41,220 bases of DNA from positions 1 through 41,220 of the forward strand of contig NZ_JAKLWS010000037.1 of assembly GCF_022012475.1 (NCBI RefSeq), given 5' to 3'. Both the position numbers and the translations under genes were made by a program. Below the pieces are notes generated by a model. That model was not told where the DNA came from and searched no databases. It was given only the letters and a program-made list of their open reading frames with translations. This stretch comes from Rhodohalobacter sulfatireducens (GTDB lineage: Bacteria; Bacteroidota; Rhodothermia; Balneolales; Balneolaceae). Of this stretch, positions 1-41,220 are shown in pieces (position 1 is the stretch's first letter; each line of letters begins with the position of its first letter).

Positions 1-3000
1 TGGGTATCTCCAGGCTTGGGTTACTATCCGTGATCCGAACCCAAAACGACTGGAAAGGAGCAATCAACACATCCTCGGATGCCGCACAGTTCAGATCGAT
101 ATAATCGCCGTTCCCAACATTGGTATCCGGATTACTCTCGCCGTTTGCGTTTGGTTCCCAGAAGTAAGCCGAGGTGGCGATATCGGTACCAATAAATTCG
201 CAGAAGTCCAGCGCAATAGGATGGGGATTCCCCAGCAGATAGAAATTACCGGGGTTAGGTGAAGTGCCCTCATTGTCGAAATTCAACCCGTTATAATCGA
301 ATGATCCGTCAAGGTTGTCCCAGTTGTCGCCGGATTCGATCGTCACCGGCAGATCCTCGTTCAGTACATACACAATAAACGGTGTACCCACACCCGGTTC
401 ATCGGCGGTGGATCCAATAGGGTCCCACTCATAGTTCTCCTGGTCAAGTTCATACAGTGTTTGCGAAGGCGGAGGACCCGTTTCTACGGTAATGCCGGAA
501 AACAGGTCGAAGTAGGAGTCACCATCGGAGGGATTTGTCATAAATCGCCAGCCCTCGCTGCCTGAAAGTTCTGCAAAAACGGTTCCCAGATCGATCGTCA
601 GAGTATAGGCATTGTCACTTTGGTTCTCATCCTCATCCACAATACGGAAATCGAATGAGGTAAAGTTGTAGCCATATTCATTGGCCGGCATATCCCAGGT
701 AAAATCGTCATTGTTGATATCTTCAATGGAGATCTCATCATCCAGGTTTACGGTGCTTCCGTCAAGCTCCAGCATACCTTCGCCTGGCAGGGTTTCAATT
801 TTGATGAAGAAATCATCATTGGAGATTCCAAAATCACTCTTAGAGAATTCATAATCGGATCTATTGCTCACGAAAATTCGCTGGTCTTCTCCTTCGGGCG
901 AAGTACATCCGGCTGCAATCCCATCATCGTTAATTGTCCAGTTGTGATCACCGATCAGGGCCTGACGAGCCGTTTCGCCATTGCAATAGGTAAGTCCGGA
1001 GGCACCCAGTTCTACATCATCCAGTACCGATCCGTCCTCCCATCCGATCAGGGTGTTGTCGTAGTTTTCTGTGGAGAGGCCTGAGTTGTTGAACATGTCT
1101 GTCATGATGTCAACCATTGAAATATCCCAGTCTCCAAGGTTCTGGTTGAATGCATCGGCCTCAAAAAACATGCCAAGCATATCCGTTACGCTGCTCACAT
1201 CCCAGCCGCTTATATCCTGGTCGAATGTATCGGTATTCGAAAACATGCCAAACATATTCGTTACGCTGCTCACATCCCAGCCACCGATATCCTGATTGAA
1301 TACAGAGGCGTCATTAAACATAGCCTGCATGTTCTCTACGCTGCTTACATCCCATTCACCTATATCCTGATTAAATGAATGGGCATGGGCAAACATAGCA
1401 TCCATATCCGTTACCTCGCTTACATCCCACTCGCCGATATCCTGGTTGAATGCATCAGCCTCATTAAACATTAACTCCATATTGGTAACACTGCTCACAT
1501 CCCAGCCACCAATATCCTGGTTGAATGCATCAGCCTCATTAAACATTTGGTTCATAGCAGTAACGTTACCAACGTTCCAGTCACCTATATCCTGATCGAA
1601 TGCAACGGCCACATTAAACATACTACCCATATTTATTACGCTGCTTACATCCCATTCGCCTATATCCTGATTAAACGCAGTGGCTCCATTGAACATATTT
1701 CTCATATCCGTTACGCTGCTGACATCCCAGCTGCCGATATCTCCATTAAAAAGTCCGGCGAAACGAAACATACTCCGTGTACTGGTAACGCCGGAGAGGT
1801 CGGGTTGATCTGTGGCGTTGTAGGTAAGATTGGAAGCACCAAAAAATGCTAGTTCCATCGAACTCCAGGCTATATCTCCCCACTGATCGATTGTTAAAAG
1901 CTTTTCTTGATCTCCGTTGTTGTTAATATAGAGCCGCGGAAACTCACCGGTAATTTTTACTTCGTATTCTCCTGCGGATGAGTAGGTATGCTCGAGAAAA
2001 TGCTCCACATCTTCACCGGGGTCGTTGGTATAATCTTCATCATTTCCGTCGCCCCAATCCACATTAAAATCGTAGCCGTTGCCAATCATGGGAATTCGAA
2101 TGGATTGATCATCTGAATCTCCCGGATTGTCCGTTTTCCAGGTGGTGATGAAGGGAGCGAATTCTGCTGCGCCGCAATCTTCAGCGAGTTCATCTCCGGT
2201 AATCGTCCAGTTATTTGGTGCCCCGGTAAGAACGCCTCTTGCATCAGCTCCATCGCAGTACGTCAAACCATCAGCACCCAGATCTACATCACTCTCCACA
2301 GTTTGAGCCGCCCAGCCAGTGAGGATGGCATCATAATTTTCTGTGGAAAGACCAGAATTGCTGAGCATACTTTCCATCGTTGCTACAGAGGAGATATCCC
2401 AGCCTCCAAGATTTTGATTGAATGACGTGGCTCCGGCAAACATCCGAATCATATCGGTAGCTTCAGACACCGTCCATCCGGTAATATCTCCATTGAAAGA
2501 GATCGCTCCATCAAATACTCCAAACATGCTTGTGATAGTTGAGACATCCCAGTTTTCCAGCCCATCATTTACTGACGTTGCACCGGAAAACATTTCGAGC
2601 ATAGAAGTGGCATTACTCAAATCAGGCTCATCGCTTGCATTGATTTCGAGATTTGTGGCTCCCTGGAACGCTTTTCTCATCGATGCCCACTCAATATCGC
2701 CCCATTGCTCTACACTTTGGATTTTATCTTTGTCGTCAGCGTCAAAAAATTGAATTTGTGGAAATGTGCCCGTAATCTTCACGGTGTATGTATCTGCAGA
2801 ATCGTAGGTGTGGCTGGCATCGCCTGTCTGGCCGGTATCGGTCTCACCATCGCCCCAGTCCACATCATAATCGTAAGAGTTCGGGCCCACCACCGTGGGA
2901 ATGGTAATTTCGAGGTCACCCGCTTCTACTTCCCAAGTTGTGATAAAAGGTGCAAATTCTGGTTCTTCACCATCGGGTTCACCCTGGAATTCGTAGGCGC

Positions 3001-6000
3001 CGAGGTCGATAACATCGGTATTCCCGTCGAACAGGCGGTCTTCAACGGCAAGATCGTCATCATTGTTCAAGTCGCCGCCGGAATCAGTATAGAGGGTGTT
3101 ACTGCCGATATTGATGACCGGGCTGGCTGAGGTGAGACTGAAATCCCCATCTGTTGTCGGAGAATCACCCGGAGTGATTCCGGTATCAAAAAGCGGATCT
3201 GTATCCGACATGTTATCACCGCCGTTGGTTCCACAATCAATATCCCATGTACCGGCGGGATTACAACCCTGGACAAGGCTGAATGAAATGATCGGATCTC
3301 CTGCGCCTTTTGAGAAATTATCTATACGCTCAGATTCGTATTCAATACTATCATTATTCCATATAATGCTGTTCTGAACCGTGGGACTACTATCAACGAC
3401 TTGTACACCACCGCCGAAATTTTGCGATTGATTTCCGGTGATGGTGGAATTGATAATAAGTGCCGATTCGGTATCGGCAAACTCAATACCACCTCCATAA
3501 CCATCGGATGAGTTACCGCTGATTAAGACATTTCGAAGCACCAGGTAAGAACCCTCATTGATAATTCCTCCACCTCCCCCGGTTTCGCCTTTCGATTCGT
3601 TGCCGCTGATTATACTGTTGGTGATTAAGACCATATCCCCGGGCTCGGCACTTGCATTCGGTACAGACTTAGCTGAGCCTCCTGCATTTAGGGAAATAGC
3701 TCCACCGGAAGAATTTCCCGTATTACCTGTAAAAACAGACTGATCAATCAATGGACTTCCGCCAAGAAGTCGAGCGCCCCCTCCCCATTCAGCGAAATTT
3801 ACTAAAAACCTGCTTTGACTGATTCTTGGTGAACTGTTTTCGGATGCCAATCCTCCGCCAAGGTCTGATGAGTTATTCGAGAATTCGACGTTGTTAAATA
3901 TTGGCTGATCTCCGCTGTCTTTGATAAAAACCCCACCCCCCGAAATTTCCGCAAAATTATTGTTAAATACAGAGTTTCTAATCGTGAGGGTTCCATTATC
4001 CACATACAATCCTCCACCCACGCTGTTGTTGTTGACATCCACTAACTCTGCATTTCCACCGGTAATGGTAAAGCCGTCCAGTATCGTTTCTGAAGTATTT
4101 TCTACGGCCGTAAGCACGTGGTAACTGTTGCCGTTTATACCACCAACATCATCAATATCCCCGCTTAATATCGTGACATTCGATTCCAAGTCACGGTCTT
4201 CAGTGGTCGTTTCGGAGCTGACACCTGCAAATCCGCCATACCAGTCAACATCATCAATGATCGTAAACGATGCTGTACGGTCTGAGGAATTATCCGTAGG
4301 CAGGTATGTTCCTGCTGCCACCCAGATTTCATCGACGTCCCCGGCAGTACAGTCTTCACTGTCAAAGAGTGGATAGACATCCCGAAGCTCTCCCAGCGCG
4401 TCATCCCAGCCAGAGCCAGTGCCTGATTCTCCTTTTTTCACATAGAGAATGTTGTCTGTAGCCGGGCAGCTGCTTGGCGATATGGGATTTCCCTGGAATT
4501 CATACGCTCCCATATCGATTATATCTACATCACCGTTATACACACGTGGGTTTTCCGCTAGATCGATTTCATCTGGTCCGAATAATTTAAAATCGGACAT
4601 ATCTGTATCGGGATCACCCATATTGATTGCAGGAGACACATTACTCAGTGTTAAATCACCACCGGCTGCATTCTCAAACAATGGATTGATAGTAAGTGAA
4701 TTCTCGTCGGCTGTAAAGCCTCCACCCTCTCTAATATCGCCTTCATCATTTCCATAAAGACTGTAAAAAAGTTCCGCTGAGCTTGGCCCAGCATTCCAGA
4801 TTTCGTTCCCGGCAAGTGCCGCAGTATTCCCCCAAATAATGGAATTAAGACTGTATAAGTCAGCACCATTCCGGTTGTAGATTCCCCCGCCATTACCCGA
4901 AAACTCAGTTGCTGTTTCCTCTGCTTCGTTTCCATATATGGTACTATTAAATAAACTAAGGGTACCCGAAAGTGCATGATCGACAGCCCCACCGTTAAAG
5001 CGTGCCGTATTTTGAATAAAGAGTGCATTGTAGAGTTCGGGTGAGGAGTAGCGTGTTGCCATCCCTCCGCCTTGTAAACCGGAACTATTTGTTTTGAAAA
5101 TAACATTCCTGAGAACAGGTTTTGCAAGATCACCACTCGAACCTTCTGTATAGAGTCCTCCACCGTACCCATCGGCAGAATTGTCCACAAATGTGACGGT
5201 TGTTATTCGAGAGTCTGCATTTTCAAGAGCCAATCCTCCGCCTTCGGCATCGTCTCCTCCAGCTTCATTATTCATAAACGTAGTTCTGAAAAAAGAGGGA
5301 TGCTGAGCACCAATCCGTTCTTCCGTTTCAATGACATAAGCACCCCCTCCCGCTGTTTCTGCATAGTTATTTTCGAAAAGAACATCCCCCATCGAAATAC
5401 CCCCATTGCTTGCGTATAAACCTCCGCCTTTGTCATGAGGGGCCGCACCGTCCGCATTCCCACCGGTAATCGTAAAATTAAACATTGTTCCTGAGGCTTC
5501 ATCCATGCTGGTTACCACATGGTAGCTGTTGCCGGAAAGGGTATCATCATTATCAATATCACCGCTCAGAACAGAGATATTTGACTCTACATCTCTCTGA
5601 TTTTCATTGTTTTCATCTCCCTCAAATCCCCCTAGAATATTCACTCCGGGCATCAGGAATGTAGCCACACGGTCGCCTGAATCATCTGTTGGCAGGTATG
5701 TACCGGCTGTGACCCAGATCTCTTCCACATCATCTGTCGTACAGGTTTCATCTTCGAACAGGGCAAGGGCATCCCGCAGTTCTCCGAGAGCATCAGACCA
5801 GTTGGCACCGGTTCCGCTATCCCCTTTTTTTACATACAGAATCTTATCCTCACTTGTAACCGGGCAGCCGTCAAAGCCAGCATCCTGCTGCAGTTCAAAT
5901 GAACCAATATCAATGACACCGCCGCTCCCAAAATCATAGACACGATTATTCCCGTTGGCATCGGTATCATTCGCGAGATCGCCACCTTCGCTTGTATAAA

Positions 6001-7327
6001 GAGCATTACTCCCATTATTTACAGCCGGACTGAGCGGACCCGTAATAGCATGTGTGAAAACGGGACCTCCGTTATCTTGCAACAAACCTAAAAGCGGATC
6101 GCTATTTTCCAGGTCTCCGGTCTCTGTAAAACTGCAGGTATTATCGGATGAAAGATTGTAGCCTTTCGACGTAATCGTTCCTGAACAGTCATCACCACTC
6201 GATTGATTAGCCACAATCGAATTACTGAAATTGATCACTGCACTCCCGGTCCCATTGATAACACCTCCAATTGTACCCGAATTATTCTCAGTGATAGTCG
6301 TATTTACGATGTTAATCACAGCATCAGAAAAATTTCCTGCATAGATACCCCCGGCGCCGTTAAAATTCTCGGCTTGGTTGCTACTGATGGTACTGTTGAT
6401 AATGAGCACCTCACCACCATCTATATCCATTCCGCCTCCTAATCCGCCAGTGTTTCCGTTGATAGTACTTCGGTCGATTGTGACATTCCCGCTTGAAATT
6501 CTGAATCCACCACCAAAAGCGGTTGATTGGTTATCGGATATCGTGCTTTCAGTTATTGTCGCATCTGAATGTTCTATATGGAAGCCTCCCGACCACTGTC
6601 CTCCGTCATTATTTGTGATGATGCTGTTTTCTATGGTTACATCGCTGTTTATAGTTCCATCTTCTTCATTGTACCTGATAATTCGTAATCCGCCCCCCTG
6701 GAAACCGGCTACATTATTTGATATGGTTGATTCAGTAATTGTAACAGTAGAACCTTCGATCCAAATACCACCGCCAAAACTATTTCCATCGCCTGCTGAA
6801 TTACCCGTGATTGTGCTGTTCGTGATCATGAGGTTCTCATTTTTTAAAACCATGATACCACCGGCTATTGAACTTCCGGCTGGTTTTCCACCTGTAATTT
6901 CAATCTCATCGATCTCGACATCTGTACCCGGGTAGAGGATAAAAACGCGGTCAATTTCATCCGCATCGATCGTAGCCAGGCCGGAACCGACAACTTCAAT
7001 TCGAACAGCTGCATCGTTATTGAGAATTTTGAGGGAACCTGACTCTTCATCTGCTGTTGTAGCGTCTGAATCCGTACTCGTATCGGAGTTCACTCTGCTC
7101 AGCGTATAAGTCTGTCCGCCGGTAAGCTGAATGGTTGCTGTCCCGCTACCAACATCATTTGCTGCAATGATCGCTTCTCTGAGAGAACAATCGGTTCCCG
7201 AATTGCAACCGTCAGGAGTTGGATCGTCCGTTCGGGTTACTTCAATTTGGGCCGAAACGACCGGTACGATAAGTATCAAAAACAGTACAAAGAATTGAAT
7301 GGAAAAAGCTTGGTGGAATTTATTCAT
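1..7327 (-). CDS. Giant exported beta-helix / DUF285 (BspA-like) surface protein, 3' end outside window
   Basis: The frame is open from an ATG at 7325-7327 to the window edge: 2442 codons without a stop, so the C-terminus is missing. Residues 1-26 are a signal peptide (MNKFHQAFS..., cut near VSA-Q). A CSLREA motif sits at residues 47-52, followed by Asn/Gly-rich right-handed beta-helix turns ([14 protein letters not shown] type) to about residue 490. Two related modules of about 464 residues follow, each opening with ILYVKKG (near residues 496 and 960) and closing with IDxGAYEFQG. Near residues 1454-1543 and 1721-1813 are two PKD-like domains (DVDWGDG), each followed by a DUF285 array and a C-terminal cap (GLTYC). 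The last visible part ([11 protein letters not shown]..., [11 protein letters not shown]) resembles regions preceding T9SS sorting domains, so a sorting domain just outside is likely but unseen. Probable role: cell-surface adhesin or matrix protein. The substrate is unknown. Confidence 0.88.
1097..1771 (-). repeat. DUF285 coding array: nine 75-bp units
   Basis: Nine consecutive 25-codon units, each beginning with the ATG of an MF dipeptide (from 1771 down to 1171 in steps of exactly 75 bp) with consensus [23 protein letters not shown]. The tenth MF (1094-1096) begins a diverged cap ([13 protein letters not shown]). Units differ at many bases but keep exact phase, as expected for recombination-prone leucine-rich-like BspA/DUF285 repeats in surface proteins. 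Confidence 0.93.
2369..2593 (-). repeat. DUF285 coding array: three 75-bp units
   Basis: Three 25-codon units starting at 2593, 2518 and 2443 ([21 protein letters not shown]), followed by the same cap sequence ([11 protein letters not shown]) that ends the nine-unit array. This is a shorter duplicate of the array at 1097-1771 within the same protein. Confidence 0.9.
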
Positions 7328-7395
7328 GACGATTAGATTAAAATTGAAACAGGTACTCTCTCCGACATACCCGGTTTTGCCAGCGTTAACCCTAC

Positions 7396-7428
7396 ATGCA
7401 ACAGGTCGACTCAAAAAAGATCATTTGA
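7396..7428 (-). promoter_or_regulatory. Composite upstream element of the giant surface gene
   Basis: On the minus strand this reads TCAAATGATCTTTTT, ten bases, then TGTTGCAT, and it ends 68 bp before the start codon. The same arrangement with the same ten-base spacer lies 78 bp before the serine hydrolase start (8992-9024); 22 of the 23 fixed bases are identical. It could be a promoter for an alternative sigma factor or an operator. No matching -10 pair could be chosen with confidence. Confidence 0.5.
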
Positions 7429-7537
7429 GTTGATAATTTTTTGGTTTTTTTAGGATTATTCTCTCTTAGGAATAAATACTGTCAACCTAAATCAGAAATA
7501 GATCCTTTCAGAGTGCCCCCGAATCACCGGTCTTATA

Positions 7538-7610
7538 AGAGTCCCTTGCCATGAAGTCGAACTCTGCAAGGACCTGTCGGACTCTCGCCCCGTAGGATTC
7601 CATTCGGGGC
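7538..7610. repeat. Nested inverted repeats in the 7328-7650 gap
   Basis: AGAGTCC (7538-7544) pairs with GGACTCT (7579-7585), with CTTGC/GCAAG nested inside. A second stem GCCCCG (7587-7592) / CGGGGC (7605-7610) follows. They lie just downstream of the serine hydrolase stop and could end its transcript, but no U-tract follows. The rest of the gap holds only the upstream element at 7396-7428. Confidence 0.45.
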
Positions 7611-7650
7611 AGGTTCTTTATAAAGATACTTTTAACCGGAAAGCTCATTA

Positions 7651-8913
7651 TTATTCATTCATCTCTTGCCAATAGTTCAGAAGTTCTGAAATCATGGTAT
7701 TTGCGGCTTCAACCGTTACTCCTTCAGTATCCCGGGCATTGATCACAACCAGGAATGCAACTCCTGCACCCGGGCCTACCCAGGCAAGTGAATAATTTGC
7801 ACCGTTAGAACCGGCATGGAACCACGCTTCTCCCTCTGCCCAATCTCTTGATCCAACATGAATCCAACCCGAGGAATATTCACTTCCCCCCGGCATCTCT
7901 GTTTTTATACTGCTCAACATCGCGGCAGCTTCAGGAGTAATATAGTCTGACGTTCCATTCTCGGCTTTCATCATCTCGATAATGATTTTCCCCCAATCTT
8001 CCAGTGAACCATGTCCACCGCCTGAAGGACGCCTGAATGGTGTATTTTCGTGAGCTTCCCAGGCCACCCACTCCCCATCTGTATACCGATGAGAAACCGG
8101 CTGATTGGTGGTTCCCGATTCATCCTGCGGACCGAACCCAAAGCCGTTTAGATCAAAGGAATCGGACAGATTTTCAACGGCCCATTCTTCATAGGGCGTA
8201 TCAAAAGCTTGTTCTACAATAAGTCCAACTGTAGAAAAACCCAGGTTCGAGTAGTAATATTCCCCTTTAGCATTATGAGGCTCTTGTTGCAAGACCCAGT
8301 TCAGCATCTCAATTCGCTGAGATGAGGGAGTGACACCGTTTCCAATCGGCTGACCGTCCAAGCCCGAAATGACCTGGTTTACAAATCCAGACCGATGACC
8401 TAACAGATCTGTGATGGTAACTGATTTGTATTGATCTCTCATTATGTCAACATACTCCGGGAATAACTCTTCGAGTGTCTGATTCCAATCTATCAATCCA
8501 ATGTCAACCGCTTTTGCCGTTACCAAACCGGTAATCGCTTTGGTATTTGACCCCCACGACCAATGATCATCCTCCTCTACAGAAATCCCTGAACCGAGGC
8601 GTCTTTCCCCCGCAACTCCGATCGTTATCCCTTTTTCGATAGATACAAGCGCCGCACCCATGGCCGGCATATTGTATTCAATTCGAACCGAATCAACAAT
8701 CTCTGACAAATCCTGAAGTACAGGTGGTTCTTCAGTTGGCTGAGTTTCAGGATCATCATCCACTTCTGATGATGTTACGCTTGAATCAGAGCACGAACCA
8801 ATCACTAAAATCAAAATCAACATCATAATATGTGAGACCCTTTTCCAGGCATGAACATTCTCTTGCAGGAGTTTTACAGAATTGGCACTAAGCAACATTT
8901 TTTGTGATTTCAT
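7651..8913 (-). CDS. Serine hydrolase lipoprotein, class C beta-lactamase family
   Basis: 420 residues. The three family motifs of PF00144 are visible: SNTK at residues 122-125 (nucleophile Ser, general-base Lys), YSN at 221-223 and HAG at 366-368. A lipobox (VIGSC, Cys41) lies after a hydrophobic stretch, so the enzyme is probably anchored in the periplasm or outer membrane. The stretch before the hydrophobic segment is long for a type II signal peptide, so translation may start later, for example at Met6 or Met30. Family members include D-aminopeptidases, esterases and penicillin-binding proteins; nothing proves antibiotic hydrolysis. The gene diverges from the ECF sigma factor and shares an upstream element with the giant surface gene. 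Confidence 0.9.
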   Translation of the reverse strand: MKSQKMLLSANSVKLLQENVHAWKRVSHIMMLILILVIGSCSDSSVTSSEVDDDPETQPTEEPPVLQDLSEIVDSVRIEYNMPAMGAALVSIEKGITIGVAGERRLGSGISVEEDDHWSWGSNTKAITGLVTAKAVDIGLIDWNQTLEELFPEYVDIMRDQYKSVTITDLLGHRSGFVNQVISGLDGQPIGNGVTPSSQRIEMLNWVLQQEPHNAKGEYYYSNLGFSTVGLIVEQAFDTPYEEWAVENLSDSFDLNGFGFGPQDESGTTNQPVSHRYTDGEWVAWEAHENTPFRRPSGGGHGSLEDWGKIIIEMMKAENGTSDYITPEAAAMLSSIKTEMPGGSEYSSGWIHVGSRDWAEGEAWFHAGSNGANYSLAWVGPGAGVAFLVVINARDTEGVTVEAANTMISELLNYWQEMNE

Positions 8914-8991
8914 TTTTCAACCTCTGATTAATCTTCAGACAAAGAGGATTATTTAGTTTTTTAAATCTTTTCACTTTCTTCTATACATGTA

Positions 8992-9024
8992 ATGCAACAA
9001 CTCACTCTGAAAAAGCTCATTTGA
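8992..9024 (-). promoter_or_regulatory. Composite upstream element of the serine hydrolase
   Basis: On the minus strand this reads TCAAATGAGCTTTTT, ten bases, then TGTTGCAT, ending 78 bp before the hydrolase ATG. It is the second copy of the element at 7396-7428. It lies in the divergent gap with the ECF sigma gene, whose start is 92 bp away on the other side, so it could act on both genes. Confidence 0.5.
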
Positions 9025-9116
9025 AAAAAAGAGATTAAAAGGGTCTTTCTTTTACTGCAATTGCGTCTCTTTTTGTATAATGAATTCATTTTCTCTATGA
9101 AATATATTACTACGCT

Positions 9117-9692
9117 ATGGCAGAGGAATCATTAAAACTGACTCAGTTGCTGAATTCTGTTGATGAGAATTCAGAGGCGATCGATAAAATTTGGCCCCTC
9201 GTTTATAATGAACTTAGAAATCTTGCTCATCTTGAATTACGCAAAGAGCGAAAAGGACATACGCTGAACACAACAGCGCTCGTACACGAAGCGTACCTGA
9301 AACTGATTAAACATCCGCCGGAAGGAGAGTGGGACGGCCGGCACCATTTTTTTGGAATTGCTGCCCGGGCCATGCGCCAAATTTTGGTGAACTATGCCAA
9401 GAAAAGAAACCGTAAGAAGAGAGGCGGTAAACAAACTCCAACAGAGTTTGAGGAGGGTATCTATTTAACAGAAGAAAAAGCCGAAGAGATTGTGGCCCTC
9501 GATGAAGCCCTGGAAAGGCTTGAAAAGATAAACGAACGGCAGGCCAGGGTGATTGAATGCCGCTACTTTGCCGGGTACAATATTGAAGAAACTGCACAAA
9601 TCCTGGAAGTTTCTCCGGCTACCGTAAAACGAGACTGGACAATTGCAAAAGCCTGGTTATTCAGACAGATTCATCATTCGGGAGAGGATTAA
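9117..9692 (+). CDS. ECF-family RNA polymerase sigma factor (TIGR02999 / PF07638 type)
   Basis: 191 residues. Region 2 includes [17 protein letters not shown] and [13 protein letters not shown], typical of the TIGR02999 group. Region 4 ends with a helix-turn-helix ([28 protein letters not shown], about residues 146-173) for -35 recognition. No anti-sigma gene is adjacent. The next gene on the same strand encodes a transmembrane Ser/Thr kinase. In the ECF43 paradigm (EcfP/PknT of Vibrio parahaemolyticus) such sigma factors are activated by phosphorylation, so the same control is inferred here. A TATAAT hexamer at 9076-9081 lies about 35 bp before the start but has no convincing -35 partner. 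Confidence 0.93.
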
Positions 9693-9771
9693 GAGGACAA
9701 GAAAATTTCCAAAAAGTAATCCGTCGACTAATAATAAAAGTTTCGGCTCTATAGTTTTTTGACAATAGTTG

Positions 9772-9850
<79 letters not shown>

Positions 9851-9946
9851 TTATTGCCTATTTAATATTGAAATATAGTTTCTTTGTCAACAGATTAAAT
9901 TTTCGGGTCATCAATATTAGGAGCGTTGAACCAATTCACTTTGAAT

Positions 9947-9961
9947 TGTTGCATGTATGGG
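9947..9961 (+). promoter_or_regulatory. TGTTGCATGTATGGG motif upstream of the kinase gene
   Basis: The motif starts 102 bp before the kinase ATG on its coding strand and matches TGTTGCATGTAGGG before the giant surface gene at 13 of 14 positions. The upstream TCAAATGA half is not conserved here. A looser inverted relative (CTACATGAACAAC) lies at about 10034-10046, next to the start codon. Confidence 0.4.
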
Positions 9962-10048
9962 AAATGGGCAGATCAATAAGATATCATAGATCTTTTCAAC
10001 GGATATCTGTGGTTTGCCCGACTGAATTAAATCCTACATGAACAACTG

Positions 10049-12439
10049 ATGCAAACGGAGCAGTGGAAATTAATTGAAGGACATTTTCATAAGGCGCTGG
10101 ACCTCCCACCGACAGAAAGGAAGCGGTACATCCAGAGGATAGCTGAAACTGATCCGGCTTTATCTTCTTCAGTTGAAGATCTGTTGAGGTCTCACTTTGA
10201 TTCCGAAGACTTCCTTGAGAGATCCATTTTTGATGATGTGATCTCCCTGCCGAATGAACGTATCGGCGCCTGGAAGATCCTAAGACAGATCGGCAAGGGA
10301 GGTATGAGTACGGTGTACCTGGCTGAACGAGCCGATGGAATTTTTTCGCGGAATGTAGCGGTCAAGTTTCTGCATGGTTTTGCTCCCGGCCGTAAAATGC
10401 ATGCCCGCATGCGAACGGAACAAAAGATCCTTGCCAGCCTGAATCACCGGAATATATGCAGGTTGCTTGATGCGGGTATTCATGAAAACGGGCGACCTTA
10501 TTTTATTATGGAGTATATCGAGGGCCTGCCGATAGACGAGTGGTGTACCTCCCGAAAGCTTTCCATTCAGCAACGCCTGGATCTCTTCACACAAGTTTGT
10601 GACGCTGTGAGTTATGCCCATCAGCGGCTGATTGTTCACCGGGATATTAAGCCATCAAATATTTTGGTAAATAACGAAGGTGAAGTAAAACTTCTGGATT
10701 TTGGAATTGCTAAAATAATCGGCGCTGAACAAGGCGAATCCACAAAAACAAAAACTGGCAATGAACTATTGACTCCGGAATTTGCCAGTCCTGAACAGTT
10801 TCAGGGCCGGGAAGTTACAACGGCCACCGACGTCTATGCACTGGGTCAGCTTCTCTACCTTCTTCTAACGGACACCCTTCCCTTTAACTTCAAAGAGAAA
10901 AGTTCTTATGAAATCGGTAAAACTATTACCGAGTCAGAATCTGAAAAGCCCAGTAAAAAAGTTACACAGCTGTCAACAAAAGATTCTTCCCGGGTAACAT
11001 CCCTTGCACATTTAACAGATCGCCAGGCCGTTCATCAATTACAGGGCGACCTGGATAACATCATCACGAAAGCACTCCGGAAAGATCCACTGCGCAGGTA
11101 TCAGTCGGCCGAGCACTTTAAGAACGATATCATCAATTATATCGAAAACAAACCTGTCTCGGCTCGCCCGGAATCGTTTACATATCTGGCCAAAAAATTC
11201 GTTCAAAGGCATAAAGCTCCGGTTGTAAGCGCACTGGCAGCCACCTTTCTTCTCATCAGTTTAACACTGTTTTCATTCCGGCAGGCGGACGAAGCGAATT
11301 CACAAAGGTTGATCGCTGAACAACGCTCACAAGATGTTCGGCAACTTGCCCATTCACTCATTTTTGACCTGCATGATTCCATCGCAAATCTTCCGGGTTC
11401 CACACCGGCGCGTGAGCTTATCATAGAAGAAGCTTTAAACTACCTGGACGGTCTTGCCCAAACTGAAAATGCCGGGCACGGCCTGCTGCTGGATCTTGCA
11501 GAAGCATACAGGAAAGTTGGTGATGTACAGGGGAATCCCACCAATAATAATCTTGGCAAACACAGGGAAGCGATTACCAGCTATCAAAAGGGACTCGAAT
11601 TTGTCAGAACTGTATTGCAAGAGGAGCCGATGCAGCTCCGGGCAAGGCAAACCATGGCAAATATATATGAGAAAACCGGGGATGTTCAGGCAGTTCTCGG
11701 AAATATCGATACGGCTCGTGAAAACAAAATAGACTCAAATGCGATTTATAAAACCCTCGCCGATGAGTTTCCTGATGATCCAAACAGACAATTTGCATAC
11801 TCAATTTCGCTGATAAAACTGGGAGACCTCACCGGAAATCCCAATTTCAGTAATTTGAATGAACTCGAGGAGGCCTTGCAACTTTATGAGTCAGCCGAAG
11901 AAATCTTGCTGCCCGTTTACAGCAGGGAGCCGGAGGATACAGATTACATAAAATATATGGGCATTATTTATGAACGGATGGGAACCATTTATGAAACTGA
12001 ACAACAACTTGAGGAAGCGATCCGGTGTTTTGAGAAATCTATGGAACTCAGAAAAGAGCTGGTACGGAAAGAACCCTTAAATACCGAAGCCGTTCGGGAT
12101 GAAGCCATTGCTCATGAAAAAATGGGAGACGTTTACAAACATTCAGAAGAGCTTGATAAGTCACTGGACCATTACCGGAATGCACACCGTTTGTTCAAAT
12201 GGCTGGCAGATGCCGATCCGCAAAACTCACAGGCTCAGCAATCTCTGGCAATCAGCCATATTCATTTAGGAGATCTCTTTTTTCATCCCGAACAACCGAG
12301 CTTTGGTGATACATTACAGTCCCGGGAACATTTTAATCTTTCGAATGAAATTCTTCTGAATCTAAATCAACAAGACAGTTCAAATAACCGGGTTGATTTC
12401 CTGATGAACCTAATAGATCGAAGATTGCAGGCGATGTAA
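10049..12439 (+). CDS. Transmembrane Ser/Thr protein kinase with TPR sensor domain
   Basis: 796 residues. The kinase domain spans about residues 72-370: glycine loop GKGGMS (82-87), VAVK Lys106, catalytic HRDIKPSN (Asp199, Asn204), DFG (217-219) and an activation segment ending FASPEQ. All catalytic residues are present. One hydrophobic segment at about 389-411 (APVVSALAATFLLISLTLFSF region) is followed by helical TPR-type repeats (AEAYRKVGDVQGNP, ATAYEKTGDV-like turns) to the end. It follows the ECF sigma gene on the same strand after 356 bp, so it is probably the regulatory partner of that sigma factor: the kinase lies in the cytosol and the TPR part is probably periplasmic. The target is inferred. 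Confidence 0.93.
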   Translation: MQTEQWKLIEGHFHKALDLPPTERKRYIQRIAETDPALSSSVEDLLRSHFDSEDFLERSIFDDVISLPNERIGAWKILRQIGKGGMSTVYLAERADGIFSRNVAVKFLHGFAPGRKMHARMRTEQKILASLNHRNICRLLDAGIHENGRPYFIMEYIEGLPIDEWCTSRKLSIQQRLDLFTQVCDAVSYAHQRLIVHRDIKPSNILVNNEGEVKLLDFGIAKIIGAEQGESTKTKTGNELLTPEFASPEQFQGREVTTATDVYALGQLLYLLLTDTLPFNFKEKSSYEIGKTITESESEKPSKKVTQLSTKDSSRVTSLAHLTDRQAVHQLQGDLDNIITKALRKDPLRRYQSAEHFKNDIINYIENKPVSARPESFTYLAKKFVQRHKAPVVSALAATFLLISLTLFSFRQADEANSQRLIAEQRSQDVRQLAHSLIFDLHDSIANLPGSTPARELIIEEALNYLDGLAQTENAGHGLLLDLAEAYRKVGDVQGNPTNNNLGKHREAITSYQKGLEFVRTVLQEEPMQLRARQTMANIYEKTGDVQAVLGNIDTARENKIDSNAIYKTLADEFPDDPNRQFAYSISLIKLGDLTGNPNFSNLNELEEALQLYESAEEILLPVYSREPEDTDYIKYMGIIYERMGTIYETEQQLEEAIRCFEKSMELRKELVRKEPLNTEAVRDEAIAHEKMGDVYKHSEELDKSLDHYRNAHRLFKWLADADPQNSQAQQSLAISHIHLGDLFFHPEQPSFGDTLQSREHFNLSNEILLNLNQQDSSNNRVDFLMNLIDRRLQAM

Positions 12440-12459
12440 TAGATTTTGGTATTAACCAC

Positions 12460-12511
12460 CCCTAAATCCCCTCCTTGCCCAGCAGGCATCCCGTTGGGGA
12501 AAAAGGAGGGG
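12460..12511. terminator. Hairpin element with CCCCTCCTT/AAGGAGGGG arms, long-loop form
   Basis: Perfect 9-bp arms lie at 12468-12476 and 12503-12511, preceded by ACCACCCCTAAAT. The same sequence occurs at 15438-15472 with a 4-base loop. Here the loop holds an extra segment of about 22 bases (CCCAGCAGGCATCCCGTTGG...). It follows the kinase stop and could terminate its transcript; only a weak T-rich stretch follows. It is also a member of a dispersed repeat family. Confidence 0.5.
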
Positions 12512-12644
12512 ATTGTTTCAATACTTTTACATTTATTTTATACCGAGCTCATAATACTCTATACAACCAAAATATTTCTATTCGCTCTATTCTTTCCTAT
12601 CATTTCTTTACTTTTTTAAGGGTAATGTCATTCAACCGGGGCCA

Positions 12645-13667
12645 TTGGAACTATCACGAGAAATTTTAAGAAACCGACATCGTCTATCAGAAAGGCAGGT
12701 TGACGATTTTTTGGGAGTGAAAACAAATACTGAGAGTCCGAAGGATCGAATATTGGGAATGCAGCAGATCGGCTCGTTCCTTGAAATTGCCAAGCTATTA
12801 AAAAATCAGGAGATTGAGTTTATCAACCTGAAAGGCCCTTTGTTATCTCAGCGTATTTACGGCGATCCTATCTACCGCTACTCCCGCGATTTTGATATTT
12901 TGGTTGAGCCAAACCAAGTCAATCAAACACTTCAATTGCTACGGAATGAGGGTTTTGATTATCCCGAATTCGAGTGGCCGGAATCGGAGAAAAGACAAAA
13001 GATTGCACTTCATTTCTTGAATCAAATTGAGATGGTTCATGAAACGTCCGGATTGATGGTTGAGGTCCATTGGAAGCTGTTTTCAACAAGAATCACAGAT
13101 CACAAGAAACTCGATAATCTGATTCAGGAGAATGTTGAAACGGTCGAGTTTGGAGGTGTTGAACTGAATCGCTTCTCAAAAGAATTTGAACTGTTTTATC
13201 TAATTGTTCATGGAGGGATTCACGCCTGGTTTCGGCTCAAATGGCTGGTGGATATTCATGAAATGCTCGATCGAATAACGTTTAACTGGGAGAAGTTTCA
13301 TCGAATCATCTCAGAATGCAACATTCAAAAATTGATTCCTATCTGCAATGTGATGCTGCAAGAATATTTCCCCGATGAAAACCAAATTCCGGATGCTTCG
13401 CCGACGCCCCAAAAACTTGCTGATACTGCACTTGAACAGTGTCGCCAACCGGAAGGGGATCCCCACATTACACGAGCCAATACATCGAAGCTGCTTCTCT
13501 ATCGAATGAAAATCATTCCCAGCATTCAGCACAAATTGGATGTCTTGAAAGTGATCACATTCTGCAAAACAGATTTAAAATACAGTTGGCTTCCGCCTTA
13601 CAAAATTGTCTACTATCTCTTTCGTCCGGTTGGATATTTATTGAGAGGAATTGGAGTTTTGAGGTAG
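12645..13667 (+). CDS. Nucleotidyltransferase family protein (NTP_transf_5-like, PF14907)
   Basis: About 340 residues. The recognisable core is INLKGPLLSQRIYGDP followed by YRYSRDFDILV (about residues 60-87), the KG-...-D-x-D pattern of PF14907 uncharacterised nucleotidyltransferases. A downstream stretch (EVHWKLFS, HGGIHAWFRLKWLVDIHEML) is also typical of the family, whose members are often next to surface-polysaccharide or peptide-modification genes. The substrate is unknown. The start is uncertain: TTG at 12645 has no clear ribosome-binding site, while an in-frame ATT at 12630 lies 10 bases after AAGG. It does not overlap the permease downstream. Confidence 0.8.
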   Translation: MELSREILRNRHRLSERQVDDFLGVKTNTESPKDRILGMQQIGSFLEIAKLLKNQEIEFINLKGPLLSQRIYGDPIYRYSRDFDILVEPNQVNQTLQLLRNEGFDYPEFEWPESEKRQKIALHFLNQIEMVHETSGLMVEVHWKLFSTRITDHKKLDNLIQENVETVEFGGVELNRFSKEFELFYLIVHGGIHAWFRLKWLVDIHEMLDRITFNWEKFHRIISECNIQKLIPICNVMLQEYFPDENQIPDASPTPQKLADTALEQCRQPEGDPHITRANTSKLLLYRMKIIPSIQHKLDVLKVITFCKTDLKYSWLPPYKIVYYLFRPVGYLLRGIGVLR

Positions 13668-13674
13668 CTATTTT

Positions 13675-13804
13675 TGCGCACAAGTCACAGACTTGCGCGA
13701 GGAATAGGCTATCAAACCAATCCTCGTGGCTGGCGCAAGTTTGCAACTTGTGCCCTCATTGTCATTTTCCCCACTTTAACTGGCGCAATTTTGCAACTTG
13801 TGCC
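13675..13804. repeat. Three short palindromes of the GGCRCAAG...CTTGYGCC family
   Basis: Three elements stand in a row: about 13675-13699 (arms CACAAGT/ACTTGCG around CACAG), 13732-13754 (GGCGCAAG, TTTGCAA, CTTGTGCC) and 13782-13804 (one mismatch, GGCGCAAT). They fill much of the gap between the nucleotidyltransferase and GntP genes. They look like REP-type mobile palindromes. Long relatives with the same ends occur at 34336-34444 and 34737-34844. Confidence 0.75.
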
Positions 13805-13907
13805 TTTCAAATACAGAACTTTCTCTCCTGCACATATCCTCTCTATTCTTTATAATCCATCTGTCTGATAGGTTATCAAACTCTAACTAACCAAAGTTTA
13901 GATACTT

Positions 13908-15230
13908 ATGGGAATTTTTTTGTGGCTATTGCTTGTCGTGGTACTCCTGGTTTGGGGAACCGTACGATGGAATTTGCACCCGTTTCTTGGACTGCTTTTG
14001 AGTGCGATTATCATTGGATTTCTGGCATCACTCCCTGTTTCTGATATTATCTCCGCCATCGGAAGCGGATTTGGTTCGACCCTTGGTAGCATCGGCATTG
14101 TCATTGCGGCCGGTTCCATTATCGGGGAGTACCTGGACCGAAGTGGGGGAGCAAAGGTGCTGGCCAACAAAATTCTGGATACGGTGGGAGAGAAGAATGC
14201 TCCGCTCTCCATGAGTCTAACCGGTTACATCGTATCCATTCCTGTTTTTTGTGATTCGGGCTTCATCGTACTTTCCGCGCTCAATAAAGCCATTTCCAAA
14301 CGGGCAAAAATTCCACTCGCTGTTTTGGCCGTTGCCCTGGCTTCAGGTTTATACGCAACTCACGTGTTTGTGCCACCTACACCGGGACCGCTGGCTGCCG
14401 CCGCAACACTTGGCGCAGATATTGGCTGGGTTCTCATTCTAGGGTTGCTTGTTTCCATTCCGGTGATGGCAGCCGCTTTAATGTGGGCTGTCATCCGCAG
14501 CAAAAACTTTACCATAGACTTTGATACATCCAGTGAAAAAACATCCACGGCAATTCAACCACCTTCGTTCACATTTGCGATTGCACCTATTTTGACTCCA
14601 ATTCTCTTAATCGCTCTAAAATCTGTTGCTGAACTTCCATCGGCACCTTTTGGAGAAAGCTTTTTATTTGATCTTTTCGTCTTTTCCGGAAATCCGATTA
14701 TCGCTCTTTTGGTAGGGGTCGGACTTTCATTTTTGATGGTCAGAGGCAGCAAAGACACCGAGCAACATTCCTGGCTGGAGGAGGGATTGAAAAAGGCGGG
14801 AATTATTATTTTGATTACCGGTGCCGGCGGTGCGTTTGGGTCTGTATTAAGGGAGACTGAACTCAGTACTTTTGCTTCCCAGTTTACGGATATGGGCGGG
14901 TTCGGTATCCTCATTCCGTTCCTGATCGCCGCCTTCCTGAAAACAGCACAGGGGTCATCCACCGTCTCAATCATTACAACCGCGGCAATTGCAGCGCCTC
15001 TTTTAGCACCACTCGGCCTTGACTCAGCGATTGGAAAAGCTCTCGTTGTCCTGGCGATTGGCGCCGGCTCACTAACTGTTTCTCACGTCAACGACAGCTA
15101 TTTCTGGGTTGTCGCTAAATTTTCAGAGATGGATACCTCAACCGCTTTGAGAACCCACACTATCGCCACGGCAATTATGGGAGTGACCGGTTACCTGACG
15201 GTACAGGTATTAGCCTGGATTTTGGTTTAG
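13908..15230 (+). CDS. GntP-family permease
   Basis: 440 residues, strongly hydrophobic, with at least ten predicted membrane spans. GntP-family (PF02447) signatures are visible: GSGFGSTLGSIGIVIAAGSIIGEYL near residues 51-76, SIPVFCDSGFIVLSAL near 111-126, HVFVPPTPGPLAAA near 148-161, and a C-terminal GSLTVSHVNDSYFWVV. Characterised members import gluconate and related sugar acids with protons; some carry other hydroxy acids or D-serine. The exact substrate here is unknown. It stands alone on the plus strand and is convergent with the hexokinase operon, consistent with a role in sugar-acid use. Confidence 0.93.
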   Translation: MGIFLWLLLVVVLLVWGTVRWNLHPFLGLLLSAIIIGFLASLPVSDIISAIGSGFGSTLGSIGIVIAAGSIIGEYLDRSGGAKVLANKILDTVGEKNAPLSMSLTGYIVSIPVFCDSGFIVLSALNKAISKRAKIPLAVLAVALASGLYATHVFVPPTPGPLAAAATLGADIGWVLILGLLVSIPVMAAALMWAVIRSKNFTIDFDTSSEKTSTAIQPPSFTFAIAPILTPILLIALKSVAELPSAPFGESFLFDLFVFSGNPIIALLVGVGLSFLMVRGSKDTEQHSWLEEGLKKAGIIILITGAGGAFGSVLRETELSTFASQFTDMGGFGILIPFLIAAFLKTAQGSSTVSIITTAAIAAPLLAPLGLDSAIGKALVVLAIGAGSLTVSHVNDSYFWVVAKFSEMDTSTALRTHTIATAIMGVTGYLTVQVLAWILV

Positions 15231-15437
15231 ATTCTCTGGTTCAGGACCATTCTAGAATGGCTAAAAACCACTGGAATCTCATTCTCCCTACTCAATTAAA
15301 GTGAGTTCGAGAATAAGAATCTTGAATATTGCGCTCCCCTCGATACGTCGGGGTATAAGAGCCTGTCCCGAAAACTTTCAGGAAGGAACTGGGGGAGGTA
15401 GCCTCGTAATTTTAGGCTTTATCCAATTTTGATTTCA

Positions 15438-15480
15438 ACCACCCCTAAATCCCCTCCTTGAAAAAGGAGGGGAACTTTTT
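15438..15480. terminator. Probable bidirectional terminator between convergent GntP and hexokinase genes
   Basis: A perfect 9-bp stem (CCCCTCCTT 15451-15459, AAGGAGGGG 15464-15472) with a GAAA loop is followed on the plus strand by AACTTTTT. It lies between two convergent genes, as expected for a bidirectional terminator. The leading ACCACCCCTAAAT is shared with 12460, so it is also a copy of a repeat family. The rest of the 288-bp gap holds a perfect CCATTCTAGAATGG palindrome at 15246-15259. Confidence 0.6.
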
Positions 15481-15518
15481 CAATGCCTTTGCCTTCTTTC
15501 TGTATCGAAGTCAGTTAA

Positions 15519-16802
15519 TTAATTTAACTGAGCTGCAAGAGCTGCTCCCTTAAGGCTTGAGTAATCTATATTTGCGAATTCCACGTATCGTTTTTTATCA
15601 CCACTCAAATAATCTGACAAATAGTTTTCAAAACGTTCTTGCAGCTTGTGGAGCTTGTAGAATGTTGTGCCTTCTATCGTAATTAAAATAGGTTTTTCAG
15701 GCTTGGTTCCTTTCCCGGTTTTCAATACAACCGCTGCGAGATTTGCAGCTACCATCAACGATGCCCGTTCGATTAACGCGTCAATTATCTGTGACGAAGC
15801 CTCCCGGTCCGATTCATGTTTAAAACATTTGTTAAGAATATTTCCTTCTGAATCAGCTCCCAAAAGAAAATCATTGGCCTCCTCTGCTGTCAATGAATCT
15901 ACTTTATTGATACAAGCGGCAGCTTCACTTGAAAAGAGATTCTCTTCCGCTGCCGATTGCAAGACTGTAAGGCAGAGTCCCCCGAAATAGCCACCAGAAA
16001 ACATCTTCTCAAATGTATATTCGCTGGGATTGTTGGTAGTGTTGTCAAATTTCAAATCAAGATCCGTGAGGGGAGCCTTCCCAAAATTGCCAGTTTCCAT
16101 ATTTATGATCTGGCTATTATTGGGATCAAGATTCTCTTTTTTCAGAATATTACTGTTTTTCTCGATATAACTTGTGTTTGTTCCGGTTCCCAAAATAAAC
16201 CCGATGAAAGAGTCGTATGATTTTTCCACTCTTGCAGACTTACCCGCCAGGAGAGTTGCTACTGTATCATTCAACAGTACAATTTTCTTATTCGGATTTC
16301 CCAATGCTTCAAGGAGCGACTTACCAATCATCTTACCGATCACTTCCGGCGCCTGAACTTCTTTGCTGAACTTTATAAGCCTGCCGTCTTTATTCGGAAA
16401 TATTTCAACGGCGTATGAAAAGCAGAAACCAATTTTATCGACTTTTTCTGCCAGCTCTTCAATGTAACTAGCCATCGTGTTAAAAAACGTCTCTGCGCTT
16501 ATCTCTTGGTTTACGCCGGGCATCTTCTTGTGAATAATCTCTCCTATCTCCACCTGGTTATTGCTCCGGAATGAGACAATTGCCGCCCGGAAGTTTGTGC
16601 CTCCTGCATCAATCGCGAGTACCTTACCTCCATCTTTAAACTCACTCTCGGCTTCGATGTAGGTTGGAATCATCTCCAGTGAACTCTCTTTGCCCTCCAG
16701 GCCTTTTTTCATTTCATCTGAAAATGCATCGACAACACGCTGAAGGTTAATTGTGGACGCTTTAATGTTATGATTTTTTAGGAATGCTTCAGTTTTATTC
16801 AC
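15519..16802 (-). CDS. Hexokinase (eukaryotic-type hexokinase family)
   Basis: 427 residues from a GTG start (16800-16802). It phosphorylates hexoses with ATP in the cytosol. Visible motifs: phosphate-1 loop AIDAGGTNFRAA (63-74), catalytic Asp179 in LLNDTVATLLAG, phosphate-2 loop LGTGTNTSYI (204-213), and the sugar-binding Glu in NMETGNFG (234-241). These match the PF00349/PF03727 hexokinases rather than the bacterial ROK or Glk type. It is the last gene of the deoC-isomerase-hexokinase run, 34 bp after the isomerase stop. Sugar specificity cannot be read from the sequence. Confidence 0.92.
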   Translation of the reverse strand: MNKTEAFLKNHNIKASTINLQRVVDAFSDEMKKGLEGKESSLEMIPTYIEAESEFKDGGKVLAIDAGGTNFRAAIVSFRSNNQVEIGEIIHKKMPGVNQEISAETFFNTMASYIEELAEKVDKIGFCFSYAVEIFPNKDGRLIKFSKEVQAPEVIGKMIGKSLLEALGNPNKKIVLLNDTVATLLAGKSARVEKSYDSFIGFILGTGTNTSYIEKNSNILKKENLDPNNSQIINMETGNFGKAPLTDLDLKFDNTTNNPSEYTFEKMFSGGYFGGLCLTVLQSAAEENLFSSEAAACINKVDSLTAEEANDFLLGADSEGNILNKCFKHESDREASSQIIDALIERASLMVAANLAAVVLKTGKGTKPEKPILITIEGTTFYKLHKLQERFENYLSDYLSGDKKRYVEFANIDYSSLKGAALAAQLN

Positions 16803-16836
16803 AGCTAATTATTCTTCTGTTATGGATTTAAATCTA

Positions 16837-17757
16837 CTACAGTACAAGGTAACTATTTAAATAATTTCGGCTCTGCAGAATAGAGTATTTAATATCTTTC
16901 TCGGAGCTTTCATATGATCTGTCTTCAACTTCAATACAAACTGGCCCGCGGTAACCAACCGATGTAAGGGCTGAAAAGAAATCACCCCACCGCACATCAC
17001 CCAGCCCGGGCAACTTCGGAGAGTGATATTCCAGTGGATTTGCCATAATGCCCACCCTGTTCAGCTTGTCTTTGTGAACCTTCACATCTTTTAAATGAAT
17101 ATGATGGAGACGTTCCGCATAGTCATAAATAGGTTGTATTTCGTCCATCTGCATCCAGATCAGGTGAGAGGGATCATAATTCAGGCCGAAATGATCACTT
17201 GGAATAACCTCAAACATCCGGTCCCAAATCGCCGGTGTTGAAGCCAAATTTTTCCCCCCGGGCCACTCGTCGTCCGTAAAGAACATGGGACAGTTTTCTA
17301 TCCCAATTTTCACATCCAATTTTTCAGCATGCTCTACTATCTCCGGCCATGTGTCTTTAAATCGGTCGAGATTATACTCCACATTTTTCTTGTGATCTCT
17401 ACCCACAAAGGTGTTCATCACCGGTATATCCAGTTTGGAAGCTGCTTCAATGATCTTTTTAATATGATCGAAGTAAATTTTAGACTTCTCTGCATCTTCA
17501 TCCAAGGGATTTGGATAATAACCCAATCCAGATATCTCCACATTTTTCTTCTTCAGGATTTCTTTGATGGAAGTAATATTTGCTTCATCAAGGTTGTCTA
17601 CATCAATATGGGTTACACCGGCGTATCTCCGTTCAGCCTTGCCTTTTGGCCAGCACATCATCTCCACGCAAGAGAACTTATTCTCCGATGCAAAATCAAC
17701 GACCTCTTCAAATGTACTGTCTGCAAGAATTGCACTTACAAAACCTAATTGTAGCAT
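16837..17757 (-). CDS. Sugar phosphate isomerase/epimerase, xylose-isomerase-like TIM barrel
   Basis: 306 residues, PF01261-type TIM barrel. Likely divalent-metal ligands are Glu154 (IGIENCPMFF), Asp195 and His198 (LNYDPSHLIW), His221 (HHIHLKD) and Glu276 (CIEVED). The family includes hexulose epimerases and IolE/IolI-type inositol catabolic enzymes; the reaction here is not identifiable. There is no signal peptide, so it is cytosolic. It lies between a decayed Gfo/Idh dehydrogenase and hexokinase. Isomerase plus Gfo/Idh pairs are common in bacterial sugar-oxidation clusters, so the remnant upstream was probably its partner. Confidence 0.9.
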   Translation of the reverse strand: MLQLGFVSAILADSTFEEVVDFASENKFSCVEMMCWPKGKAERRYAGVTHIDVDNLDEANITSIKEILKKKNVEISGLGYYPNPLDEDAEKSKIYFDHIKKIIEAASKLDIPVMNTFVGRDHKKNVEYNLDRFKDTWPEIVEHAEKLDVKIGIENCPMFFTDDEWPGGKNLASTPAIWDRMFEVIPSDHFGLNYDPSHLIWMQMDEIQPIYDYAERLHHIHLKDVKVHKDKLNRVGIMANPLEYHSPKLPGLGDVRWGDFFSALTSVGYRGPVCIEVEDRSYESSEKDIKYSILQSRNYLNSYLVL

Positions 17758-17794
17758 TGTGTCATTTTTTTGTTGGAATTAAATCGTGTTATAA

Positions 17795-18019
17795 CTACCC
17801 AATTTTCATCCAGGATGGCTGCTCATTGCTTTCCGGGATTTTTTCAACCAATAAAACTTCCCGCATGCCATCGTAAAAATTGGGCTAATCAGGGGGGAGT
17901 AGTTGACTCTTCTCCGTCCAGATCCCGGTAGAACTCTTTAAAAAAACTGTTTGATCGTATCGGCAAACCCTTCGTTATGGCCTCCCGGATGTGAGATCTC
18001 ATTATCCAGGGTGATTATT
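17795..18019 (-). pseudogene. Decayed C-terminal remnant of a Gfo/Idh/MocA dehydrogenase
   Basis: Minus-strand translation gives TLDNEISHPGGHNEGFADTI then KQFF, KEFYRDLDG after a frameshift at the seven-A run 17940-17946, and NFYDGMREVLLVEKIPES then NEQPSWMKIG-stop (stop 17795-17797) after a second break near the six-G run 17892-17897. PGGHxEGFADT followed by F-x-DGxREVLLVEKIxESxExxxW is the usual C-terminus of Gfo/Idh sugar dehydrogenases. The N-terminal NAD-binding half is absent: the remnant abuts the deoC stop. It fills most of the gap between deoC and the isomerase and marks a lost operon gene. Confidence 0.75.
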
Positions 18020-18020
18020 C

Positions 18021-18782
18021 TTAATAGCCTTTTTTGTCCCCGCTTTCCTGTATGATACTTTCATCATCTTCTCCATAAAAACGTTTTTTAGCCTCTTCAA
18101 GCATCTTTATGGTTGCCGTAGCCCCCACGCGGGTTACCCCCAAATCTTTCACTCTCAAAAGGTCGTCCAGTGTTCTGACACCCCCCGCCGCTTTAACCTG
18201 CACATTCTCGGGTGAGTGTTTTCTCATAAGCTTCAAATCGTGTTCCGTAGCCCCCTGGTAGCTGTATTTTCCATCTTCACCTTTTACGAATCCATACCCC
18301 GTAGATGTTTTTACAAAATCCGCACCGGCTGAAGCACAAACCTCGCAAAGTTTAATTTTATATTTGTCATCCGTTAGAAAATCATTTTCAAAAATAACTT
18401 TCAAAATTGCATCATGAGAATGTGTCTCTTCTGCAACAGCGCGAATCTCATTTTCTACATACTCCCACTCTTCTTGCAGCACCTTGCCGATATTCACGAC
18501 CATGTCGATCTCCACGGCACCATCTTCGCAGGCTTTCTTGGTTTCTTCGACTTTAATTTCCGTTGCCGAATTTCCATGAGGAAACCCGATAACCGTACCA
18601 ACCAGCACATCCGATCCTTTCAACCACTCCACCGCATCTTTAATGGCATACGGTTTTATGCAAACGGAGGCTGTATCATACTTTTTAGCCACCATACATT
18701 CCTCCTTTAATTCATCATCCGTCATTGTTGGATGAAGAAGGGAGTGGTCAATCATTTTTGCAAGTTCTTTTACTCTGTCCAT
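18021..18782 (-). CDS. deoC: Deoxyribose-phosphate aldolase
   Basis: 253 residues. It cleaves 2-deoxyribose-5-phosphate to glyceraldehyde-3-phosphate and acetaldehyde in nucleoside catabolism. Class I aldolase residues are present: Schiff-base Lys158 in FVKTSTGYG, Asp93 in EIDMVVNIG and the second catalytic Lys197 in QVKAAGGVRT. The C-terminal tail (ESIIQESGDKKGY) is longer than in short DeoC proteins. First gene of the minus-strand sugar run; the next intact gene is 263 bp away because of the Gfo/Idh remnant. It starts with ATG at 18780-18782. Confidence 0.95.
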   Translation of the reverse strand: MDRVKELAKMIDHSLLHPTMTDDELKEECMVAKKYDTASVCIKPYAIKDAVEWLKGSDVLVGTVIGFPHGNSATEIKVEETKKACEDGAVEIDMVVNIGKVLQEEWEYVENEIRAVAEETHSHDAILKVIFENDFLTDDKYKIKLCEVCASAGADFVKTSTGYGFVKGEDGKYSYQGATEHDLKLMRKHSPENVQVKAAGGVRTLDDLLRVKDLGVTRVGATATIKMLEEAKKRFYGEDDESIIQESGDKKGY

Positions 18783-18947
18783 GAATTCTTTCGATTAATT
18801 AATTTTGACTCGTCTATCTAATACAAAGTAAAAAAATATTCAGAGAAATTAGCTCCAATCTCCCATTTCAAATATCAAATGAAACGATATGGGCCTATCC
18901 ATCATTTTGTAAGTGAATATTAAATAGAATCAAATACTTACATATTT

Positions 18948-19493
18948 ATGAGTAACACGTCGATCAAGAATTACACGACCGACTTATACGAACTGATTAA
19001 GCACACACAAACCGTGATTCGAAGCCAAAAGAATTCTGAAAATGTCATGAATCCGAAAGCTGTAGATTTGCTTCATGATATTGATATGGCATTCACAAAT
19101 CAGATAAATGGATTTGAAGATCTTGGGATTCTAAATGAGGGTACCGGGAAAAAAGTGAAAGACAACCTTGCCAAAGCAACCGGAAAAATTGCAGGGTTTA
19201 TAGACAGTGCCCGAGATGATGCCGCTTCTAAAATGCTGCGGGATGACTATACAGCCTTAAGCATGATCGCATCCGGTTACACAATGCTGCACACATCCGC
19301 TCTTGGTTCAGGCAACGAAGAGCTGGCAAACTTTACACAACAAAGCCTTACGCGAATTGCTCAGCTGATCACTGAAACAAGCAAGGTGCTACCCCACATT
19401 GTGGCAGAAGAGATAGAAGTAAGTGACATTGCTGAGGAAGCTGAAGAGAATACTCAGAAAGCGTGGAATCCAGAAAATTTTCTCGTTGAGTGA
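18948..19493 (+). CDS. Small helical protein, possibly ferritin-like (DUF892/YciF-like)
   Basis: 181 residues, no signal peptide, almost entirely helical by composition, with an acidic C-terminal tail (EEIEVSDIAEEAEENTQ). The pattern of four long helices (YELIKHTQTVIRS, AVDLLHDIDMAFTNQI, DDYTALSMIASGYTMLHTSA, QQSLTRIAQLITETS) resembles stress-response ferritin-like proteins of the DUF892 class, but metal-binding Glu/His motifs are not obvious, so this is a structural guess. It is monocistronic and followed by a good terminator. Confidence 0.6.
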   Translation: MSNTSIKNYTTDLYELIKHTQTVIRSQKNSENVMNPKAVDLLHDIDMAFTNQINGFEDLGILNEGTGKKVKDNLAKATGKIAGFIDSARDDAASKMLRDDYTALSMIASGYTMLHTSALGSGNEELANFTQQSLTRIAQLITETSKVLPHIVAEEIEVSDIAEEAEENTQKAWNPENFLVE

Positions 19494-19513
19494 TATTCTT
19501 TCATTGATATCAG

Positions 19514-19540
19514 GCCCTGCAATCAAGCAGGGCTTTTTAT
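19514..19540 (+). terminator. Rho-independent terminator after the small helical protein gene
   Basis: Stem GCCCTGC (19514-19520) and GCAGGGC (19527-19533), loop AATCAA, then TTTTTATT. It is 20 bp past the stop codon and its T-run touches the 3' end of the convergent CHAT gene. Confidence 0.9.
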
Positions 19541-22500
19541 TATCGGCCCTGTAATATAAATGCTGCCCAATTTCGCGGGGCTGCAAATTCTGGCTGATTG
19601 ATCAGATCGATCTTGGCCATCTGTAAAGCTTCTGAATAGGAATACCCCTCTTTAACATACCGGTAGAATTTTATCATCAGGTTGGCTGTTGGCTGATCGT
19701 TTACTTTCCACATCGAAACCATCAGGTTTGAAGCCCCGGCGTAGATAAATGCCCTTGTAAAACCAATCATTCCCTCACCTTTATAGACGGTCCCCAATCC
19801 TGTTTCACAGGCACCAAGAACAACCAAATCAGCATTCATACGCATATTATAGATATCATTCACATAGATCATACCATCATCATCCTGCTCACCCCAAAAT
19901 ACAATGCCCGAAAGCGATGGATCTTGCTCATTCACAAACGCATGAGTTGCAAAATGAATGTACCCGTACTGCTCGAATGACGTGGTTTCAATTGTGGATT
20001 TTGTGGCTTCCTCTCCCAACAATATTTTCACTTCCTCCGGGAAAATATACTCAAGCAGAGAATCTCGCTCCTCAAATATTTTGGCAATTTCTCCGGTTTC
20101 ATATTGTGTGAGAGGAAGAGGGGATAAGCCGGCCATATATCGAGATGCAGAAGCCTCTTCCTCAAACTTGATTGTAGATTCGTTAAAAGGAGCCACTGCA
20201 AAAAGATTTTGTGGATTCTGAATTTTCTGCTCCTTTAACATCTGTAACACGGTTGCCGAGGGCACATAAGATATTTTGTAATCACGTATCAGGTATGGTA
20301 ATTCATAGTAGCTTGAGTTTTCAGATGCCTCTGTCAGCAGCATTTCGAAAGGCAGGTAGTGGAGTGACTGATCGGGTACAATAATCAACGAGTTTATATT
20401 GATCTCTGAAAGAATCGGCTCAATCAGTTGATTATAAAGTTCGTTTGCCACTTTGGAATATTGTTCTGAACGATCCGATAAAACAGAATTACGCAGCGAT
20501 TTGACCCGGGTTGATAGTGAGTCTGATTTTCCTAAAGAGTAAAACCGGATATCGCTCTTATCCAAAACCAATGCAAAAATTTCCTCATCACTCACAATGT
20601 AGTTGATAAGTGCCTCGTCTTGCTCCAGGAGGTCAACCACAACCTCCCTGTCGGCATAGCTCTGGTCGTACTTTAGACGGTAATAATCAGGATACTGTTC
20701 TTCCAGTCTTTGGGTAAGATTTTTCAGCTCCCGGCGCGATTCAAAAAGAGAGTCTCGAAAGGACGAAATCCGTTTTTGATCTGCATCAAACCCTTTTTCC
20801 TGCTCTGCATGCAGTTTTTGGTAATAATCAGCTATTTGCGTGTTGATTGTGCTTTCCTGATCTAAGATATCCCGTGGAACTCCTGCAAAGTTTTTAGCTT
20901 CCAAATCCTGCAAGAGTTCCAAAGCAATCCGCGAGCGGCTTAACTCGCTGGTAGTTAAGATCTCACTCAGCCACTTTTCATCCCCTGTCTCTTCATAAAG
21001 GTAATTGTACGCTCTGATAGTATTGGTGAAAATCGAATAATTTTGATCAACAAGATTCAACTTAGAGGCCTCACTCTGATAGGACCTCTGTAAGAAATCG
21101 ACAACAGTTGTTGAGATAGAGTAGTTTTCAATTGATTGATAAAGTCTCTCAATTCCTCCCTCTTTTTCATACAACTTGAGAAGCACATTGCCAATATTTG
21201 TAGCCGACTCCATAAACTGAATGGGGTGAGAGATCCGGCCCGCATCAAAACCGTTTTGGGGTTGTATACCGCTTTCCTCAACAATCATATTAAATGCCTT
21301 CTCATAATGACCGAGCGCCGTTTCAAACTCCTCTTCTCCCATAAACGTGTCGCCAATATTTAAACGAATGGTCCATGCCTCGGGATGATTTTCTCCAAGC
21401 CTGTTTTTTGTGATTTGCAAAGCCTCATCCAAATACTCCCTGGCCAAATCGAACTGTTCTGTTTTCGTATAAAACTCCCCGAGGTTCGTATATGGCGAGA
21501 TGAGGTTTGGATGATCATCCCCGTAAATCTCTTCCCGTACAGCTATAGATTTTTGATAGTTTTCGAGAGCGGCATCAAAATTTTCGTTTTCCATGTAGAT
21601 ACTGGCAAGATTTGAATACCCGATAGCCGTATCAATATGGTTTTCTCCAAGAATATTTTCTTTAATTCGCTGTGCTTTTTCAAGTGTCTGGGCAGCCCGT
21701 TCAATGTCATCCATCTCCGTAAATACAACACCTGCATTATTATAGGCGCCGGCAACTCTCTCATGATTTTCACCATAGTGTTCCCTGAAGATATCCGCTG
21801 TACTCAGAAAATAATCGGCTGCCTGCCCGTAATCGCCCATGATGTAATAAATTGTCCCGATACTGTTATACACGATCCCAACCTGTGGATGGCTTTCACC
21901 GTAGAGTGTTTGAGTTACATCCAGCGCCTGCAGAAAATAGTCCATCGCTCCCTGTACATCACCGAGGCGTCGTGTGAGAAGCCCCATATTATTGTAGCAA
22001 TGAGATAAAAACCTGAGAATTTCATCATCTCTCTCAATCCCTTCTAAAGATTCAACAGCTTCTGAATAGGAGTTCAATGATTCATGAAAATCACCGGCCG
22101 CATCTTCCAGGTAACCTTTCGCCATATACCCGCGCGCTCTCGGTAATCCGGAAAACTCCGGCTCATTCACCAGCTCCATGGTTCGTTGAACAACCCGCCC
22201 AGCCTTCTCAAAATGCGTCATATTCACATAGAGAAAAATCTTTTGTGTGTTAATCTCCATCTGAAGCGGATGTGGAGTTCCCAGTTCCCGTTGTAAAATT
22301 TGTTCAGCTTCTTCAAGGACCTGCTCAGAAGACACAAAATTCCTATCTATACGACCTATATCAGAAAGATAGGTTTTCACTTCTATACAAGTTTCAGCCT
22401 GAATGGGAGCGGTACAAAATGTCTCGGATGCCTCCTCAAACATCTCTTTTGATTGCTCGTAATCGCCATCTCGAAAGATCTCCTCTGCCTGTTCAAAAAG

Positions 22501-22602
22501 AGTTTCGGCATCTGTCGTTGATTGAGCATAGGTTGATACGGGAATCAACAGTAGTGCTGCCAGCAGAAAATAGTTTTTACAGTGAGACACAAAGAGATCC
22601 AT
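19540..22602 (-). CDS. Exported TPR-CHAT caspase-like protease
   Basis: 1020 residues. A signal peptide (FLLAALLLIPVSTYA-Q, cut near residue 26) sends it to the periplasm. Residues about 30-450 hold many kinesin-light-chain-like TPRs (YNNMGLLTRRLGD, YNSIGTIYYIMGDY, YSNLASIYMENENF). A coiled-coil middle follows, then a CHAT domain (PF12770) from about residue 660: INYIVSDEEIFALVL, VPDQSLHYLPFEML, the catalytic His887 in IHFATHAF and Cys932 in VLGACETGLG, and the GFTRAFIYAGASNLMVSMWKV stretch. Both dyad residues are intact. CHAT proteins are clan CD peptidases; target and trigger are unknown. No neighbouring defence genes are present. Confidence 0.92.
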   Translation of the reverse strand: MDLFVSHCKNYFLLAALLLIPVSTYAQSTTDAETLFEQAEEIFRDGDYEQSKEMFEEASETFCTAPIQAETCIEVKTYLSDIGRIDRNFVSSEQVLEEAEQILQRELGTPHPLQMEINTQKIFLYVNMTHFEKAGRVVQRTMELVNEPEFSGLPRARGYMAKGYLEDAAGDFHESLNSYSEAVESLEGIERDDEILRFLSHCYNNMGLLTRRLGDVQGAMDYFLQALDVTQTLYGESHPQVGIVYNSIGTIYYIMGDYGQAADYFLSTADIFREHYGENHERVAGAYNNAGVVFTEMDDIERAAQTLEKAQRIKENILGENHIDTAIGYSNLASIYMENENFDAALENYQKSIAVREEIYGDDHPNLISPYTNLGEFYTKTEQFDLAREYLDEALQITKNRLGENHPEAWTIRLNIGDTFMGEEEFETALGHYEKAFNMIVEESGIQPQNGFDAGRISHPIQFMESATNIGNVLLKLYEKEGGIERLYQSIENYSISTTVVDFLQRSYQSEASKLNLVDQNYSIFTNTIRAYNYLYEETGDEKWLSEILTTSELSRSRIALELLQDLEAKNFAGVPRDILDQESTINTQIADYYQKLHAEQEKGFDADQKRISSFRDSLFESRRELKNLTQRLEEQYPDYYRLKYDQSYADREVVVDLLEQDEALINYIVSDEEIFALVLDKSDIRFYSLGKSDSLSTRVKSLRNSVLSDRSEQYSKVANELYNQLIEPILSEININSLIIVPDQSLHYLPFEMLLTEASENSSYYELPYLIRDYKISYVPSATVLQMLKEQKIQNPQNLFAVAPFNESTIKFEEEASASRYMAGLSPLPLTQYETGEIAKIFEERDSLLEYIFPEEVKILLGEEATKSTIETTSFEQYGYIHFATHAFVNEQDPSLSGIVFWGEQDDDGMIYVNDIYNMRMNADLVVLGACETGLGTVYKGEGMIGFTRAFIYAGASNLMVSMWKVNDQPTANLMIKFYRYVKEGYSYSEALQMAKIDLINQPEFAAPRNWAAFILQGR

Positions 22603-22759
22603 TTTTTCGAGAGCAGGTTGAATAGTACTATAAAAGTTCAGCTTACATTACTAAACGATTCCCAATTTGTAAAGAATCAGTCCATTATTCAGAAGATGCT
22701 GAGAAACCAGGTAGGTTTTTGTAAAGATATGACTTAGATAACACAGACCTACCGGCAAC

Positions 22760-23030
22760 GCTGTCAGGACCTCAAGCTGTCGGACGCTGGCAGGTTGCTT
22801 TTGTTTATTATGCCCGCAAGGGTAGAGTGTAGACCCCACCGGTAGTCCGACGAGTATCTGATTTCAGATAGGAATGTTTTTTTGAATACTGAACACTGAA
22901 TATCCAATGTCGAATTTCGAAGGAGCCAATCACTTCATCATTCTGTGTTCTCCCTGAGGGATCCCTTGCGGGTAATATTGGATATTCGATATTCTCCGAG
23001 ATCAGAAATCGCATATCGCATATCAGAAAT
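22760..23030. repeat. Dispersed repeat copy A
   Basis: Shares with copy B (23213-23460) a leader (CAGGACCTCA, CAGGTTGCTTTTGTTT, ATGCCCGCAAGGGTAGAGTG, CCACCGGTAGT) and with copies B and C a core that starts ACTGAATATCCAATGTCG and includes AAGGAGCCAATCACTTCAT. Copy A carries an extra segment (TCCCTGAGGGATCCCTTGCGGG) in the core. The gap 22603-23477 consists largely of copies A and B; I see no gene in it. Confidence 0.85.
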
Positions 23031-23212
23031 CGTATATCAAAAAAGTCTTCCTTCCTACCGGAAGGCAAAAGACACTCGACGGATCGACAAGCATCAAGTA
23101 GCCGGCAGGTAGTTTTGGAGCCCAAGAACCTGAAAGAGTGCGCAGCACAGCAAGCTCCTTTCAGAGTTCGGGTTTATTCCTTATAACGTTTTAGTCAATT
23201 TCACGCCTAGCA

Positions 23213-23460
23213 ACTCTGCCAGGACCTCACTTCATTCAGACTCTCAGGTTGCTTTTGTTTGATATGCCCGCAAGGGTAGAGTGGAGATCCCACCGGTAGT
23301 CTGACGAGTATCTTATTTCAGATAGGAAAATTTTTTGAATACTGAACACTGAATATCCAATGTCGAATTTCGAAGGAGCCAATCACTTCATTATTCCGTG
23401 TTCAATATTGGATATTCGATATTCCCTGAGATCAGAGATTGCATACCGCATATCAGAAAT
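23213..23460. repeat. Dispersed repeat copy B
   Basis: Nearly parallel to copy A over its whole length, including the hairpin-prone TGCCCGCAAGGG and the core with ATTCGATATTCCCTGAGATC and GCATACCGCATATCAGAAAT. It ends 17 bp from the stop of the truncated lipoprotein paralogue at 23478. Confidence 0.85.
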
Positions 23461-23477
23461 CTCAAATCATTCTTCTG

Positions 23478-23864
23478 CTACTCAATATACTTATGCCCTT
23501 CTAAATCATAATCAATCGTGATGTTTTGATATTGATATTGACCATTGAGTTGAAAATCAGTGCTCCTTGCATTTCCGGTTGCTGTATATGTTCGGCCATT
23601 GTTCTCAATATCAATTTCAAACGATTCTGTGCCGGTTGATTGACCCATAATGGTACAATCTTCTGAGTTCATACAGTCGGGATAGACTCTGTTTTCCATC
23701 TCACCGGCATCGGCACCGTGTAGTCCTGCAAATCGAATGGTTTCCCGGTCATCCTGTACTTTTAGATGGATTGAAAACTCAACTCGCTCAGTTTCAACTT
23801 CAGGAACTTCTCCTTCAGGAATGGGCCAATCGGAATAGCTGGTTGTTCTTTTTTCGCCACCCAC
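23478..23864 (-). CDS. Truncated A-type lipoprotein paralogue, no signal peptide
   Basis: 128 residues from a GTG at 23862-23864. The same frame is open further up to the TAA at 23931-23933 and reads GQKIEGLGGLGEPEYPHTGL then YFVGGEKRTTSYSDWP. It is a paralogue of the gene at 24761-25291 (shared TTxYSxWPIP, GxxGADAGxxEN, CxNxExC, Y-Q-Y/F-QN, L-x-G-x-K/E-IPE endings). It lacks the N-terminal signal and lipobox that the full copy has. Its reading frame is the same as that of the gene upstream (23931-24437), from which a single stop codon separates it. It may be a pseudogene or the second half of a readthrough protein. Function unknown. Confidence 0.6.
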   Translation of the reverse strand: MGGEKRTTSYSDWPIPEGEVPEVETERVEFSIHLKVQDDRETIRFAGLHGADAGEMENRVYPDCMNSEDCTIMGQSTGTESFEIDIENNGRTYTATGNARSTDFQLNGQYQYQNITIDYDLEGHKYIE

Positions 23865-23930
23865 AAAGTAGAGGCCGGTATGAGGATACTCCGGTTCACC
23901 TAACCCGCCAAGTCCCTCTATTTTTTGGCC

Positions 23931-24437
23931 TTACAAATCATACCCAACACTATCTCCCCTGTACTTAAACAAGCCATTGATCTGCAGCTCATCATTTTGT
24001 AGAGATCCTTCACCCTCATATAAATAACCCGATCTAAAAAGATCCAGTGTTATCAACCCATTTTTGTATGATGCATAAGCGCAATACTCATAAAGTGCGT
24101 CACTTTCCCTGCAATTTTGTGGAAACACAGATTTACGAGTTGAGTTTGCACCATTCAGGCCAAAAAACTGGACGGAGTCGGGAATGTTTACCAGGTATTT
24201 CATGGATACAACTGTTGCCACCCACGTCGTATCATAGGTGTACTCAAACTCCACGGTACAGGGAAAGCAGTCGGGATCTCTGTCAATCTCAGTGCCGGTT
24301 AAAAAGTAAACTTCCGACACATAATTTGTTGATGTTTTTTCGTTTTCTTCCTCTTCTTTCGGGTCTGTTGACTTATCAGAACAACCGAACATCAATACCG
24401 GAAGGGTAAGCATTAGAATTGGCAGAAAGGATTTCAT
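23931..24437 (-). CDS. B-type lipoprotein, second copy
   Basis: 168 residues with a type II signal peptide (LPVLMFGC, Cys19) and an acidic linker (DPKEEEENEKT), so it is membrane-anchored. It is a paralogue of the protein at 25294-25815 (shared VYFLxGT, EYTYD, DSVQFFGLxGANxxRxSxxP, FxYRxxxxxYxL). The stop TAA falls where the paralogue has CAA-Gly-Lys-Lys-Ile (KLQGKKIDE): here DL-stop-GQKIE. A single C-to-T change explains it. Function unknown; no known Pfam family recognised. Confidence 0.75.
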   Translation of the reverse strand: MKSFLPILMLTLPVLMFGCSDKSTDPKEEEENEKTSTNYVSEVYFLTGTEIDRDPDCFPCTVEFEYTYDTTWVATVVSMKYLVNIPDSVQFFGLNGANSTRKSVFPQNCRESDALYEYCAYASYKNGLITLDLFRSGYLYEGEGSLQNDELQINGLFKYRGDSVGYDL

Positions 24438-24563
24438 GCTCGATGATTGAATTAGTTGACTCTCTACTATTACACATTAAACAAACTGCGTAACTATTTC
24501 TATAGTACTTTTTTTGATGGCGCAAATCAAATCGAGAGAGCATGAAGAAGCTTAGCACCTGGT

Positions 24564-24739
24564 ATTCTTGATATGCCCCGCGAGGGATCCCTTCGGAACG
24601 ATTGGAGATATTCGAGAAATTAGAATATCGAACACTGAATATCCAATGTCGAATTTCGAAGGAGCCAATCACTTCATCATTCCGTGTTCAATATTCGATA
24701 TTCCCTGAGATCAGAGATTGCATACCGCATATCAGAAAT
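24564..24739. repeat. Dispersed repeat copy C
   Basis: The core 24629-24739 matches copies A and B almost base for base (GAACACTGAATATCCAATGT, AAGGAGCCAATCACTTCATC, TTCCCTGAGATCAGAGATTG). The leader before it is diverged (GATATGCCCCGCGAGGGATC). It lies in the gap 24438-24760, immediately downstream of the first B-A lipoprotein pair, as copy B lies downstream of the second pair. Nothing else is visible in that gap apart from upstream DNA of the lipoprotein gene at 24437. Confidence 0.85.
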
Positions 24740-24760
24740 AAAAACTGATTAGATTAAACC

Positions 24761-25291
24761 CTACTCAGGAATTTTTTCGCCATCCAACGTATGTTCAATG
24801 CTCTTGTTCTGAAACTCGTACCTGCTTTCCAGCCTAATTTCAGTCTTGTTGATCAGTATCTCTACTTCTATTGTTGCATAAAAAGTTCGTTGGCCATTTT
24901 TGATATCGACTTCCCATGTCCTGTCGCCTGTTTTGGTTCCGTAAACTTTGCAGTTCTCTGGATTGCTGCATGCAGAAAAAACTGAGTTTTCGGCCCTGCC
25001 TGCATCGGCTCCCACAAGTCCATAAATTCGAATCTTGTTTTCATCCATTTGTTGAATCAACATGTTGAATCCCTGGGAATTTTTCTTTTGTACAGGATCT
25101 TCATCTGGTGGTATTGGCCATTCGGAATAAGTAGTTGTTTCTTCGGCACCTGATAACAGCCAGAGACCAGAAAGGTTTATATCTGGTTCTTTTGGTTCGT
25201 ATTTTGATTGATTCAGGCTATCATCAGTACAGCTAAATAAAACAATGCATAACAAACAAAAACTTAAAAGAATTTTTCTGACAGAATTCAT
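24761..25291 (-). CDS. A-type lipoprotein, intact copy
   Basis: 176 residues. The type II signal peptide ends in LFSC (Cys21), then an Asp/Pro/Glu-rich linker (EPKEPDINL) and a globular part with SGLWLLSGAEETTTYSEWPIP, YGLVGADAGRAEN and a Cys pair in CSNPENC, probably a disulfide. It begins 2 bp after the stop of the B-type gene, so the two are translationally linked. It is homologous to the truncated protein at 23478-23864. Family and function unknown. Confidence 0.8.
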   Translation of the reverse strand: MNSVRKILLSFCLLCIVLFSCTDDSLNQSKYEPKEPDINLSGLWLLSGAEETTTYSEWPIPPDEDPVQKKNSQGFNMLIQQMDENKIRIYGLVGADAGRAENSVFSACSNPENCKVYGTKTGDRTWEVDIKNGQRTFYATIEVEILINKTEIRLESRYEFQNKSIEHTLDGEKIPE

Positions 25292-25293
25292 TT

Positions 25294-25815
25294 TTATAAC
25301 TCTTCTTCGTCAATTTTTTTACCTTGAAGCTTATATTCAATTCCAATCTCACGATATTCAAAGTACGTATCCAGCGTTAGTATTTCGCCATCTAACCAGC
25401 CAGTCCCTGAAAATTCCCCTGCCGGTGTTCTATAGTCGATTTGGAGAGAACCCATTTCAAAATTGGCATATCCACAAAAGCTGGGATTCTCACACTCAAC
25501 AGGCAAGATGCTGTTTCGACTGGCATTGGCTCCTGGCAATCCAAAAAACTGAACTGTATCTCGCTTTTCTTCTACCATTCGAATAGTAGTTAGGAATGAG
25601 ATCGTTGTCGTATCTGTGTCTAATATCACTTTTTCTCCACCCCATTGCGGCCAGGGAAAATCGTAGGTGTACTCTATGATTGTTCCCTGTAAAAAGTAAA
25701 CTCCAGAGACAGGCTCAGTCTGTAATGTATCTAAATTGGGATTGGGTAAATTCCCTGGACCTTCAAATAGAATTGGACAAAAAAAGATTGTTATTAAAAC
25801 TAATCTTTTATCCAT
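25294..25815 (-). CDS. B-type secreted protein, first copy
   Basis: 173 residues, first gene of the intact B-A pair. A hydrophobic N-terminus (LVLITIFFCPILF) is present but no good lipobox: the Cys at position 13 has Ile-Phe-Phe before it. It may be secreted free or the export signal may be degraded. The globular part shares VQFFGLPGANASRNSI and Cys pair CENPSFC with the copy at 23931-24437. It ends KLQGKKIDEEEL, the segment cut off in that copy. Function unknown. Confidence 0.75.
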   Translation of the reverse strand: MDKRLVLITIFFCPILFEGPGNLPNPNLDTLQTEPVSGVYFLQGTIIEYTYDFPWPQWGGEKVILDTDTTTISFLTTIRMVEEKRDTVQFFGLPGANASRNSILPVECENPSFCGYANFEMGSLQIDYRTPAGEFSGTGWLDGEILTLDTYFEYREIGIEYKLQGKKIDEEEL

Positions 25816-25914
25816 ATAAAATGTCTTTAATTTTATTAATTCATTTTTAAATAAAGGTGTAGAAATAAATTCTTTTCTACACCCATCATCAATACTTTTT
25901 AATTCATATAATTA

Positions 25915-27519
25915 CTACCAATCATTCCAAATATCTTCATCCATACTGGTGTCTTCATCCACATTACTTCTAATTTGAGCGTTGCTTATACCACAATTAC
26001 CATCAGATGATGATCTGTTTAGAGTGCCGCTTGAATTTTTCCAATGAGCAACATTTGGATTCGGGCTGGCAGGAAATTCGTGATTGCTACAAGGGGCTGG
26101 AGAAGAATAATCTGCTGAATAAAAAGCTACATTACTACTGGCCCATTGAACACTGAACATTTGGTTGTTCTCTATTTTCATATATTGTCCACCCGCAGCA
26201 CCTATACCCACTTGTCCCGGACTGACACCAATGTTTTCACTGGCTTCCTGATATTTTCCTCCACTGTCACCTAAAATCAGAAACGAGCCCCACATTGAAC
26301 TACTATGGCCACGTGCCCTATTATTCTTAACCTGAATCCAGTCGTTTTGTAAACCCTCAGATTCAAAAATGCTAATCCAATCTTCTAGTTCTTCAGAACC
26401 ATACGTTGAAGATGTGCGATCCATCGAATTACCATTTATCCTGATTCCTCCTCCATTGCAATCACTACATTGTAAGAAATTCCTACCTGAATTTAACGCT
26501 TCATTATTTAACACCTCTAGTGGACCGTCTGTATCAGTAAACAAGATACCTGAAGATACATCCTCAAAATATGAATGCCGAACAGACAGGTCTTCCCCAT
26601 TATCAAATCGAATAGCACTAAAATACTCACCATTTTTTCCCGCTCCTATCTTTTCGAATGTCATATATACAATATAAACATTTGTAGTATTTGAGGATGC
26701 AGAATGGATACCATACTCTGTATATTTTTTAAGTGTCAAGCCATTAATTGTATTATTTTTCATACCACCTTTAAATGCTTTATTTACGCTGAATTGCCCA
26801 TCTAAAATGGGATCATTAATACCAACCCATTCATTACCGTCTTTAGAATCTTCAATTTTTTGTGAGTAATAAGTCCCTTGATGGACATAAAACGTTGAAC
26901 CGGCCGAACAAATTGAGTTGGCTGTGTTTAAATTGTCTCCCGGATATAAAAATACGAAACTTCCCATGGTGTTAAACATACTTCTACATGTGGCAGACAT
27001 CTGCATAGTTCCGGATTCAGCATCTGCGTAGTCTAAAAGAATGCTTTTTATATCTGAAGCATCCAAATTTCTGAGCTTTGGCTGATCGCCTTCATATCTT
27101 CTGATTACTTGTTGCAATCTGTCACTCAATTCATTGTATTGTTTTTTGGAAATGGAACGAAGCTGGTCTGCCATCTCTTCTGCTGGCGTCTTAAGTTTTT
27201 GAAGAGTTGTATCACTGAGTTTTATAGTACCCTCCGTAGCTTTTAAAATCGGCTCGCCAAGCTCTAAGACTTCTTCATCCGTAAGATTTTCAATATCCGC
27301 TTTGCTCATGGTTTCTACCTTTTTCACCATCTCCTGGAATTCGGCAAATACCTGTTGAGGTGAATCTCCATGTGATTTTTGGGCTGCTATCCCTTCTATA
27401 TTTTCTGCCGCTAACGAGTTGCTGGTACTGCTGGTTCCAATATCACTTTCACTACACGAAAGCAGCATACCAGCGATTATCAATACTGAGAGTACATGTA
27501 TTATCCTTCTCTTCTTCAT
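25915..27519 (-). CDS. Lipoprotein with parallel beta-helix domain
   Basis: 534 residues. Signal peptide with lipobox MLLSC (Cys22). Residues about 45-160 are helical and acidic (EFQEMVKKVETMSKADIENLTDEEVLELGEPIL). Residues about 195-480 show short beta-helix turns (NNTINGLTLKKYTEYGIHSASSN, FDNGEDLSVRHSYFEDVSSGILF, GGGIRINGNSM), as in right-handed parallel beta-helix proteins of polysaccharide lyases and passengers. The C-terminus is Asp-rich (DEDTSMDEDIWNDW). No catalytic set is recognisable. It lies upstream of the A/B lipoprotein cluster, 99 bp away, and may share its transcript. Role unknown, probably at the cell envelope. Confidence 0.85.
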   Translation of the reverse strand: MKKRRIIHVLSVLIIAGMLLSCSESDIGTSSTSNSLAAENIEGIAAQKSHGDSPQQVFAEFQEMVKKVETMSKADIENLTDEEVLELGEPILKATEGTIKLSDTTLQKLKTPAEEMADQLRSISKKQYNELSDRLQQVIRRYEGDQPKLRNLDASDIKSILLDYADAESGTMQMSATCRSMFNTMGSFVFLYPGDNLNTANSICSAGSTFYVHQGTYYSQKIEDSKDGNEWVGINDPILDGQFSVNKAFKGGMKNNTINGLTLKKYTEYGIHSASSNTTNVYIVYMTFEKIGAGKNGEYFSAIRFDNGEDLSVRHSYFEDVSSGILFTDTDGPLEVLNNEALNSGRNFLQCSDCNGGGIRINGNSMDRTSSTYGSEELEDWISIFESEGLQNDWIQVKNNRARGHSSSMWGSFLILGDSGGKYQEASENIGVSPGQVGIGAAGGQYMKIENNQMFSVQWASSNVAFYSADYSSPAPCSNHEFPASPNPNVAHWKNSSGTLNRSSSDGNCGISNAQIRSNVDEDTSMDEDIWNDW

Positions 27520-27917
27520 AGACTTTTCCTCTTTTAATTGATGATTGTTTTAAAGAGCTATAGCATGTGAAAGGCAATGTGTGAACCCTTACAGTTCTGT
27601 AAGTTCAACCAAAATATAAGCTCCCAGAAAAGTGCTCAAATGTGACTCAGAACTTGATGAAGTCAGTCTTACTTATTTGTGTACCTGTTCTCAATGTACC
27701 CTTTTGTGCTACGCTGATTTCTCAGTAGTTCCTATTAAAAGAATGCAGCTACACCACAAATGTTACAAAGAATATTTATAGATGTTTTAATTGCTTTCCC
27801 TTGCTTACTAATCACTTGTCCCTCCCGTTTTTTTATACTATCCTAATCAATCTGTAGTGTGATTGAAATACAAAAACTTTTCACAAAAGAGTTCATCAGT
27901 GATTTAAGAGAAGAGTA
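27520..27917. other. Divergent intergenic region, 398 bp
   Basis: AT-rich gap between the beta-helix lipoprotein (-) and the CotH protein (+), so it must carry both promoters. I see no repeat element, RNA gene or clear operator. A few Bacteroidetes-like TTTG tracts occur (for example near 27677 and 27710), but none gives a convincing -33/-7 pair. Confidence 0.4.
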
Positions 27918-30900
27918 ATGACTGCCATCTTTAAAAAACTCATTTTGTTATTTTTCTTTTTTGGAATCTGTTCGCCCTCTCTGTTTAGCCAAAACCTGCA
28001 CCTCAACGAAATCCTCTCTTCCAACGAAACCACTCTTGCTGATGAAGACGGCGATTTCGAAGACTGGATTGAAATAACCAACTTAGGTGATGAGCCGATC
28101 AACCTGTCCGACTTCGGCCTTTCGGATGATGGCGATGAACCGTTCAAATGGACCTTCCCCGATACCACGATTCAGCCGGGCGATTTTATGCTGATCTGGG
28201 CGTCTGATAAAGACCGCGCTACTCCAGGATCCGAACTTCATACGAATTTTGGCGTGTCGGTCGACGGAGAAGAGATCTTTTTGACGCACTCCAATGGCAC
28301 GCTCCTGGATCAATCACCCGAAAGAGAATTGGAGGAGGATTATTCAATCGGGCGCCAACCGGACGGCACCGGCGAATGGTTCCGGTTTGATGAACCGACT
28401 CCTGGCGAACCCAACACCACGGAAGCAATCGATGACCCGCTGGAAGAACCCGAACTTTCTCACAATCCGGGTTTTTATACCTCAGAATTTAATCTCGAAA
28501 TTTCCCATTCACGCGAGGATGTCACCTTCTATTACACGCTGGACGGGTCAACCCCGACGGAAGAATCTGCGATGTATAACGGGCCGATTTCTATCAACGA
28601 CAAAAGCAGTGATCCGAACCTTTACTCAACCATTCCCACCAACTTTCTGGGCGGGCGTTACGGCTTCCGGGAACCGGATGGATTGATCCCAAAAGGAACG
28701 GTTCTGCGAGTGAAAGCGGTGAAGGAGGGATTTCGTCCGGCTCAAAGAACCTACTCCTTTTTTGTATTTCCGGAGGGCCATGGTAAACATCAGCTACCGG
28801 TAATCTCCATCACCTCAGACAGCCTGAATTTTTTCGGGGATGAAGAGGGAATTTACGTTCCCGGCGTGCATCACGACGGTCGGGACCACACCGGCAACTA
28901 CTATCAGCGCGGGGAAGGATGGGAGCGGGAATCATCCTTCGAATTTTTTGATGAAGATGGTGAGCAACAGGTCTCACAAAATGTTGGTGTTCGGATTCAC
29001 GGAAGTTTTACAAGGCGCTATGCCCAAAAAAGCCTGCGGATTTATGCCCGCGGTGAATATGGCGAAGGCAGCATCAACTACGAGATTTTTCCCGGCCAGG
29101 AATACGATGAATACGAGAGGCTGGTCCTCAGAAATTCAGGGAATGATCAGGGCTACACCATGTTCAGGGACGCAGCGGCGCACGAGGTTGTGAAGCATTT
29201 TAATATGGAAACGCAAGCGTACCGTCCGTCGGTGGTCTATATCAACGGGGAGTATTGGGGCATTCATAACATCCGCGAGCGATTTGATGACAACTACCTG
29301 GAAAGGGTGTATGGCGTAGATGGCGACAATATCGACTACCTGAGCAACCGCTGGGAGATTGAGTATGGCTCCAACTGGCCGTACCAGGATATGGTGAATT
29401 TCATCGATTCAAAAGATCTATCTGTGGAAGCCAACATGGATTCGGTGAAAACGCTCATGGATATCGACAATTTCCTGGATTATTACACCGCTGAAATTTA
29501 TTTCCTGAATACAGACTGGCCTCACGGAAATATTGAATTCTGGCGGCGGCACATTCCGTACGACAGGAACGCCCCACCCGGACTTGACGGCCGATGGCGC
29601 TGGCTTTTTTACGACCTGGATGCCGGCTTCGGGTTTGTTGAAGATCCCGACTTCGATATGCTCCATTACGTTACCAAACCGCAAGCATTCCAGGATATGG
29701 AGTGGCCGAACCTGATCATTCGGAACTTGCTGGAAAATGAATCATTTAAGCATGATTTCATCAACCGAATGGCGGATCATCTGAATACCTCATTTCGAAC
29801 GGATCGCGTGTTGGATATCATCGACCGGTATCAGGGTCAAATTGCGCCGGAGATGCCTCAATTCATCCGGAGATGGCACTACCCGGCTCGCATCACTCAG
29901 TGGAATGGATTTGTTAACGGTATGAGAGATTTTGCAGAAGAGCGCCCTGGTTTCATGTGGCAAAATATTCTCGATCATTTTGAGATTGAATCAACGGAAA
30001 CCATCACGGTTGATTTGGAAGATACAGATCAGGGAAAAATTCGCGTAAACTCTTTGTTGATTTCATCCGAAACGCCCGGAATTGAAGATAATGCCTACCC
30101 GTGGACGGGCACCTATTTTTCGGGGATTCCCGTTACGCTTAAAACAGATCCCGAAATTGGCTATCACCTCTCGCACTGGGTTGTGGATGGAAAACAGGTT
30201 TATGAACAGGAATTGACCCTTTTACCCGATACCACTGAAAAGATCTCTGCCATTTTTGATGATCTTTCCCTGGATGATTTTGAGCCCTGCGCTTTGGGTG
30301 ATACCACCTACCATTTTTCCGAATGGTTCGCTACCCAACCGACGGATACCTATCCCGAGTCGATGGCATTTGTCTACATGGATGAAACCGAACCGGGACT
30401 GGATGCAACCATCGCCGGTATTACCCAGGGTGCCTACAACCTGGAATCCCGAACCAGGATTAATGGGTTGGGAGAGGACGGATTCTCGTTTATCAATACA
30501 TCAAACGAAGTGGGAAATCGCGGCTACCCTGGCAATCGATTGGGTGGCGCTGTTCTTTTTTTGAATACAGAGGGCCAGGGATCGGTTAGAGTGAACTGGT
30601 TAGCGGGAACTGTTGAGCCCAATTCACGAATTTATAATATCCGGCTGCAATACAGAACGGATACGAATGAACCTTTCCGCGACGTTTTGGATGATGAGGG
30701 AAACCCGGTTGAGTATGAGAGGAATGAAGTTGAAGGTCATTCGCAAGCTCTCGACTCAGTGACGCTTGCAGGCGACGCAGATAATCAGCCAAATGTCCAG
30801 CTTTTATGGAGATATTATTACACGGGTGAACGCGTGGATGAAGAAAACGGACAACGCGCGATGCTGAATATTTCCGAGATTCATGTTACCTCTGAACCGC

Positions 30901-31190
30901 TTTTGGGAGAAGAGCCCGGTCGTCCGCAGGAAGTTCGATTGTTTCAAAACTATCCCAACCCTTTTTATCCGTACACCACCATTCGGTATGATCTGCCGTC
31001 AGATCAACATGTAAAAATTGATCTCTATTCGATTGATGGCCGCCACGTCGCCACCCTCGAAGACAGGGAAGCAGAATCCGGCCGCCATCATGTGGATCTG
31101 GATGTGAGCGGGTTGGCAACGGGTATTTACCTGTACAGACTTTTAACCGATGATTTTTCAGAAATTAAAAAAATGAGTGTAGTTAAGTAA
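27918..31190 (+). CDS. CotH-family secreted protein with lamin-tail domain and T9SS sorting signal
   Basis: 1090 residues. Signal peptide (LILLFFFFGICSPSLFS-Q). A lamin-tail domain (LHLNEILSSN..., DWIEITNLGDEPINLSDFGLSDD) spans about 25-160. A chitobiase C-terminal-like domain (YTLDGSTPTEES) lies near 185-270. A CotH kinase-like domain (PF08757) follows at about 290-680, with HGSFTRRYAQKSLRIYARGEY, INGEYWGIHNIRERFDDNY and WRWLFYDLDAGFGF (near 559-572), the acidic active-site region of CotH. A divergent InlB-like repeat is near 690-785. The last 86 residues (from 1005, LFQNYPNPFYPYTTIRYDLP) form a complete T9SS type A sorting domain. CotH proteins phosphorylate surface proteins in Bacillus spores; activity here is inferred. 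VTC and DUF4956 genes follow on the same strand. Confidence 0.93.
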   Translation: MTAIFKKLILLFFFFGICSPSLFSQNLHLNEILSSNETTLADEDGDFEDWIEITNLGDEPINLSDFGLSDDGDEPFKWTFPDTTIQPGDFMLIWASDKDRATPGSELHTNFGVSVDGEEIFLTHSNGTLLDQSPERELEEDYSIGRQPDGTGEWFRFDEPTPGEPNTTEAIDDPLEEPELSHNPGFYTSEFNLEISHSREDVTFYYTLDGSTPTEESAMYNGPISINDKSSDPNLYSTIPTNFLGGRYGFREPDGLIPKGTVLRVKAVKEGFRPAQRTYSFFVFPEGHGKHQLPVISITSDSLNFFGDEEGIYVPGVHHDGRDHTGNYYQRGEGWERESSFEFFDEDGEQQVSQNVGVRIHGSFTRRYAQKSLRIYARGEYGEGSINYEIFPGQEYDEYERLVLRNSGNDQGYTMFRDAAAHEVVKHFNMETQAYRPSVVYINGEYWGIHNIRERFDDNYLERVYGVDGDNIDYLSNRWEIEYGSNWPYQDMVNFIDSKDLSVEANMDSVKTLMDIDNFLDYYTAEIYFLNTDWPHGNIEFWRRHIPYDRNAPPGLDGRWRWLFYDLDAGFGFVEDPDFDMLHYVTKPQAFQDMEWPNLIIRNLLENESFKHDFINRMADHLNTSFRTDRVLDIIDRYQGQIAPEMPQFIRRWHYPARITQWNGFVNGMRDFAEERPGFMWQNILDHFEIESTETITVDLEDTDQGKIRVNSLLISSETPGIEDNAYPWTGTYFSGIPVTLKTDPEIGYHLSHWVVDGKQVYEQELTLLPDTTEKISAIFDDLSLDDFEPCALGDTTYHFSEWFATQPTDTYPESMAFVYMDETEPGLDATIAGITQGAYNLESRTRINGLGEDGFSFINTSNEVGNRGYPGNRLGGAVLFLNTEGQGSVRVNWLAGTVEPNSRIYNIRLQYRTDTNEPFRDVLDDEGNPVEYERNEVEGHSQALDSVTLAGDADNQPNVQLLWRYYYTGERVDEENGQRAMLNISEIHVTSEPLLGEEPGRPQEVRLFQNYPNPFYPYTTIRYDLPSDQHVKIDLYSIDGRHVATLEDREAESGRHHVDLDVSGLATGIYLYRLLTDDFSEIKKMSVVK

Positions 31191-31240
31191 TCTCCCTTTG
31201 AAGGGAGACAGATTTTTCAAATAAGTTCTTTGAAAAATCA
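31191..31240 (+). terminator. Two hairpins after the CotH gene
   Basis: TCTCCC (31191-31196 region) pairs with GGGAGA across TTTGAA, followed by CAGATTTTTC. Immediately after, an 11-bp perfect stem GATTTTTCAAA / TTTGAAAAATC spans about 31211-31239. The first could be a terminator that separates CotH from the VTC genes, or leave partial readthrough. Confidence 0.5.
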
Positions 31241-31335
31241 GAGGGATGTACATGCGACCCGTTGAGTCATCCCCTTGAATCAACTCTGCTGATTAACTTA
31301 TTCCGAAGCTCTTTTTTCATTTTAACATATGAACT

Positions 31336-31381
31336 GAAGCAGAGCTTCCTGGTGGATGATCCGAAGGAGGACCTTCGGATC
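31336..31381. repeat. GAAGCAGAGCTTCC hairpin element, copy 1
   Basis: GAAGCAGAGCTTCC is followed by a perfect 10-bp hairpin, GATCCGAAGG (31358-31367) with CCTTCGGATC (31372-31381) around AGGA. The same unit recurs at 31550-31595 and, with a different stem, at 41090-41135. Confidence 0.8.
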
Positions 31382-31478
31382 GAGTGAAAATGTATTTTTG
31401 GCTGATCGAGGGGGATGACCGTGGCACGAACTGGAAACCTTTGAGATTTTCAAGAACGTCGTGACTCTTGGAGGATCC

Positions 31479-31595
31479 CCGACAGGCTTGTCGGGGAACG
31501 CTTCAAGGTCACTTTTACCACCGCTTTCTTACAATTTTACACCTGATCAGAAGCAGAGCTTCCTGGCGGGTGATCCGAAGGAGGACCTTCGGATC
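31479..31595. repeat. GAAGCAGAGCTTCC hairpin element, copy 2, and a CCCCGACA palindrome
   Basis: A palindrome CCCCGACAGGCTTGTCGGGG is at about 31478-31497. GAAGCAGAGCTTCC at 31550-31563 is followed by the same hairpin as copy 1 (31572-31581 / 31586-31595). Further on, CCGTCAGCTGACGG is a palindrome near 31640. The 31191-31747 gap between CotH and VTC consists mostly of these elements and contains no gene I can support. Confidence 0.75.
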
Positions 31596-31747
31596 AAGTG
31601 AAGGGGAAGCTCTAATTAAAAGGGAAAGCCTCTCCTTGTCCGTCAGCTGACGGATAGGGAGGGGTTGGGGTGAGTCAGCCAGTGGGAGGATTATTTCTCG
31701 TTTTCTAATCTCCTGCCATTTTTTTATTCTAAAATAAATAAACCGTT

Positions 31748-32518
31748 ATGGAGCAGACCTTTCAAAGGCAACGTTTTGAGTTGAAGTACCGCATCAACGA
31801 GTCGAAAGCACAGGAGATCCGCTTTTTCGTTGAGAACTACCTGGAGTGCGACCCTAATGGTGCCTCCAATCCTGATCGATCCTATAAAGTTCACAGCCTC
31901 TACCTCGATTCACCGGGTTTAAACACCTACCATCGCACTGTAAATGGAGATCGAAATCGCTATAAATTGAGGTTGCGATATTATGATTCTGTTGACTCCC
32001 CGGTCTTCTTTGAAATCAAGCAGCGGCGCAATCGTGTGATCCGCAAAAAACGAGCACAGGTTGTTCGGGATTCCGTTCAGGATCTGCTCAATGGCCATGC
32101 CCCTACAAAAAATCATCTCGCAAAAAATTCGTTAACTGAACTGGATGCACTTGAACATTTTTGCTTTTTAACAGGAAAACTTCAGGCATCACCTAAAATG
32201 CATGTTACTTACATGCGTGAAGCTTATGAAAAAAGAGATTCAAACGATGTAAGGGTTACGATCGACAGGGATGTGAAAAGCAGCCGGGTTCGCCATAATC
32301 ATTTTGAACCTCAGCAATCCGGTGGGCTCCCGGTCTTTGGTAATACGGTAATCCTGGAATTAAAGTTTACGAACCGATTCCCGGATTGGCTGAACGAGTT
32401 GACACAGCGATTTCACCTGAGGCGTGAGTCGGCTTCAAAATATGTGGACAGCATTGAATTTATTCGCTTTAGCAGAATTGAAAAAGGAATGAACACAACA
32501 CCGGTTTATCATGAATGA
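31748..32518 (+). CDS. VTC-domain protein (polyphosphate polymerase domain, PF09359)
   Basis: 256 residues, no signal or membrane segment. The tunnel-type VTC fold motifs are present: RFELKYRI (9-16), SLYLDSPGLNTYHRT, RYKLRLRYYD, FEIKQRRNRVIRKKRAQV (basic substrate-binding strand), VTIDRDV, VILELKFTNRFPDWL and a C-terminal SASKYVDSI. In yeast Vtc4 this domain makes polyphosphate from ATP; many bacterial members remain uncharacterised. Its stop overlaps the start of the DUF4956 gene by 8 bases. Bacterial VTC genes commonly occur beside DUF4956 and CotH genes. Confidence 0.9.
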   Translation: MEQTFQRQRFELKYRINESKAQEIRFFVENYLECDPNGASNPDRSYKVHSLYLDSPGLNTYHRTVNGDRNRYKLRLRYYDSVDSPVFFEIKQRRNRVIRKKRAQVVRDSVQDLLNGHAPTKNHLAKNSLTELDALEHFCFLTGKLQASPKMHVTYMREAYEKRDSNDVRVTIDRDVKSSRVRHNHFEPQQSGGLPVFGNTVILELKFTNRFPDWLNELTQRFHLRRESASKYVDSIEFIRFSRIEKGMNTTPVYHE

Positions 32519-33197
32519 ATGGTTTCAATTTGGCGATACGGCACCCATCCCAACAGATCTTCCAACACTTCTTCTTGGCTTGCTCCTCTCTTTTATGTGC
32601 GGGCAAATCCTGGCATGGATTTATATGTACACGCATACCGGGCTTTCCTATTCAAGAAATTTCGTAAGCTCGCTGATCATCATCCCCATTACCGTTGCCC
32701 TCGTAATGATGGTGCTTGATAACAACCTCATTACCGCATTCAGTCTTCTCGCCGTTTTTGCCATTGTTCGATTCAGGAATATTTTACGTGACACGCTTGA
32801 TACGGCTTATATTTTGTCTCTCATTGTGATTGGCATGGCATGCGGGACTCAAAAGTTTTCCACTGCAATTGTTGGAACTGCGGTTGCCTCGTCGGCTCTG
32901 ATCTTTATCTGGTTTACCAATTTTGGATCAAGACAGCGATATGATCTGATTCTAAATCTCCATTGGTCACAGCCTCTCTCACGGCTCGATCACCTTCGGG
33001 AGTTCCTGAATCGCCATTCGTTAAAAACACGCCTGGCTTCGCAGCGTTCTGATGATGAACTGGAAAAAACTCACCTCTCATACCGGCTGCTTTTGCGTGA
33101 TCCGAATAAAGTGGACCTATTGCTTTCGGAACTCAAACAGATTGATGGGGTATCGGATGTAAGCAGCATGCGGGCTGAAGATGAATCGGAGGTGTGA
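32511..33197 (+). CDS. DUF4956 membrane protein
   Basis: 228 residues. The first about 145 residues contain four to five membrane segments (LPTLLLGLLLSFMCGQILAWI, FVSSLIIIPITVALVMMVL, AFSLLAVFAIVRFRNILRDT, YILSLIVIGMACG, AIVGTAVASSALIFIWF). The motif GLSYSRNF-...-FAIVRFRNILRDTLDTAY is typical of DUF4956 (PF16316). A soluble C-terminal part of about 85 residues (DLILNLH..., SSMRAEDESE) resembles a small regulatory alpha/beta domain. Its ATG overlaps the VTC stop and its TGA overlaps the next ATG, so the three genes are translationally coupled. Function unknown; probably the membrane partner of VTC. Confidence 0.9.
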   Translation: MNEWFQFGDTAPIPTDLPTLLLGLLLSFMCGQILAWIYMYTHTGLSYSRNFVSSLIIIPITVALVMMVLDNNLITAFSLLAVFAIVRFRNILRDTLDTAYILSLIVIGMACGTQKFSTAIVGTAVASSALIFIWFTNFGSRQRYDLILNLHWSQPLSRLDHLREFLNRHSLKTRLASQRSDDELEKTHLSYRLLLRDPNKVDLLLSELKQIDGVSDVSSMRAEDESEV

Positions 33198-34288
33198 TGA
33201 AGGAAAAAAAATTTGAACCGATTCCGATCCCGTGGGAGCAACGCCTGAGGGAACTTCGTGTTCGCGTTTTGCCGATCATTGTGTTTTTATGTGTTGGAGC
33301 GGCTGTAATCTATTTGTGGAGAGATACCACGAGTCACCCCACACTGATCGGCCAGGTTGTTGGAGAACGATCGGCCATTTCGAGCCCGGTGGATGGTACA
33401 ATTATCAATTTTTACTATGAACCGTTTGATGAAGTAAATCAGGGAGAACTTCTTGGCCAGGTTTTTCCGCGGGACAGTGTTTTTCTTCAATCGCAATTGA
33501 ACCTGATTCGAGCAGAAATTGAACGGATCGAACAAACAAGAGAACCGGTATTAGCGGAGCAACGCGTTCGTTTAGACCTTGAAGACCTGAAAATCAGCCA
33601 GATGGAAACACGAATTTCACTGGCACAGGCAAGGCTTCAACAACAGCAGGCTGAATCTGAATTTGAACGGTTTGAAAATCTCAGAAACCGTGAACTAATC
33701 TCTGAGCAGCGTTTTGATTCGGTACAAACAAAGCTCGAGCTTTTTAATGTCCAGGTTCGAGAGTATCAAAATATGCTGGAATATTACTCCGACCGAATCC
33801 GGGAAATTGAAGATTATACTTCGTACGGAGATCGGGCCGACCGAAACCCGGTATTGGCGGCCATCAAAGTTCAGGAGCAACAGATGGAGGCAATTTTAGC
33901 AGAATTTGGCCCAACCCCGTTTTATGCGCCCATCAGCGGTGTAATCAGTTCGGTTCAAAATGCAGGAGGTGAGTTTGTATCACGCGGAGATTCATTATTG
34001 GTGATTGAATCACGGGAACCAACTCATATTGTTGGATATGTGCGACAACCTTTCACACAAACTCCGGAAGTGGGGATGAATGTACAGGTTCGAACCCGAA
34101 AAGCGAATCGAACATTTTTCGATTCAAAAATTGAAGAGGTCGGCGGACATGTTCGGCTCCTTCGAAGAAATCTACAACGTCCCGGTGCCATTTTTGAAAG
34201 CGGCCTGCCCATTAAAATTGCCATGGCCGATTCGATTAACCTAAACCTGATGCCCGGCGAGTTGGTTGATATTGTTTTGTCACCTTGA
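33197..34288 (+). CDS. HlyD-family periplasmic adaptor protein
   Basis: 363 residues from the ATG at 33197, which overlaps the preceding TGA and has GGAGG at 33189-33193; a GTG three bases earlier is less likely. One N-terminal membrane segment (VLPIIVFLCVGAAVIYLW) is followed by a split biotinyl-lipoyl domain (SAISSPVDGTIINFYYEPFDEVNQGELLGQV and FYAPISGVISSVQNAGGEFVSRGDSLLVI) separated by a long alpha-hairpin of about 130 residues. A beta-barrel part follows (GMNVQVRTRKANRTFFDSKIEEVG). It resembles membrane-fusion proteins of export systems and of polysaccharide synthases such as Alg44. No ABC or RND pump gene is nearby, so it may join the DUF4956/VTC proteins to the envelope. Confidence 0.88.
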   Translation: MKEKKFEPIPIPWEQRLRELRVRVLPIIVFLCVGAAVIYLWRDTTSHPTLIGQVVGERSAISSPVDGTIINFYYEPFDEVNQGELLGQVFPRDSVFLQSQLNLIRAEIERIEQTREPVLAEQRVRLDLEDLKISQMETRISLAQARLQQQQAESEFERFENLRNRELISEQRFDSVQTKLELFNVQVREYQNMLEYYSDRIREIEDYTSYGDRADRNPVLAAIKVQEQQMEAILAEFGPTPFYAPISGVISSVQNAGGEFVSRGDSLLVIESREPTHIVGYVRQPFTQTPEVGMNVQVRTRKANRTFFDSKIEEVGGHVRLLRRNLQRPGAIFESGLPIKIAMADSINLNLMPGELVDIVLSP

Positions 34289-34335
34289 GAGTTGTTTGTT
34301 GTCGGTTGTTGGTGATTAGTAGTTCGTTCACAACT

Positions 34336-34444
34336 GGCACAAGTGACATCCTTGACTTAAAGATGGTAGAAGGATGCTTTCAGCAAAACAATCCCTTTAT
34401 TCTTCCAATGGCTGCTTTAAAATACAGGATTTAACACTTGCGCC
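34336..34444. repeat. Long GGCACAAG...CTTGCGCC element, copy 1
   Basis: 109 bp bounded by GGCACAAG and CTTGCGCC (imperfect terminal inverted repeats). The interior includes TGACATCCTTGACTTA, GCAAAACAATCCC, and TCTTCCAATGGCTGCTTTAA. It is a direct repeat of 34737-34844. The same ends bound the short palindromes at 13732-13804. Confidence 0.85.
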
Positions 34445-34736
34445 GGTTGAGTGGTTGGAATTTTGGGGGATTCTAAAATAAAGATTGCACGTGTGCAATC
34501 GTCACACCCCAGAGGGGTGAAAGTTTTATAGCCTGCGGCAAAAACAGGAGTGAAACGAACGGTTTGCAGCCGTAGGTTTGCAAAAGGAAAAAATAAACCC
34601 CGAGGCGATGAATGTTGAAAAAGCAAGAGATTAAACGAGGGGTCATGCGAAGATTTATGCATGGATTGGATTCTCTTGCCTGCTGAATTGAAGCCGGAGC
34701 TTGGCAACAAGTGAAATGGAAAGAGGTTGGAAAAGG
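34445..34736. repeat. Palindrome-rich stretch between two direct repeats
   Basis: About 290 bp without a supportable gene. It contains GATTGCAC-GT-GTGCAATC (34483-34500) and a CCCCAGAGGGGTGAAAGTTT block followed by TTATAGCCTGCGGCAA. This recalls palindromic intergenic repeats that are common in Bacteroidetes genomes; that is recall, not a search. It could be the decayed inside of a composite element bounded by the 109-bp repeats. Confidence 0.45.
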
Positions 34737-34844
34737 GGCACAAGTGACATCCTTGACTTACGGATGGTAAAAGGATGCTTCCAGCAAAACAATCCCTTCA
34801 TTCTTCCAATGGCTGCTTTAAAATACCGTATTTAACACTGCGCC
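34737..34844. repeat. Long GGCACAAG...C(TTG)CGCC element, copy 2
   Basis: 108 bp, differing from copy 1 by a small number of substitutions and a shortened right end (ACACTGCGCC instead of ACACTTGCGCC). It is in the same orientation as copy 1, 401 bp downstream. Confidence 0.85.
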
Positions 34845-34870
34845 AGTTTGGGGGAAATTGACTGGTAGAT

Positions 34871-34903
34871 AGCCGTCAGACCGCTTTGAGCGGTCAGACG
34901 GCT
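34871..34903. terminator. Long hairpin between the convergent HlyD and metal-receptor genes
   Basis: 15-bp arms, AGCCGTCAGACCGCT (34871-34885) and AGCGGTCAGACGGCT (34889-34903), with one mismatch and a TTG loop. It lies in the convergent gap 40 bp before the 3' end of the minus-strand gene. No long T-run follows, so it is a probable but not certain bidirectional terminator. Confidence 0.5.
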
Positions 34904-34942
34904 TACTCTCAACAAACAACGGACAACGAACTACTTTCAAAA

Positions 34943-35701
34943 TTACGCAATCGCCCTCCTCAACACATTCAGCTTCTCAAACGCTTTCAACATCCTCGAC
35001 CCATACCAGCTAAACCACTCGCCGTTGACCAGGATAATGCTTGTCTTTTTGCAGTATTCATTGACCTCTCTGATATGCTTTTCTTTGAAGGGATAGGGTT
35101 CGCTGCTCAGTAAAATAACATCAGGATTTTTGAGTGATAATTCTTCCAAAGAAGTGTTCGGATACCGGGTTTTATCCGAAAAAACATTTTCAAGATTGCA
35201 GTGATCCATCACGGAGTGAATGTAAGTGTCGCCGCCCACGGTCATCCAGGGGTCACGCCAAATCATGTAAGCGGCGGTCATCGGTTTCTCTTCGGGCACA
35301 TCCTCCATTTTCTCCTGGATTTTGTGGATCATCGATTTGGCTTTCTCTTCAACACCACATTTCCAGCCGATATCATGAATGGTAAACAGTGCCTCGTTAA
35401 TGTTACCGATTTCCGTGACATGTACATCAAAATAGCGTTTTAGCTCCTCGACATCTTCCCGACGATTTTCCTCTTTGTTAACGATAACCAGCTCCGGCTG
35501 AATCTCACGAATTTTATCCAATCGTGGGTTTTTAGTCCCGCCAACAATCTGAACCCGGTCAATCTTTTCTCTCGGATGAATACAAAATTTCGTCCGACCT
35601 GTGACTTTTTCACCAAGCCCTAAATCAAATAAAAGTTCAGTAAGTGATGGAACGAGACTGACAATTGAATTTGGCGGCATATTTAATGTTTCAATCTTCA
35701 T
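34943..35701 (-). CDS. Helical-backbone metal-receptor (BtuF/periplasmic-binding-like) protein without signal peptide
   Basis: 252 residues, PF01497-type fold: IVSLVPSLTELLFDLGLGEKVTGRTKFCIHP (12-42), VGGTKNPRLDKIREIQPELVIVNKEEN, then a C-terminal lobe with MIWRDPWMTVGGDTYIHSVMDHC, YPNTSLEELSLKNPDVILLSSEPYPF and VNGEWFSWYGSRM. Relatives bind cobalamin, haem or iron-siderophores in ABC importers. This one starts directly with the fold (MKIETLNMPPNSIVSLVPS), with no export signal, and no permease or ATPase gene is adjacent. A cytosolic ligand-binding role is therefore possible. Ligand unknown. Confidence 0.88.
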   Translation of the reverse strand: MKIETLNMPPNSIVSLVPSLTELLFDLGLGEKVTGRTKFCIHPREKIDRVQIVGGTKNPRLDKIREIQPELVIVNKEENRREDVEELKRYFDVHVTEIGNINEALFTIHDIGWKCGVEEKAKSMIHKIQEKMEDVPEEKPMTAAYMIWRDPWMTVGGDTYIHSVMDHCNLENVFSDKTRYPNTSLEELSLKNPDVILLSSEPYPFKEKHIREVNEYCKKTSIILVNGEWFSWYGSRMLKAFEKLNVLRRAIA

Positions 35702-35722
35702 TTAATTTTAGTAATGAAATTT

Positions 35723-35859
35723 CCCCTCTTGAGAGGGGAAAGTGAAATGAGCGTGTAGCGAATGAACTCGGGGTGTGTTTTGTAAGTTGATCTCAATTAG
35801 TGAACACACCTCTGATGGTTTCGCTGAACGCTCTACCATCTGTCTCCTCTCAAGAGGAG
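35723..35859. repeat. Pair of (C)CCTCTTGAGAGG(G)-type palindromes
   Basis: CCCCTCTTGAGAGGGG at 35723-35738 and CTCCTCTCAAGAGGAG at 35844-35859 flank the 162-bp gap between the metal-receptor and DUF4440 genes; GGTGTGTTTT (35772-35781) and GAACACACC (35803-35811) lie between them. They may act as processing or termination signals; the outer pair resembles one repeat family in two orientations. Confidence 0.5.
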
Positions 35860-35863
35860 AAGT

Positions 35864-36319
35864 TTACATCTCCATCGGTATTCGGGTTGCCTGCCACGCA
35901 ACGGCTTTCCACTGGCCATCCCGCTTTTGAAATGTACCTGTGTTATAAAATTCAAGGCGTTCCTCACCAGACGGTGGTTGAGAGATCGCTACGAGCTTAA
36001 ACGTAACAACAGCTATATCATCAAACAATTGGATCTGTGTTTCTTCGGCATGGTAGTCCGGCGTTTGCTGATTCATGTTTTGAGGGTTGTCCGCAAGGCC
36101 TTCCATAATAATCTCTTTGGTTACGCGCTCACCGTTTGAGCTTGTATAGATCAGGTCTTCCGCCCAAAACCGGTCATGAATTTCTGCATCGTTTTCTGAC
36201 GCTCCCCGTAGAAACTCATCAAGTAATTGTTCGAGATCCCGGACTTCATCTGATTCTTGAGCAAACAAAGCAGGCATGAATAACAATTGAAGTAGTATAA
36301 TTGATATCAATTTTTTCAT
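35864..36319 (-). CDS. Secreted DUF4440 / NTF2-like protein
   Basis: 151 residues. Signal peptide (KLISIILLQLLFMPALFA-Q). The rest is an NTF2/SnoaL-like alpha+beta fold of the DUF4440 kind: LEQLLDEFLRGASENDAEIHDRFWAEDLIYTSSNGERVTKEIIMEGL, then the strands IQLFDDIAVVTFKLVAI and YNTGTFQKRDGQWKAVAWQATRI. The family includes ligand-binding proteins and some enzymes; no catalytic residues are assigned here. It diverges from the PD40 propeller gene. Confidence 0.88.
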   Translation of the reverse strand: MKKLISIILLQLLFMPALFAQESDEVRDLEQLLDEFLRGASENDAEIHDRFWAEDLIYTSSNGERVTKEIIMEGLADNPQNMNQQTPDYHAEETQIQLFDDIAVVTFKLVAISQPPSGEERLEFYNTGTFQKRDGQWKAVAWQATRIPMEM

Positions 36320-36473
36320 GAGGCTGAACGTTTTCGTATTGTATAATCTTTGTTAGAATATAATAAGTATTGCTGGAGATGTTTGCAGCGTGTTGTTATC
36401 ACAATAATTGACTTCATTTCAGCGTCTTATTAAAATCATAGAAGTTTTCCTTCTTTTCCTAAATGGCAATCTT

Positions 36474-37502
36474 ATGAACGCTCGAATTTCTTCTCAAATT
36501 TTTCGGGTATCGTTAATGCTTTTACTTTTTTCATGGATACCCTCTCTACTTTTTGGACAGTCATACACGCCAAGAAGCCTTCATAATGGTCCTTCTTGGT
36601 CGCCCGACGGAATGGTCATTGCCTATGCGGCATCCTATTCCGGGGATTTTGATATCTATGCCATCGATATATGGACGATGGAGCAGCAGCAGATTACGGA
36701 TCATCCCGCAAATGATATGTATCCCGAATGGGCTCCCAACGGATTGAACCTGGCATTTTATTCTGACCGCCCAAGTGAAATCCCTCCATTTCCGCCGGAT
36801 ACGGTTGTTTACAATGTGAAGGGACTCTACGAGACTTATGCACGGGATGGCTATCGTCCCTCATGGTCGCCGAATGGCAGAACGATAACCGCACATTTCC
36901 GGGATGAAGTGGGAGATTATGAAATCTACACCATGAATCGACAGGGAAAAGACCGGGTTCCGATTACCGATAATATGGCAACAGATGTTCATCCCCGCTT
37001 CTCTCCCGACGGCAACAAGATTGTGTTTATCTCCGACAGAGATTACCGGCCCGAAATTTATGTGATGAATTCAGACGGATCGGACCAAACAAGATTAACA
37101 AATTCCGATTCTTACGATATCGATGCGGTGTGGTCACCCGACGGCGAGAAAATAGCCTTTATATCTAACCGGCTTGGTTCTTTTGATATATTTGTGATGA
37201 ACGCCGATGGATCTGACAAGAGGCTTATTGTAGGTTCTCCCTCAATTGATATTGCACCGGTATGGTCTCCTGAAGGTAACAAAATTCTTTTCTCATCAAA
37301 CCGTTCCGGCTATTTCGATCTGTATGTCTATCATATGGAGGAAGATACAACTGAGCAGCTCACCAACTCTGAGTTTCACGAGTTTTACGGTACATGGTCG
37401 CCGAATGGCAGCCGAATTGCTTACCTGGCTACCGAAGAAGATGAACCACACCTTTACCTGATGAATTCAGATGGACGAAGAAAGCGGCAATTGACGAGAT
37501 AG
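36474..37502 (+). CDS. Secreted TolB-like PD40 beta-propeller protein
   Basis: 342 residues from the ATG at 36474, chosen because it begins a proper signal peptide (MNARISSQIFRVSLMLLLFSWIPSLLFG-Q); the frame is open to a TTG at 36408. Six or more PD40 repeats follow, each with WSPDG-type loops: GPSWSPDGMVIAYAA, YPEWAPNGLNLAFYSDR, RPSWSPNGRTITAHF, HPRFSPDGNKIVFISDRD, DAVWSPDGEKIAFISNR, APVWSPEGNKILFSSNR, YGTWSPNGSRIAYLA. This resembles the TolB C-terminal propeller and DPP6-like proteins. It has no TolB N-terminal domain or peptidase domain, so it is probably a periplasmic or surface protein-binding propeller. Confidence 0.9.
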   Translation: MNARISSQIFRVSLMLLLFSWIPSLLFGQSYTPRSLHNGPSWSPDGMVIAYAASYSGDFDIYAIDIWTMEQQQITDHPANDMYPEWAPNGLNLAFYSDRPSEIPPFPPDTVVYNVKGLYETYARDGYRPSWSPNGRTITAHFRDEVGDYEIYTMNRQGKDRVPITDNMATDVHPRFSPDGNKIVFISDRDYRPEIYVMNSDGSDQTRLTNSDSYDIDAVWSPDGEKIAFISNRLGSFDIFVMNADGSDKRLIVGSPSIDIAPVWSPEGNKILFSSNRSGYFDLYVYHMEEDTTEQLTNSEFHEFYGTWSPNGSRIAYLATEEDEPHLYLMNSDGRRKRQLTR

Positions 37503-37538
37503 TTTTTAAAATCACCAAGAAGACTAAATTAGGATACT

Positions 37539-37980
37539 CTGCGTTCCACCGCGTTCTCTGCAGTTGTTCTCTGAGGAATTTTATGCTTGGTCATTAGAGA
37601 TCCCCAAAGCTCATTCGCTATATGTTCATTTAAATTTCGCCCCTACAAAAACGATGAGAAACCGCGAACTCAAACGCACGAATTTTTAACCGCCAAGTTC
37701 GCGGAGAGCGCAAAGACAGAACTGAGACCATTTGACCAGTGTACCCTGCGTTACACCGCGCTCTCTGCGGTTATTTTCTGAGGAATTTTATGCTTGGTCA
37801 TTAGATATCCCCAAAGTTCATTCGCTATACGTTCATTTAAGTTTTCCCCTACAAAAACGATGATTAACCGAGAAGTTAAGCGCACGAATTTTTAACCGCC
37901 AAGTTCGCGGAGAGTGCAGAGACAGAATTAAGACCATTTGACCAGTATGCCCGGCGTTACACCGCGTTCCCTGCGGTTAA
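37539..37980. repeat. 207-bp tandem direct repeat, two copies plus a partial third
   Basis: Copy 1 runs from 37539 (CTGCGTTCCACCGCGTTCTC), copy 2 from 37746 (CTGCGTTACACCGCGCTCTC) and a partial third from about 37951 (CGGCGTTACACCGCGTTCCC). Shared interior blocks include GAGGAATTTTATGCTTGGTC, CCCCTACAAAAACGATGA and AACCGCCAAGTTCGCGGAGA. The 37503-38007 gap holds no gene. Confidence 0.9.
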
Positions 37981-38007
37981 TATTGTGGCAATTTATTATT
38001 CATTGCT

Positions 38008-39570
38008 TTAAAAATCCATCCAGTCCAGTTCTGCCCATCTTTCGGAGCCGTCATTTTCCTGCGGTTCTCCGGGTGTACTTCGGCCTGATAGAATATATTC
38101 TTCGAGTAATTCTTTTAATTCTTTCACTTTGTCCGGGTAGAGATGAACCAGGTTGTTTTCTTCCGAGGGATCTTGTTCCAGGTTATACAATTGAAACAGC
38201 GGAAGCCTTCGCAACTCGTCCTCGGTATTCGGATAACTCCATCCACCTGAACCCGGCCAGAGAATCAGTTTCCAGTCTCCTTTCTTGATGGCAAAACGAC
38301 CGGCCAGCGAATGAAATACGGTCGCTTCGCGAAGCGGTTTTTCATACTCCTGCTGCATCAGTACCGGAAGGAAGCTGTAGCTGTCTTCTCCCGCATTCTC
38401 TGGCAGAAAACCTCCGGTCAGGTCCGCAAAGGTCGCCATTAAATCTACAGTACTGATTGTTTCATCGGAAGTGAGTCCGCCGTCAATACCATCGGGCCAG
38501 TTGACTACAAAAGGAACCCGATGACCGCCTTCGTAGATATCCGCTTTATGCCCTCGATAGATGTAACTGGGGTCATGTCCCGCCTGTGCAAGTTCCTCAA
38601 AATCAGACCTGGGGGAAGCACCGTTATCACTCGTAAAAATGATCATCGTATTTTCCCGAATATTTTTCGATTCAAGTGCATCTACAATTTGGCCGACCAG
38701 ATGATCGACCTGCAAAACGAAATCACCATAAAGATTTGCGTTACTCGATCCGATAAACTCGGTGGTTGGAAGAATGGGCGTATGCGGTGCAGGCAGCGCA
38801 AAATAGAGAAAGAAGGGTTGGCCTGATTCCGCTCTCCGGTCAATATAGCTGATGGATCGATCTGTTAAATCCGGTAATACCATTGTGTGATCGAAATCGG
38901 GAGCGGTTAACCCTTTTCGCCAGAACCCCTTTTCATCGTAGTTGACGGTTTCTTCTGTTGGAACCGCAGTGGGCAATCCGTTTTCCACATATACGTAGGG
39001 CGGCATATCCAGCGACCCTGAGAACCCAAAGGAGTAATCAAGCCCATGGTCACCCGGGCCATTTTTGATTGGCTCCTTAAAATCAACACCCGGGCGGCTG
39101 TTTAAAGCATCAATATTTTCCGGCTCACCGGTAAACGTCCAATTCCACCCGAGGTGCCACTTCCCGACGAATCCCGTGTGATAGTTTTGTTCCTGGAGCA
39201 TCTCCGGCAGGGTCAATCGTTCGTTTTTAATTAATGATTTCGAATAACCGCTAAGTACAAACTTTTTGAGTGTCGATCTCCAGTTATAACGGCCGGTCAA
39301 CAATCCGTAACGCGTGGGTGTACAGACTGCGGAACTGGTATGGGCATCGGTGAACTTCATCCCGGCCTCAGCTAATTTATCAACATTCGGGGTTTTAAAG
39401 GCGGCATTTTCATTAAAGGATGAGATATCCCCATAACCAAGATCGTCTGCCAATATCACGATAATATTCGGAGGGTCACCCCCCGATTGAACCGCAAAAA
39501 TTTGGATGGAAGAAACTAAGATGACAAATATTAGAAGCAGAAAAACAAGAATCTCTTTTTTATAGAGCAT
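38008..39570 (-). CDS. Secreted type I sulfatase
   Basis: 520 residues. Signal peptide/anchor (ILVFLLLIFVILVSSIQIFA). Sulfatase family S1 (PF00884): metal-binding NIIVILADDLGYGD (Asp42, Asp43), the formylglycine motif CTPTR (Cys83) with GLLTGRYNWRS, GFVGKWHLGW, PFFLYFALPAPHTPILP, IIFTSDNGASPRSD and RVPFVVNWPDG. All active-site elements are visible, so it should be active after maturation by a formylglycine-generating enzyme (not in the window). The likely substrate is a sulfated carbohydrate; the exact S1 subfamily is not assigned. A remnant of a second sulfatase lies 14 bp upstream. Confidence 0.95.
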   Translation of the reverse strand: MLYKKEILVFLLLIFVILVSSIQIFAVQSGGDPPNIIVILADDLGYGDISSFNENAAFKTPNVDKLAEAGMKFTDAHTSSAVCTPTRYGLLTGRYNWRSTLKKFVLSGYSKSLIKNERLTLPEMLQEQNYHTGFVGKWHLGWNWTFTGEPENIDALNSRPGVDFKEPIKNGPGDHGLDYSFGFSGSLDMPPYVYVENGLPTAVPTEETVNYDEKGFWRKGLTAPDFDHTMVLPDLTDRSISYIDRRAESGQPFFLYFALPAPHTPILPTTEFIGSSNANLYGDFVLQVDHLVGQIVDALESKNIRENTMIIFTSDNGASPRSDFEELAQAGHDPSYIYRGHKADIYEGGHRVPFVVNWPDGIDGGLTSDETISTVDLMATFADLTGGFLPENAGEDSYSFLPVLMQQEYEKPLREATVFHSLAGRFAIKKGDWKLILWPGSGGWSYPNTEDELRRLPLFQLYNLEQDPSEENNLVHLYPDKVKELKELLEEYILSGRSTPGEPQENDGSERWAELDWMDF

Positions 39571-39584
39571 AATAAACAGAAGCC

Positions 39585-39770
39585 TTATTCAAGTTCCTTT
39601 TTTAAGTCGCTTAGAAAATCAGTTGCCATATCGTTGTGTTTTTCCATCCACCTCACCAGTTTCAGCCTGAGTTCTGTGATTGTCTCTTTGTTGTCTTGAT
39701 CATTCACAAGATTGTTCATCTCCAGGGGATCCTTCTCTATATACATAATCTTTTTGATTGAGGAAATTTT
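39585..39770 (-). pseudogene. 3' remnant of a second sulfatase gene
   Basis: A minus-strand frame reads KIMYIEKDPLEMNNLVNDQD followed by KETITELRLKLVRWMEKHND then TDFLSDLKKELE-stop (stop 39585-39587). YxxEKDPLEMNNLVND...ELRxKLVRWM is the usual C-terminal end of S1 sulfatases (LYDLxxDPxExxNL). The catalytic N-terminal part is missing and no start of a full gene can be found upstream. It could still be translated as 53 residues from ATG 39744-39746. It ends 14 bp before the intact sulfatase start, so two sulfatase genes once stood in tandem. Confidence 0.75.
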
Positions 39771-39996
39771 AAGCGACCTATTTTCTCATTGAAGGAAGCA
39801 ATTGTAAAGGAGTACTGAATATTGCCCTGAAATCTGTTATCCTTATGTAGATAGTTACTCCACTCTTAATTAAGGAGGATCCGGTGGAGGAAGATTAGGT
39901 TTTTGAAACCACCCCAAACTCCCCTACCCGACGGTTCGGGAAAAGGTCTTGGAAAAGAAAGGAACTTCACGAACAACCTGACAGGAAAAATAGATT
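39771..39996. other. Gap between sulfatase remnant and Gfo/Idh gene
   Basis: 226 bp with no gene. At 39905-39945 it contains CCACCCCAAACTCCCCTACC followed by CGACGGTTCGGGAAAAGG, a diverged member of the CCACCCCTAAATCCCCTCC family seen at 12460 and 15438. The promoter of the Gfo/Idh gene must lie in this region but is not evident. Confidence 0.4.
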
Positions 39997-40956
39997 ATGC
40001 AGAAAATTCGAATTGGCGTACTCAGCACAGCGAAAATAGGCGTTCAAAAAGTAATCCCGGCGATGCAGCAAGCCGATCTTTGCGAAGTAACAGGAATAGC
40101 ATCCAGGAATTTGAAACGTGCTCAAGCCACGGCCGATAAACTTTCTATTCCAAAGGCGTATGGATCGTATGAGGATCTGCTGGCGGATTCAGAGATCGAT
40201 GCCGTTTATATACCGCTGCCGAACCATATGCACGTACCGTGGTCTATCAAATCGCTTGAAGCCGGCAAACATGTGCTTTGCGAAAAACCGATCGGGATGG
40301 ATGCAGAGGAAGCCAGAACCCTGCTGTCCGTCTCCAAAGAGTATTCGGGGCAAAAGATCTCGGAAGCGTTTATGTATCGTCAGCATCCCCGCTGGAAACG
40401 AACCGTTGAGTTGGTTCAGTCCGGTGCAATTGGTGAACTCAAAGCGATCCATTCATTCTTTTCGTACTACAATGACGATCCCGAAAACTACCGGAACAGT
40501 GCCGATATGGGTGGGGGTGGTTTGATGGATATCGGTTGTTATTCCATCTCCTTATCCCGTCTTCTGTTTGATCGGGAACCGGTGAGTGTTCACGGCGAAC
40601 TGGAGTACGATCCTGAATTTAATACCGACCGATTAGCATCGGGATTGCTCCGTTTTGAAGGGGGAACGTCCGTTTTTACATGTGCCACACAATGTTATAA
40701 AGATCAATATGTGAAAGTGTTCGGAACGAAAGGAAAGATTGAGATGGACTGGCCTTTCAATCCTGATTTCACAAAAACCCAACGCTTACAGGTTGTCATC
40801 GATGATGAGGAGACCATCGAAGAGTTTGCCCCGGTTGACCACTTTACGCTACAGGCTGAAGCGTTTGCGAAGAGCATTCTTGAGGATAAACCGGTTCCCG
40901 TTTCGCTAGAGGATTCCATCAAAAACATGAAAGTGATTGATGCGATGAGAGACTAA
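39997..40956 (+). CDS. Gfo/Idh/MocA-family NAD(P)-dependent oxidoreductase
   Basis: 319 residues, no signal. The N-terminal Rossmann domain opens with IRIGVLSTAKIG (4-15), an unusual STAKI in place of the common GCGxI turn but frequent in this subgroup. The catalytic EKP motif is in VLCEKPIGM (93-101), and the C-terminal domain has MGGGGLMDIGCYSISLSRLLF and FGTKGKIEMDWPF. Relatives oxidise or epimerise sugars with NAD(P); the substrate is unknown. The C-terminus (SLEDSIKNMKVIDAMRD) is slightly short. It is not part of the minus-strand sulfatase transcript. It is a different subgroup from the remnant at 17795-18019. Confidence 0.93.
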   Translation: MQKIRIGVLSTAKIGVQKVIPAMQQADLCEVTGIASRNLKRAQATADKLSIPKAYGSYEDLLADSEIDAVYIPLPNHMHVPWSIKSLEAGKHVLCEKPIGMDAEEARTLLSVSKEYSGQKISEAFMYRQHPRWKRTVELVQSGAIGELKAIHSFFSYYNDDPENYRNSADMGGGGLMDIGCYSISLSRLLFDREPVSVHGELEYDPEFNTDRLASGLLRFEGGTSVFTCATQCYKDQYVKVFGTKGKIEMDWPFNPDFTKTQRLQVVIDDEETIEEFAPVDHFTLQAEAFAKSILEDKPVPVSLEDSIKNMKVIDAMRD

Positions 40957-40987
40957 TCCGTTGTCTCTAATATACCTGTACTGATTT

Positions 40988-41175
40988 CGAAGTTCTGTCT
41001 TCGAAACCCATAAGAAGAAACCCCAAACTGGTTCAAGTTTGTAACTTGGACCACCATGAGGAAGTTCTCCTTCAGTTTACAATTCATATGAAGCGGAGCT
41101 TCCGATTTGGCGTACCGAAGCTCCTGCTTCGGTACGAGAAAACTTGGACCATGATGAGCGGAGCTTCGGTACGAG
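40988..41175. repeat. Palindromes downstream of the Gfo/Idh gene, including GAAGCGGAGCTTCC copy 3
   Basis: CGAAG/CTTCG at 40988-41003. A GGTTCAAG...CTTGGACC palindrome at 41030-41052 is a sister of the GGCGCAAG family. GAAGCGGAGCTTCC at 41090-41103 is followed by a perfect stem GTACCGAAGC (41112-41121) / GCTTCGGTAC (41126-41135) around TCCT. A partial copy (GAGCGGAGCTTCGGTACGAG) is at about 41156-41175. No gene is seen from 40957 to the window end. Confidence 0.75.
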
Positions 41176-41220
41176 TAAAAAATATACTCTGCTTCACTTC
41201 GCGCTCTCAGAGGTTAACTT

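Follow-up and report, generated by a model that had tools for sequence, protein, structure and literature searches.

A recurring VTC-DUF4956-HlyD gene trio in mostly CotH-encoding genomes suggests a little-known polyphosphate route to the cell surface

What joins a gene for a CotH-type protein to the overlapping genes for a VTC-type enzyme, a DUF4956 membrane protein and a HlyD adaptor, and could the four products act together at the envelope? The locus that raises this question lies in Rhodohalobacter sulfatireducens (the window, that is the whole stretch of DNA analysed, comprises 41,220 nucleotides of contig NZ_JAKLWS010000037.1), where an open reading frame check recovered all four frames as previously placed from the letters of the DNA.

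27918..31190, + strand: putative CotH-type secreted kinase, 1090 aa (ORF, Pfam, NCBIfam)
N-terminal end of the CotH protein: signal peptide, assigned by eye
27996-28313, + strand: LTD (lamin-tail) domain of the CotH protein (Pfam positions converted)
28467-28601, + strand: CHB_HEX_C_1 (chitobiase-like) domain of the CotH protein (Pfam positions converted)
28989-29957, + strand: CotH domain (Pfam positions converted)
29514..29615, + strand: D533 codon to D566 codon, read as counterparts of Bacillus CotH Asp228 and Asp251
30951-31178, + strand: T9SS type A tail of the CotH protein (Pfam positions converted)
31191..31747, no strand: intergenic gap between CotH and VTC, 557 bp, with repeats and a terminator-like hairpin
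31191-31208: terminator-like hairpin directly 3' of the CotH stop
31312-31388 and 31526-31602: 77-nt direct repeats with perfect GATCCGAAGG stems
31748..32518, + strand: VTC-type triphosphate tunnel enzyme, 256 aa (Pfam, tunnel residues)
32511..33197, + strand: DUF4956 membrane protein, 228 aa (Pfam, model, alignment)
33194..34288, + strand: EmrA-like HlyD adaptor, 364 aa (Pfam, sequence and structure matches)

The overlap of the last three frames, also proposed by the sequence-only reading, is real: VTC and DUF4956 have 8 bases in common (32511-32518), and the HlyD start, either GTG at 33194 or ATG at 33197 inside TGATG, overlaps the DUF4956 stop. The repeats noted in the gap were found again as two 77-nt copies that are 86% alike, while terminator-like hairpins are not in excess in the region (8 found, against a mean of 8.5 in shuffles). 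Among the 20 larger ORFs scanned in the window, mainly beyond base 7600, neither a Pel family nor a TolC-type gene was found; by the same scan CotH-VTC-DUF4956 is not placed in a pel operon and the parts of a tripartite exporter are not all encoded together at the locus.

Conservation of the trio and its tie to CotH

Neighbourhood analysis supports HlyD as a recurring partner of DUF4956 and VTC, one that regularly belongs to the unit and was not added in this genome alone. At 48 of 53 DUF4956 genes of related genomes, HlyD is encoded on the same strand and no more than 1.5 kb away (two of the five others end at a contig edge), and in a non-Bacteroidota sample of 58 loci, mostly Verrucomicrobiota, VTC is adjacent in 54, HlyD is within 1.5 kb of DUF4956 in 45 and both are present in 43; at the 13 loci of this sample at which HlyD was not found, several have long flanks. 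Elsewhere in the Bacteroidota, 40 hand-picked loci include 15 with HlyD-VTC-DUF4956 and 13 in which VTC-DUF4956 is followed by DUF2490, several of these with weak porin or outer-membrane-barrel matches. Among the 76 relatives in which DUF4956 was found, 75 have a single copy and one has two. Of these relatives 23 are devoid of VTC, and since 22 of the 23 keep CotH, VTC is not always needed; all 20 of the VTC-less loci that were fetched (L087-L106) have the order DUF4956-HlyD-TolC-like (OEP). Distance correlations among VTC, DUF4956 and HlyD (0.95, 0.87 and 0.89 over 96 triplets), calculated without a control gene, carry little weight alone. The most frequent neighbour at the 58 non-Bacteroidota loci is FIST, with 6 occurrences (104 of 259 proteins scanned), and the commonest 25 of 127 neighbouring families contain no obvious pathway. 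VTC-DUF4956-HlyD is a widely conserved unit, the neighbourhood of which recurs across phyla beyond chance, and its adjacency, kept in differing arrangements, supports the shared envelope function previously proposed for the three genes; the presence in at least two phyla looks like cassette-like transfer.

The genome-wide link of CotH to VTC/DUF4956 is supported by co-occurrence in two phyla, with CotH encoded in 52/54 VTC-positive versus 38/92 VTC-negative relatives and, in Verrucomicrobiota, in 34/36 versus 11/158 genomes; HlyD and CotH co-occur with VTC-DUF4956 far beyond this genome, the reverse of what would have counted against the sequence-only reading. CotH is found within 6.5 kb at 22/53 related and 4/58 non-Bacteroidota loci, adjoining the trio on either side depending on the lineage. 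It is still encoded in 17/70 relatives without DUF4956, and the median, among the matches listed (up to about 34 per genome) for 50 genomes with a DUF4956 locus, is 13.5 CotH per genome. In 14 control genomes, VTC without CotH occurs in one of the three VTC genomes (Bacteroides ihuae), and Bacillus subtilis encodes CotH without VTC.

Domain content of the four proteins

The CotH protein contains the CotH domain (PF08757, E 9e-52) and, as had been recognized, a lamin-tail (LTD, E 1.1e-13), a chitobiase-like (CHB_HEX_C_1, E 2.4e-12) and a full T9SS sorting domain (Por_Secre_tail PF18962, E 1.6e-9, 38.4 bits, cut-off 27; TIGR04183, 34.3 bits, cut-off 23). With SprA of the T9SS encoded in the genome (1555 bits), the protein is a predicted T9SS type A cargo. 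Both catalytic aspartates are present, D533 being kept in 15/15 and D566, placed by eye from motif and spacing, in 14/15 sequences of an alignment of 17 CotH sequences from which L071 and L077 with misaligned domains had been removed; mutants at both positions of the Bacillus protein (Asp228, Asp251) are inactive (PMC7821199, excerpt). A CotH profile matched 5jd9 in the PDB (E 3.8e-4), while the single sequence gave nothing convincing there (best E 0.27).

The VTC protein (PF09359, E 1.1e-41, 143.4 bits, cut-off 23) matches Vtc4 of known structure (3g3q, E 1.8e-15), and K13, R75, R77, K91, K100, R157, R169, E204 and K231, with positions counted by eye, correspond in this order to the Vtc4 tunnel residues K200, R264, R266, K281, K294, R361, R373, E426 and K458. 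R264, R266, E426 and K458 are so numbered in PMC4641920 and PMC9911596 (excerpts). K231, which corresponds to the catalytic Lys458, does not vary among 25 sequences, and R9 and K206 are, in a correspondence by eye, basic as in Vtc4. Position 11, also compared by eye, is however Glu as in phosphatase-type tunnel enzymes, not Thr as in Vtc4, so that polymerase activity is not readable from the sequence. An acidic patch marks the phosphatase-type enzymes, and AtTTM3 has the tunnel centre in common with Vtc4 yet makes no polyphosphate (PMC4641920, excerpt). The excerpts returned by a literature search on bacterial VTC proteins contain no assay. The window enzyme probably makes polyphosphate, a synthesis which in yeast VTC is coupled to translocation over a positively charged path (PMC9911596, excerpt).

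DUF4956 (Pfam, E 3.3e-12) is modelled with five helices in residues 17-135, followed by an ACT/ferredoxin-like domain at about 144-221, in a model of pLDDT 76 with no visible pore; R87 and R89 are invariant in 35 sequences. This modelled combination of a helical membrane part and an ACT-like C-terminus would resemble the MgtC build, although only the C-terminal fold was matched: no PDB structure matched the model at E <=0.001, the MgtC C-terminus 2lqj ranked 31 (E 0.02), and many ferredoxin-like folds reached Z about 9 to 10. Sequence similarity to MgtC is weak (Pfam E 0.016 for the L098 protein and 1.4 for the window protein, at 9.7 bits versus a PF02308 cut-off of 31.4; hhalign P 4e-4, probability 34%), and the best match of the DUF4956 profile to PDB sequences had E 0.32.

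The adaptor (HlyD_3, E 1.2e-9) is, by its domains, an N-terminal helix (14-47) and a long alpha-hairpin (121-165/171-208) besides beta domains, a HlyD/EmrA-type membrane fusion protein. Its best sequence match is EmrA, as are its top structure matches (EmrA of EmrAB-TolC, E 9e-17, TM-score 0.45), but as it scores 54.6 bits against the NCBIfam EmrA model with a cut-off of 390.8, it is EmrA-like only. The designation as Alg44-like had to be abandoned, since no PilZ match at E 0.01 was found in Pfam or NCBIfam and EmrA is nearest in sequence and structure. The genome encodes 11 OEP proteins over the cut-off elsewhere. A dedicated orphan TolC in the genome was considered and rejected: the closest homologue of the L047 TolC (E 8.5e-94) adjoins, by eye, a 1033-aa RND-like gene and a cut-off adaptor-like frame, and so does not single itself out as partner of HlyD. 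At other loci, TolC (PF02321) is encoded directly upstream of the trio (L047) or two genes past HlyD (L169), and a Porin_O_P protein (30.4 bits, cut-off 20.9) between DUF4956 and CotH (L211).

A tentative route and its alternatives

The recurrence of the trio in mostly CotH-encoding genomes suggests a little-known polyphosphate route to the cell surface. In the model that we tentatively put forward, with confidence somewhat below even for the whole, a cytosolic VTC would make polyphosphate from ATP, and DUF4956, presumably an MgtC-like protein of the inner membrane with its ACT-like domain in the cytosol, would anchor VTC at the membrane and gate or conduct the chain outwards over the inner membrane, with the invariant arginines (RFR) predicted where the third helix ends on the cytosolic side. 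The EmrA-type HlyD would span the periplasm and meet a TolC-type channel, the gene of which lies at another place in the genome, and polyphosphate would arrive at the cell surface, where the T9SS-delivered CotH kinase, possibly dependent on the polymer, may modify surface proteins or matrix. The adjacency of HlyD and VTC, the OEP, DUF2490 and Porin_O_P neighbours, the likeness to EmrA, the Vtc4 residues and the co-occurrence with CotH speak for this envelope-spanning unit; Glu11 of VTC, the VTC-less genomes, the missing TolC among the scanned window ORFs, the HlyD-less loci, the poreless DUF4956 model, Bacteroides ihuae and the Streptococcus intermedius VTC-type deletion speak against it. An extension, which we consider improbable, is dedicated secretion from VTC via DUF4956 to HlyD and TolC (elsewhere a DUF2490 or Porin_O_P-type barrel), with surface polyphosphate donating phosphoryl groups or supplying energy to many CotH kinases, for which ATP would be scarce outside the cell; the many CotH and single DUF4956 per genome, although counted in different genome sets, give the impression of a single donor exporter that supplies numerous kinases. 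Were polyphosphate the cargo, the unit would be a secretion route for it, and where secreted CotH kinases obtain their phosphate donor could be tested directly.

It is rather unlikely that the module is regulatory, with the ACT domain of an MgtC-like DUF4956 sensing a ligand, polyphosphate staying intracellular and DUF4956 together with VTC tuning how phosphate or ATP is used as well as an exporter of the envelope in which HlyD takes part. The weak similarity to MgtC and the ACT-like fold are consistent with this, and so is S. intermedius, which had more Pel and altered aggregation without the membrane-ACT gene, yet still aggregated and kept Pel without the VTC-type gene; loss of CotH lowered Pel there (PMC12345266, excerpt). 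The frequent pairing with an adaptor and a TolC-like protein or outer-membrane barrel, however, argues for transport and not sensing alone. A tripolyphosphatase or other tunnel activity of VTC, with the unit exporting some different compound that is phosphorylated or anionic, for instance a precursor of saccharides, appears clearly unlikely. EmrA-like adaptors serve other cargoes. Glu at position 11, the precedent of AtTTM3 (PMC4641920, excerpt) and the DUF4956-HlyD-OEP form, which works without VTC, favour such an activity, against which stand the Vtc4-like basic R9 and K206 and the invariant K231. Finally, the CotH link might be incidental, numerous CotH genes coming to lie near the trio by chance or through a common habitat, as would fit the sparse proximity, the copy number, the hairpin in the gap, the DUF4956-less relatives that keep CotH, and the separate occurrence of the two genes in B. 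subtilis and Bacteroides ihuae; given the co-occurrence in two phyla, the adjacency on both sides across lineages and an equal pairing in Gram-positive Pel loci (PMC7112168, excerpt), we regard this as decidedly improbable.

Relation to known systems

With the yeast VTC complex (Vtc4), the window enzyme has the tunnel catalytic residues and a place beside a membrane protein in common, but yeast VTC targets the vacuole under SPX regulation, and a DUF202-type domain within the complex itself provides its membrane part. In the window, the MgtC-like partner with the ACT-like domain is a protein of its own. DUF4956 shares with the MgtC/SapB family the helical membrane part before a modelled ACT-like domain and a weak profile match, but is under the Pfam cut-off and has another conserved motif (RFR). 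EmrAB-TolC contains the nearest relative of the adaptor in sequence and model; in contrast, no MFS pump was found beside the window adaptor, and the inner-membrane partner would be DUF4956. The text of a zetaproteobacterial stalk paper features a CotH domain, with VTC, HlyD and DUF terms absent.

In the Gram-positive Clostridium perfringens, NELoc-2 has VTC/'tubulin'/CotH genes, in which VTC genes are each followed by a gene for a predicted membrane protein, with CotH near, but no HlyD is among the genes listed in the excerpts (PMC2879425, PMC11677781). CotH-PPP-DUF4956-DUF4832 accessory genes are known in Gram-positive Pel loci (PMC7112168, excerpt), and SIR_1592-1594 are the Pel accessory genes of S. 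intermedius (PMC12345266, excerpt); combining both papers, we infer that SIR_1592 is a DUF4956 protein. These loci resemble ours in the adjacency of CotH, polyphosphate polymerase and DUF4956, a secreted CotH and an ACT domain in the membrane protein, but lie within pel operons and, in the excerpts, name no HlyD, whereas the window has HlyD in the unit, no Pel family among 20 ORFs and a CotH with LTD, chitobiase-like and T9SS domains. The trio with CotH is a Gram-negative variant of the known CotH-VTC-DUF4956 accessory set, and its recurrence bears on the statement, in a 2025 paper, that the three-gene synteny was not found outside the Pel locus (PMC12345266, excerpt). What was a loose group of unknowns (VTC, DUF4956, CotH) takes shape as a delimited Gram-negative unit of the envelope that includes an adaptor and has predicted partners in the outer membrane.

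The CotH-VTC-DUF4956-HlyD locus and its gap

The sequence-only reading had described a module in which a CotH-type kinase gene precedes VTC, DUF4956 and HlyD genes, an observation which proved right, HlyD being a regular partner in relatives and in other phyla, and the positions it gave for the four genes agree exactly with open reading frames of the window:

27918-31190, + strand, CotH, secreted kinase-type protein
31748-32518, + strand, VTC
32511-33197, + strand, DUF4956
33194-34288, + strand, HlyD

Its gene overlaps, 8 bases between VTC and DUF4956 and the HlyD start with the DUF4956 stop, were equally borne out. Pfam and NCBIfam confirmed the domains as well, with CotH showing its lamin tail, a chitobiase-like domain and a T9SS tail. 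The host genome encodes the T9SS protein SprA, carries one additional CotH gene on a different contig and, as far as found, a single copy of VTC.

The 557-bp gap between CotH and VTC has a terminator-like hairpin immediately 3' of the CotH stop and two 77-nt repeats (31312-31388 and 31526-31602) with perfect GATCCGAAGG palindromic stems, so that CotH may form a transcript separate from the VTC-DUF4956-HlyD trio; terminator-like matches in the gap region occur at a frequency equal to that of shuffled sequence. A similar gap sequence occurs in locus L038, the nearest relative of the window in the DUF4956 tree, where CotH (10959-14232) is apparently split into frames of 906 and 183 aa by a frameshift or an assembly error.

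Elsewhere in the window, the heptamer CAGTAGG (9773-9830, 8.3 copies, 98% match), a possible slippage-prone element, is flanked by genes for an ECF sigma factor (9117-9692) and a Ser/Thr kinase-TPR protein (10049-12439). Tandem repeats of 206 bp (37534-37979, 2.2 copies, 88% match), 3' of a TolB-like propeller gene, and of 75 bp (1124-1730, about 8 copies, 72% match), perhaps coding, are also present.

Partner genes in relatives and other phyla

Genes were considered adjacent to DUF4956 when they shared its strand and lay no further away than 700 bp (VTC), 1.5 kb (HlyD), 6.5 kb (CotH), 2.5 kb (TolC-like) or 400 bp (DUF2490). VTC is present in 54 of 146 related genomes, host genome counted; the stretches around it from the 53 other genomes, plus the window, were annotated with profiles grown from the window proteins and rerun with wider ones. 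These 54 loci hold 53 DUF4956 genes (none in L060 and L082, where VTC lies close to the contig end), and VTC is 5' of all 53, partly a consequence of how the loci were chosen. The neighbourhood analysis proposed for a fixed HlyD partner found HlyD adjacent to 48 of the 53; the five others are at a contig edge (L037, L042) or, in the case of L081, L083 and L084 of family f8, fall in the DUF2490 group of the DUF4956 tree. CotH is found within 6.5 kb of 22 of the 53, 7 times upstream and 15 times downstream, and in L067 (6056-18532) the entire VTC-DUF4956-HlyD-CotH cassette is in tandem duplicate. In family f3 (L043, L045, L048, L053, L054, L056, L059, L061, L063, L065) CotH is followed by a further gene, whose product measures about 615-909 aa; the only one of these proteins scanned, from L063, ends in a T9SS tail and gives a weak M30-peptidase match below the cut-off.

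DUF4956 is present in 76 of the 146 relatives, 23 of them without a VTC match. In all 20 loci analysed from these 23 genomes (G077, G079 and G080 excluded), DUF4956 is followed by HlyD and then by a gene for about 410-440 aa. Two of the latter were scanned against OEP, one exceeding the cut-off (25.9 bits, E 9.8e-6) and one falling short of it (18.5 bits, E 0.0019), and a profile seeded by the former recovers the gene in 20/20 loci.

Beyond the relatives, scanning named genomes with the DUF4956 alignment gave at least 474 confirmed related stretches, the best 80 of which comprise 22 loci from Balneolales and other Bacteroidota, some from genomes already included as VTC-positive relatives, and 58 from elsewhere. 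Most of the 58 are Verrucomicrobiota, with one record each named as Omnitrophota, Hydrogenedentota, Kiritimatiellae and Proteobacteria. Among these 58 of the best 80, 54 loci have VTC adjacent to DUF4956, 45 have HlyD adjacent and 43 have the two together; CotH comes within 6.5 kb in 4, and 13 are without HlyD, which is really missing in several of them, as their long flanks show; narrower earlier profiles had found VTC and HlyD in 60 of the best 80. An apparent glycosyltransferase gene, assigned by eye, occupies the HlyD position in L157 and L160. The gene directly 3' of HlyD in L138 encodes a CotH that carries lamin tails and a chitobiase-like domain. Genes read by eye as FIST-domain genes lie near the trio in L132, L135, L142 and L169 (Verrucomicrobiota, Omnitrophota), and 6 of 104 scanned neighbouring proteins match FIST.

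Within the window's own phylum, 94 of 392 genomes drawn have a DUF4956 match. Forty loci, picked by hand and thus not a random sample, show HlyD-VTC-DUF4956 (15), VTC-DUF4956-DUF2490 (13), HlyD without VTC (2) or other forms (10), so that an HlyD or DUF2490 gene stands beside DUF4956 in 30/40; 18 of the forty have CotH within 6.5 kb. Each of the eight DUF2490 candidates scanned exceeds the PF10677 cut-off, and several also match porins or outer-membrane barrels weakly; L211 has a gene for a Porin_O_P protein (30.4 bits, cut-off 20.9) between DUF4956 and CotH. HlyD is, then, a regular though not universal partner of this VTC-DUF4956 group.

The DUF4956 tree, built on 147 rows (VTC-positive relatives, the hand-picked loci and the 58 non-Bacteroidota loci, without the VTC-less relatives), contains one group of 104 rows (support 99/97) uniting Balneolales with HlyD downstream and Verrucomicrobiota and allied rows. 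The other Bacteroidota rows that have HlyD upstream stand outside it, as does the DUF2490 group. Since one group holds the same gene order from two phyla, movement of the cassette between phyla is suggested; the root is by midpoint only, and long branches elsewhere leave finer placement unsure.

At genome level, CotH accompanies VTC (52/54 VTC-positive versus 38/92 VTC-negative relatives; Fisher p 2e-12) and DUF4956 (73/76 versus 17/70; p 7e-21), as it does VTC in 194 genomes from the phylum of a Verrucomicrobiota genome (34/36 versus 11/158; p 6e-26), all p values taking as independent genomes which are not. Of 14 control genomes, Bacteroides ihuae, Corynebacterium glutamicum and Methanosarcina acetivorans have both VTC and DUF4956, and B. 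subtilis, C. glutamicum and M. acetivorans have CotH; CotH and VTC/DUF4956 therefore agree in two and disagree in two. Searching 50 of the 58 non-Bacteroidota genomes found CotH in 49, with a median of 13.5 copies (highest counts at least about 34). Very many CotH genes occur in Verrucomicrobiota such as G471, G473, G496 and G508, with at least 36 in one genome.

Predicted functions of the proteins

VTC matches the yeast Vtc4 structure 3g3q (E 1.8e-15), and K13, R75, R77, K91, K100, R157, R169, E204 and K231 align to Vtc4 tunnel-lining residues, all invariant in a 25-sequence alignment except K13 (at least 90%). By eye, E11 falls where Vtc4 has Thr, a caution for a Vtc4-type reading; phosphatase-type tunnel enzymes have Glu near this position and Vtc4 has Thr, according to excerpts of PMC4641920. 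The DUF4956 model (pLDDT 76) places an ACT/ferredoxin-like domain after five membrane helices, and R87 and R89 are invariant in 35 sequences; the protein's similarity to MgtC is weak, though excerpts of PMC12345266, a study of Pel in S. intermedius, likewise class the streptococcal membrane protein, which bears an ACT domain, as MgtC-like. The HlyD model (pLDDT 85) combines an N-terminal helix with a long hairpin, its top structure matches being EmrA of EmrAB-TolC (E 9e-17, TM-score 0.45). CotH keeps D533 and D566, read as equivalents (D566 by motif and spacing) of Asp228 and Asp251, mutants of which are inactive in B. subtilis according to excerpts of PMC7821199.

VTC, DUF4956 and HlyD quite probably share an envelope function, and the trio most likely spans the envelope and ties polyphosphate chemistry to the cell surface. 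The whole mechanism, in which VTC would make polyphosphate, DUF4956 gate it, HlyD export it with a TolC-type channel and surface CotH act, is the leading reading but more tentative, somewhat less likely than not as a whole; its cargo, its direction and the role of CotH are inferred.

Comparison with known systems

A set of CotH, polyphosphate polymerase, DUF4956 and DUF4832 adjoins Gram-positive pel operons in excerpts of PMC7112168, and a C. perfringens locus contains VTC and CotH in those of PMC2879425 and PMC11677781. In S. intermedius, Pel is increased without SIR_1592, a membrane-ACT gene here equated with the DUF4956 gene, and decreased without CotH; either deletion costs more than 50% of aggregation in sputum medium, the VTC-type mutant retains aggregation and Pel, and a section heading states that these genes are not required for Pel production (PMC12345266). 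While those authors, in the excerpts considered, did not encounter these three genes as a group except at the Pel locus, all three families stand together in loci analysed here, and a scan of 20 window ORFs gave no match to a Pel family. The portions of open-licence literature consulted contained no description of VTC-DUF4956-HlyD as a unit. Excerpts of PMC10434189 give BT3498-BT3499 as a DUF4956 and a DUF2490 protein, in agreement with the DUF2490 class of the hand-picked loci.
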